Positions 1 through 64,000 of a DNA stretch of 64,000 bases are shown piece by piece. The first letter of the stretch is position 1; each line of letters opens with the position of its first letter. The translations under genes were made by a program, and so were the position numbers. The notes beneath the pieces are model-generated. The model saw nothing but the letters and a program-made list of their open reading frames with translations. It had not been told where the DNA came from and made no database searches. Origin of the DNA: Tachypleus tridentatus (taxonomy: Eukaryota > Arthropoda > Merostomata > Xiphosura > Limulidae); assembly GCF_004210375.1 (NCBI RefSeq), contig NC_134837.1, positions 159,877,310 through 159,941,309 on the forward strand. Direction: 5' to 3'.

Positions 1-72
1 TGGCGGTGGGTGGTGATGACTAGCTGCCTTCCCTCTAGTCTTACACTACTAAATTAGGGATGGCTCGGTGCA
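1..72 (+). repeat. tRNA-derived SINE (family A), 3' body fragment
   Basis: The window opens inside a SINE. The stretch reading ggtggtgatgactagctgcc, followed by ctctagtcttacac, matches the body of the copies at 178-395 and 35210-35465 on the opposite strand. The tRNA-like head would lie before base 1. From about base 62 the sequence leaves the tail seen at 35.2 kb and runs into a different 3' tail, described in the next entry. Confidence 0.7.
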
Positions 73-178
73 GTGGGCTAACAACCTACTCACTTAAATA
101 CCTGTTGAAGAATCCGCAAGCGATTGCGGCCCCATGTTCCTTGATGGAATCTAATGATGATAACTAACTAACTAACGT
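62..178 (+). repeat. 3' tail of a second retroelement, (TAAC)-type end with hairpin
   Basis: Directly after the SINE body comes a short module ending in repeated taac units (about 163-176), as at the 3' end of many LINEs and their dependent SINEs. It holds a perfect 6-bp stem, CCGCAA (114-119) with TTGCGG (124-129), closed by a GCGA tetraloop of the GNRA class. The repeated tail and hairpin are seen directly. Assignment to a particular LINE clade is not possible here. Confidence 0.5.
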
Positions 179-395
179 CCATAATTTAGCGATGATTTAC
201 TAGAAGGAAGGCAGCTGGTCAATATCGCCCACCGCTAAATCTTGTGGTATTCTTTTATCAAAGAATAGTGGGACTGATTGTCACATAATAACGCCCACGT
301 GGCTGTAAAAGCGAGTACGTTTGGTTAACGAAGATTTGAACCCGCAATTTGCAAATTACGAGTCAATCTGGCGCTCTACCCACCAACTCGTGAAA
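178..395 (-). repeat. tRNA-derived SINE (family A), antisense copy
   Basis: Read on the minus strand, a tRNA-like head with a box A-like segment (tggtgggtagagcgcc) and a box B-like segment (gggttcaaatc) is followed by the family A body, including cagtcccactattc and ccagctgccttcc. These are internal RNA polymerase III promoter elements by family knowledge. The copy is diverged and its tail merges with flanking AT-rich DNA near 178. Confidence 0.7.
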
Positions 396-1257
396 GATCC
401 GTTATTTTTTCAGGTGTGAAACACTAGGCGGCTGACTCTTAAGAAAATACATGTTTTTAACATATATAAATAAGATGCTCACATATGAAAATAGTCCATA
501 AGTACAACTTCAGTTCAAAACTGAACTCCAATATTTTTTAATCGAGGGTTTTTGAGCTCTAAGATTTAGTTGTATGCATTTCATGAAAATGACAAGAATA
601 AGCAAAGACTTGCTCAAAAAGATGTGCAACTTTTATGCGTAGTTTCTGTTTCTCTTGTTTTATGGTTTGTTTGTTTTTTGGTGGGAACTTATTCGTACAA
701 TTAATTGTAAATGGACAAGGAATTCATTGTATTTGTTCAATAAAATACTAAGTAAATTTCAAAGACCCAAACATTCGAACATTTTCAAATAGTTGATTAT
801 TATTCTTCAACTGTAACGAAGTATTAAAATATTTCACTGAACATAAAGATAAAAAGTAGCTCTGAGAATTCAGATTTGGTTTCTTTTGTTTTTTGGTGGA
901 CAGTGTTTAGCAAAGTCCAATTTATATATACGATAACTGTTTAATCGTTTGACACAAAATGGTTCCAAATACTGTTACTACTATCGTGTAAAAATATTTA
1001 TTACGATGAATGCTGCGAGACAAAGTGCTATTTTCTTTGTAATATGGCTGTTGTACTTAAGCTATAGAAGATTATTTTTAATTGGTCGGTTGCATGGCCA
1101 TAAAAAAGAACTTTTAGTTAAATTAAGTATGTTAATATCAGTTTAATTTTATTCTGCATTTCTACAGAATCATCCTGAGGTAACTGTTTTTAATTTCTAA
1201 ACTAGCTTTGTTTGTTTTTTAAATTGCAAATCTGGATTTGGTTTACGCTATAATATA
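396..1257. other. AT-rich intergenic DNA, nothing recognised
   Basis: Low-complexity AT-rich sequence with T runs (tttgtttgttttttgg). The only open frame (949-1146, plus) has no domain, no codon pattern and no splice context, so I do not call a gene. Confidence 0.5.
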
Positions 1258-1503
1258 CTACAGGGTGTTCGGAAAGTCACTGTGCACTTGTATATTCATT
1301 AACAGACATGTTTCAATATAGAATACAGGAGGTAAATATAAACGACAGTTATTAACAATGTTGAAAGTGACCCCCGTTGGCATAAATACAGGCCTGGATC
1401 CTTCTTATTTTGTTTCTAAACAGCGCTATCAGTTGCTGGCTTGAAATAGACTGAATAAAATATGGTTACAAAACTGCACAGTGACTTTTCGAACACCCTT
1501 TAG
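1258..1503. mobile_element. MITE with ~30-bp terminal inverted repeats and TA duplication
   Basis: The left end (agggtgttcggaaagtcact, from 1260) is matched in inverse orientation at the right end, which reads agggtgttcgaaaagtcact on the minus strand from 1500 down. Both ends are preceded by CTA and flanked by TA (1256-1257 and 1504-1505). The 246-bp length, inverted repeats, TA duplication and lack of coding capacity fit a non-autonomous Tc1/mariner-superfamily element. The ends are seen directly; the superfamily is inferred from the TA target. Confidence 0.8.
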
Positions 1504-1755
1504 TATTAGTACTATAATAATAATAGTTACTATTATGTTGCTATTACTATTCTAGTTGTAAACAAATTATACACTTTTTAAAAATAAGTAAGTATGGGAA
1601 ATTTATTTAGAATAGAAAAACCAATCCAAAACATGTTATTTCTGTATAGAAATATTTAGTTCCACGTAAACAATAAAAGTAGAAATAATAATTGAAAATC
1701 ACTTATATTACTAATAGTAATACTGAAAGCACGTAGCACTACTTTCAGTACTTAC

Positions 1756-1893
1756 CGAAGAAGACCTCTTTACTCTGCAAGACAGTGTAATAGAATAACT
1801 AGTAGAACTACTACTAGTAGTATTACTTATTACTTCAGTGCTACTTTTGGGCAGCAATCTAACATCATTAGTGTTTCTGGTGATGATTTCCAT
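1756..1893 (-). other. Candidate 5' coding exon (unidentified gene), minus strand
   Basis: On the minus strand an ATG at 1893-1891 opens a 46-codon frame rich in Ser and Thr that runs straight into a consensus splice donor, G|GTAAGTACTG, at 1756/1755. The frame stays open only briefly after the donor. A start codon plus a perfect donor is suggestive, but Ser/Thr runs come partly from an actact-type simple sequence at 1801-1830 and I recognise no family. Any downstream exons would lie before base 1. It could be chance. Confidence 0.25.
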
Positions 1894-2479
1894 TTATATA
1901 ACGTTTAATTCATCAAACATAATTTTTTTATTATAACACATTAATAAGTTACATAATTGATCAGTCGTTATCACCATTAAATATAACTCTCATAAATTAT
2001 TTCATTCTGCTATAAATATACCTTTTATGTTATAGCTAAATACATATTCTGTGGGAAGGTTCTTTGCAACAAAAGTTATTTTATGTGTAAATAATTTTTT
2101 TTTTTTTTCAACTGTCTCAATAAACTGAGATATAGAAATGTACCTAAGGAATAAAGTTAAGAATTGTTGATAAAGTCTCTTCAAAATGCATTCAAGAACT
2201 CTTTAAGTTTATTTAACTATTTATCACCAGAACTTAAAAAGCCATTTTCACAGAGATGTACAAAATTTAAAAGTTAAACTGGACATAATCCTAGTATTTT
2301 TCCTTTCAGCTTGAATTTTTTTTCTTCTAATGTTTAACCTACTTTCTTGTAGGTCATGGGTACAAAAACAGCCTCAAAAAACCAAATGGCCCACAACTTC
2401 TGTATATTATATTAAATCATTTGAAACTTATATTTGTTTTTATTATCTGAGTTTATATGCATATAAATGAGAACCAACT

Positions 2480-3085
2480 TAATAACATGATTCAAGAAAA
2501 GGATCTTGGCATGGTAATAGATAAGTCACTCAAGTCATTAAAATAGTACTATGCTGCTATTTGTTAAGCTTGTAAAAGTTTAGGGTGTAACTTAGGTATA
2601 TTAGTTACAAAACTAAAAGTAATTATTCCTACAAAGAAACCATTAATTAGGCCTTCCTTGAAACACTGTGCATGATTTGGTCTCTTTATCCAACTCACTT
2701 ATGAGAAAGTGTATAGATGATGACTACTAGCATGACTTCAGGAATGGAAGGATTATCTTCATGAATAGTTTAAGATCTCTCAACTTATTTTCTCTTGAGA
2801 AAATTAAGTTTACAAGGTTATTTATGAAATTAATAGGATTAAGGCATTTGATTACTTTGTGCAATATTCTGAAGATAATAGAATGAGAGGGCCCAAATTT
2901 GAGACTTTGAAAAGCCTAGGTTGGGTCTAGTTAAAAATATTTTAATTTTATAATGAGGTGATTGAGTTAAAAATAAATTGCCATCAAAAATGGTGAAGAT
3001 CAGCACTTCACAGAATTATAAGAAACAAATCAGTTATTTCCTGTGAGGTAAAGAGTGGGTTTAAAAGTGTTTAAGCAGTGGTTTT
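2480..3085 (+). pseudogene. CR1-like LINE reverse transcriptase C-terminal relic
   Basis: Conceptual reading on the plus strand, with many stops and frame changes, gives phrases typical of the C-terminal part of CR1/L2-type LINE ORF2. These are EKDLGMVIDKSLKS near 2490-2540, KPLIRPSLKHC near 2640-2670, and a TSGMEGLS-type segment near 2730. The same region appears on the other strand at 10435-10985. The order of motifs, not one alone, supports the call. It is non-functional and truncated at both ends. Confidence 0.55.
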
Positions 3086-3282
3086 TAAACTGATGGATCA
3101 CCCTCTATATTTGACATACATCATTGTCATATCAATCCACATATGATGAAAAAATTGCAGAAGGATATAATTAAATATGTATATATGTGCATGTTAGAGC
3201 TGTGCAAACAGTGAAATTTGCTAACTAATTATTCATAGTGTTTGTTAATTAATTATTCTGATATGGTACTTTCTTCCACACA

Positions 3283-4480
3283 TAAGATTAGCTATTTCTG
3301 TTTGTTGCTTCCCCTTATATTCAAACTTTTTTTTTTTTTACATATTCCACAAGTCTTCTGATCCCCCTTGTTAAATATCGAGTTATTCCATTGTGTCTCT
3401 GATAAATCACCATGTAAGACAGGGCCTCCTGATACTATTTACACAATCACAGTGTTGAGCCATCAAAAATGCAGTTAACCCCTTAAGTCGAGAGCCTTCT
3501 TCCAACCATCACGTAGATGTCAATACCCCGTGGTTTGGTGTTGGATTTTGAGTGGACTAATCAACGTAAGCCCTTACACAGGTTTCATTTTGTTTATCTT
3601 TTTCCCTTGATATTTTTCTTCTGTGTTTTGGGTTTCAGCTATTTGGATTGTTCCAGTCCTGTCCTTGGCTATCTCTTATTCTCTGTTATTGGGATGTTAT
3701 TGTCTTTTGGAATGTTCCAGCCTGTTTTATGGTTGGGAGAATTAATTGCATAAGATATACATCCTTTTGACATTGGATGTCCAATTCTCAGATCAATAGC
3801 TGAAAGCTAATTCTTATGTCAGAATTGTTCTCAGTTCCCCAGTTCTTAGGTTTAAGATGAAGACAGTATGATCTTCATCCTACTCTTGTGCATATATTGG
3901 TACTTTGCAAGGAGGTTTCAGATGTAGTTGACATACTAAGTACTGTCCACCACACCCTATCTACTCTGCATCAAGAGGTGCATCTTTGTTTACCCACTTT
4001 TCTTATTGTGGGATTGAGTTACACAATTTTTCACTGGTTAGGATCAATTTCCAATCACAGTCTCTCCAACTCAGGTGTGTTCTTCTCATTTTCCACCCTG
4101 ATATCTTACACGTTCCTCCCATGAACGAAGAGTATACCTGACTCGGAAGTGATGCAGTTCTTCTCTTGACATCTGACACACTTATCTACTGAGGTATTCT
4201 TCAAACATTTTTGGGGTGTATTTCTTTCCTCACACTGGTCCTGCCTCTTAAGCAGTGTGGGATTCTAGTTAATTTTGTGAGAAGAGGAAAGTACCATTTT
4301 GGAAATTATAATTTTCCTATACTAAACATGCATTTACAAACAAAACATCTAAGTGGTAGTTTGGTAGAGGTGACACATGATGAATTACGTGTGAGACACA
4401 TTTCAATCACTCAATATTCCAGTGGGGGGAAGCAGAAGACTTGTGGCATGCATAAAGAAAAGGTATGCATGTAAAGGGCT
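3283..4480 (+). repeat. DIRS-like terminal fragment (copy P)
   Basis: This block shares phrases with 16568-17170: aagattagctattt near the start, agtatgatc followed by tcat, and agagtatacctga. Its end, with gaggaaagtacc and a following run of ttttcc, resembles 27080-27180 and 23830-23870, which flank the two DIRS-like relics. I therefore read it as a solo or truncated terminus of that family. The open frames inside (3517-3753, 3888-4124, 4211-4474) are hydrophobic or featureless and I do not call them genes. Similarity was judged by eye and is patchy. Confidence 0.35.
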
Positions 4481-7170
4481 GCACTAAACAAGAATAACTA
4501 ATGTTGTGAAAGGATGGAAATAGGTATGGGAAATACATTTTCAGTATGTGAAAAATAGTAGCCTTTCTAATGACACAATTTAAAATACTGCTAAAAATCA
4601 GGTTTCATAGATGCCAGCACTTTATAAGGGTTCAAGAGATGAGCCAATGACTACTTGAAAAGTACAGAGTAGATTTAAACATTTTACTTTTCCGAAAGAT
4701 GGGTATTTAAAGGTCTTAGAAACATTCATTGAAAGTGTCTTCCTACATAGTGAGTAGCATATATTGTATATATAAACTATACAATATAAACCTATATATA
4801 ATGGAAAATTTGCAGAAAGATACAAGTCTATGTATATATTTTGAGTTGGGTGATTAGTGGAACTTGCTAATTAGTCAATCATAGGGTTGTTGATTAACTA
4901 CATTAAACTTATCAACTATTCTCATGAAATAGTTATGACATTGCACAAAATAACACTAAAAATTGGGTTTCAGTAGTCTTTGTGGGTGAAGAACTGATAG
5001 CCTATTCAGTATCTTTGATGATAATTATAATAGAAGTATTTTGATCATTTTTGAATAGTTGTAATAGAAACTCCGATTTGAAATACTTGATTAATTTTTG
5101 AGTCATGACACTAATTGCGTAACTAATTTGAAAAAAAAACGACTTAATTCAAGGTAATAAATAATCATGATAATATTTTAATTCTTGGATAGTTGGAATA
5201 ATAATAAAGTAGATATCAGAACACTAATTTTTATTAGTTGATTATTTTTGTGACACAGATCATAACTTTGATAACTGGATAGTAGAAATAATTTAAATTA
5301 ACAGTAATAATTGAAAAATTTAAATGAATATGCTTGTGATGTTAGGCAACACTAACTGATATAACTAATTAGGTAGGTAAATGATTAGGTCATGTCAACT
5401 GCCCATATATAATATGAATAATATATATATATATATGTGTAGTGTAGTATTTGTAATCAAAGTTTTGTTCTTAATCTCAACTACCTTTTATTTTTAAATA
5501 TTTATATTTCACTTTTGCTTGTATATTTGCTTATATGTACTGGAATTCCAAGGAAGAAATACCTTCATGTAACACTTGAAGCTAGATTCATCTTATTACA
5601 TGTTTGTTTAGCAAATGTATATGTGAATGCATAAAGTCAGATAATGCAATGAGTTGGCAAAAGTGAGAAATGTATGGTAATATTTGCAACCTTAAAACTG
5701 CATTAAGTGCTGTAACCTTCAGTCATAACAAAAGTAAATTAACTTTGTTAAGGCTGAATTATGGATAATTTATTCATCTATAAAATGTATAATAAAGTCA
5801 ATATGACATAAAATTAATTTATGTTCTTGTTATTTTAAAATCACACCCTATATAAATTACATTTTAATAAAAAGCCAAGATAAATAAACAGATAAACTTG
5901 TTCATCCTTCTTTCAATCCCTACAACTAGATTGTTTCAATTTTAGTTATATTTAGTTTACTTCTGTCATTCATATTTCTCCAGGTGCAAATTAAACTTAA
6001 TTGTAAAAAAAATTAAAACAAGTTTACTTGCCAAATCACAGTTGTGACATATACTGTACATGTGTATATTTTATACTGCCATAACACAACTACTTTCACA
6101 GTTCATGTTATAACATCATATATTTTATATTGTGGATTACGTATTTAAAATATTTTACTTGCCAAACCACACCTATGACACACATTGTACATGTGTGTAT
6201 TCTCGTATTTCATATTACCATGACACAACTGCTTCTTGTTGGTTATGATATTACACTGTACTTATGATTGAAGATTATATATTTAGAGCAAGTTCATTCA
6301 CATACAACTGTTGTCAACTGTCTTAACCAAAACCATACTTTTACAAACTGCAGAATGAACATTGGATATCTGTCTTGTCAACTGCCTCATGTGGATGTGT
6401 GAATATATTTTTTTTTTATTGTGCTGTAAAAGGAGGTATGGCAAACTTGTCATATGGAGAGGATAATTATCTGTAGAAGAAATGTAATATTATCAAACAT
6501 CTTAAAGAATAAAATGTGATTTGATAAAATATGGTGATAGTATATTTTATGTAAATTTGCTTATAATGACAGTATTGTGTGATAAACCATATGCTACATT
6601 GATAATAAGTAATTGCTAAGTTTATAAAGATATTTTTATGATTATATCAAAGTTTTTAATGTCAGTGTTAGAAACATGTCTTATTATGGTTAGAAGCATA
6701 TTTTTGGTGATATGAACTTGCACATTATTAAAAAAAAAAGATTAGAAGGACTTAATTATTTTTTCAAAAGCAAATACTTCATGGAGTAGTGAAGGAAATA
6801 CATACAGTACCATTTTTGTAGATGTTTTTGTTTGATTGTGTTGCTTGAAAGACTAATATTACAAATTCATCCTACTTTAAAGGAATATTTTTATTCCTAT
6901 AAGATTCCACCAACTAGCAAAGTTACATATGAAAACAAGAGTGATATATAGCTTTTATATTAAGCACAAACTAACATGTGCAACAATTTTATTTAATGGC
7001 TAAGTTTCTTGTTGTTTTTTTAAAAGTATTCTCTTTATGCTAAATTGATTGTTTTTGAAATCTATATTAGAATAGTATATGCTATAACAAACTGCTTGGC
7101 TTTCTAACTCTTTTACTCTGTTAATGTCATCTTCAATTATTTTTGCACTCTGACAAATGACTTTTTTTTT
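4481..7170. other. AT-rich upstream region of Rab30; one diverged tandem duplication
   Basis: No gene is seen. It contains (TA)n stretches (5420-5436) and a diverged tandem duplication with a period near 131 bp starting at 6023 and 6154 (each beginning tttacttgccaaa and containing tgtacatgtgt). Since Rab30 coding exon 1 begins at a splice acceptor, a 5' UTR exon and promoter should lie here or further upstream, but I cannot place them. Confidence 0.5.
6023..6290. repeat. Diverged tandem duplication, two ~131-bp units
   Basis: Units start at 6023 and 6154 with tttacttgccaaa. They share tgtacatgtgt, the acaca-rich centre and a final tatattt. The units differ at many positions, so the duplication is old. 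Confidence 0.6.
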
Positions 7171-7177
7171 TTCAGGT

Positions 7178-7264
7178 ATGGAAGATTATAAATTTCTCTT
7201 TAAAGTAGTATTGATAGGAAATGCTGGAGTAGGAAAGACCTGTTTAGTACGTCGTTTCACACAG
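7178..7264 (+). CDS. Rab30: Rab30 coding exon 1 (residues 1-29)
   Basis: ATG at 7178 follows the acceptor ttttttttttcag|gt. The exon encodes the N-terminal strand and the complete P-loop GNAGVGKT, and ends in phase 0 at ACACAG|GTTAGA. Confidence 0.95.
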
Positions 7265-10200
7265 GTTAGATTTAAGTATTTAATAATTGTGCCAATAATA
7301 ATTACAAGTATATTGGACAGTATTATAAGAAATTAATCATGTTTTGGCAACTCTAATTATGTGTATCTTTTCAATACTTTATAAAATTTTATTGATGTAC
7401 CGTATTAATTAACCCTTTCACAATCAGTCAAGGGTCAAAAGCTATATCACTGCATTTGTTGACTTGCATTCAAATTTTTATTGAACTACTATTTTAAGAA
7501 TTTATGTCAATATGTTTGAAATTAAATTATAGATTTTAATTCAAACTTTGATATTATATATGAGTTAATTTCTTAATTTACAAATAAATATTAATGGAAC
7601 ACACCTTAACATAGATTTTAGTGAATCATGATATGTTGAATGTAACACTCTAAAATTAGATGTTTGTGATGTCAAAATATTTAGTCTGTAGTTTCATACA
7701 AATTAAGAATTAAAATTACTTATATTAACAAAATGGAATATAAAATATGAACCTGATATCTTTTTATTTTGCTGAGATATGGCTTATGTACTGAATCAAA
7801 CACATGGCCCTGTTCACCTGTTTTCAGTTTTGAAAACAGTTTCTTATGTACACTTACATCAATATATGACATTTGAATAACTAAATGGTAGCTTAGAATT
7901 TCCCCCTAGTAGTTTTATCAGCCATTTTTATATGTGAAAAGGCTACCACATTCTTCTGAACCAAGATATCAAGAAGGTAGGTTGTGTCTTTAGTTTGCTC
8001 AAAGTTTCATGTATTTTTAAATCTAAATACAGTATAACCTGTCTAAGGCAGAATCACAAGGGACCAAGTAAAATTTATGGCTTAAGCAGGTTTTCTGGCT
8101 TAAACATAGTGAACATGCATTTCCTTAATTATATATAATTTTTGAGTTCAACTTTATAATTGCTTGACTCAAGTAAGACGTTTGTGAATAAATTTGTTAT
8201 ACTGTTTATGCTATATTTGTTAGAATAAGATAAAAAATAGACATTCAAAATATACACAAGTTCACAAAATCTTAATCAAATTTATTTGAAGAAAGTGTCC
8301 AATTACAACCATTTCATTTTTTTAATGGGCTTTCTCATGCAGTTAAAAGAGAATGCAATTCTACATTCTTTTCGTGAAGTTTATTTTCCCACCTCATTTA
8401 TGCATACAATTTGATAGTATTAATATAACTTAACACTTGCGATGAAGTAGGAATTTTTATTTCCTCACTATCTTTTCCATTTTGTTCATATTCTGAATCT
8501 CTCACACTGTTACCATTTTGCAATTCTATTATAGGTTTTAGATTAGTTTCATCAGTTTCTGTTAAAATGTTCTTGTCAACGTTCACAAAACTTTCTGCAT
8601 TCACAAAATTATCTGCATCAATCTTCTCACTCAGAGTCTGGATTTCTCTAGAATCGTCATAACAAACAACTTCTCCACAATCTCTGCCATTATCAAGAAT
8701 AAATCCACAGTTTTGAAAGCACTTTATTACGCTTTAATCTTTTATGCATTTGATTGAATGACTTAAAAAATGCAGTTGCATCTAACACATAAATTTTCAT
8801 GGTCATTTTAGATGCTCTCTTACAGTCGTCCATGTTTGCAATAATATGCTGAAGCATCAATTTTCTGTATTTCAATTTTATACACTGTATAATTCCATTA
8901 TCTAGTGGCTGTAGAACTGATGTTGTACATGGAGGTAAACAAACATTTGAAAGTTTAAACAAATTATTAATTAAACAAGAATTTATTAATATTTAAAGAA
9001 ATTATTAATTAAATAAGAAATTAATATTTAATCAAAAACATTTTTTCCGCTTTACTCAGGTTCTAATCCTACTTGTTGATAGATGAGGAAGGTGAAAAAT
9101 AGTTTTCCATCTGCATTATGCAGGTTCTGCCATATAGAGGGCCTTTTATAAGAGAAATCTTAAGATAATGCTGCAAAATTTTGATATTTCTGGTTTGTAC
9201 AGGTTTCTGCCTTATGCATTTTCCAGCTTAGACAGGTTCTACTGTATATCTCAGTTCCTAAGTTTAATAAATTATAGTGGAATTCTATGCTATCAGTATA
9301 GTTAGTTGTGATTTTTTGGAGGTTATTCAACTGTGTATGTATATATAAAACCTGAAAAAATTGGTTTGATATTCTCCACATGCAAAAATTTTAAAAGGCT
9401 TAGCAACCTATGTCCAGCAGCAACCAAGTTCAATATTTTAAGGAAAATAATTTTAATAATTTATTTCTAAATAGTAATAATCTATATATATATATATATA
9501 ATGTATAATAATTGAAATGTGACTGTATATTACAAAATACTAGTCGACTAAAACACAGTCAAGGCATGGAAGACTAAAAGTCAGTTTTGTATAACTGGAT
9601 GTACAATATGGGTACACATACACCATATCAATACAAGTTATGTGATGTTAGCTAGGCATAACTTGAAGGTCAATATAATATATATATAGTATTATGAAAC
9701 TTAAGCTACTTCAATTAAACATTTGTATTTTTGTGTTATAATATATATAGTCATTCTAGCACAAAAAACTCAATTTATATTTATTTCCTAATTTTTTTCA
9801 TGATAGTAACAAAATTGGTCAGGTAACAGACCCCACATAGAGTGTATAAAATATAAAGTCTTACTGAAAACAAATATTTGAAATGTGTTTTGGAGGTTTT
9901 TAGGGATTATGCAAGTAATATTTGAAATCTTTGGGATGAAAAATAGTTTTTTTTAATCACAACATGAAATCACTTTGCTCTCAGACTGGTAACAAAACAA
10001 ATTCTATTTTCATAAATAAAGCTAGTAAAAATATTTCATTAAAAAAATCTGATTTTTTATAAATGAAATAGTTGTAAGTTTTACTAATATTAACCAGATT
10101 TTGTGAAGATACATGTACTGTATCAGAAGTTCTAGCATAAGTGCTTAACATGCAGATTTGTAGACAAATTCCTGTATATTACACTAAGCTCATCAAGAAA

Positions 10201-13200
10201 AGGTTAAATATAATTGTTCTTCATGAAAATGTATTGGTACAGTAAGTTTTTCTTATTAAAGCTTACACTTCAACATGCTAATTGGAGATTTATCTTAGCA
10301 TTGTTTGATATTCATTTCTGACACACACATCCGTAACATATAAAATTTAAGGACAACAAGAAGCAGTTTGTCCATTCATGCCATATCATTCACTAAATTG
10401 AACTTAAGAAAATGTAATGCCAGCCCTTATAATTTCAGTATTTATCAAACTTTCCCACATACTTTCCTAAACTCACTGTATTCACTACATATGTAGGTAA
10501 CCCATTCAAAAGGTTAACTATCATGTTAGAAAGATATAACTGTCTTAGGTGAAGATGTGTCTTACCTTGCCAAATTTTATACTTTTGTCCAATAGTCCAA
10601 CATTTCTCATCATTAAATGTCAAAAAAAGATGATGCCTGTATACTTTTAACACTCTTAAATACTTCAGTTCAGATCCTCTCTAACTTTTCCTGTTTCAAG
10701 AGGAAATAATTTTAAGTATCTTAATGTGTTAACATGTGACATCCTTTCCATCCCAGATTTCATCCTAGTATCACTGCTCTGAATCCTTTCCAACAATTCA
10801 TTGTCTCAGGCTCTTGAAATAAGGAGCCTGAGACTGAGCACAGTACTTGAAATATGGCCTAATCAGTGAGATATAAAAGAAAATTATAACATCTTTAGAC
10901 TTATTTTTGGTGTTTCTGTAGATACAACCTAAATGCGTATTTGCCCTTCCAATAGCAGCAATATGCTTCTTGGATGGCTTAAAAAAAAGTGTTATAATTT
11001 GTTGACTATACTACACCTGCTATATTCATTACTGGGACTCATCACATGAAACAAAACAAAAACTCAACATATTAAGAAACCAAATAAACACAGCTACAAA
11101 GCTATGCTCACCCTATAAAATTAACAATGAAATCAACAAAATAAAACAATGCTTTATCAACATCAACAAATTTCTTCCAAAATCCTTTGAAAAAATTATA
11201 CACAAACACACCTAGATCAACAACAAACAAATAACAATAAATCCCAAGATGCAACAAAATACAAAACCTTATACTACTGCATAACATATGTTCCCAACAT
11301 AAGTGAAAAAAATAACCAACATTTGGAAAAAACTTATAACAAAACACAACATTACAGTAAACACCAAATTTATTCAAAAACCATGTACAAAACTAAAGTC
11401 CATATTATATAAAAACTACACTGACAAACACAACACCAACATTATTTATAGAATACAATACAATAACCACCACAACTTCTATATTGAAGAAACAAGCAGA
11501 AAAATGGAAACCAGATTCAAAGAACACAAGAAAAAAACTTTCACACACTTTTGAACACTGCATATCAAGTAAACACGACATAATCATAGAAAACACCCAG
11601 ATACTAAGTAGGAAAACAAATGTAAGCAAATGCAAAATCAAAAAAGCCCTACTTATACTGCAACTAAAACCAAAATTAAACCAATATAAAGGAACATTAT
11701 TATTAATTAATAACCTAACATCTAACTGCAATGCCCCCTACAGTAGCTGTTTGCACTTTCCTCTTAAAGACACGTGTCCAGCAACAGTCAATTGCAAACT
11801 CTTTATTAATCTGAAGATGACCTCAGAAGGTCGAAACATTGTTTATTCATTTTATTTTGATAAAAGTGTTAATACCCATAACAACATTGCTGGATTGCTG
11901 CAGCTGTGTTGATTTTAGAAAATCACAAGAAGGTGTTATTGTGTTTAAGAGCTCAATCACTGAATCTTCTCTTTAATTCTACAGAGCAGTGTAAAAATAT
12001 AAAACTGTTTGTGGACCTCCCTAAATCTGTACCTGCTTATAAAACATTAAATAATGGTTATTAATCTCCAAAACAAATAGGTGGAGGAGTTTGACCATCC
12101 TTAGACCCCTCTCCTAGGAACATGCATCCTTATATAACATTAAGATTAATTATTAATTCCTGAAAAAAAAAATAAGAGGAGAGGGTATCAGGGCCCATGA
12201 GTTTTCCTCTTGATACTAACTTCCTTTTACAACATTAAAGAATACAGCTACATGATTGTAAGTTAGAAAAATTACAAAATTTAAGAAAACAGTAAAGTTG
12301 CAGAATTATTGGTGGGTGCAGGGATCAAACCTATGACCTTCAAAACAAAAACTTCACCTCTCCATATATACATATTTACAACAAACAAACATTATGGGAA
12401 TATTTCAATTACTTAGATAGTTGGAATAATCAAACACATTAAGTAACTGGAAGTACTAATTTTGAAAAACCAAACAGTGTAATTGCTGTTCATAGGTAAT
12501 TGGTTATACCATTTACGTTACCCAGATTTTTAACAACTGTTATTTTGTGATTCATATTAAAGGAATTAATTGTAATTGTTAGTTAAATATCAGGTTTTGA
12601 ATTCAGCATATACAAATAGTTATTCATCTTCACAAACACCTTACTGTTATGTGGGAATCAAAAATTGTTGTTTTTACATAGTTTATATAAAGCATCATTA
12701 ATTTTCTATGTGTTATTTAATATGGTTAGTAAGGAATTATGAAAAAATACCCTTTTTATATATACTGTTATTAGTTTGGAATGCTATTATGAGTGAAAGC
12801 TTCTGGCTTTGTTTGTCTGCAGGACAAGATATGCTTCCTTTGTAATTTTAAAATAATTTTATACAGTTTAATACATTGGTCCTGTGTTTGGTTTTATATT
12901 CATCCGTAAGTTTGAAGTCTTTCCACAATTTTGCATCTTGAAAGGGATACCTATAGATGTATGTAATACTCTTCTAATATTTTTCATTTAAAAAAAACAA
13001 CATGTATCAAAGGAATTTTCAAGTAACAGTTTTGGAAGTTTGTCGTTAACTGTAATCAAATTAGCTATAATTTATACAGGTTTTGCCGATTACTTTTTCA
13101 GGCATTAATTTTATTTTACTTTAGGGTCTCTTTCCACCAGGACAAGGGGCTACAATTGGTGTTGATTTTCTTATAAAGACAGTACAAGTAGATGGAGAGA

Positions 13201-16200
13201 AAGTTAAGGTAATTCTGATTAATTTATAAAGTCAATTACAATAGATATATTGTAATTAAAGTAAAATGAATTATGTCAGAAAGTATGCCACTTAACCCAT
13301 TAAAAATATGATTGTGGTTTAATCACTAGCAACTCTTTATTTCTAGGATAATTTGGATTGAAAAATTATTTTTCTCCATCTTATTCAACAAGATGTACGA
13401 GTTTTTTAAAATAAATTTTCTTATTCTTTTCAGTAAAATTAAATGTAGTTAGGGTTCAAAATGTCTGATGACTAAAATAATATCACTTATTAAACTAAAA
13501 TGTTTTCAACTTTTGTATATGTATATTTACTATAGTTTTTAACTTGAAAATAAGTATTATTTTTTTACAGACATATCCTTCTTCTTCTACATAAGAGAAT
13601 TTAACTTTCCAACTACATGTAGATTTAGCACATGGGTATTCTTTATCAGTGGTGATGTAGAGTGAAATATGAAATATGTTGTATACTGGATAATATTACA
13701 AATACAAAATTTATTTAATCACACTACGTAAATGAAACTTTGTACTTTACTAAAATACCTTACTTTTATATCCTCCTAATACATTATGAGTGCAATAAAA
13801 AATTATTCAAAGACACGTTTGCTTTTGAAGATCTGTAGATTATCCTGGCTTCATGCTATAGTCATCAAATAACATAAATACATGAATCTGTGTATTATAG
13901 ACTATATCAGTAGAATAAAATTATAATTCATATTTAGGTTCTACTATAATAAGAATATGTAGATTTTCATTTGTAAGGTAAACATTCCTAATAGATTCAA
14001 TCATGCAGTAAAGTAGGTTATGAAGAAAGTGGTTACTGATCATATTGTATAATAAAATAATATGACCTGATGCTGTAAACCTAGTCTTATAATCTATTTT
14101 CCATTTTGTAAATACAAGAAAGTAATTATAATGAAAATTCATACAACAAAGTAATTGAAACTAAGATTTTTCAAGCAGCAATTTGACTACATATAAGCAT
14201 GATACACCATTTTTAGATGTAAGTGCTCCAAATTAGGGTAGGAAATGAATAGTGGAGAAACTGGTCAAATTTTTCCACATCTTTATTTTATCATGTGGTA
14301 GTAGTAGGGTAAAGGTTTCTCTTAAACATGACTGCTTACTCATCATTGCAACAAGTAGGAAGTGTACTGGTATTTGTCAAACATTTTTGTGATCATCGTT
14401 GATGAGTAGCATTTCAATCTCAAATTAATGTGTGTCTTTTTTTTTTAAAGTTTGTAAACTTGGTATTTATAAGTTAGCAATTATGTATAGTGAAATACAT
14501 GTATCATTTTTTGAATTCTTATCATTACAAATTTTCTGCATGTCTTATTTTGTGGGATTTTGTTACAGTAAACATTCTGTTTAATTTTTTAGCATATTGA
14601 AATTTTTTCTTCTATATGTAAGACTGAAGTATAGCCTTTAAGTTCATGAGAAGGCTATTAAGTTAATGATATGTTACTGCAATTGGTGATGCTGCACCAA
14701 TACAGTGCTTTAATAAACCTCAAGCTAAATAATTACTCTTAATATTGGTTAAAAAGTAAAATTGTAGTATCTGTCCACCAATCCATTATTGAAATTGACC
14801 AAATCTTAGTTTAAGAGCCTCCACCATTCAGAATTAAAAGTAATGGTGGTTAGTATAGGAGGAGCCAATCAAACATAATGTTGTCCACTATCCTAGATTG
14901 GTAAATGGGTTGAAAATCCCAGATGGTTCATTGGTTGTATCTAGTAAGTCTGGTGGGTAAGAAACTTACTACAATAGTTCATCATGTAACTAAAACTATA
15001 TATTTGAAAGGCCTAGATGTGGTAATATGTTGGAAAATGTAAACCGTTAGCAACTGATGGCTGAACGACAGATGTTATTTTGCTTATAGCTCTTCCTTGT
15101 GGTGTTCATTTTGTGGACATATTTACTTTTCTTATTATGTGTAACCTACATAATTATCTTATAATCTAATGCTAATAATTCATTTCTATTTTTTATCTTT
15201 AAGATAGAAGCATTAGTTGATGATGGCTGCCATTTAATGATTAAACCACTAGTTGCACTGAGTTGTATATTATATCAAATGAATCATCTCAGTCCTGAGG
15301 TCTGCACAAAGATAAAATCTCTTGGGGAACCAGAGATTTTCCAAAAACCTGTTTTCTTAAACTGTTGTACTCATAAACTTCTGAATGATGCCAATTTAAT
15401 TTATTCAGCCTAATATTTGCACAAATGTAAAACTTTTCATTCAACCCCTTATGGAACCTGTGTATTTTGTGAAAATATGTTTACACAGAATTTCCAGAAA
15501 ATGGACTCCAAATTTGATATTGATTTACATTAGAACACATAAATGAATAGGCTTACTAATTGTTGTTTGTAACTTTGTTAAAAATATTAAACTTGCACTA
15601 TATTGGCAGTGGTCACTAAACTGGATACAGTAATTCAAGCACTCAATTTGCATTATAATAGCCCTGTAAATATGGGCCTATGGCCCACAGGTTAACTAGT
15701 GTAAGTACCTATTCATGATTTTAGTATTCAAATCAGTTACTCAAGAACATCTTCATGTCCTTTTTTTTTGTCAAAAATAATAAAGATCAGTGCCAAATCT
15801 GTAGTTCACTTCTTTATTGCCACATTCATGCCTAAAACAAAGATCTCTAATGCTGATTTGACTCAGAACAATGATAGACTCATTTACCAGCATAAAAACG
15901 TACAAGTATGTTGCCATATGAGTTCTTAATGCTATCAGACATACATATTTGTTAAATAGCAATGACATACTATATTTTACCTTCCTTTTTCTTTTACCGA
16001 TTTAACTGTATCAGAAAGATTCCTTTCAAACGTAGGAGTTCTCTTATCTTTTTTATTTATCACGTGAGCAAAATTTGATGTTAGAGCAAACCTTGACTGT
16101 ACATCTTGAAAATATTTGCTGCAAACAATTGTGCTGTGTAGCATCTTTTAATACTTGGTCATCTCCTTTGGAGTAATTTATAGTAATTTTGTAAATATAA

Positions 16201-19200
16201 GACCATATAATAGTCAAATGTAGTACATGTAGTGTTTTACAACTTACAGTTAGGTTTCACATTTGGTCTAATTGTAAACCACACATGCAAAGTTATTCAA
16301 CAAAAACCATACAAACCTAATCAAAACTTTTCTACATGCCTTTGCAGAAAGTCACATAAGCTGTTAGGTGAAGCTATGGTAAAAATTTTAGACTAAGGGT
16401 AAAGGTGGACTATTTTTAGTTTATTGTTATTTGAATTTAAAATATCTGATTTAGAGTGGTAAAACTATAAGGTGAAAATATTTGTAAATATATAAGTATC
16501 AGTTAGGTCAAAGAAATTAGATTAACAGTTTTTACCTCAAGTATTTTGTTTCTCTCACCATAATGCCACAAGATTAGCTATTTTTGTTCAGTACTGCCCT
16601 GTATATGCAAACTTTTTTCATAATGCATGCTATACGTAGAGAAGGTTTGGGATTAGAGTGAACCAATTCACCTAAGTTTTTGCACAAGTTAATTTCATTC
16701 TCTCAATACCAGATGGTCAGTCCCAGATTGCTGTAGGGTGTAAGACCTTGTATCCAGAAATTTGTGTCGATCTTCATCCCTGATTTTTGTGATGTAGATG
16801 AAATTAGTATGATCCTCATTCTACCTTTGTAGGATGTTTGTCCCCATAGAGGAGTTATTGGATGTTGTGATCCTAGCTTGTATGGTCTCACACACTCTAG
16901 CCACACTACAACTCAATTTTCCACTCTTGTGTTTCCCCAATTATACACAAGAATCAAGAGTATACCTGATTCAGAGGTAGTGTGGTACTTAGTCCCCATC
17001 TGTTGAACAGAAGTCTCTCTCATGGTCAGTGATATGTATGCTTTGGATGCATTCATAGGTATCTCTGTTCTTCACTTGCACAACTCTCTTGTAAAATTAA
17101 GTGCAGCATTGTTGGATGTAATTTGCTTAATCAGCTAAATATCAAGCTGCTCTAGAATGAACCACACTATGTCTTGGAATGCATTCAAATTTAAACACTA
17201 TATTATTTGAAAATTTCCAGGACATATTCTAGAGATCCAGCTAATTTTTTTAGTAAGAGTATAAGACTTGTTATTCAGAACATTACAAATTTTATACAGA
17301 GTTATATATATACTTGAATTTAATGTAACAAATCTCATTCAAGATCACACTGCTCCCCAGTGGCACAGTGGTATGTCTGTGGACTTTTACAACAAGAAAC
17401 CTGGTTTCAATACTTATGGTGGGTAGAACACAGGTAGCTCTTTGTGTAGCTTTGTTCTTAATAACAAACAAACAAGATCATACATAAAGAGATGCAAAGA
17501 ATCTGTGCAGTTGTAGTAGTTTAGACCAAATTATACCTTCTACTCTGAAAAAAATTGCAACTCAATTTTTTCAATATTTATAAGAAACACTAGAAAAGAA
17601 ACTAATGACATGCAGGAAATTCTTACTGGCTGAAACTTGAAAGGAAAAAAGATTTCAAATAAGACTGAAATAAAATTAAAAACTAGATGAGGTGCCCATT
17701 TTGATACCAGAATCAAGAGCCAATTCTTTCATACTTGGAAATCACAATGAAAAAAAAGCAGAATTGAAAATTTAAAAAAAGAAGAATAGTCAGTCAACTT
17801 AACACAGAAAGAAGAATGCTGTAAAAGACTGACTACTGTCAAAATGATGATTTGCTGTCAATTTGCAGTAAAAGGTTGTTCTATTTACCAATGGTTATTA
17901 ATCTTTTTTTATTAGAACTACCTAGAAAGGAGAATTTGAATCTGATTAAATTTTGTTGTTCTTTCTAATGGAAAATTTGCTACAAACATGAAAATATGTG
18001 CAATATTTTATTGTTTATGTTTGAATTCCTGTTTATTTCAGTTTGTATCTTAATCTTGTTTTAAAGGAATTGTTTTGTTTGTTTTTAAGAAAACAAACTA
18101 AATTTAAAATAAATTACATTTCCCTGAGATTAACTTCATGCAGTCCATGGTTAAATAATTAATTTATAAACCCTTTATTTTCATGTATTAAATGAATATA
18201 TAAAAGGCAAAGAAGGTAAACAGTGTGAATATTGAAACATATTATAATATGAAGTTGAAAGATGAAATTATGCTTCAATGTTTAAGAAAATGAAATTAAA
18301 AATGTGAAAGGTGTTATTTTACATGGTAGTGCTGCAGCAATGTACTTGTAATTGAATCGAAGCACTCACTTATGTTTTTAATAACATATTTTCTGGATAT
18401 CATAACTTACAACCTAGTTTTTACAATTTTGTTTTTATATTGATTTAGCTTCAGATCTGGGATACGGCTGGTCAAGAAAGGTTCCGTTCCATCACACAAA
18501 GTTATTATAGAAGTGCTCATGCTTTGGTGTTAGTTTATGACATTTCATCACAACCATCATTTGATTGTCTACCAATGTGGCTAAGGGAAATGGAGCAGTA
18601 TGCAAACCCTAAAGTTTTTAGGGCTTTAGTAGGTGAGTTTTGAGATACATAATTATAACTTGCATTTGTTTACATTTTCAGTATATGCAGTAGAAATTTA
18701 GGCTTAATTGTGTTAAGTATAATATTATTGTGTTAGTTTGCCAGTCAACAACATAATGACTTTCATATGTAGCTAAGTGGGAGCAGAATCTGTTGATTAA
18801 AATTTTTCAGTTATACAGGTACAGCCTTCCTATTAGTATAAAACCACTGCCAGTCACATTAACCAGTTATTAATTGTCTTACTGGTTACCATGCAAAGTG
18901 AAACTGTCATTTCTTGACATCTATTCATTCTTAATTGTGAATAAACCAATAAAAATATACATCATATTTGTGGAGAATAAAATTACCCTTAGACATGAAA
19001 AAAAACAAAAACATTTTAATATAGTAGCACCATCTGTTCTTAGGCTCAGTCAGGTGATTCATCAACACAATAGTGTACTATAATTCTGAGTGTACTGTGT
19101 CTTCACAAAATTTAGCAAGCTATTAATATATGTTACAAGTCTGTTATACACAAAAAATCAAATTTTAAGTTTTTCTACATTATACCTCTTTACACACTAT

Positions 19201-22200
19201 AGCTATTGCTTGACTAGGCTTTCCTTTCTTTACCCACCTAAGCATTGGTCTGAATTTTTCTGACTGCCTAGTCTTCTATTCCTCACTTAAGTTCTCTTGG
19301 TGATATCTGTCTTGTGATACTCTTTGGTTATGTCAATGCATCCTCTATCCTGGTAGTGTTTGAAAGAATCTCATTCAGATAATGTTATCACTTTTTCAAC
19401 AAAGCTTTCACTAATGGGTTTCTCTATAGTATGACCATTGAAGATACTTTGACTATTTTTCATAAAAAATAAAATATTTTTTTCTTTTTTACTTCATGGA
19501 TTCCAGGATTATTATTTCCAGAACACAGGCAAATCCATTTTCTCTTATCCCAACTCTGATATTTAGTGTTATTCAACAGTCAAGTGGGGTCACTTTCAGT
19601 TGAGACTATCAAGTGACCTTATTTGCAGTGAGATGGAGATACATATCTCATTTGGTAGTGTTTCTCTAGGGCACTCTGAGCCTGCATTTGGGGGAGATCC
19701 TGAACATTCTATAGAAAATTTAGATTTGTTTTTTCCCTATGCTTTACTCTATTCTGTTGGTTTCTCAGAAGGCAACTTTGGGATAATCTGCCTCTCTGTC
19801 CTTTTCTTCAGCTGATCTGTTGCATATTTGATATTCTTGGTTTTTCTCTATTTGTTTGAACATGCACATTTATTGATTGCTGGAAGGTTGGAGAGCACAT
19901 AATTAGTTCTTCCTCAATTCCCTGATAATGTAGTTCATACAGAGAGGTTTACTGCTGAGTTACATGAAGAGATGGCTATGCCTTGGGTGCCATGCTTGTT
20001 AGAACAATGTGATTTATCCTATCACCTCCAGTAGGATGCATATTCAGACTCAATAAATACACCTGCTCCTGGAAATTTGGGATTCTAGAACAGAGTCTGT
20101 AATCAACCTGAATAGATCACAAGTTTCTAGGATTCATCTTACTCTATATTAGGCACTAAGGTATTTTTCACTAGGATTGTGGATGTCCAAGTTCAATGTC
20201 ACCAATTCCTATCTGTACATTTTCATAGTGACAACATCCTCTCAATATCTGTATGTTGTGCACAAAGGTCAGGCTCTGTAGTTCAAGGCTCTGCCCTTTG
20301 GACAAACATTAGCACCATATGTGTTCTGCTGAATCCTGTGAGCTTTTTCTCATCACTTCTTTTCCCTATGCATGTGCACACACTATTCCATGGACGACTG
20401 GTTACTTCTGGCACTATTTTGTTAATTGGTGGAATGTCACACTCAGATCCTACTTTCAGAAGCAACCAAGGCAGGCTTCATTTTCAGGTCTCAGTAATGT
20501 ATTCTCATTCCAGCATAATATATTGTCAGTCTGGGTATCTTTTTCAACAAGTATCTCAGTTGGGCTTAGCTGACTCCTGTATGGCTCCAGCCTGTGGAAC
20601 AGGAAGCCCAGCTCTTACTCACCTCTTCTTCTCCCACTACATCGATGTTTCATTCTCTCTTTGGACATCAGTATCACTCTAATCTCTCATTCTTTTGGGA
20701 CAAGTGCACAAACAATTCTGTCAGTAGTCTTTACATAACCAGTATTTCATGAACAATGATTCATTGAATTCCTCAGTTTCCTCATTCAGGATCATCATCT
20801 TTAATTTCAAATGGTGGTTGGATTAGAACAACACTGTAATAAGTTTTCTTTTGCCACCACCTCATCCAGAAGATCCATCTCTTTATTGATCTCTTGCTTT
20901 ATGGATAGGGTGCGTATCTTAATAGTCAGAAATACCAGAGCCTGTGGACAGATGATGAGGCTCCCCAAACAATGTTTTAGAACTTCTTGCTATTCAGATG
21001 ATGATGTCTCACAGTCTTGACGTATTAAGTGGAAAATCACCAGTTTTCACATCAACAATTAATTCCAAGGTAGTGTCTTACATTTCCCATCAAGGGAGCA
21101 CTTGGTTCAAGTCTTTTGTTTTAAAACCGTGGATCTTCTCTCTTGGGATCACTCCTATCATATCACCCTACTGGCTTGCCATGTTCTGAGAGCCATGAAT
21201 TTGGTAGCAAATCAATTTTCTTGACTCAAATGGATGCTACCCCACAAAGGTTTTTGTTAGATTTTCTCTCAGTTTGGAACACTGATGATTGATGTGTTAG
21301 CCACTTATTGGAACACCCAACTACTGTAACTTTGGTCTTTGGTCCTTCACTCTCAAGCATTGGCTATTGATACACTCAGTCAGGAAAGGATGGGATTACA
21401 CCTCTAGGCCTTTCAACCAATTTGCATACCCAAGGTACTAACATTCCAACCATTGTTCAGTCATACTGATAGAACCAATTGGTAGCTAAGCTCTGGTTTC
21501 TGCTTCTGTGGTACCTTCAGAAGTGTCCACCTCTTCCACTTATTTGGCCATCTCTTTCGAAGCAGCCATAATCCAACATCATATAGCCAGCTATCCTGAA
21601 GCTCAAGCTTCATGCATGAGAATTATCTGGTACTTTGTACAGCATTGAGGTTTAACTTCTATGGTTGCCATGTATCTTTCTTTGTTTTATGATAGCCTTA
21701 TGATGAAAATTTACCAATGGAAATGACACACATAGTGGCAACTGTGTATTAAGAGAGGTTCAACCCATTTCAACAAGAAGTGCCAACCAGAACTAGTTTT
21801 TGACCTAGCTCTTTGACAAGGGGTTTACATTTTCTACATTTATCGTATATAAGGCAGCCTTACTAATTACGTTTTGATACTTAAAATGATAACTTTGTTC
21901 TCATTGTTCTCTGGTATCCTTAAACCACTTTGGGTCCTGATTGTGCACAGACACTTTATAATTCTACTTATGACCTTCTACACTCAGACAGGTTTTCCCT
22001 GAGACACTGGCAGCCAGGAAAGGAAATAAATAATTTTCACTGATTTATGTAACTGCTATTTCTCACATCTATGACCTATCAAATTTTAGTCATTTGTTAT
22101 GTCCAGTTAGTGACTTGAAACATTATGTTGCTTATATTAACATATTTAAAGGTACTTGACAGTTACTTTTTCTCTTTGTGATCTTTAAATTTCCCAGCAC

Positions 22201-25200
22201 TTCTCCCTAGTTACTTTGTTTGGGTGGGTTCTCTTTAGAGGTTAAGTCTCCCATGAGTCATGTCTCTTCAGATTCATCATATTTATATGTCTTTAGTAGC
22301 CCAGTTGATTTGGTTGGTATGTGGACCTTCTCCAATACTTTTAAATCAATTGCATGATCTGGCAGTTTCTTCTTCTAAGGTTTTTCTGTTACTCCCAGTA
22401 GCTATTTTAACCATATCTGTTAAATTATAAGAAAGTATGAGTGTCTTTGTTACTAATATATTCCAGGAGTCTACTCTGTGACAAGTGTTACTCAGGCAGG
22501 TATGTATTTATCAAACCAATTCTGCACTAGCAACCACAAACACAGTTTACTTTATCTAGGTTGCAACAGACTCTGTAAGTATGAGGTTTTATAAGACTAC
22601 CTGGAGGTAGACTGGCCAGTATTACTGCCACTTGTGGACTATCATGAGTAAAGCATAAAGGGATTCTGTTTGTCCCTACTGCACATTGGATTGAATAAAT
22701 TAGTGTCAGTTTGCTTTTAAAAAATTAGGGAACTTGGTTCACCTATTGCACTGCTTCAAGAGCATTGTTCCTCAGGTCTCCCCAGTGCACATTACCCCCT
22801 CATTTTCTGCTAGTGGATGTAGGGAACTCTTACCACACCCAGTTTTCAGTTGCTACGGTTATGAACAGAGAGTATTCCTCAATTGTGTTCAAGTCACTTT
22901 CCTTCATTCTTCAACAAAAAAGCAAAGTTGGGGACCCTCCTACGTGGGTCCTTGAATGTTTTTACCCAGATATCAGTAGGAGAGGCACCAGCCAATGTGG
23001 TAGTCTACTTGTTATACTGATTCAGATCTGATGCTTCACTATCTTATGGGGTTAAGTGTGGCCCTTCATTTTTATCACTGTGGATTCAATACATCATTTA
23101 TGGAAGAGGTTCCATTGTTTTCTCATAATTCCAAACACAGAGTGGTTGTTTTGTGGATCCTTGGTTGAGTAGAGTTTGTTCCATGTCCTCACAATAATTC
23201 TAGGAGCAAGTGCAATTTACCTTGGATGAGTGTTCATAATTCCAGACTGAATGAATTCTGTTTCTTGAGGTTGAGTACATTATTATAGTATCCTGTCATT
23301 CCAAATTTGGAATGTTACCTTTTGGAATTCTTTAGGTTGAGGAAAAGGGTTTGTCCACTTCTGTGTTGCATTCCTTTTCATTGTGATTCCAGAGTCTTGG
23401 AATGCATCACTCTATAGTTATAGGTTGGGATCCTATATATATGTTAAGGTCCAAATGTCCTAGCCACCCACCAACATAGGATTTAGGATCCCTGGCCTTG
23501 TAATTCCAATCCTGAGCAGTGGGCTTTAGCTGCTTTGTTGGAATCTGGCCTGTAGAGATGAAGGATCACATCAACTTCCATCCAAGTAGCACAATTTAAG
23601 TTCCAGGTAAAAAGCATAATTGTTTCAGATGTAGTGCAGTTCTCCCACTAGGGTGCCAAACTTCTGTTGCCACACAAATGATCTATACAGATGCATTTTG
23701 TATGGATAGTACCATCACTGGTCCCTCCATCTTATTAATATGGGACTCTAGTTGTAATGTAAGTGAAGTTATGAGTAATTTTAGAAAATTAACATTTTTT
23801 TGAAACAGTAAATGAGACATGGCACTAGTCAGAGGGGAAAAGTAATACTGAGAACTTCACTGTCCCCTTTTTTATCACTTTTTTGTAAGTTTTACAAAGA
23901 AATTATTCTTAGATATTTCTGAGTCATCCGTAGAAACATTTAGTATATATGTAAACTTTTGCAGTAGTTTGAAAGATAGCATCTTCAGAAATGCTACTTA
24001 CCACTTCACCATTAAGAGCTATTACCTCACTCACGTCTGCCATGGAATTTCATCATAATGTTATAGCCCTCCATGAACACTAACACATGATCGTAAGCTC
24101 ATTCTTTCCTTGGTACTGCTACTGTTCAGACATGTTTTTTTGTTTTGTTCTACTTGAACTGCTTCTCACCTTAATCAGTTGTCTTTCTTTGTTTTTTCTT
24201 TCCCTTCACTAATACTTTGTTTTTATTACATCTACTTGATCACAACTTTGTGTTTTACTATAGCCACAACATTTTTACTTTAGGCTGCTTGCAATTACAT
24301 ATGCTAAGAAAAATATATATATTATAAAAGGTCTTTAGGCTCAGACATTTATTTTTAGGCTTTTCCTCTAAATGACTTGAGCAATGACTGGAGGCATTTT
24401 ATCTGTTCATGAACCTGACATCCAGTTATTATCCTTTTAGCTCACTGAATAGAGCATATACCTGTGTGTAACTTGTCTCAAATTTCATTCTTTGGCAAGG
24501 TACCTTTAGCATCATGGACAACTTCCAGAACTTTGTTGGGTTGTGATGAACTCAAATTAACTGATGATGTTCCAATTTTTGTATAATTCAATTTCCTAGT
24601 CATTTTTCTTTGCCTTCTGTGAAGCCTACTGTGACTGTGGGCAATTTTGGCCAGCTCTTACACCTCTGACTCTTCTCTCCTTGTTGAGGAACAGGTACTT
24701 CTTCCTTTTCTGTTTAATATACTTAGGAAATGAGTATATGATATTCTGTCTTTTTTGTAAATATGTTTTGATTGTTTTCCTGTATGAGCCTCCAACTGTC
24801 CCATCTTCACATTATCACATATCTTTCTTGTCCTACTCAACTTTGTGATTCCATTGTTATGACTTCAAGTCATGGTCTTTTTATATTTCTTGATATCCGA
24901 TCTGTTATGTCCTCTCTTTCTACTTGGAATGCTTCTCTTTCTTGGCTTTCTTTCCAGTTATTAGTTCATCTGTATTTATTTTTATCTATCTTTATTCTAC
25001 TCCTTTACTCTCTCATTCTTCTTTACCTTCTCACTGTGGGGCTCTTTATTACAATTCCAGTAGTTTTGGTAAAGACATCTGTTCTTCTTTGTTTCCTACT
25101 TTTGTTTCCATTTTTCCCATTTTGTTTCTATTTTAACTTGGTTTCTTTGTTTTTCTGTGTCTGCATTCATTCCTCTTATAGACCAGGACATGAATCTCAC

Positions 25201-28200
25201 CAATTTGCTTATTGGCTTTCAAAGTGTTCTTGACTCCTTTGAATCCCAAACTTAGTCTGCTTGCCTGTAACCTACTGGTGTCCCCTTGATTCTGCCACCC
25301 ATCCTTGAGAGTCACATTGGGATATTCCTTTCATATTCCTCATTCTCTCACTTGTGGTCATTGATATCCTTTCTTGTATGGCTAGTTGTTACAGCTCTTG
25401 TTAGTGACTGTTCTTTGTAATCAATTCTGAGCACTAGTACCATCAGTGCCTGTCTCATCCACTTTACCCTACTGTATTCTTTCTTCTTTAGTGACTCTGA
25501 GATTCTACACCTTCTTGTTTTATTGTTTCTCTCTCGTGTTTCATACTTCACCTTTTCTTTGTCTTTCACAAAGAGCTTTTATTTCCATTATTTTTTATCA
25601 TCCTCATGAAGTCAAGAGCTTGGCATCGTATTATAAACTTGTCATCTCTGAATCACTTTCTCATTGTTCCTTGATTTGTAATGAACAACTTTCTCAGTTT
25701 TCATTGGGCCATTTCTCCTAAGCTATATTTAACCAAGATTGCTGGTTCAAGTGCCTTCCTTCATATTCCATTTCATCGGTTTGTCCTCAATAGTCACATC
25801 ATTCAGTTCTGTGCCCTTTCCTGTAGCCCTTATGTTTTCAGCCTTATCATGTGTTCCTTTACTTAGTGCGTGAGCCCTATGGACCTTCATTTTTATTATT
25901 ATATGGTTGTCTAGCTTCCTTTGGCACCATTTCAATAGAAATTGGTGACTGCCACCTCCACTTTTCTTCAAAAGACAGCTTACCTGGTCGGGTCATCTAA
26001 TTTTCCAAGTTATATTTGACTCCCACTCAGTTTATTGTCCTCAACTCTCACATAAGGTGGGATTCACCATTTTCTCTGTATATTTGCATCATGGAGATTT
26101 TAGTATCAAAGGTACTTACCTCTTGCAACTGGGGACTCTTCTTTCCCTAAGAGCACTGATTCCTTTAGATTGTGCACATATTCATACACTTCAGTGGACT
26201 CTGGAGTATCATTGGAACATGTCTTGTAATCCCTTCTGAGCCTTTATGTTTCTACCTTTCTCACTACATCTCTTTGTCATGGTGGCTTGATCATTCCAAC
26301 TCAAAACAGATTATACCACCTCTTACCCCTTGGCTTATCTTGCATCTTTACTTTGATGCTGAAACACTTTTTTACAACAAGAGAAAATGTACATCAAGAG
26401 TAGCACTGCCCTTACAACTGGCTCAACTTACCATCTAATAATAGTAGCCTATTGTTTTGTATTTTGGTGATGACCCAATTCCAGCTGATTGTTTCTGATG
26501 ACAGTAGTCCATGCACATCCACGTTAATGTTCTGCCTGATGTGTACCTTCATTCTTATAATGGAGCACAGGAAAACCTGTACTTTCACAGTTCCAAACTT
26601 TTGTAGATATCAATATGGAGAGTTTCAGTCAGGCTCACCTTTCATTTGAGAGGTAGGATTTTGATGTTTCCTAGAAGTATAGTACAGGACACCCCATTAA
26701 AGTGTCTTTCTGTTGCTATAACATATATCTCAGATAAGTATTTCACAAAGATGTGATGGCTTCTTAAAATCTTTGCCACATTATGCCTTCTTATGTTCCA
26801 CCTATATATACAACATGTTGCCACTGGATTAACCTAATGTCTTTTATTGTAATAGTCTCTGTGATGTAAGTGTAATATATGAATGAATAAAAATCAACAG
26901 GTTGAGTGAAGAGTATTCCCATTAGGTGATGGTTCACTAGGCAATCCCTGGTCTTGTGGAAGTCAACCACATGACTGTTCTTTCTCTTTTGCTATTTCAG
27001 AAAAGAACTTATCTTTAAAACTTATCAGCACTAGCTTTTCCACCTTCTTGAATGTATGAAGCTGGCTCTTAGTACTACAGAGGGGAAAGTAGCACATCAG
27101 AAATTGAAATTTTCCCAATTTGAAAATGTGTTTCAGTTACATACTTACCTCCCAGCTTCCTCGCCACTTCTGGTGCATTTTTTTTTGCCTTGTTAAGAAT
27201 GGACATATTATCATGTGCTAGTGCTCACAAAGATTATTACACATGTTTTGGTGAAGGACCACAGCATTATAATTATCATAGGCTGGTGCAATACATATAG
27301 ACACATGTCAGGAAGGGAATTTATTCAATGCTTGTAGCATGCACAGGAAATTCCATGGCAGTTGTGTGCAAGGTAATATCTCTTAGCAGTGCATAGAAGT
27401 AAATATCTACATGAAATATTAATTTTTGCTATTAGAATAACATAGTTGGGGAAAAGGAATTATGAGAACCAGTTTTTTCTCACATTCACTGTAGTTGTTG
27501 CATTAGCCAGTTGTAAATTATTTTCTTTATCAGTTCTCAAAGACAAAGAGAAGAGTAGTGATCATAATGTTTAACCATATTACGCAATGCACAGTTTTGA
27601 TTTCTACTGAATAATATCTACATTAAGATAGATAGTGATAGTAGCATGTGTTAAAAATTGTTTCATAGGTCACTAAACAAAAAAAACTCAGCTTATTTAA
27701 TTAACAGATATGATTAATTTGGAGTAATTAATATTGGTATTATTAATGTGTTGGGAGCTTTTGTTCTTTTTTAATGTATTCATTCATAATATTGACCCCT
27801 CGGTGTGGATTCCTGTACATGGTGAGGGGGACCTCCCAGGGAAGGTTCTGTTCTATCTGGTTATCTTCTCTGGGATCTAAACATCCACCCACGTGTTTCC
27901 CGTGCGTGGCGACCCGTGAAGGGGAGGAGAGGATCCTGGTGGTTGAGGGGTCCAACCCTAACACACCACTTTGGCCTCGAATTCCTGTAGACGGACGGCC
28001 TTTGGGTGGCCCCCCTTGGGTCAATCGGCTGGTCCACTTGGGCTAGAGTCAACCAAGTACCAGTGTTGGAAGTTCTCAACGGGTGTTGTGGACATTGTGC
28101 CTGATGCTGGTGTTTGGGTATAGTGCTCACGAAACCCTGGCATTGCTGCATTGTCCTTGCGTGACTTTGTAGTGCATCCCCTTGTAGGGCTCCATGGTGG

Positions 28201-31200
28201 GTGGGGTCAGTGGGTACCGAAATTTTTTCTTTTTCCTATGGATCCTCTAAAAAATGTAAATAAAATTGTAAAAAAACAGTCACTGGGTAAGCGACCACGT
28301 CTTCAATACTCAAAACAGCAATCTTCAACATCAGTAACACACGTACCTCATTTTCTTATATTACATTCTCTTTCAAAAAAACCTTTAGGGCAAATGTCCC
28401 TTTTTTTTATTCAAAAGGGACTAGAGGGACTTGCTGGCTCTCCAAAGTCAGTAAAGAAACTTCGATCTGGTGACATATTGGTTGAAACATCCACATCCCA
28501 ACACAGTGAACTCCTCTTGAATTCAAAGGCAATTGGGAATATACCTATTGAGGTTACACCCCATGCTACCATGAATTCTTCATGAGGAGTTATTGTTGAA
28601 AGGGATTTGAAGAACGTTCCCGAGTCAGAGATTCTCGCTGGTCTCTCCACTCAAGGAGTTTCTGCAGTGAGGCGCATCTCCACTCGCAAAGATGGAGTTA
28701 CACTGCCAACAAATACCCTCGTTTTGACATTTACTTCACCACGTGCACCTGCCACCATCAAGGCAGGTTATCTCATTTGCAGGGTTCGGCCATACATACC
28801 AAACCCTCTTCGATGTTTCCAATGTCAGACCACTAAAAGACATCATGTCGTGGTTCCCTGATATGTGCTCGTTGTGGAGACAAGGACCACGATGCCTATG
28901 ACTGTGACATGAACCCACATTGCGTAAACTGCAATGGTTCTTACCCCTCTTACTTTCATTCTTGCCCAAAATGGTTGGAGGAAAAAGAGGTGCAGCGTTT
29001 GAAAACGACACATAACATTAGTTATCCTGAGGCTCGGAAATTGCTGTCCACAACTCCATCTCGGACATATGCTGCTGCACTTCATTCCACAACTACAGTG
29101 GGAGTTCAGACAGATCTCTCTGTGCCTCCAAGAGAATCGTTTTCAAAACAAATGAAAAGCCTTTTGACCTCCATGGTTAAAAAGGTTGATGAATCGACTT
29201 CCACACCCATCTCTGTTCCTCCCATACCTTCCAACAAACCTCAAAATCCACGTCCTTCAGTTTCAAATACAGGCATTTCTTCTGATACATCTTTTTCTCC
29301 CACCACAAGAGACAAAACAATTATTCGTTCGCGTCCTCAGTCACTGGATTCCCCTTCCAATAACAAAAACCTGCCCACCCGACCCAGAGCAGGATCCATG
29401 GAGGTTGATAGACCTCCTCCGACTAAAGACAGTAAAGAAAAAAGACATGGTCGTAAACCGAAGGGTTCTCCAGCCACTTCGCCTACCCGTTCTTAAAAAT
29501 GGCCACCTTGATACAATGGAACTGTTGAGGTTTACGTTCTAATCTGGATGATATCAAAACGCTGATTGCTTCCTACCATCCTGTTTGTCTTTCTTTACAA
29601 GAAACATTTCTCAAAACTGCTGATACTGTCTCCATTCGGCAGTTTTCTCTGTACAGAAATGACAGGTTGTGTGATGGTCGAGTACATGGAGGGGTGGCAC
29701 TGTTGGTTGATCAACATGTGCCCCCACCCTGTCTTTGTCACTCAACACACTCTTGGAGGCTGTAGCCATCCGTGTTTCCTTGGGTCATACCATCACTGTT
29801 TGTTCTCTGTACCTGTCCCCTGGAGAGACATATGATCAATCAGATCTTGATGCTCTCGTTGAACAATTGCTATCTCCATTTCTAATCCTAGGGGATTTTA
29901 ATGGACATCATCCCCTCTGGGGAAGTGCTATTATTGATGGGAGGGGCCGATCTGTAGAGCGGATGCGCTCTGATCACAATCTTTCTCTTTTCAATACTGG
30001 TTCTTCCACTTACTTTCATGCACCTAGTCAGTCCTTTACAGCTATTGATCTCTCAGTTTGCTCCCCTTCATTATTCTCCCATTTTTCATGGAGGGTTGAC
30101 AGTAATCCACTAGGCAGTGATCATTTTCCTATCCTTTTGAGAGAGACTGGCCGTGGTCGATGCCACCCTACCCGCGTGCCCTGGTGGAAGCTGGATCAGG
30201 CAGACTGGTCCACTTTCACTGCTCTCGCAGATCTTGATCCTGCCATCGTAAATCAGCCATCAATAGACGACTGTGTAGCAGCGGTAACTGACTGTATTAC
30301 ACATGCAGCTGCCCAGTGTATTCCTAAAACCTCGACACGTTTTCCACGATATCCTCGTCCGTGGTGGAATCCTGCTTGCCACTTAGCACAGAAGGCTCAA
30401 AAGCGGGCCTGGGATACTTTTCGTAGATATCCCACACTTTCAAACCAGGTTGCTTTCCAACGGGCCCATGCACATGCTAGGCGGGTAAGACGTCAAAGCC
30501 AGAAGGAATCTTGGATTAAGTTCACAACCAGCATATCTTCTACCACCAGTTCCAATAATAATATTGGACAGGATTCGAAAGGTCAATGGGCACTACAATT
30601 CTGTCCCCCTCTCGATCTTACTCTCTGATGGTCAGGAGGTGACTGATGCTCGGAACATCACTAACACTCTAGGTGAAAGCTTTTGCCGGGTATCTAGCAC
30701 TTCTGCTTGTTCCTCCACCTTCCTGGCCATCAAGACTCAGGCAGAGTGATCTTGAAAAAGGAAAGACTCTTTCCTTTCAAACTGACTGTTTCTTTAACTA
30801 TAATTGTCCCTTTACCCTGGTGGAACTAAAAATGGCCCTTCATCGGTCTGCCAGTACGTCTGTTGGACCTGATGATATTCATTATGACATGCTGCACCAT
30901 CTATCTCCTGCTTCTCTTGATGTCCTTCTGATTGTTTTCAACCGGATCTGGCAGGAGAATTTTTTCCTGATGCCTGGCACCAGGCTATTATTTTACCTTT
31001 CTCTAAGCCAGGGAAAGATCCCAAGATTCCTTCAAACTACCATCCAATTGCTTTGACGAGCTGTCTCTGTAAGACATTAGAAAGGATGGTTAATGCTCGT
31101 CTTGTTTGGTTCCTTGAATCAAAAAACCTCCTCTCGCCCACCCAGTGTGGGTTCTGTCAACAGCACTCCACCACAGACCACCAAATTCATCTTGAAACAT

Positions 31201-34200
31201 CTATCAGAGAAGCCTTTCTCAACCGCCAACATCTTGTATCAATATTCTTTGACATAGAGAAGGCTTACGACACAACATGGTGGTATGGCGTTTTACGAGA
31301 CCTCCATACATATGGGTTACGTGGCCATCTACCCATGTTTATTAAAAATTTTTTAATGGACAGGAGATTCCAAGTTCGTGTGGGTTCGACACTTTCCCGT
31401 TCTTTTGTACAGGAACTTGGAGTCCCTCAAGGCTGTGTATTGAGTGTTACACTCTTCAGTATAAAGATAAATGCCATCACTGAACAACTCCCTCTCACTG
31501 TTGCGAATGGGCTGTATGTCGACGACTTTCACATCTCATGTCAGTTATCAAACATGAGATATATTGAGCGGCAACTACAAACCGCCCTCAATTGTGTACG
31601 GAAGTGGACTCTAGCGAGCGGCTTTAATTTCTCTCTCTCAAAACTGTATGCATGCACTTTTGCCATCGACGGGTATTCACCCTGATCCTGAACTTCATAT
31701 CGGTGAAGTTTTGCTGCCAGTGGTCCCGAGACCAAGTTCTTGGGGCTTATCTTTGATCGTAAACTGACCTTTATACCACACTTAAAGCAGCTTGGGTCAA
31801 ATGCACAAGAGCACTGAACATCCTCCGTGTTCTTTCTTCTACCAGTTGGGGGGCAGATCGCTGTTCAATGTTAAAGGTATATCGTGCTCTTATTAGATCG
31901 AAACTCGATTATGGATCAATGGTCTATGGCTCTGCCAGACCCTCGGCCTTAAAGATGCTGGACCCCATTCATCACCAAGGACTTCGACTCTGCACTGGGG
32001 CTTTCCGTACCTCTCTAGTTCAAAGTATATACATTGAATCTCATGAACCTTCTCTACACCTTCGCCGTTTGCAACTATCTTTACAATATACTTCGAAACT
32101 TCATTCCTCACCAAAGCATCCCACCTGGAAATGTGTTTTTCTTCCTCGGTGGGCAGTACTTTTTCAGAACAGACGATTTGTCATTGCTCCGTTTGGCCTT
32201 CGCATCCGGGCGCAATTGGATGAATTGGGTCTGTCCTTGGATAACATTGCAGATTCCACAGGGCGGCCCATCCCACCATGGCTTATTACAGCCTCCAAAT
32301 GTGTTCTTTCTTTCAGTCACCTAAAAAAGGCAGATACTCCAGATTGGAAGTACCGTCTTTTCTATTCAATGAATATCTTTCAAACAATCATTCAGTTCCC
32401 ATTTATACAGATGGTTCCAAATCAGGTAATTCAGTGGGCTCTGCTATGGGTCAGTAGTTGCACGCAGAATCCCTTCTACAGCTTCTGTGTTCACTGCTGA
32501 ACTGTATGCCATATCTCTTGCCCTGGATCATATTGCAGCTGAGCAGTACTCCAACTGCACTATTTATACTGATTCGCTTAGTTCTATACTTGCCTTGGAA
32601 TCGCTACACGTCAGCTCACATCCTATTCTCGCTGATATTCGAAACCGACTGGCCCATTTCTCATTAGCAGCTACTTCAATCCAGTTTTTCTGGATACCAG
32701 GCCATTTTGTTATTCGCGGGAACGAGCTTGCAGACATAGCTAAATATGTCTGCTTCAGCACCATCACTCCTATGCCTATTCCATACATGGACTATGGTGT
32801 TGTCTTCAAGGCTCAGCTCCGTGCCAGCTGGCAGTCCACTTGTAGTGAGCAACGTGACAACAAACGTTTTCAAATCAAACCCAAAATTGGACTTTGGCCA
32901 TCTAGCTTCCGTAAAGTTCGGAAGGAGGAAGTTGTTCTCACTAGGCTACGCATTGGTCACAGTTTTTTAACTCATCATTTTCTTTTATCTGGAACTGATG
33001 CACCAATGTGTAGTTTGTGTAACACTCAAATCACTATCAGCCACGTTTTACTTTCTTGCCATCGTTACAATTCTCAACGACGGCAATATTTTAACATATT
33101 TTTTCCCAGGGTCAGTCTGTAACATTGGACAGAGTTATTGGTGATGGTGACTCTGTCCAACTTGATAATGTTTTAATTTTTTAATGGCCATTAATCTTTT
33201 TAATCTCATTTAAGTGTTGCATATTTATTCATTACACCTTTTTAATTGTGGTTCCTTTTTCACAGTTTTAATCTCTCTCATTCAATATGACATTGGACAA
33301 TGGCCAGAACATTAAATAACTCGACACCAGGACTGGAAAGGCCAACTTCAAGTGACTAACGCTACTGTTTGAACTACTCGTTAGTCGTCTTGGCGAGTTG
33401 TTATTATACTTTTGCTGCATATCATTTCACACTTTTACTACTTTACTTTTTAGTTCTGGCCATATTGACTCATAACCCAGAACCAGGACTGGAAAGACCA
33501 ACTTCAGGTGACTGACGGTGGTTTTTATACTTACCTGTTAGTCTTCCTGGCGGGTTATGATCATTACCATTCTGCTACAGGTAGTCCTTTACAACTTTGT
33601 TGACTGGATGTCACCATTGGTTTTTACACCATTTTCTGTTTTAATTGCTGTTTTGTTTTTACCTTCATTTACTTTTACAAATTTTACTCCATTTACTTGA
33701 CTTTATCTTTTTACTGGACATTTGACTACTCATTGTTACAATTTTGCTATGTATCTTTTAAAACTTCTATTCTTTTACATTTTGATACTTGTTGCTATGA
33801 CACATAACCCGGAACCAGGACTGGAAAGACCAACTTCAGGTGACTGACGGTGGTTTTGAACTTACCTGTTAGTCTTCCTGGCGGGTTATGATCATTACCT
33901 TTTTGCTAGAGTAAATACCTTACAACTTCTTATACTCTGCCTTCTATCTTAACGTTGTAGACTAGGTGTCAACATTGGTTTTATACTTTTTTGTTTTACC
34001 TTCTTTTCCATTTATGTCTATTACTACATTTATTTATTATTTTTTTTTTACATTTTTATTTTACATTTTTACCAAATGTCTGGCGCAGATAGCCTCGCTG
34101 CTTTGTGCCATAAAACACTAAATTAATCAATCATAATATTGAATCCAGTGAACATTTAGAGATATTTGGGAATAGTTCATTTGTAGTGTAGAATATGAAT

Positions 34201-37200
34201 GGAGTGTTGAGGTATTTGTAATTATATATAAAAAAAAAAGTAGCAAAGTTTTTTTATATAAGATAGTTTTATAGTTGAAACATTCAAGTTAGATTCTTCT
34301 AAGGTAAGTAGTATGTAAATAAAAACAAAAAAAATAAGCTAACTAAGAGAAATATAGTAATAATATAGTTTAAACTTTAATGTATCATTTCAAGGAATAA
34401 GGAATTAATATAATTAAATTATCCATTTAAATTCTTAATTTGGACATAATTTTAATTAGTCACATAAAATGATCTAAGGGTATCATTTTGAAAGTAAATT
34501 AAAAAAAGGTAATAATTGGAATGTTTCATTTTATAATCAACTTAACATTTAGTTTAGTAAGTAGAGTCAACATAAGACTACCCCAGAATTAAAACTTTTA
34601 TGAATAGGTAAAAACCATTCAGCTCTATCTAATAAAACTACCCCATTAACAACAAAGTTTGATTTAGTAGAAACTACATGATATTATCAATGGATGATCC
34701 CCTTTTGCATTAAAATATTATGTGAAATATATTAATAATATCCAGGGTTAGTATCTCTAGTAATAACCAAGTGCTTCTTTAATGACACAGAAGAGCTCCT
34801 ATACATCATCAGAATGCCTCTTAATTACCATCAGAAAAATTTGTATATACTGAGTAGTATAATCCAAACACTCTCATTTAAAATAGAAAAATAATAGTAA
34901 ATGTTTTATCAGCTTCAAAATATATAATGTTGGTGCTGCAACTACAATGCTGCACATATCTTGTTTTATTGCAAGGGGTTCCTTTGTGTCCCCTGATGTT
35001 AAATTTTTTAAAAAATGCCCTTTAATACTAAATGGACAAAAGGATCCCCAAATACTAAATCAGTGAGAAGTATCCCTTGATTATTAAATAGACAAGAAGA
35101 TTTCCTTTTAGATATCATGGAAAATATTGAATAATTTCATTGTTTTTACATGCTTAATCCGTATTAAATTGAGTCATTCTCACAAAGTCACTATAATTGG
35201 TTTCTGCATCGGTTTGAATTTTGTGCAAAGCTACTTGAAGGCTATCTGCACTAGCCTTCCTTAATTTAGCAGTGGAAGACTAGAGAAAAGGCAGCTAGTT
35301 TTCACCACCCACCATCAACTCTTGGGCTACTCTTATAATGGGATTGATTGTCACAATATAGCACTCCCATGGCTGAAAGGGTGAGCATGTTTGGTGTGAC
35401 GGGGATTCAAACCCACAATTTTCAGATTATGAATCAAGTGTCTTAACCACCTGGCCATGCTGGGCCCTTTACAAGATATAATAAATTCTCAGTGGCCTGA
35501 GATAATGTGGCCTAATAAAGTAATTCTCATCTCAAAGCTGTGGTCCTTACTGAAACCACTTTCCATACTTGTAGTTATAAATAAAATGCATTAAATAAAG
35601 ATGTGTTTGAGTACTCCATGTAATTAAATATTAAGATGTACTTACAGTAATAGTGCAAAAACATTAGAAAAGTTAAGTTGACTGTTAGATTCATCCATGC
35701 TCAATTTTATGATACCTGTTGATAATATAAAATATAAAAATCTGTCATTTTAATGCATGAAATCTAGATTAATCACAGTTAACCTGAAGATGACCTAGAA
35801 ACATCAAAATATTGTTCTCTACTTATCAATAAAAGTGTTAATACTCATACCAGCCATTCTGAGATACATCATAGAATATGTGTAACAACATATATGTGTT
35901 GTGTTTTTAATATTTAATATGGAGAGAGAGGACACATAAACTGTTTCACCTTTAGTACAGACCTTCACCATTACCTTTTATTAGTAACTGAATGCTTCAG
36001 TTCTCAGAATATGTAATATTTTTTATAAAGGAAAGGAACCAATTGCTGTAATCTGCTTCATGCAAGTAGAAGAAGAAATAGTTCTTAAAAAACACTAGCA
36101 AAGACATAGTTTCACCAGATAGAGAAACACAATAATGGTAAAATAAATAATTTAACAAAAAGCTACAACTACATGTAAGACACAGTGAATTATTTAACTT
36201 TAATGATTCATATGTAGTTTATAATAAGGATAAAAGATATTTCTCATCACCCTACTTGATGAATTTCTCACAAATGGAAATCAAGATTAATTGATAATAG
36301 CATACCTTACAGAGTTATTTATCATGTGTTTCTTAATCCAAATCTAATAATTGTGGAAAACCTCTGCTTTGTATAAGTGGGTAGTAGCATGCTAAAAAGT
36401 GTTCTAAATATATTCAAGTCAGTCAAAAATATTTCGAACTTAAGGAAAACTTGTGTTAATCTCAGCGTAAGCACCATCCAACAAAAATTTATATTAGCAT
36501 TATCAAGGCTAGCAAATTTCTTTACATTTCCAGAATGAATAGCAACACCATCAAAGTCACGAACAGATATTTTTAAAACAAAGCCACTGTTCTTGTTATT
36601 GTTACAAAACTTTTATATACCTCAACATTTTAGCCTTACAGTTTTTCAAAAAATTAATATTATCTGACCTCTAAAGAGTTAAACAGCATATTCCTATGAT
36701 TCATCGTAAATGATACCACTAGGGCCATTCCAAGGGTAGTGCGGTGCACCCACACAGAACAACATGTGGAGGATGCTTATTTACATCTTTGAAGGTGAAG
36801 GTATATTAGAGGCTTTTGAGGAAGAGTACCGAATTGATATCTTACACAAGATGCCATCAACAACCAGTATGGATGTGGTTCCACATTCCATCAGTAGAGT
36901 GTAACAATGAATCTTTTAAAGCACACTAAAAAAAGGAAGCTCTAGAAATGTAAAACAAAATTAGATAATTTAGAAAATATTAGAATACAAATACAGAAGC
37001 AAAAAGAAGTAAACAAGCCATCATTTATAACTGTTAATAAACAGTTTATTAGTCATAATTCAAGTTGTTCATATTTTTCATTAAGAAAGCAGTGTTATTT
37101 TCTCTATCTTAATAATGAAGGTGTAGTCAAACTTGAGAAAGTCATGTTTAGTAATACTGTATACTGCTTCAACTTATACTTATTGTATTCACCCATCTTT

Positions 37201-38143
37201 ATAGTGAAAAGCATTCCATAAAGTATTCCCCAATCTGTCTTCCAGTATCTCCAAGATATTATTTTTGTGACATATATTGCATAAAGTAGATTTTTTTTTC
37301 ATGCATTTGTTGTTAAGACATAGGTCACATGGAATATAATTACTCTTTTGCTTTTTTAAATGCAAAATGAACCAAACATTACTTAAGAGATCATTACAGT
37401 TTCTCAGTTATACATATTGGCTGTTGGTAGAACTGAAACTGTTGTGTTTGGTAAAAGGTTAACCTCTTTAAAAATCTGAAGACAGTACATTGACTTAAGA
37501 TTTTTACAGGTAACTGGTTCCTTTTTCTTGGGAATGACTACGTTTGGTATGCACTATGGTTCATGTTGCATAGAATTATGTTAGTTTTCTCAATACCTGA
37601 CTGTTATTAAGTGAAAGCATTGAAATTCACATAATATAACCATGTAATGTTTAATAGATTCAAAACAAAAATATACATCCTCCTTATTATTTATACTTGT
37701 TATGCAATAAAGATGGTAAGAGGGCCATAATGAATTTTATAAGTAAAAAATGGTCAGTCCTAAAAAGTAGGCTAAGTAAAAGTAGCCAGTTGTAGCTTTT
37801 GTTCAAACATTAACTTGATTAAAATGAAATGTTTGATAAAACTATAAGCTTTCTATATGTAATCTTTAAATTATTATTTCTTATGTTTCTAGGAAATAAG
37901 ACTGATAAAGAGGATAGAGAAATTCCATGTCATGTTGGACAAGAATTTGCCAAGTCACATAACATGGACTTTATTGAAACGTCAGCTAAAGGTTCAGAAA
38001 ATGTAGAAAAACTCTTTTTGGACATTGCTGTTCGATTAACTCATGAAGCAAAAGCCAGAGTTCGAATTAACAATTCTGAACTAAGTCGATCAATTGGAGA
38101 ACAGAGAGAAAGGAATGAACATCAGTGCTGTAAATTTTCTTGA
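7178..38143 (+). CDS. Rab30: Rab30 small GTPase (whole gene, four coding exons, 201 aa)
   Basis: Joining 7178-7264, 13125-13208, 18449-18632 and 37893-38143 gives one uninterrupted 201-residue Rab protein. All G-box motifs are present: P-loop GNAGVGKT (14-21), TIGVDF switch I (39-44), WDTAGQE (61-67), NKTD (120-123) and ETSAK (147-151). It ends in CCKFS (197-201), so the double cysteine is a likely geranylgeranylation site. The N-terminus [20 protein letters not shown] and the [12 protein letters not shown] stretch are diagnostic of Rab30 rather than other Rabs; the vertebrate protein is about 203 residues. Known role of the family: a Golgi-associated GTPase linked to Golgi structure and autophagy of bacteria. 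Exon 1 starts two bases after an acceptor (poly-T then cag at 7175), so at least one non-coding 5' exon lies upstream. Introns are 5.9, 5.2 and 19.3 kb and full of transposon relics. No break is seen. Confidence 0.95.
8030..9244 (-). mobile_element. Tigger/pogo-type DNA transposon, internally decayed, TA-flanked
   Basis: The left end reads cagtataacctgtctaagg (8030 onward). The right end, read on the minus strand from 9244, is cagtagaacctgtctaagc. Both are flanked by TA (8028-8029 and 9245-9246), the target duplication of the Tc1/mariner/pogo group. The CAGTA..AACCTGTC terminus is typical of Tigger elements. The interior, in minus orientation, carries a transposase relic. At 1.2 kb the element is about half the usual length. 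It sits in Rab30 intron 1, antisense to the gene. Confidence 0.85.
8398..8962 (-). pseudogene. Tigger/Jerky-type transposase, C-terminal relic
   Basis: The minus frame 8962-8693 contains [18 protein letters not shown] followed by [11 protein letters not shown]. This is the conserved block around the last part of the CENP-B/Jerky/Tigger DDE domain (family form LPPNTTxxLQPLDxGII). A second frame, 8604-8398, continues with the acidic, low-complexity C-terminal tail, so there is a frameshift near 8690. The N-terminal DNA-binding helices and the first catalytic Asp residues are missing. Non-functional. Confidence 0.8.
9245..10434. other. Rab30 intron 1 segment, nothing recognised
   Basis: AT-rich, with (TA)n at 9482-9500 and several atatat runs. 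No gene or element could be identified. Confidence 0.5.
10435..10985 (-). pseudogene. CR1-like LINE reverse transcriptase C-terminal relic (antisense)
   Basis: The minus strand reads, in order, a [16 protein letters not shown] segment, [14 protein letters not shown], an [19 protein letters not shown]-like segment, and finally [17 protein letters not shown] before a short Lys-rich end. This is the conserved ending of CR1/L2-type ORF2 proteins (family forms LYxSLVRPHLEYC and RVVNxWNxLPxxVV). Stops and frame changes are present. The relic is antisense in Rab30 intron 1. Confidence 0.7.
11035..11912 (+). pseudogene. Penelope-like element: RT tail, GIY-YIG endonuclease and 3' tail
   Basis: Frame 11303-11554, after a stop-interrupted lead-in from about 11100 ([14 protein letters not shown]), contains [20 protein letters not shown] and METRFKEH. 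It then shifts frame near 11550 into [18 protein letters not shown] and [10 protein letters not shown]. This is the layout of the C-terminal GIY-YIG endonuclease of Penelope-like retroelements, in which YIG(E/Q)T and RxxEH are conserved. Here the Gly of YIG reads Glu, so the nuclease would be damaged even without the stops. The tail at 11811-11875 (ctgaagatgacctcagaagg) recurs at 35784 and in part near 55845. It lies sense-oriented in Rab30 intron 1. Seen: motifs and breaks. Inferred: element class. Confidence 0.75.
11913..13124. other. Rab30 intron 1, 3' part, nothing recognised
   Basis: AT-rich, with no open frame of note. The intron ends in a pyrimidine-rich stretch and ttag at 13124. Confidence 0.5.
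13125..13208 (+). CDS. Rab30: Rab30 coding exon 2 (residues 30-57)
   Basis: 84 bases in phase 0 at both ends: acceptor ttttactttag|GGTCTC, donor GTTAAG|GTAATT. It encodes [15 protein letters not shown] (switch I with the Mg-binding Thr) and ends after GEKVK. Confidence 0.95.
13209..16567. other. Rab30 intron 2, 5' part, nothing recognised
   Basis: AT-rich intronic DNA. The open frames 13921-14142 and 15771-15968 (minus) show no domain and no splice context. Confidence 0.5.
16568..17170 (+). repeat. DIRS-terminus-like repeat (copy Q)
   Basis: Shares aagattagctattt, gtatatgcaaactttttt, agtatgatcctcat and agagtatacctga with the block at 3283-4480, in the same order and orientation. I treat both as copies of one repeat, probably the end of the DIRS-like family found in intron 3. 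No coding potential. Confidence 0.4.
17351..17472 (+). repeat. tRNA-derived SINE (family B) with target site duplication
   Basis: The head (ccccagtggcacagtggta) and a box B-like ggtttcaatac match a tRNA-like Pol III promoter. The tail holds a hairpin, GAACA (17426-17430) with TGTTC (17453-17457), and ends in aacaaacaaa. Flanking repeats caagatcacac (17340-17350) and caagatcatac (17473-17483) differ at one base and are the target duplication. Confidence 0.85.
17473..18448. other. Rab30 intron 2, 3' part, nothing recognised
   Basis: A-rich then T-rich DNA without recognisable features up to the acceptor tatattgatttag at 18448. Confidence 0.5.
18449..18632 (+). CDS. Rab30: Rab30 coding exon 3 (residues 58-119)
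   Basis: Starts in phase 0 with [20 protein letters not shown] (G3 and switch II) and ends after the first base of Gly119 (GTAG|GTGAGT), so the next intron is in phase 1. The exon also carries the YDISSQPSF and WLREMEQYA segments that resemble Rab30 rather than Rab1 or Rab8. Confidence 0.95.
18633..20098. other. Rab30 intron 3, 5' part; probable start of DIRS-like copy A
   Basis: Up to about 19190 it is plain AT-rich DNA. From about 19200 the base composition becomes T/C-rich and less AT-rich and runs without a break into the RT relic at 20099, so it may be the 5' part or gag-like region of that element. No domain is recognisable. Confidence 0.35.
20099..22140 (+). pseudogene. DIRS-like retroelement copy A: RT, RNase H and tyrosine recombinase relic
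   Basis: One plus frame from 20099 reads VINLNRSQV, then KALPFG-equivalent [14 protein letters not shown] (20288 onward), and the active-site motif MDDWLLLA (20390 onward). Only a few stops intervene. After frame changes come a thumb-like segment ([23 protein letters not shown]; 20600-20730), a WWLD motif near 20810, ISHQGSTW near 21090, and [11 protein letters not shown] with [10 protein letters not shown] near 21290-21390, all in DIRS RT-RNase H order. Further on, [18 protein letters not shown] (about 21810-21870) and [13 protein letters not shown] (about 22090-22130) match the tyrosine recombinase that replaces integrase in DIRS elements. The catalytic Arg/His/Tyr residues are not discernible. 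Degenerate; sense-oriented in Rab30 intron 3. Confidence 0.75.
22141..25680. other. 3' part of DIRS-like copy A and 5' part of copy B (inferred), no intact gene
   Basis: The T/C-rich composition continues. 22734-23031 holds two short overlapping open frames without a known domain. Near 23835 a tcagaggggaaaagta motif resembles the one near 27080, a possible shared terminus. From about 24600 to 25680 hydrophobic frames appear (for example 24772-25233) that come from T-rich sequence. I take them as the decayed 5' part of copy B rather than a membrane protein gene. Confidence 0.35.
25681..26440 (+). pseudogene. DIRS-like retroelement copy B: RT and RNase H relic
   Basis: The plus frame at 25681 reads [25 protein letters not shown] and FYYYMVV, which line up with the FHxPIH, FxALPFG..PYVF and YMDDW blocks of copy A. 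The frame 26057-26239 continues with [16 protein letters not shown] and LQWTLEYHW, the connection region. Then 26172-26438 gives [17 protein letters not shown] and a FDA motif that starts RNase H. The active-site Asp pair is lost (MVV for MDD). No recombinase is seen downstream, so the copy is 3'-truncated before 27180. Same orientation as copy A, 5.5 kb apart. Confidence 0.65.
26441..27795. other. End of DIRS-like copy B and plain intron
   Basis: 26441-27180 keeps the T/C-rich composition and ends with gaggggaaagtagcac (about 27078), the terminus-like motif shared with 23835 and 4284. 27180-27795 is AT-rich with nothing recognised apart from the LINE target site at 27784-27795. Confidence 0.35.
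27796..28237 (+). promoter_or_regulatory. LINE 5' UTR (likely internal promoter region)
   Basis: The element begins cccctcggtgtggattcctg directly after the target site. The 442 bases before the ORF1 ATG are clearly richer in G and C than the surrounding intron. Full-length LINEs of this group carry an internal Pol II promoter here. No specific promoter motif can be claimed. Confidence 0.5.
28238..29496 (+). pseudogene. LINE ORF1 (gag-like, CCHC zinc knuckles), disrupted
   Basis: Starts at ATG 28238 ([14 protein letters not shown]). There is an in-frame TGA at 28583 and the same frame continues to [16 protein letters not shown] near 28820. A one-base shift around 28825-28850 breaks the first zinc knuckle. 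The shifted frame carries [15 protein letters not shown] and CVNC, then [14 protein letters not shown] and [10 protein letters not shown], a signature of I/R1/Jockey-type ORF1 proteins. The C-terminus is Pro/Ser-rich and basic. It is an RNA-binding chaperone in the family. ORF1 ends in TAA at 29494-29496. Confidence 0.8.
29499..33122 (+). pseudogene. LINE ORF2 (endonuclease-RT-RNase H), disrupted
   Basis: ATG at 29499 lies two bases after the ORF1 stop. Endonuclease: [24 protein letters not shown] near 29890 and SDHFPI near 30117. [13 protein letters not shown] near 31248, VPQGCVLS near 31425, and the active site YVDDF with GTCGACGAC at 31518-31526. RNase [10 protein letters not shown] near 32402, AELYAI near 32500, YTDSLSS near 32570 and GNELAD near 32720. 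The protein is broken by a TGA at 29526-29528 and by frame changes near 29750, 30555, 30745, 30960, 31690-31800 and 32400. The frames stay strongly protein-like between breaks, so decay is moderate. Target-primed reverse transcription is the known activity of the family. Confidence 0.85.
33123..34081 (+). repeat. LINE 3' UTR with three tandem stem-loop units
   Basis: Three related units occur at about 33315-33406, 33471-33559 and 33803-33890. Each contains ccaggactggaaag, a gact(a/g)ac block and a matching gttagtc, and closes with a sequence complementary to its start. Outer stems are AACTCG/CGAGTT in unit 1 and CATAACCC/GGGTTATG in units 2 and 3. T-rich spacers separate the units. Confidence 0.8.
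34082..34130 (+). promoter_or_regulatory. LINE 3'-terminal hairpin and tail (likely RT recognition site)
   Basis: GGCGCA (34082-34087) can pair with TGTGCC (34104-34109) around a loop that starts GATAGCC and ends GCTT. It is followed by ataaaacac and repeats of aatc. The same layout with different stem bases ends the three SINE families in this window (35223-35251, 17426-17457, 47217-47244). In other LINE/SINE pairs a shared 3' hairpin is what the LINE enzyme recognises; that role is inferred here. Confidence 0.6.
34143..35209. other. Rab30 intron 3 segment, nothing recognised
   Basis: AT-rich, no open frame and no element found. ctttaatactaaatggac-type phrases near 35020 and 35090 hint at a short local duplication. 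Confidence 0.45.
35210..35465 (-). repeat. tRNA-derived SINE (family A), near full-length antisense copy
   Basis: On the minus strand: a tRNA-like head (catggccaggtggttaaga, box B gggtttgaatcc), a body with cagccatggg and ggtggtgaaaactagctgcc, and a 3' tail whose GTGCA/TGCAC stem (35223-35227 and 35247-35251, plus coordinates) encloses gatagcc and agctt. This is the best-preserved copy of the family in the window. Confidence 0.85.
35784..35880 (+). repeat. Penelope-like 3' tail fragment
   Basis: ctgaagatgacctagaaaca followed by caataaaagtgttaatac matches the 3' tail of the Penelope-like element at 11811-11875. The gttctgagata-type end is also seen near 55890. It is only a tail; no coding part lies upstream. 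Confidence 0.55.
35881..37892. other. Rab30 intron 3, 3' part, nothing recognised
   Basis: AT-rich. A slightly less AT-rich stretch at 36720-36910 (ccattccaagggtagtgcgg) may be an unidentified repeat relic. The intron ends in tttcttatgtttctag at 37892. Confidence 0.45.
37893..38143 (+). CDS. Rab30: Rab30 coding exon 4 (residues 119-201, stop)
   Basis: Begins with the last two bases of Gly119, then NKTD (G4), ETSAK (G5), [13 protein letters not shown], and a variable tail ending HQCCKFS before TGA at 38141-38143. The CCxFx-type end is like that of vertebrate Rab30. The 37829 ATG upstream in the same frame is intronic. Confidence 0.95.
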
Positions 38144-38480
38144 TATCCAGTTATTAGAAACACAATTGAGATTTAGCTTAAAAGTTCATAAGTAGAAATG
38201 AAAGCACATGATTGGTCAAGGCTATGAAGTTAATCTGTGCAATAATGTATTTTAGTGTGAAGAATGAAAGTTTGTACTTAGAATCTCAAATATGTGAGTA
38301 CTTCATAAAGTGGGAATTGGGCTGTATAATTAACTGTTTTGTTTCCTTTTTACTATGCTTATTACTAAATATTTCAAAGTAATAATGAACAACAAAATCT
38401 TAAGAGTTCTTGCATATAAACTGCTTGCTAACTAACAAGAATGAGGGAGGCTTATTTTATAGAAGTGTAAAGTCTGAAAA

Positions 38481-39005
38481 AATAAATATTTTTCTCAAAC
38501 AATTATTATATGTAAGGATACTATTAACACTATGACAGGAGTGACCAAGTGTTTTTTAGTAATTGTGCCAATTTTATTTTTTTAATTTTGAGTAAGGTGC
38601 CATTGATCACAAAAAGAACTCTAAACTAAAGCCCATAACAATAAATTCAAACACATTGCAAACTAAATGAAATAATTAATAATATGTATTTTAACAAAAT
38701 ATCATGCATGAGCTATGTGCCACAGCATGGGCTATTTTCTAAATGCCATACATGCCACAAGTTTTTACCTCACATGCCACAGGTTGGCTACCTCTCATAT
38801 ATTTATGTACTGATCATTTAGCCAATTTAATATGCCCTTTAGTAATATTAGTTAATTTATGGAAAGATTCTTTTCATGAAGAGTGCAAGTATGACAACCA
38901 TGAGTTCATAATGTTACTGTGCTTACATAAATAGAATAATTGTAATTACATGTGCGTGCTACATTTCCAGTCCTGTGCTTTGATTTAATTTACAGCTGGA
39001 ATAAA
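38481..39005 (+). terminator. Rab30: Candidate polyadenylation signals of Rab30
   Basis: AATAAA occurs at 38481-38486 and again at 39000-39005, 340 and 860 bases after the stop codon. In DNA this AT-rich such hexamers are common by chance, so which one is used cannot be told. Confidence 0.3.
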
Positions 39006-42000
39006 AGTAAATTTGACTGTTGTTTTATACTTTGTATTTTCATATAGTGAAATTCCTAAAACTTTAAATAGATTAGTTCAATTAATAGTTGTGTACTCCA
39101 TGATTTCTCTGAGAAAACTAGAATTTAAAATCTAATTCATGCTTCAGTATATAAATAATTACAGAAATGAGTTTGATCTGTCTATTGGTTCCATTTTTTC
39201 ATGTCCTTCAGATGATGAAGGAATTAACATGTTAGTTTATGTAAGTACATGGTGTGAAAACAATTTTATTTAGGAGTTCATAAAGTTATTGAGTCCTTCC
39301 AGTGACTGTTCAAGTCAATGTGAACATATTTAGGTTATAAATTGTTATTTTGGGCTAAAGTTTTTTTGTTTGTTTTTTTAACTTACTACTTTGTATATTT
39401 TGAAGCTTTAGTACAGACAAAACTATTATTATTAGTACACAACTGATTGTCTCATTGTTAAAACTGTTTTTATATATATATAGCGTGAAAAATCTTTGAA
39501 GGTTCCAGAATCTGTTAAATGTGGAAGCTACATGATATTCAATCATTAAAAATTCATTTTATGAAAATATACTAAATATATGTATGTGTGTGTATATACA
39601 CACACATAAGTGAAGAATATGTTGATCAAATACCTTAATGAGTGCACTGTCATTTTATCATTTGTATTTAAAATTATCAGTAAATTTTTCACTTATGTAT
39701 TAGGAACTAATGGTACATATTCATGACATTTTTATTTATAAAGACTACTTACATTGGACTTTAAAAATCTGTGGAAGCAAATTTTAAAATGTTTAAAGGT
39801 ACAAAAAATGTTACATCTTTGACAAAAGTTATTTTTAGGATGTTGATAAAGTTGAATTATGGAGAATTAGTGTCAACACATGATTTCCTCTGGTTACATT
39901 ACAAGTTGGTTCATTCAGTAATACTTTCTGGTAATCTTTGTCTTTTCCTCATGTACTACAGTATTATTAGTGGGAAAAATTCTTTAAGTTTGAGCAGCGC
40001 AGTAGAAAAAAAATGTTACATACATCTTTAATGTTCACTTAGCTCATTGTATATTCTACTAAGTGTACCAGAAACAGAAAATTGTTTTACAATTTGTTGA
40101 TGAGTCTTGTTTTGTGATGGCCTGGGCCCTAAAATAACACAAAGTAAAAGCAATGTGAAGGAAACTGTGAACTTTGCTGTGTATTTAAAACTCAAGTTTA
40201 ACATCAAATGGCACAGCAATTTGACTTAATATTTGTAATAAATATCTCAAATGAAGTATCATGTAGCAGTATACAACAGGTGACAAGTTAAAAATTTAAA
40301 GAATTTTACATAAAATTATACAACTAAACCAACTGATATGCCTTAACTAATCAACATTGTGTATGCAGTTGTCACTATTTTTTGTATTATAATTGTGTGA
40401 ATGTTTTAAGAAAAGGCATAGCATTTGAATTTAATTGCACAATGAGATATGTTTAATCTTAGAATGGCAATTTATTCAAGTATAAATAAGTAAATGTATA
40501 CAGATGATAGCAAATTATGTTAAAAATTATTTTGATGGTTATTAGCTACATATGTATATATATGTACACACACACAGATATATCATATTTAAAATAATAA
40601 CTTTAGAGGAGTGAACTTTGAAAATTTATATATATTTCTCACTTGTTATTTTGTTGGCAGCTATGTTATAGTTACTTTAATGTTTACAATTTTTGAAATG
40701 TGTTTCATAACTATATGAGTTGTAGTAATCTTATTATTAGGCAATTACTTCCTATGCATTATGTTACTTGATGAAAGGTCTCTTTTGAAGTAGGAATGTT
40801 GCATGTCTATTATGTTAATAAGACATGTTCTTGACAATTTATCTTGTAAAAATATATACATGAAGTGTTATGTTCATGAAAGCTTTTTATAATTTTTCAA
40901 TGAAAGCAAAGTTAAAATGTTTTTAAAATAAAATTGTATTTGCTCAGTGTTCATTAAGTCTTGTAAGTTAAAAATAATGTGCAAGTTTCTGTACATGTGT
41001 AAGTACTAGTAACATATGTTGAGCTTTCTCTAAGTGAACTTTTGGCTAATGAAGAGTATATTTCATATTTTTTAATTGGATGTAACATTATCTGTCATTT
41101 GTTCAGGAATATATTTTATTCATTTAAATTCAGAATGATTAGGACTAGTAGCTGGAAAAGGTCAGAAGTTCATTTACTGAAAAAAAAGTATGAATTTTTA
41201 GAATTTAAAATATTGCCTGTAATAAGATTTATAATATCAACAGAGAAAATTTTCATGAGTTACAGAATAAAGTTATTTAGCTATAAGAGCCTGCACCATG
41301 GCATCTCAGATTATGTGTCCATGCAGCATTTGCAGTTCTGGAAACATTAGTGCTTGTGTGGTTTGCTAGGTTAAGTGTTTTACACATGATATAACCTACT
41401 AATGCTGTGGTAAGTGTGGTTAAGGTGTGTCAGTATATTGTTGTTGGTAAATGTCAACTATTTCAACAAGCTGTAGCTGTTGGACATGTCAACAGGCAGC
41501 AGTAGAGATTGGGTTTTAAGTTTTTACAAGAATTCTGTACATCACAAACAAAAACAAGCATAAAATCAGCTATCAGGTTGGACACATTAGGACACGTAAG
41601 GCTATTTATTAAACACTTCATGTCAAGTACCTGTGACTTTGTTATTCCTTTATGTTAGGGTATCTCTGTTAATCATATACAAGTTGGGAAAGTTTATATG
41701 CTGTGAATGATTTACAAGCATATTCACTAGACACACTTGCTGCTACTTAAAACTCTTTAATATTGCTATTGAAACATTGTATAAATAGTTTGGTGTTTCA
41801 TAACATTGCCTGAGATGAAATATGTTCTTAACATCACTAATATTATCATTAACAACATATTTCTTGAAAAACATTTAATAATCCTTTAATTGACTAAGTG
41901 AGGTCCCTAACTGTCTTTTACTTAATATTATGATAAAGAATGATAAATAGATGTCCCTTTAAGGATGAACTTTTATTTATATACTGTTTATTCAAACAAA

Positions 42001-45000
42001 GTATATAATTTCCAAATATCCATAAATTTTAAGAAAAGGACCTTATTTTGATTTGATGTGATTTTAGGCAAATCCTCAGCTCGCCTATTCCACCTGACTA
42101 TTTCCAACAAAGTTCACATTTTTGTCTCCAACTGCTGTTATAACTAACACACTAAACAAACGTTTTGAGAATATTAGAGCTGAAAAAGCTCAATTATACT
42201 GGCCAAAAAGAGAATTCGACAAAACCGAAAACTCCAAAAAAAGAAAGCAACGAATCTGTACTTGGTGTGTTACTGAATCTCTCTGTTTCAACACCAAAGA
42301 TTAAAAATAAAGATAAAATTACAATTGTTGTTTTATGTTGTAAGAAGTACTTTAACCTACATGTTTTATTTTTCAGTTTAAAATGTAAATCCAAAGAATT
42401 TGTCTATATAGTTAAACTTCAATTAATAATACCATACCTTGACTTAAGCATATGCTATTCACAAAAAGAAATCATATTTACACAGATTCAAATTTTATTT
42501 CAGGCATCTGCATTTATGAAGATCCTCATTTGCAAAGGAATTTTTATTTACAAAGAGAACATAAACAGCTGCTTGTGAACTTGATGTTCTTCTAAAAGAG
42601 GAAATATTTCAAAACACCTAAAAATGGTTACTGTTTCCATTTTTCCTCTTGATGATTTTAAGACAGGTTTACACCAAACCATCATCTTAAGTTGTTTTTC
42701 TATGGGTACTCAACCTGGTAAAAGATTGTGTGGAAACATACAGCATACCAGTTCAGTATTTGTGAAAATACTGTGTAATATTTTTAAATGGTATGCTTCT
42801 GAAACTGGTACTCAGCTTGAAATTCTACATCAAATGACAAATTTAAAAATAACTTGTTTATAACATCTTAAAAACATTAAAATATGAAAGTATAGCAAAT
42901 ACTGTATTATTATTAATTGCTCAGGGTTCATCACTGATTGACTTATAATTTGACAACAAGGAGTTTTTATGTGGCTTTCATCACATACTTATGGATGTTG
43001 TCGAGTCTTGAACAGTGGCACTGCTAGACTCCTCAGTATTTTCTAGTTTTATTCATAATTCTCCAACTAAATTATTGAGATAACTAAGTCTTTTTCCTAT
43101 AATATTTTGAAATTAGGGGTCTTTCACAGTGGTGTGTATATTCATTCTTTGTACTATATAGACAGAAAAATGTGAAAAAAATTCTATTTGCATAGGTCCA
43201 ATGAACTTTTTCTTACATCATTGTATTACTTAAGAGAGCAGCTGAACTTGGTTTTTATTGAACGATTTTTACCCATTTACTGGAAATTTGTAATATAGGG
43301 CACAGTTTGTCTCTAGTAATTGAATGCAGGTGAGCTATATACAGTGTACTACTTGCAGAAACTACATGTTTAGAACAGCCAGTTAGCTTAAATAGAACTT
43401 ACACTGTTGGTCTGAATAAAACTGAACCATTCTCATTGGTGAAATTTACTACCAAAGTTTGTTTTCTGCATCAAAACATTAACAGTTAGTAAAGTTACTT
43501 ATTAAGGGCTTGTGTTTAACTTTTTTTTTTCTTAAGCCAGTTGGATTACTTAAACATGTCTTTTGGATGGCCAGAGCAGTTTAGATGACCAGTGTATTTT
43601 TTCCTTATTTCATAATGAAGCAACACACAAGTGAATGAATTATACTTTGACTTGTAGATTTTCTTCCAAGAAAATTAAAAAAAAAAAATTAACCCAGCAT
43701 CTTTTATGTAAGTTGTAGTCATTATGCATGTCCAAAGATCATATTTTCCATGTGAATGACTGTTAATATGTGAATACTAATGAAATGTTGTCAAACAGTG
43801 TCTTTAACAAGATAAAAAAAATTTTACTTTGCTTGAATGATGCCTAACACACCTTTGAACATTTAGAACTCTATTCAGATTTCTTGCTAGGGAACAAATC
43901 TTTAATCACAGCCCTAAAAATATAATGAAACAATTTTAAAGATTTGATTTCAGAAAGGTTAAACAGTATTTAGGATATACAGAATTGGTTCAAAACAGAA
44001 GGTTTGCTGTAATGAGAATTCTCATGATTTAAGTCTAGCAGGCACTGCTGCTTTCACTTTGAATAAAAGTGCAGCTGTATTACCACAAACTTTTCCAGCC
44101 TATAGTGTAATAAAATAGAAGTGAGTTGTTTATTTATAATTATTGTAATGTGCAGTGTTATGACTTTTAAATGGCTTATAGTTTGTATGTAGATTTATTT
44201 TGTACTTTTTATTATATACTAATATCTATTTTTAATAACATGAATAAAAATATTGCCTTGAAGAATTTGTTTTTGTTACATTGTAAAAATCTGTTTTTGA
44301 CATATAATTTGCACTCTGAAACAAGTAGAATTCTGGTTTTATTGAGTAAAGCAAAATATTTATGTGTATAATATAACATCATTGTATACTAAAACTGTCA
44401 TTATGTGTACAAATGTTGACATTTATGTGCTTCTTTTGGAAAAATACCCAGGGCTTATTGGATTTTCAGTCTCTCTCTTAAAAAGAATAACATTTGTTTT
44501 CAAGAATATGGTTTACATTATTTCTTGATACATCATGGCTCGAGCATTCCCTAATTTGGAATAGTGTTGAATCTTAAGGGATTTGAAGGCATTTGTGGTC
44601 ATTTGAGTATAAGAGCAGGGGATTCCATAGACAGAAAAAACCAAAAGTTTATTAATCCCTTCCAGGATTATGCCTGATTGTGGAAAGTCAATACTTTTTA
44701 TTAATTTGAGGCTGCCATTTGCTATACTAATAAAAAACTAATGAGTGTGACCATTATTTGTATCTTGCCACATTTTTATAATATCCTCCAGATTATTTAG
44801 GCCATACTTGATGAATTTTTCCCATAATTTTTTATATGTACGTATATATTATCCTAGTTTTTGTTTTCTAAATTTTCTTAGTGTGTAGAAGGCATTTTCA
44901 GTATTCAGAAAATTTATACAAAATTCATTTGTAACTGTTTGATCAATGTAAACAAAGTCAGACTCAAGTACTGACCACAGTTTGTACTTACCAGCTGGTG

Positions 45001-45208
45001 GATATGACTGTAAAATACTATATGTAGATAGTAAGAGTGCAGGCTCCTATACAAAGATTGTTAAATTTAGTTTTCTGTTGTTGTTGTTTTTTATTATGTC
45101 TAAAGGTGAGATCTGTTTTGTAACCAGTAAATAAACAAATATCATGCTGAATCTTACAAATTACTTTGGCTACTTTAATATGTAAATGTGGGCTAAATAT
45201 ATAGCTTA
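39006..45208. other. AT-rich intergenic DNA between the two Rab genes, no gene seen
   Basis: No domain in any frame. Simple-sequence features include a 26-base perfect palindrome of TG/CA repeats at 39583-39608 and (TA)n/(CA)n near 40550-40575. 42122-42304 reads as a Lys-rich frame without splice context and is not called. Confidence 0.5.
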
Positions 45209-45361
45209 TGTAATCCTATATTGTTATAAAGTTAACAATCAAAAGTAACAAACAAATTCAAATTATTAACAAGATTATTTTACCCATTTTGTAATCCTAT
45301 ATTGTTATAAAGTTAACAATCAAAAGTAACAAACAAATTCAAATTATTAACAAGATTATTT
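45209..45361. repeat. Identical 72-bp direct repeat, period 81 bp
   Basis: 45209-45280 and 45290-45361 are identical by eye, both starting tgtaatcctatattgttata and ending aagattattt, with a 9-base spacer. The identity means a very recent duplication or an assembly artefact. Confidence 0.9.
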
Positions 45362-45995
45362 CAAGAAATTTGATTATGCAACACTTAAAACATGTATCTT
45401 GAAATCAGTAACTTCACATTGTAAGGTTTGTCTCTTTATGTTATAAACTTTGATTAAAGTAGAAAAGTTACTGACATATAGTTTATTTGTAAATCTCATA
45501 GGTAACTCAGATGGCTTGTTTTCTATCTATTTGCCTTTTGGCTTGCAAGTGTTACACCAAACTCTGTTTAGCTAAACATAGTTTGCCTGAAATTTTTGTA
45601 TACTTTGTTGGTTGTAGTCATCTAACCACATTGACTGGATATGTCGTTATAAATTTTCATTTTCTCTCAAATCATCGAGACCACTTCCTATACTTCCATG
45701 ATAACTTAGTCTATTTAAATAATTTAATTCTACTGTATCAGTTCCTATTGAGTTTGTACTACTTTTGTGTCTCTTAGAATGATGTTTCATTCTAAATTTT
45801 ATTTATGTTTTCACATCTCAATTGTTGCTAACTTATCTCTGATTGATACAACAGTGTGTTCACTATTACAAATATTGGGCAAAATGTTATGAGTATGGAG
45901 TTAGTTTTTCAAGAATTAATAAAATTTCTCCAATATTTCAGTTGAATGAACTATAATAGTTAATCTTAATAAAACAATGGGATAGTGTTAATTAA

Positions 45996-46180
45996 TTATA
46001 TTAAACCATGCTGCCTCATGGGGACTTTAGAAGCTGCTGCATTGAAATCTGTATTTGCTACACGATAATAATTTCTAATAGCATGCTGATTTCCCCTAAG
46101 ACTAACAATACAGGTCCACAGAATAACAGAAGATTTGTCAGGACATTTACTGCAAGATAACCCTGTATTATCTAACTGAG
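45996..46180 (-). other. Candidate terminal coding exon of an unidentified gene
   Basis: On the minus strand a textbook acceptor (tctcttcttttatctttag) at 46181 is followed by 60 codons and a TAA at 45998-45996. The peptide contains QLDNTGLSCSKCPDKSSVI, then LWTCIVSLRGNQHAIRNYY and NAAASKVPMRQHG, a balanced composition unlike the AT-driven frames around it, with a CxxC pair. The exon would start in phase 1. I do not recognise the family. Upstream exons should be at higher coordinates on the minus strand. A tempting donor at 46263 does not join it in frame. Confidence 0.45.
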
Positions 46181-47168
46181 CTAAAGATAAAAGAAGAGAG
46201 ATTGAACACAAATGTGAAATCACATTAAACAATTTTTATTAACATAAACACTTGAAATGTACTTACTTGCCACAACAGGCAATCATTTTTACTGAAGATT
46301 TAACTCTAAGATTAGTTCTCTTCAGTAGTTGTAAACTTACTTAGTTGAGATTCTGTACCAGACTGAGAAAATCCTTTTCTATTTAACTCCTTAACATCAG
46401 ACTTACACAGAGCATGAAATTATCATTCCCATTGAAATGTAAGGAAGGTCCTAATTTCAAGGGATTATTTGACGGCCAGTGGGAAAACAACTTATTTCAT
46501 ACATTACAAATAACCTAGCAGCTATCTTTATCACAAGAAGGAAAAAGGTGCTATTAGAGGTAAGTTACAAAATGATAGTAGCTAGGTCAAAAATAATTTA
46601 ACAACCTGCTTAACTAACATGCTATGTGGGAACTGCACATACCTACACAAATTTTGAAAAATTCCTGTATTAATACAAGAAGGTAGAAAACACATGGTAT
46701 GCTTATGTACTACACGTTTCTTTTACTCTCTTTACTTCAGGCATATTTTAATTTCAAGTTTAATTTAAGTTCAGTTTTAATCTTAATACTAAAACTAAGA
46801 AAATTTAAAAACATGCATTGGTCAAGGAGTAGCATAATTTTCTTTCAACCCTGAAAAACATGTTAAATGTGTAAAAGAATCCTTCAACAATGAAATACCA
46901 CAAATAATATCTTATGTAATAGTTCATTACAAATGAAGCATTTTGCAATAACAGGGACATTTTATGTAATAATTAATGAAATGTTAAAACTGGTTAATTT
47001 ATAGAATTATAAATAAACAATTTTAAAATGACAGTAAACCTAAATAAAATAACTAAATACAACAGGGATATAATGCATATATACATAGAAAAAACTTTGA
47101 CAACAGATATATATATTTATATCAGGCAATGGTTATATCATATCTGTTCTTTAACTATTAGTCAAAAT
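46181..47168. other. AT-rich DNA upstream of the orphan exon, nothing else recognised
   Basis: Contains a strong minus-strand donor-like sequence (GTAAGTA at 46264-46258), but no exon that joins the 46180 acceptor in frame. Confidence 0.4.
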
Positions 47169-47261
47169 AACCCCCAATGGGGCAGTGGTAAGTCTTCAGA
47201 TTTCCCTTGGTGGACATAGCAGATAGCCTGATAGGGTTTTGCTATAAGAAAACACACACAC
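47169..47261 (+). repeat. tRNA-derived SINE (family C), short copy with TSD
   Basis: The head reads cccccaatggggcagtggta and the tail TAGCA (47217-47221), gatagcc, then TGCTA (47240-47244), ending aacacacacaca. Flanks attagtcaaaat (47157-47168) and attaatcaaaat (47262-47273) are a target duplication with one mismatch. The middle is shorter than a full tRNA head, so an internal deletion is likely. Confidence 0.75.
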
Positions 47262-49049
47262 ATTAATCAAAATCAACCAAGCAAATTTTCTTGCAAAGTA
47301 AAACCTGTTAAATAAGTGCAGTAACATAAATGCAAAACAAATCCTTTAACAAAGAATACTCAAGTTATAAATACACATATAATACATAATGCAAACCAAA
47401 TAATCTTTAACAAGAATAATGTAATCAAAGCAAGATCATTAAATAATAATAATTAATTTTAAACATCTTACAGAGAAATTATTTAAAAGAATAAAATAAA
47501 AACTTTAATTGCAGTACATGCTAGTACTAAACATACATTAAATGCAAAACAAATCTACTGGCACAATCAAGAACTAGAAAAAACAAACACAAAACTAATG
47601 TTTTAAAACTTCTTACATACATATAACAATAATAAATAATAATACACATAGGAACCTCACTGAAAACATAAATACATACAATGTCAAACAAGATTATGAA
47701 TTCCATTAAAATACTTATGCACACAAAAATAAACCTTGCAAAAAAATAAATTAAACATAGGGAAAAATGGGTAACAAGTCAAAGACAAAAGAAATGAAAC
47801 ACAGTGGCATATTATTTACATTAATTACATTACTCTCAGGACAACCCCAGACAGGAGCTCTCTCCTTAATTTATGCCCAACAGTAGATCTTCTAATGCTG
47901 CCATAGATTTTCAGCAATCTCCTGCATGTTTTCTTTAATTATCTTAGAGATTTGGACTAGCTATGTATTCACACAAGTGAAATACAATTGACAAGTTGAG
48001 AGAAAAAAATGATAGCCAGAAGTGTTAAGAATTAATCTTACACAGCAAAAATTACATTTGAAAAAAGTTCAACTAGATGCGTATGTGATAAAATGATGTA
48101 ATTATTCAGTTACATACATGTCCTGTTCAAAAATCATATTTCAGATTAAAAGTAATCAAATTATTATCTTGGCAAGCAGCAATTTCTAAAGGTTTTGTAA
48201 GTTCCCTAACACCTGTGGATGGCTCAGTCCACCAGGTTTCTGCCTTATAAATATAGACACTGCTATCATTCCCACTGCAATAACTAACACAGATTATCCT
48301 CCAACTTAGTCACTTTCTTTCCACTTTCATTTGGTTGTTATATAAAGATAACTAGATTAGTAAGAAAGAAATTAGGGTTAAACTGTAAAAACAAATTCCC
48401 TTACTCATGAGCTGACCTAGGTTAACCCTTGAACTGCAGGAATATTGTAGGTAACAGCATCAATTGATGATGGATGCCATTTAAGTATTAAAGAAAACTA
48501 ATCTCTAAGTTCTGATACTTACATCAATCTTCTATGATACTTTTATATGTTTGGTGCCATCCAAATGTTACTACATAGTTTCACCTTATGGTTGTTGCTT
48601 TTTTGCCTCAATCAGTACAAACACAGCCTGTATTTGGAAATATCTTTGACTGCACTTTGTACTAAACAATGTTAATAAAACATTCAGTCAGTTTTGTTTA
48701 TGCTTATAAAATATTTCAACCTGCATGATCACAAATATTCTATTATAACAAAATAAAACAAAATCGTATAAGAGATACAACATAGCCCAGAAAATAAGGA
48801 ATGCTACTATCTTTCAGTTATTGATTTACTAACCAAATAACCATCTTAGCTAATGATGTAATCAAAGTAACAATCACACAAAATAGTGAATACATAATAC
48901 CATGAAATACAAACTAACAGCTTAAAAAGCAAGAATTCTCAAATCCTTTCCTTCATTAATTCTCTACCCGAATGACTCTTAGCTCTGGACAATCAAGCAG
49001 TGGGCCACATTGATCAGCAGGCTGTTTAGCAGTGGCTTGGCTGATTATT
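47262..49049. other. AT-rich DNA, possible 3' flank or LTR of the Gypsy relic
   Basis: A-rich to 47800, then mixed sequence. No LTR boundary could be defined. No gene seen. Confidence 0.4.
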
Positions 49050-52000
49050 GGAACTCTCTCTCACCTCTAGATCTGTGAACACCAATACAAGTATTTTCAT
49101 CTTTTTTTCACCTTATTGTCTGTGTCTAGGTGAGGTAAAACAATGCTGTAATCCTTCTCTAACTCATTAACTCCTTCCTCTGATTCATGGTCATGTCAGA
49201 GCATGAGAAATACATTTGTAGTGTGGTAGACATGTATTATGCTCTTGTACATGTCTTTCAGTTACTGCAACTTGTATATAAATGGACCAACTGATTATCA
49301 GAAGAAAAGCTAGAATATATCAAATCCACACACAGTCTCCACAGAGGTATATCCATACCTTCACTGTTCTTTCACAGCAACTCTTCTGTCCTATATGATG
49401 GCCATTCACAGCTGTTGACATGTGAAGATCAACTAATCTAGACTTTAACTGCTATATATAACTGCAAACATTACAGTACCGCTACTCTAGGGAAAGAACC
49501 TCATATCTGCAGGCATCATAATTTCTTATCCAAACTTCAACATGTTTGGCAAATAACTTGTTGGTATACACTCACTTGCTTCATATATTATAAACTTGAA
49601 AGTCTTTAGTATTTGTTATGCAAAACCATCAGAATAGGGCAATAAGATGGAGTTCACATCTTCACCACATTCAGCATTTTTACATCACTCAGAAAACAGT
49701 CGACTGATGAAAATATCTCCCTAATGTATGTATACACCTTTGGTACTGCAGACCATGCTATCCAATGCTCTACCAACACATCAGCTACAGACAATGTCAG
49801 AGAATCAACCAATGGATAAGCCTCATCCACTTTGTAAAGACGTCAGTTGCCAAAAATATTTACTAATAAATAACCTTGTTCCAGTGTTGGGAATGAATCA
49901 GCAATACCTAAGGTTGTTTTCATTAAAGAAATAACAATTCTTCTCTGACATTTACCATTTCAGTCAACTTCTTTGGACTGTACAAATTATTCAGTGTTAA
50001 CACTGATACTGAATATATTGACTCAAAGGTGGCCAAAAGAATTACTACTAAATATTAGCAAAAATGTAACAACTTGGCTCCCTCCAGTCTGCATTATGAA
50101 AGGTCTTGAGTATCTTTGCTTTCAAGCTCTGAAGACCACTAAATGCAGTGTAAGCTTAGAACCACAGCTCAGTAGTTGATAAACTGGTAGTTTCTCATTT
50201 AAGTCCCAGAAGTTATATACAGCCATACTATGCTCTTCAGTCCCAGCTAGTTGAGTTTCACCTGATCACACAGCAAGGATCACCTATTTAATCTGGATGT
50301 TTCATCCAACTACTAGTGGAGTGACCTATCACATGACTTAATGACAGAAATTATTTCAACTCCTACACTGGGTCCAGTGTCAGAACATTCAATGAACAGA
50401 TAGGCTTTCACTATGCAGTGAGACAATGCATCATCATTTCTGAGTTGTGGGGTAGGACAATGCTGTAAAACTAAAATATACTTCTTCAAAGCTGTTATAT
50501 AGTGTATAATAATCTCTTCTGGAACTTAAAAATTCATCAACCATTTCAATGATTATTGTCCAACCTAGTAGTGTTGAAAGTGTTTCATGTAGACTTCGTC
50601 TACTTGCAGTTCTTTCTTCATATTATAGTATTAGGTTGAGGAATAATTCCTGAGCGTTTTTAAATAATTTCATTCAAGCATTACATGCAAGACTATACAA
50701 TACTTCAATGCATGAACACATTACACCCAAAACATTTATTATGATACTTTATTTCATGTAATACCTAGTATGTATTGTTTTAAACGAAATTGCAAGAAAT
50801 TAAATGCAAAAGGCAGATGGGGTCGAAAATGCTCGATTTTGTCCACTTGACAGTCCATTTAATGAGCTGAAAATGAAAGCAAAAATTAAAAACATATGAA
50901 AATCAAACACACCATCTATTAGAGCAAAAATTTATCTACCAAATGACATGAAATATTTTGTGAAAGCGTTTTATTTATGAATATATTTTTTTAACTTGAA
51001 AAAACGCTCACGAATTATTCCTCAACCCAATATATCCAAGGGTCGCAAGTGTGAATCTAGCATATTAAATTCCATTGTTTTGATCAGACTACCTCTGCAA
51101 TCACTAATTAATAAGAATTCACAATCTTCTTAAAATGCAAGTTCCACTAAACAGTGCTTCACTGACTGGAATGCTTGCTCATATTCATTCCTACATCTTA
51201 AGTGTATTTCAACTTCAATAAGAGCTGATAATGATATGGACATTTTTAAGATGTTCAATACAAAGCTTTAGAAGTATAATGCAAAACCAAAGAAATAGTG
51301 GACCTCTTACTTATTCATTGGTTACCCCTGTTGCTATTAGTAAGTCAAAATGCACAAGTCATAACCATTTAGAATTACATTTAATTAAACTACTTTATTA
51401 TCATTGTGTACAAATAAATGTCATCACAACATAGTTGAGAAATCAAATTTAATATTATATATGTCTAAATTTCTTAAATTTATAAGGAAATATTTTAACA
51501 AATCATGAAGATAAATAAAACATATTAAAAGTCATAGTTTGAAAGAACCAATGGTTACTTTGAACTTACAAGGTCAGTCACTTTGATGGATCCGACATGG
51601 AAGGAGTTAAGATCAGTCTCCCATTGCTGCTTTCTTGACTAGTTCTGTTGAGACTCCCTTCCCACTCATGATACAACTGAGAAATTAAATTTCTGAGCAC
51701 ATTTTCCCAATATTAATTTCAAGCCTGCTTTTCTAATTCACTGGAATACCATTCTTAGGTTTTCAGCTACATATTCAAATGTGCTGCTGAAACAAAAAAT
51801 ATTGTCAACAAACACCAAGCATTTATACTATTTCAGCACCTTCAATATGAACTCAGTTAGCCTCCCAAGATGGCAGATGCATTTCACAGACCAAATGGTA
51901 CAACATAAAGTTCATATAAGCCATACCTCATGCCAAAAAAGCTGTTTCAGATCCATGCTTGTCATACAGTTTGACTTGCTAGTATCCAAATGCCAGATCC

Positions 52001-52330
52001 AAGATGCAAAACATTCCAATGCATCCAGACATTCATTTGTTCATGGCAAGAGAAATGTATTGAAATGAGTTACCTTGTTCACCTGCCTAAAATAAATGCA
52101 AGACCTGGGCATACATTCCTTTGTTTTTACAAGTGCTATTTGAAATGACCAAGAACTTGCCACAGATTATGTAATCCCATCCTTTAACATCTGCTGTATG
52201 TTAGTATTGGCTTTATATGTATCCCTAGGACTTCATGAAATCCTATAATGTGGTTGTTTAACAAGATATGCATCATGTGTATCTGTGTGAGTTGGGTAAA
52301 TGTTATCCAACTTAATCAGCCTTTTTGTTG
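49050..52330 (-). pseudogene. Ty3/Gypsy LTR retrotransposon pol relic (RT, RNase H, integrase)
   Basis: Reading the minus strand from 52330 downwards gives the motif order of a Gypsy pol with many stops. An RT N-terminal segment (LKDGI, ALVKTKE) comes first, then TNECLDALE near 52015 and YGLYE with PFGL near 51890. The RT active site reads VDN (51801-51809) where functional enzymes have VDD. AGLKL follows near 51725 and an RNase H-like part at 51060-51360. Beyond an inserted MITE come the DALS tether (about 50425), FTKWM near 49830 and VADVLVEHW at 49761-49786 from the integrase core. The integrase C-terminal half continues to about 49050. Gag, protease and LTRs were not found. Old, inactive. 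Confidence 0.75.
50631..51030. mobile_element. Mariner-type MITE, 400 bp, inserted in the Gypsy relic
   Basis: The left end is ttaggttgaggaataattc (50631 onward). The right end, on the minus strand from 51030, is ttgggttgaggaataattc. Both continue to gagcgttttt, giving about 30-bp inverted repeats, and are flanked by TA (50629-50630 and 51031-51032). TTAGGTTG is the usual start of mariner ends. No transposase frame. It splits the RNase H region of the Gypsy relic, so it is younger. Confidence 0.85.
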
Positions 52331-55300
52331 CACAGATACTTCAGCAGATTCAATTAACAAGTCACTGTGATATATCCAGATTTGTGTACTCTACAAGTTG
52401 TTTTAGTAGACAGTGTACTCATTCTTTGTTAAATGTATTTTGCTGACCATTACAGCAAGAAGCTGGATAAATGAGTGACCAAAATCACTCCATCCCTCCT
52501 CTCACAGATAAATGCCAAAACAAACTACTAAATGTGATATTGGTATAACTGATACCTTAAAAATTAACTTATCAACCCAGATATGCTTTACAAGCTTAAT
52601 GTAAATATGTATATTTAACTTTGCTAAATAAATTTGATAAAAGTTTTTGTCAATTATCTAAATCTAAAGCACTGTGCTTTTAAAATGTTTGTTAACATCA
52701 AATCCACCCAAGTATTCGACAGAACCAGCATGTTACAATTAAAAATAATCATAACCTGGATCCTACAAGCATACGATGTAGCTTTACGTTTTATTCACAA
52801 GGATGTAGTTCTTTTAACCAATAAACAAGTCATTCTTTCATTATACATTTACTTACCATTGATACAATGTTCTGGTATGTTACAAGAATTCTGAAAGAAC
52901 TGTGTGTTTTAACATTTCTCAATCATCTTCAGTTGTAAAAATTTTAAGATAATATACATTTTTTTGTCCTTTCAAGTTCTTAAATATTTTTGTTCTTTTT
53001 GCTGGAAGTAATGACAGACTTCTTTCTCTGACAATGACTAAAACCTATCATGGTCACCTAACAAAAGTTCTATTGAGTCTTATGAGTTAGTTTTATAAAT
53101 ATTATTAGATATTTTGCATCTATTGTACACTGTGAGGCATACTCTTTATAAAAATATTTTTTATCAGTTTATTTCTCAAACACTGATATGTTCTGTTTTC
53201 TATAAATAGCACTGATTTTGAAAGTTTTAGGTTATTATTTAAATTATCAAGAAAATGATATGATTATGACTAGTGGTAATAGAGAGTTTGTTTTCATAGA
53301 ATCGGTTTGAAATTTACTGTTCAAACCTACGGTCAAGAAGATATTGAAATGACAAAGTGAGGAGCTTAATCAACATGCGATGCCTTTGTTACAGAACCAA
53401 ACATCCTAAAGTTACCTGCTTAGATATCTGACTTAATGCACAATGGGGTTAATTCCAATGATTGTGCTTCATTTATCTTAAAGGGTTACCTCAAACATTT
53501 AAGCTTCTTTTAGAAATAAAATGTAACAGGCTTCCTTTCTCAGTCATACAATTTGGCACAGTTATGATGTATATGGAGAGTTTAATCCTGTCATATAATC
53601 TCCTGTAACACAATTTTCCATAGTTGTTAGAAAGCTCATAATAAAATTTTCAAGAGAGAAGTTTGATGAGCTTTCTCATGTGGTACAATTTACCATAGTT
53701 GTGAGACTTTGGGTGGGTATCCTTTTGTGGTATAACATGCCATAGATAGGAAATATTCAATAAATATTTGCAAGTGATAAACTTGCCTTAATTATGAGTG
53801 AACTTTACTAAACTCTTTCTGTGACCTGTCTTTTCTCAGTTTAATTTAAAAGTGAATGGTGGTTTCATTGTATTATCCAGGTTCCCTTGATGTTTCTTTG
53901 ATTTTTTAAAAGAAAAAATTAGTTTACCTTGGATACTGAGGTATTTTGCAAAACATACACTTAGAACTTTCTTTCAGATTTGAAAATGAACTATATGTGA
54001 GAAAATGGCTAAAGGCATGTTCACGAGAATACTTGTTCATTCTATTGTGTCTCTAACCTGTTATTTGTTTTTCTTTTTTACTATTGTGGCCTTAAAACTA
54101 GTAATCTCACTCATTTCTACTATTATAATACAATTTTTGTAATGCACCATCTAACTGGAATGTGATTTGGCAACATATATTGAAATACATATATAACATG
54201 CTTAAAACTGCATTAAAATTAAAATGTATGAAGTTAATGAAATCAAATAAATTTTTGTATTCATGCAATAAAATATTAATTGTTCAGTATTTCTTCTGAT
54301 GTAAATGAAAAGCTATTCAGTTGCATCACTATACAGATACCTTTTTCTATTTTTTCTCAAAAAATTACATATAGGAAATGTTCAGTTTTTCTTTTCTTTT
54401 TTTTAAAGAAATATTCAACACGTTCTTTAACACACACACACATACAAATGCACAAAGTACACTAAAACATGAATCTGTTTTTTCTTGAATGATATAATTA
54501 CTTTTATTAGATATCTTTCATTTATACGGTTTAGTCAGTCTTGATTATAAAACATTCTAAGTTGGTTTATGCTGGAGAATTTCACTTTTGTATACACAAT
54601 CTGTACCTCAAAAGTTTTTCTTAAGCAATGATTTTTCTGAACATTGCAACAATAATTTTCACATAGAATTCAAAACTTACAAGTACTAGCTTTTTATAAG
54701 TTCTTTCATTAAAGATATGTTTACTTTGTTATGTACTTTATAAAGCAAAGAAATACAAAAAGTTTCAATTATAAGTACATTATATGAGATTTCTTCCAAA
54801 TAACTAAATAATTGATTTTTTTTTTATATCCAAACAAATTAATGATAAATACTCAAAAATATATTGCTGTTTTCCATCACTTATTTTAACCATTTTATAT
54901 ACACATTAAACCCAATTACAAAGACCACAAGATGTCAAACAAATCAAATTATACTGTACACGTAGTTCAATTACATGTACAGTTAATTTCATGACAATAT
55001 TTTCCTTTTTTTTAAAAAAAAAGGTCACAAAATATAATATGTAAAGCAACAAAAATACTTACAGTACAGTAACAAATTATTAAAACCAATGCATTTCATA
55101 AACACCTGAAATATCAATTTCTCTTCTGAAAACAGCTGCATCATGTACCACACGTTAAAATTAATATAAAACAAAAAAGGGATAATATTATACCATGCAA
55201 ACTAAATCCATTAATAGTTTTTAAACCTAATACATTTTAACAACTTCATTCTGTGTCTGATGATGGACAAATAAGTTGCTAAGATATATTAAGTAAATAA

Positions 55301-56843
55301 ATGTTAACATTTTAAACCAACTCCTGACTAGTGAGGCGTCATTTATATCCATTGAATTTGTTTTCCTTTTCACAATGGGAATATTTTAATCAAACAGTGT
55401 TTAACATTACCCAAATTTACAAAATAGCACTGTTCTGCTTAGAAAAAATTTGTACAATTTGAATAAGCAACTTTTTTTTTTTCTTTTTTGTTGTTGATGT
55501 TAAATTGGGAAACTTCATCTCGCATATCCAGTCAGTTTTCAACCGTTTTTCTTGATATTCATTAAAATATTTACTTTCAAGCTTTATTTTGTTAATTTCA
55601 GTATTCACCACTTATAGATATAAACCACAAAAACATGTCCAAATCTGGCAGCTGTATTAATAAACTGCAACTGCACCTTAAAAATTGTATCACCGATACC
55701 TTTGGCAAGCTAGGTATCATGATTTTTACTTATTCTTGGAAAAAATCAATTTATATTAATAGATATAATTTATTTTTGCTAAACAGTAACTTCCTATTCG
55801 TATGTTGTGTAAAATAAACTTAACAGTATTCAATAAACAATTATTTTGATCTTCTGATTATTTTGCAATGACTGGTATTAATACCCATACCAGATGTTCT
55901 GAGATATATATTTTATTTCGAGTGGGTTTTTTGTCATCAAAAACTATAAACTTAAATTATGTCTTTTAAGAGAAAAATCTGTATACTTTTCAACCAGATT
56001 TAAATTAACATAAAAATATGTTTAGGAATGAAAGGAACATTTAAAAAAATCTATACAATACTTCCCACATCCGGGGTTTATTCTTAAGTCTTCAAAACTT
56101 CCCATTAGAAATCCCTTTATTCACCATCAACTGTAGCTTTGTGCAGCTAATATTTTGAGAAACAGCAAATTGCTCCTCAAAGTACTTTATTTACATGACA
56201 TTGAAGTTGGTAAATTATAATCTGCTCTACCCAATCATATCTAGCCATTGCTTTTAACTGTTTTCAAAGATAAGCTTTGGTAGTAATTATTCAGACTTCA
56301 GACCACATCATAAAGAGTTCTGATGAAAACTGAAGAAATATTTCAACTTTCATTTCTGCTCAGCTCAGAGTCTTGATGTAAATAATGCACTTATAAATTT
56401 ATTTCTTCTAGACATCCCAAACTATAAGTTTATATTTGCAAAAAAAAACTATTAACACCTGAAAATGCAATTATCCATTTCAAATGTTCTCAGTTATTTT
56501 CCTTTCCTATTAGTGATTTTATCATTACAAACTTCAGTCTATAAAACTACAAATATCTTTATAATTTCTTTTTGTTCCAGAAAATGTTTCAGGTGATGCT
56601 TGTTTATAAAATTACAGGATTTTTCTTCTAAGTAATTAGTTATGTTTAACTGATAATGAGCATATACAGTTAAAAATAAAAACTGTGTATCCAATACAGA
56701 TTCCCACAACCGTTTTTCTCTATATTTCTTGCATAATTTTTTTTTTCTTTTTTAATTTGATATGCAGGTATTTTCTCAACCTCTAAGAGATACACAACAT
56801 ACATGATAGGATGCCACTTTGTTTCTCATTGAGTATATATATG
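52331..56843. other. AT-rich intergenic DNA; degenerate tandem repeat and a Penelope-like tail
   Basis: No gene found. At 53547-53750 a phrase like acaattt.ccatagttgt recurs about every 60-75 bases (near 53547, 53610, 53684 and, weakly, 53740). Near 55860-55905 (tattaatacccatacc, gttctgagatat) there is a fragment like the Penelope tail at 35815-35870. A (CA)n run lies at 54430-54440. Confidence 0.45.
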
Positions 56844-56845
56844 AA

Positions 56846-56851
56846 TTTATT
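56846..56851 (-). terminator. Rab33: Candidate polyadenylation signal of the Rab33-type gene
   Basis: AATAAA on the minus strand (TTTATT on plus) lies about 95 bases past the stop codon, the nearest good candidate. Its use is not shown. Confidence 0.35.
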
Positions 56852-56943
56852 ATTACAGCTGCTATGAAACAAGTTTCAGAAGACCTCCAGTGTTCTTATA
56901 ATTTGACTAAAGCAACTGATCAATTGACAACTTAATCTCATTT

Positions 56944-57450
56944 TCAACAAGCACACCAGGACTCTTCTTCATCTGGTGAATAACGTTTTTCTGTCAGTTT
57001 ACCATAAGATTTTCCTACAGAAATGACATCAGACTTCAAATAAGTGTTATCACCTGTGCCCTGCCTGTGTAGATGTGGAGGCATCATTGGTTTGGAATTT
57101 TTCAGCTTATGTGCCAAAGTCATAAATATTGCTTCCACATGATCAGCTTCATTATCATCTTTTGCAGAAGTCTCAAAAACTGGCATGTTGTGAAGGTCAG
57201 CAAATTTTTGAGCCACATTTGTATTGACAGCAATTCCATCTTTGCAATCACATTTATTACCAACAAGAATACGTGGAATGAAGGTAGTTAGGTGATGCTG
57301 GTCACACTCTTCAACCCAATGTGGTAAACTTTCAAATGAAGCAATTTTAGTTACATCATAAACAAATACCACAGCATGAACATTTCGATAATAATGTTGG
57401 ACCATGCTTTTCCTAAACCTTTCCTGGCCTGCAGTGTCCCAAAGTTGCAG
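56944..57450 (-). CDS. Rab33: Rab33-type small GTPase, 3' coding exon (partial gene)
   Basis: The exon begins after the minus-strand acceptor tttattacag (57451-57460) and encodes 168 residues to TGA at 56946-56944. It starts [20 protein letters not shown] (G3/switch II) and includes [20 protein letters not shown] (G4), [17 protein letters not shown] (G5) and [14 protein letters not shown], ending WCAC, a Rab-type CXC prenylation motif. [18 protein letters not shown] and the [15 protein letters not shown] stretch are characteristic of Rab33A/B. The family acts at the Golgi and in autophagy (Rab33B binds Atg16L). The N-terminal part with the P-loop and switch I is not found between 57451 and 64000, so its exon probably lies beyond the window, making the intron at least 6.5 kb. 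The gene is tail to tail with Rab30. Confidence 0.93.
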
Positions 57451-58034
57451 CTGTAATAAAAAAACAAACTATTGATAACATCTTTTCTTTCCATTTGTAC
57501 AAAATAATTATACACTAACTGCATGTGATTGTAAAATAAAATTTAAAGTATGAGATATAAATGAAGAGACCATCTTAAGTTAACATTAAAGATTGTAGCA
57601 TTGGACAAGACAATAAGTTGGGATGCTGCCTTTCCTCATAACCTATGAAGCTAAAGGCTGTGATTTTTAAGTTTAACATAAAAAGAGTGCCTCAAATTCC
57701 AGCTAAATATGGAGAAAGAATGAACTAAACATTGAGAATTAAAAAATTAAGATACATAAAAAGAACTTCAACCTGTGGTCTTTCATTAATTTATGATGAC
57801 AAGTAAGATACCAGTACAGATAATAGCATAAAAACATAGAAAGGAAATATAACAAAATATGTTCTTGAAATAGGCTTCTGAAATTTTAAAAGATGTCCAC
57901 TCTAAACACAGTGTTGATTTTTTACACGATTTTACCAACTGTATGCACTAAATATGTCATTGTTTCATGATATGATTCTCCAAAAGCCTAGTATTGTTAT
58001 ATGAGCTACAGTGTACATGAATGTGATTTTCACT
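57451..58034. other. Rab33-type gene intron, nothing recognised
   Basis: AT-rich intronic DNA between the exon and the antisense LINE copy. Confidence 0.6.
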
Positions 58035-61000
58035 CTGAAAGCTTTAAAGATTCAGAATGTAGAAAACTAAGCAAGTCAGTATAAATAGTGCAGTTTGAGT
58101 ACTGCTTAGCTTCTATGTGATCCATAGCAAGAGAAATGGCATACAGTTCAGCAGTGAACACAGAAGCTGTAGAGGGGATTCTGTGTCCAACCACCAAACC
58201 ACAATAAACAATGATAGAACCCATACAGTCACCTGATTTCGAACCATCTGTATAAATAGGAATGGAAAAATAGTTTAAAAGATGTTCAGCAAATAACAGA
58301 CAGTATTTCCAATCAGAAGTGTCTGCTTTTCTCAGATGACTTAAAGACAGGTCACATTTGGGGACTGTAAAAAGCCATGGTGGGATGGGCTGACCAGTGG
58401 ATACAGCAATGTTATCCAAGGACAGACCCAATTCATCCAACTGTGCCTGGATACAAAGGCCAAAAGGAGCAATGACAGATCATCTGTTCTGAAAACATAT
58501 GACCCATTGAGGAAAGAAAACACAATCCCAGGTGGGATGCTTTGGTAATGAAACAAGTTTTGAAGCATATAATAAAGACAGTTGAAAACTGTAGAGGTGC
58601 AAAGAAGGTTCATGAGACTGTGTATAAGCTCTGAACTGGGAAAGTGCAGAAAGCCCCAGTACAGAGCTGAAGTCCTTGATGATGATTGGGGTCCAGCATC
58701 TTTAAGGCCAAGGTCCTAGGAGAGCGATAGACCAGTGATCCATAGTCAAGTTTCAATCAAATAAGAGCATGATATATCTTTAGCATAGAACATCGATCTG
58801 CTCCCCAAGTGGTGGAAAAGAGAACACGGAGGGTGTTCAGTGCTCTTGTACATTTGACCCGTAGCTGCTTGATGTGTGGTATAAAGGTCAGCTTATTGTC
58901 ACAGATAAGTCCAAAGAACTTTGTCTTGGGGACCAAAGGCAGCACAACTTCACTGATAAAGAGTTCAGGATCAGGGTGAATACCCTATTGAGGACAAAAG
59001 TACATGCCAGTTTTAGAGAGAGAGAGAAGTTAGAGCCATTTGCTAAGGTCCACTTCAGTAAACCATTGAGGGCAATTTGTAGCTGCCACTCAATATACCT
59101 CATGTTCAACAACTGGCATGAGATGTGAAGGTCATTGACATAGAGCCCGTTTACAACAGTAAGAGGAAGTTGTTCAGTGACAGCATTAATCTTTACACTG
59201 AAAAGTATGACACTCAAAACAGTCCTGAGAGACTCCAATTTCCTGTAGAAAAGAATGAGAAAGTGTCAAACTCACACAAAGTTGGAATTTCCTGTCCACT
59301 AAAACATTAATAAAAATGGGCAAATGGTCACATAACCCATATATATGGAGGTGTCTCAAAATGCCATACCTCCATGTTGTATCATAAGCCTTCTCAATTA
59401 CAAAGAATATTGATACAAGATGTTGTTTGAGAAAGGCTTTTCTGATTGATGTTTCAAGTCAGATCAGGTGGTATAATGGTGGAACGCTGTCATCAGAACC
59501 CACACTAGGTGGGCAAGGAGGTTGTTTGATTCGAGGAACCAAACAAGATGAGCATTAACCATCCTCTCCAAGGTCTTACAGAGACAGCTCATGAAAGCAA
59601 TTGGATGGTAGTTTGAAAGAATTTTGGGGTCCTTCCAGGCTCAGAGAAAGGTAGGACAACACACTGGCACCAAGCATCAGGAAAAACATTCTCCTGCCAG
59701 ATCTGGTAAAAACAATCAGAAGAATAACAAGAAAAGCAGAAGATAGATGGTGCAGCATTTCATAGTGTACATCATCAGGTCCAACCAATGTACTGCCAGA
59801 TCAATGAAGGGCCAGTCTGAGTTCCACCAGTGTAAAGGGAAGATTATAGTCATAGAGAGAATCAGCTCAGAAGGAAAGAGGTGATTGCTCTGCCCGAATC
59901 TTAATGGCTGAAAACGTGGAAGAAGAAGCGCAAATGCTAGATACCTGGCAAAAGTTTTCACCTAGAGTATCGGCGATGTTCCGGGTATCAGCTACTTAAT
60001 GGCCATCAGAGAGTAAGATCAAAAGGAGGAAAGAATTATATTGCCCACTGACCTTTTGAATCTTGTCCCTTATGATTTTGGAACTGGTGATAGAAGATAT
60101 GCTGGTTGTGAACTTAATCCAAGATTCTTTCTGGCTTTGACATCTTACCCACCAAGGATATGCACAGGCCTGCTGGAAAGCGATGCAGTGCGAGAGTGTG
60201 GGATACCTACGAAAAGTATCCCAGACTTGTTTTAGAACTTTCCATGCCATGTGTCAAGCAAAGTTCCACTGCAGACGAGGATATCATGGAAAACGTGTAA
60301 AGGTTTTAGAAATATATTGAGCAGCTGCTTCTATAATACAGTCAGTTACTGCTGTCACACAGTCTTCTATTGATGGCTTACAAATGATGGCACAATCAAG
60401 TTCTGTGAGAGCAGTAAAAGAAGGCCAGATTGCTTGATCCAGCTTCCACCTGAACATGCGAGTCGGGTGGCATTGACCACGGCCAGTCTCTCTCAAAATT
60501 ACAGTAAAGTGATCACTGCCTCGTGGATTATTGTCAACCCTCCATGAAAAATGGGAGAATAGTGAAGGGGAGTAAATTGAGAGATCAACAGCAGTAAAAG
60601 ACTGACTAGGTACATAAAAATAAGTAGAAGAACTGCTATTGAAAAGAGAAAGGTTGTGATCAGAGAGAATAAGCTCTATGGAGCAACCCCTCCTATCAAT
60701 ATCAGGATAGGAAGTGTATCTTGGGATTTGCTGGAATGTATGTTAGGAACAGAGATGGGTATTGAAGTTGATTCATCAACTTTTTTAACCATGGAGGTCA
60801 AGACTTTTCCTTTGATTTGAGAATAATTCTTTTGGAGGCACAGAAAGATATGTCTGCACTCCCACTGTAGTAGTGGTACAAAGTGCAACAGTACATGTCC
60901 AAGATAAAGTGGTTGACAGCAACTTTTGAGCCTCAGGGTAAGTAATGTTTTGAATGATTTTCAAATGTTGCACCTCTTTTTCTTCCAACCATTTAGGGCA

Positions 61001-61105
61001 AGAACAAAAGCTGGACAGCTGGGAGCTATTGCAATAATGAAATGAGGGTCCGTTTCACACTCATAGGCATCATGGTCCTTGCCACTGCAGTGAGCACATG
61101 TCAAG
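58035..61105 (-). mobile_element. Second copy of the I-type LINE, truncated and internally deleted
   Basis: Read on the minus strand it follows the element at 27796-34130: zinc-knuckle remnants (CAH..GKDHDAYEC near 61080), EEKEVQHLKI (60985), endonuclease C-terminal half, RT (with YVND instead of YVDD near 59150), [20 protein letters not shown] (about 58890), and RNase [10 protein letters not shown] (about 58240). It stops inside RNase H after YTDLLSF near 58050. It lacks the 5' UTR, most of ORF1, the end of ORF2 and the whole 3' UTR. Relative to the first copy about 690 bases between ORF1 and the mid-endonuclease are missing (junction near 60710). It is in the same orientation as the Rab33-type gene, in its intron. 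Confidence 0.88.
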
Positions 61106-61439
61106 AAAAATGCCTATGTCAAAATCAGAGCATTAGTCATGAGTAAAACCTCTAGTTGGTAAGTCATCTGTTTCGTGTGTCTCAACAGTAGACTAACAAT
61201 TGCATTTCTTTTACTGTGAGCTTTATTTTAATAGCTTCAAATTGTATTCTTTCCCAGATATACTTCAACTGTGACACTTGTGTTACAAAACTGTGCAATT
61301 CACATGAAAATGTTTTGTTTTCACTGCATACACAGTATGCTTTGCCATGATACATAAGACTGCAAAAGTGTGAGAACAAAGTCAAAAATTAGTTTTCTGG
61401 CTAATTTCAAAGAACAATGGAAGGTAAATAGTGGGTGAA
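61106..61439. other. Intron DNA between LINE copy and Tc1 relic, nothing recognised
   Basis: No coding potential beyond a short minus frame at 61182-61385 without recognisable features. Confidence 0.5.
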
Positions 61440-62310
61440 ACATCATTTTATTAATCTTCACATTCAATACAACAGAAAATTAGTTAATGCTTTGTGTGTC
61501 CTCCTTTTGCTTCAGTAACTGCAGGCCATCTTTCAGGCATTGTTGCAACATATTTACTCAAAGTCCCTCTGGAAATTTACTCTATATATCTCTAATATAC
61601 TCTTATAATGTTTCTTTCAAAGTAGCTTTCAATTTCTAAAGTTTCTGATCTATCAAACACAAGATCTGTTCAATATGATAGAGATTAGAGCTCTGTGGAG
61701 GCCATTGCATTATTTGAATGACTTCAACAGCTTCTTTCTTAGCTAAGTAATTTCTGCACAAGTTGGATAAGTGTTTTCCAATAATACACAAACCACTGGG
61801 TATATCATGACAAATCAATATCTGACAGTTCTTGCATTGGTCCATTTTGTCACCTACTTTGCAAATATTTCCTACAACCTTCACAGAAAAACACTCCCAA
61901 ACCATCAAGCTGCCTCACCCATGCTTCATGGTAGGTACTATGCATTAAGATAAGTATCATTTGAAAACCTTTGTTCTGTTGGACTTACAACCTAAGCTTT
62001 GAAACAAATATTTTAAACTTGGACTCATCTGTCCATAACACCCTTTTCCAATCATCAGCAGTCCAGATTTTGTACTTTTTAACAAATTTCAGTCTACTGA
62101 TAATACCTAGAGATTGAAGTAAAGGTTTTTTAACTGTAATATTACCAAATATTCCATTTCACTATGTAACAAAATTTGTACTTTTTCTTGTTCCTGAGCA
62201 GAAAGTGTTACTTCCCAATTGCTTATACCTAAAGTAAATGGAAAAGACCTATTTTTCTCTTCAATTTTTTTTTTTGTGACCTGGGTAATGAAATTTTCAT
62301 ATTTACCCAT
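61440..62310 (-). pseudogene. Tc1-like transposase relic
   Basis: The minus strand gives MGKYENFITQVTKKKIEEKN (62310 onward, the usual Tc1 N-terminus), then KKYKIWTADDWKRVLWTDES near 62075-62020 with the first catalytic Asp, MVWECFSVKVVGNICKV (61908 onward), SNLCRNYLAKKEAV, and WPPQSSNLYHIEQI near 61690. The last block is the WPPQSPDLNPIE motif holding the final catalytic Glu. The segment with the second Asp (DNDPKH in the family) is missing between GKH and SNLC, so the DD34E triad is incomplete. Many stops. Inverted repeats were not found. Confidence 0.75.
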
Positions 62311-62311
62311 T

Positions 62312-62453
62312 TTCTAGAACATTCCAGATAGATTCAGTGCTGAGTAGCTGATAGAGAATTTTCTCAAACTTACAGGAATTTTCAAGAACTTTCTAAAATG
62401 TTGTAGAACTTACAAGAATTTTCAAGAACCTTTTAGAATTTTCTAAAACTTTC
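62312..62453 (+). promoter_or_regulatory. Heat-shock-element-like array
   Basis: A three-unit element TTCTAGAACATTC lies at 62312-62324. From 62356 to 62453 GAA triplets stand at 62356, 62376, 62386, 62406, 62416, 62426 and 62436, and TTC triplets at 62361, 62381, 62391, 62421, 62441 and 62451. All are in one 10-bp register with GAA and TTC alternating every 5 bases. Heat shock factor binds alternating nGAAn units. GAATTTTCAAGAACTTTC at 62376-62393 is a perfect four-unit site. That it works as a promoter is inferred. Confidence 0.65.
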
Positions 62454-62461
62454 CAGAGTAA

Positions 62462-62469
62462 TATATATA
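62462..62469 (+). promoter_or_regulatory. Candidate TATA box
   Basis: TATATATA lies 8 bases after the array and 79 bases before the ATG at 62548. Transcription would start about 30 bases on, in the cactcatcacttcac segment. Confidence 0.5.
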
Positions 62470-62547
62470 CAGGGACTCATCACTCATCACTTCACTTTAG
62501 TTCTAGCTGCCTAAATAAACACATAGGCCTATCTGATTTTATCAGAG

Positions 62548-63427
62548 ATGGCATCAAGAAGCTGCAAGCATTCTCGAGATGCATTCTGCTATGTATGTGG
62601 CCAATTTATCAAGACAAGAGCAAAAAAGTACTCTGTGACAGCATCTGCTAAAATGTGTGAAGCATACAAGGCATATTTCAGCATGCCTGTCGGGGGTCAA
62701 GACAAACCCTGGGCACCTCATTTTACCTGTGAGTACTGCAAAAAAACTCTAAAAGGTAAGACGGACAATTTTTGCATGTTTGAATAGTAAGATTTTATAT
62801 TATACAAATTTCAGACCTTTTAAAATTTAAATATCTAATGGACCTCTAGAAGGTGTTGTTCCCACCATTGCACATAAAGTTGGTCTTATGAAACAGTTTG
62901 TCACAGCTCTTGATAAAGAGTCTACAGCCTTCAAGTACCTTTCAGACTTCTTCCCTAAGCTGTCTGAGGCAAAGCTCAAAGCTGGTGTCTTTGTTGGACC
63001 ACAAATAATGATCCTGTAGTGCACAGAATTCCCCAATAAGCTCAGAAGGAAGGAAGAAAGGGCTTGAGGCAGTTTTGTCACAGTGATTTGGGGCTTCTTG
63101 GACAATCACAAAGTTGAAAAATATGTGAAACTGAATGAGGCTATGATAAGAAACTACAGCAAAATGGGTTGCAGGATGTCCCCGAAAGCCCATATCCTTG
63201 ACGCTCATCTTGATAAATTCAAGGAGAACATGGGAGCATATTCAGAGGAGCAAGGTGAGCACTTCCACCAAGATATACTAGACTTTGAATGCCACTACCA
63301 AGGAGCATATAATGAAAACATGATGGGAGACTATATTTGGGGACTGACACATGAAAGTGATTTACATTACTGTCACAATGTTAAAAAACTACTCACTTCT
63401 AAACATTATTGTATAACTTCAGTATAA
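62548..63427 (+). pseudogene. Internally deleted gene of a repetitive, uncharacterised element-like family
   Basis: ATG at 62548 (cagagATGG context) opens 79 residues with HSRDAFCYVCGQF and HFTCEYCKKTL, two Cys pairs that look like a small zinc-binding domain, ending in TAG at 62785. A second coding stretch from about 62850 reads VLFPPLHIKL, shifts frame, then GLMKQFVTALDKES, FFPKLSEAKLKAGVFVGPQI, a stop near 63018, and GCRMSPKAHILDAHLDKF, EEQGEHFHQDILDFE and MMGDYIWGL up to 63424. From memory this N- and C-terminal pair belongs to a repetitive arthropod/cnidarian protein family of roughly 500-plus residues with no assigned function; the middle is missing here. A GTAAGA donor at 62756 and a tctag acceptor at 62850 could splice the two parts. 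Dead or non-autonomous copy most likely. Confidence 0.5.
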
Positions 63428-64000
63428 ATACATGTAAATCTTGATTCATATGTTGTTTAATTCAGACATTATGTAAATGAAAATGTGCAAATTTGCTCGT
63501 TTTTACATAAAAAATAGATTAATTTCAAAATTTCATTATCCAGGTCAAAAAAGTAAAGTCTTAAGGGAATAATGGTCATTTTGTGTACTTTTACAACATA
63601 AGCAATTAAGAAATAACACATACTATTCAGGAACAAAATTTGTGTTACATAGTGTTTTTATTGAGTCTTCCTAATAATGTAGATCTGGACATTTTTCTGT
63701 TGTTTGGTACATGGTCATTTATCTCATGCTTGAAATCAGTGGCAGTCTTCATTATGTCCTAAAGACTGCATAAATGAAGAAAATATTAGTATCGTTAAGT
63801 TTAGACATTCTGCCTCTTCCTTTCCTATGTTTTAATTTACCTATCTTGGTCTAACAATCTAGGGTGTACTTGACAGTATTTGAGGAACACATCAAGTTTA
63901 AAGCAACTTGTCAGAGAGTCCAAACAGCATTATATAAAGCTTTTATGTGAACTCTGCTCTACTGACAATTCTCTATACTTTTCAGGCTGTGGCATGACAA
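63428..64000. other. 3' flank of the deleted element-like gene, nothing recognised
   Basis: AT-rich, no gene or repeat end could be placed. Confidence 0.5.

Follow-up and report, generated by a model that had tools for sequence, protein, structure and literature searches.

Mobile elements with heat-shock elements (HSEs) in their regulatory regions are an already known kind, to which Helitrons and ONSEN belong. The transposase promoter of Helitron1_CE of Caenorhabditis elegans contains clusters of HSEs, some of them in tandem; it is bound by HSF-1 and induced by heat, and HSE-bearing Helitron copies are spread through the C. elegans genome (PMC6927752). In ONSEN/COPIA78 and other heat-responsive COPIA families, HSEs can arise from the duplication of a smaller proto-site, and they were gained by several families of one genome (PMC5059998). 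In Cryptococcus, TCN3 and TCN12 are heat-mobilised LTR retrotransposons with putative HSEs in their LTRs (PMC12810828).

The locus described here, from the horseshoe crab Tachypleus tridentatus, resembles Helitron1_CE in being a DNA transposon whose transposase promoter contains HSEs. It differs from each of these elements. Helitron1_CE is a rolling-circle element, and Helitrons have neither TIRs nor target site duplications, whereas the present transposon has TIRs and 3-bp duplications, carries a 20-slot array plus a TATA box, and resides in a chelicerate. ONSEN/COPIA78 shares with it the mobility and the gain of HSEs in several families of one genome, but those are LTR retrotransposons of plants in which some four or five motifs adjoin one another, and here an animal cut-and-paste element has many more units. 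TCN3 and TCN12 are fungal LTR elements with one or two putative HSEs, and their movement was measured. By analogy with these HSE-bearing elements, the array should work as an HSF promoter. No title describing a native HSE array in a TIR transposon of an animal was among those listed in the open-licence literature searched; what looks new from these searches is that such arrays occur in TIR transposons of two superfamilies, how long the array is, its hsp70-like position close to the TATA box, and the fact that the layout recurs within a single animal genome.

HSE array, TATA box and transposase start in the window

The window, i.e., the whole stretch of 64,000 nucleotides that was analysed, contains the following features:

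62157..62159 (right half 63655-63657), no strand: target site duplication TTT, 3 bp
62160..63654, plus strand: TIR transposon copy, internally deleted, with CACTATGTAACA ends, delimited by self-alignment of the ends
62160..62316, plus strand: left TIR, about 70% complementary to 63508-63654
62312..62324, plus strand: separate HSE TTCtaGAAcaTTC, on the inner margin of the left TIR, in a register unlike that of the array
62356..62453, plus strand: HSE array of 20 GAA/TTC slots, 13 exact (16/20 in the majority sequence of 35 rows)
62462..62469, plus strand: TATA box TATATATA, 8 bases past the array end at 62453
62548..62755, plus strand: transposase exon 1 (MASRSCKHSRDAFCYVCGQ..., CxxC...CxxC), with an inferred splice donor GTAAGA at 62756
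62846..63427, plus strand: what is left of the C-terminal transposase half, interrupted by stops (HKVGLMKQFVTALDKE..., HILDAHLDKF..., SEEQGEHFHQDI)
63508..63654, minus strand: right TIR, with no HSE array beside it

The array consists of 20 five-base slots (62356, 62361 ... 62451), of which 13 are exact, alternating GAA or TTC. This count and the interval 62356-62453 had been given in an earlier note on this DNA, and both proved right to the base. When 20 Markov-1 sequences of 64 kb each were scored in the same way, the best slot score was 4 in five runs, 5 in 14 runs and 6 in one run, and the 12 top-scoring starts of the window itself (13 down to 9) all overlap the array. With all 64 triplets and their complements compared at the same 5-base step over 62346-62455, GAA/TTC was the best pair with 13, followed by AAA/TTT with 8. 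The longest contiguous run of exact alternating nGAAn units in the window copy is four, an HSE-type promoter calling for three or more. Chance or base composition as the origin of the array was rejected on the basis of these simulations and of reversed-pattern controls, which gave 0.

Tandem Repeats Finder also detected the array, at periods of 10, 20, 30 and 40 with 65-80% match, and hence the two descriptions, HSE array and degenerate tandem repeat, both apply to it. The separate HSE at 62312-62324, likewise announced in the earlier note and present there as TTCtaGAAcaTTC, reads TTCCAGAACATTCCAG in the majority sequence of the aligned copies. It lies in register 2/7 modulo 10, whereas the array is in register 6/1, so that it is out of phase with the tandem repeat. 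The caveat that a simple 10-bp repeat might merely resemble HSEs thus holds as to the periodicity, but it does not account for this off-register HSE or for a score far above chance. The distance of 8 bases given there between array and TATA box is correct, and so is the ATG of the transposase gene at 62548, downstream of both. A search of the window with Rfam at gathering scores gave no match.

The transposon and the conservation of its array

The gene at 62548-63427, which had been described as element-like, does belong to a mobile element, but the feature is part of a larger one. The array sits in a 1,495-bp inverted-repeat transposon (62160-63654) with CACTA ends. With 62300-63427 as query, the window's own genome (205 contigs, 2.17 Gb) yielded at least 53 matches; of 6,136 first-look candidates 40 were scored, and 39 other copies were fetched from these matches. 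Counting the window copy, the ends fell within 3 bases of those of the window copy in 32 of 40 copies on the left and 34 of 40 on the right. Of the 26 copies, the window's among them, in which both ends could be placed, 16 have matching 3-bp flanks, and 14 of these 16 are TTA or TAA. The window copy carries CACTATGTAACA at either end, as do most other copies, with some changes. Fifteen of the 40 copies have an extra 202-1,045 bp between the bases matching 62835 and 62836, a segment missing in the window copy. In three-frame translations of seven fuller copies the frame resumes past an intron-like stretch and is longer, with stops or frameshifts in all seven. The window copy is therefore an internally deleted, degraded member of a large family, and without the middle part no whole transposase can be made from it.

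The superfamily of this transposon was then considered. The CACTA or CACTG terminus that characterizes CACTA/EnSpm elements is found as CACTATGTAACA at both ends, and the 3-bp target site duplication of that superfamily is also present. PIF/Harbinger elements generate 3-bp TWA duplications too, so that a 3-bp duplication is not unique to CACTA/EnSpm. Transposase_21 gave no Pfam match up to E 10 with three protein pieces of one fuller, damaged copy, nothing in Pfam scored above cut-off with the transposase pieces, and one 286-residue piece found no relative in the PDB up to E 1. The motifs FIDSS, GDFK, CYLC, HILDAH and SEEQGERF were seen by eye in the translations of fuller copies, with no profile or structure match; the DDE-type signature of the CMC group is D, D, C(2)C, H(4)H, E. 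Since Transposase_21 was not detected, we call the family CACTA-ended and do not file it as a member of CACTA/EnSpm. It agrees with that superfamily in its CACTA ends, in the CACTG left end of a sister family (see below) and in the 3-bp duplications, and differs from it in having no Transposase_21 match in the pieces searched. Animal TRC elements are described as having other features: they begin with CCC and make 2-bp duplications, unlike the transposon family studied here (PMC1636069). No relatives were found in viral_contigs or in the prokaryote genome_contigs.

The surroundings contain other repeats. On the minus strand, 61450-62159 and 63655-64000 resemble, by eye, a Tc1/mariner relic interrupted by the transposon, although Pfam gave no support for this in these flanks. 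Two LINE-like copies in inverted orientation, about 80% identical, occupy 28859-32589 and 58059-61103, the first with a reverse transcriptase (PF00078) and a sub-threshold endonuclease match. An 81-bp unit is repeated in tandem at 45209-45361 (1.9 copies, 100% match).

To learn whether the array and the TATA box are kept, as the earlier note had recommended, the other copies were aligned. An array of at least 7 slots was kept in place by 34 of the 39 other fetched copies, some in shortened form; absence of the array from other copies, which would have spoken against a promoter, is limited to the remaining five, in which the array stretch is deleted, broken or rearranged. The alignment has 35 rows (34 copies and the window; L014, L017, L019, L027 and L043 were left out), and the near-identical pairs L013/L015 and L026/L038 were counted separately. 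In the majority sequence 16 of the 20 slots are exact (GAA 10/10, TTC 6/10), and the rows have a median of 13 exact slots, the lowest being 7 (L016 and L018). The contiguous HSE run has a median of 4, with a minimum of 3 and a maximum of 8. TATATA occupies the aligned TATA columns in 34 of the 35 rows, the window included, with L025 as the exception. Among the 33 copies in which array length could be measured, 20 have the modal length, 8 differ from it by 1-4 bp and 5 by at least 10 bp; these five larger changes (+30, +20, -10, -30 and -50) are each a multiple of 10. The array is confined to the 5′ end of the transposon: the left-side array region scored 6-10 of 12 slots in the 28 copies whose left end was measurable, and the terminal 330 bp on the right never exceeded 2 of 12 in any of the 34 copies with that end placed.

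Among the copies, deviations are about as frequent in the GAA/TTC core (90/1,617, or 5.6%) as in the spacer (85/1,669, or 5.1%). Free drift of GAA/TTC, the other finding that was to count against a promoter, is therefore seen insofar as core and spacer drift alike, but the majority sequence (16/20) is a better HSE array than most copies. For this reason we read the equal drift as neutral decay after insertion, with no support for selection within the copy set. When the five 20-bp units of the majority array were compared with each other, GAA differed at 0 of 30 positions and the other positions at 12 of 70 (p 0.016); GAA plus TTC differed at 4 of 60 versus 8 of 40 for the spacers (p 0.06), the repeats not being independent. 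This comparison is suggestive of a constraint on GAA, not clearly on GAA plus TTC.

Related families, piggyBac elements and host hsp70 promoters

A sister transposase family was found with a homologue as query; the best 150 of 8,131 first-look candidates were scored, and the match runs unbroken across the exon 1/2 junction. The start of the sister family is 40% identical (29/72) to exon 1 of the window copy, and its left end, judged by eye and from the left end only, is CACTG (CACTGCACAACAA). None of 20 sister-family copies (L077-L096) has a three-unit HSE in the 650 bp upstream, and in 16 of the 20 there is a TATA match between -139 and -168. Since the array is missing in 20 of 20 sister copies, it looks like a family-specific gain and is not needed by every such element.

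The array is not restricted to the CACTA-ended family. Among the first 50 listed places of the genome with six perfect units, 23 have a different sequence, of piggyBac type by eye. The transposase of this piggyBac family A matches DDE_Tnp_1_7 with E 1.1e-31. In the two copies measured, the order is an HSE cluster, then CCTATATATATAGG, then an ATG 37 bases from the start of the TATA box. Ten of ten further motif-picked places were also family A. To reduce bias, 11 of 116 matches were chosen by their transposase, full length and same-family look, and not by the motif: all 11 are family A, the 500 bp fetched for each of them contain 3-7 three-unit HSEs, and 10 of the 11 have a TATA match. PiggyBac elements insert at TTAA, and on the one side examined the homology of two family A copies begins at TTAACACTCCTACG. 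The family A places are L050, L051, L053-L062 and L097-L107 (e.g., C1:55585700-55587700); some piggyBac matches in the genome have long open frames.

The 1 kb preceding the domain match held no three-unit HSE in 8 of 9 other piggyBac places, and these eight may represent fewer than eight families (L109-L111 look alike). The ninth place (L114 and L117, C3:76824922-76826940) defines family B, whose transposase matches PF13843 (DDE_Tnp_1_7) with E 5.8e-69 and shares 40% protein identity (97/241) with that of family A. In the one copy seen, an HSE cluster is followed by TATATAAA and then by an ATG. The HSE-to-TATA stretch is the only DNA similarity found between families A and B. Any two HSE arrays will align by virtue of their shared motif, so that the array of family B may be a retention or a second gain.

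The host hsp70 promoters were analysed for comparison. The coagulogen gene is present in this genome, with the C-terminal 90 residues of its product matching chain A of PDB 1aoc at 90 of 90 positions, which marks the host as a horseshoe crab, most likely Tachypleus tridentatus. The hsp70 genes include a tandem cluster, with promoters of the inducible type, at C8:132.82-132.87 and 133.77-133.79 Mb, with a spacing of about 8.8 kb. In four of four promoters fetched, which are tandem duplicates and hence not independent, TTCGAGAAACTTCGAGAA precedes TATAAA by 13 bp, with another HSE about 115 bp farther upstream. No three-unit HSE was found in about 750 bp fetched for each of two multi-exon hsp70-family genes. 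The transposon thus shares with the host hsp70 promoters the contiguous HSE units shortly upstream of a TATA box, and differs in length: hsp70 has four contiguous units, whereas the transposon has 20 slots (16 exact in the majority), five times as many.

Proposed function of the array and its spread in the genome

The proposal of the earlier note, an hsp-type promoter attached to a mobile gene family, is supported by the retention of the array in 34 of 39 copies, its repetition in two piggyBac families and its match to host hsp70. We consider it quite likely that the array is a DNA-transposon promoter, gained in front of the transposase TATA box, that responds to HSF and drives transposition under heat or stress. 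From the motif, its order and its spread we infer the following course. A cut-and-paste transposon would have gained a long HSE array directly upstream of its transposase TATA box. Upon heat or other proteotoxic stress, host HSF trimers would bind along the array, many side by side, and RNA polymerase II would start about 30 bp past the TATA box. Since the transposase would be made in a burst, the family would become mobile during host stress, with whatever benefit this may bring to the element. Heat stress, then, probably turns the transposon on.

The same sequence evidence would also fit real HSF sites whose purpose lies in the germline, where HSF active in unstressed germ cells or early embryos would yield inheritable insertions. 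HSF has roles in the germ line, and HSF5 reportedly acts in male meiosis. An hsp70-like syntax with a TATA box suits a burst promoter, and nothing else here separates the two; we regard a germline purpose as possible but rather unlikely.

Two further explanations deny that the motif is an HSF site at all. CACTA-type elements can have subterminal repeat arrays, and an array that starts just inside the left TIR and whose larger length changes are in 10-bp steps could serve the element's own transposase, as in maize En/Spm, with a mere likeness to HSEs. Against this, all 34 copies with a placed right end are free of an array on that side, and the array is missing from all 20 fetched copies of the sister family, whose left end is CACTG. 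PiggyBac elements, although their transposase is of a different type, carry the same motif in the same place, and the motif is an HSE that fits the host hsp70 promoter; binding by the transposase is accordingly very improbable. An AT-rich 10-bp simple repeat with a chance likeness to HSEs and no regulatory role would explain the clear 10- and 20-bp periodicity and the similar decay of core and spacer among copies. It would leave unexplained the 13 of 20 slots against 4-6 in simulations, the out-of-register HSE at 62312, the same layout in piggyBac elements, and a majority sequence better than most copies, and we hold it to be highly unlikely.

The HSE-TATA junction (the last HSE unit plus the TATA box) occurs 2,124 times with up to 3 mismatches, and its reversed control 0 times. 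Six perfect alternating units gave 218 places and seven gave 183 matches, with 0 in each control; a single array may yield more than one match in these counts. Of 21 perfect-run places fetched, 8 are the CACTA-ended transposon, 12 are piggyBac and one is unexplained. Tentatively, we propose that heat-shock control was gained repeatedly, by one CACTA-ended and two piggyBac families of two superfamilies, and that their copies, deleted ones included, scatter HSF promoters, so that HSF might control both transposition and nearby host genes. If true, this would be an animal case of stress-timed cut-and-paste transposition through host HSF sites, appearing more than once in one genome, and HSF promoters derived from mobile elements, some two thousand of them or more, would lie across the horseshoe-crab genome, with consequences for how its heat response is read. 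The old question of whether transposons exploit host stress responses would become directly testable, and HSE-bearing and HSE-free related families in one genome provide matched controls.

The unexplained place (L052, C1:137282711-137282738) has six perfect HSE units, surrounded by AT-rich DNA in which other HSE-like pieces occur. Its sole match to the transposon is 52 bp of the HSE region, and no gene or transposon was recognised there. Long HSE runs are clustered within 100 kb at C2:8.667-8.741 Mb and C2:55.652-55.736 Mb, which have the look of segmental duplications. The one place fetched from each of these clusters is a transposon copy (L048 and L049), and a reading frame that by eye resembles a C-type lectin adjoins the L048 copy.
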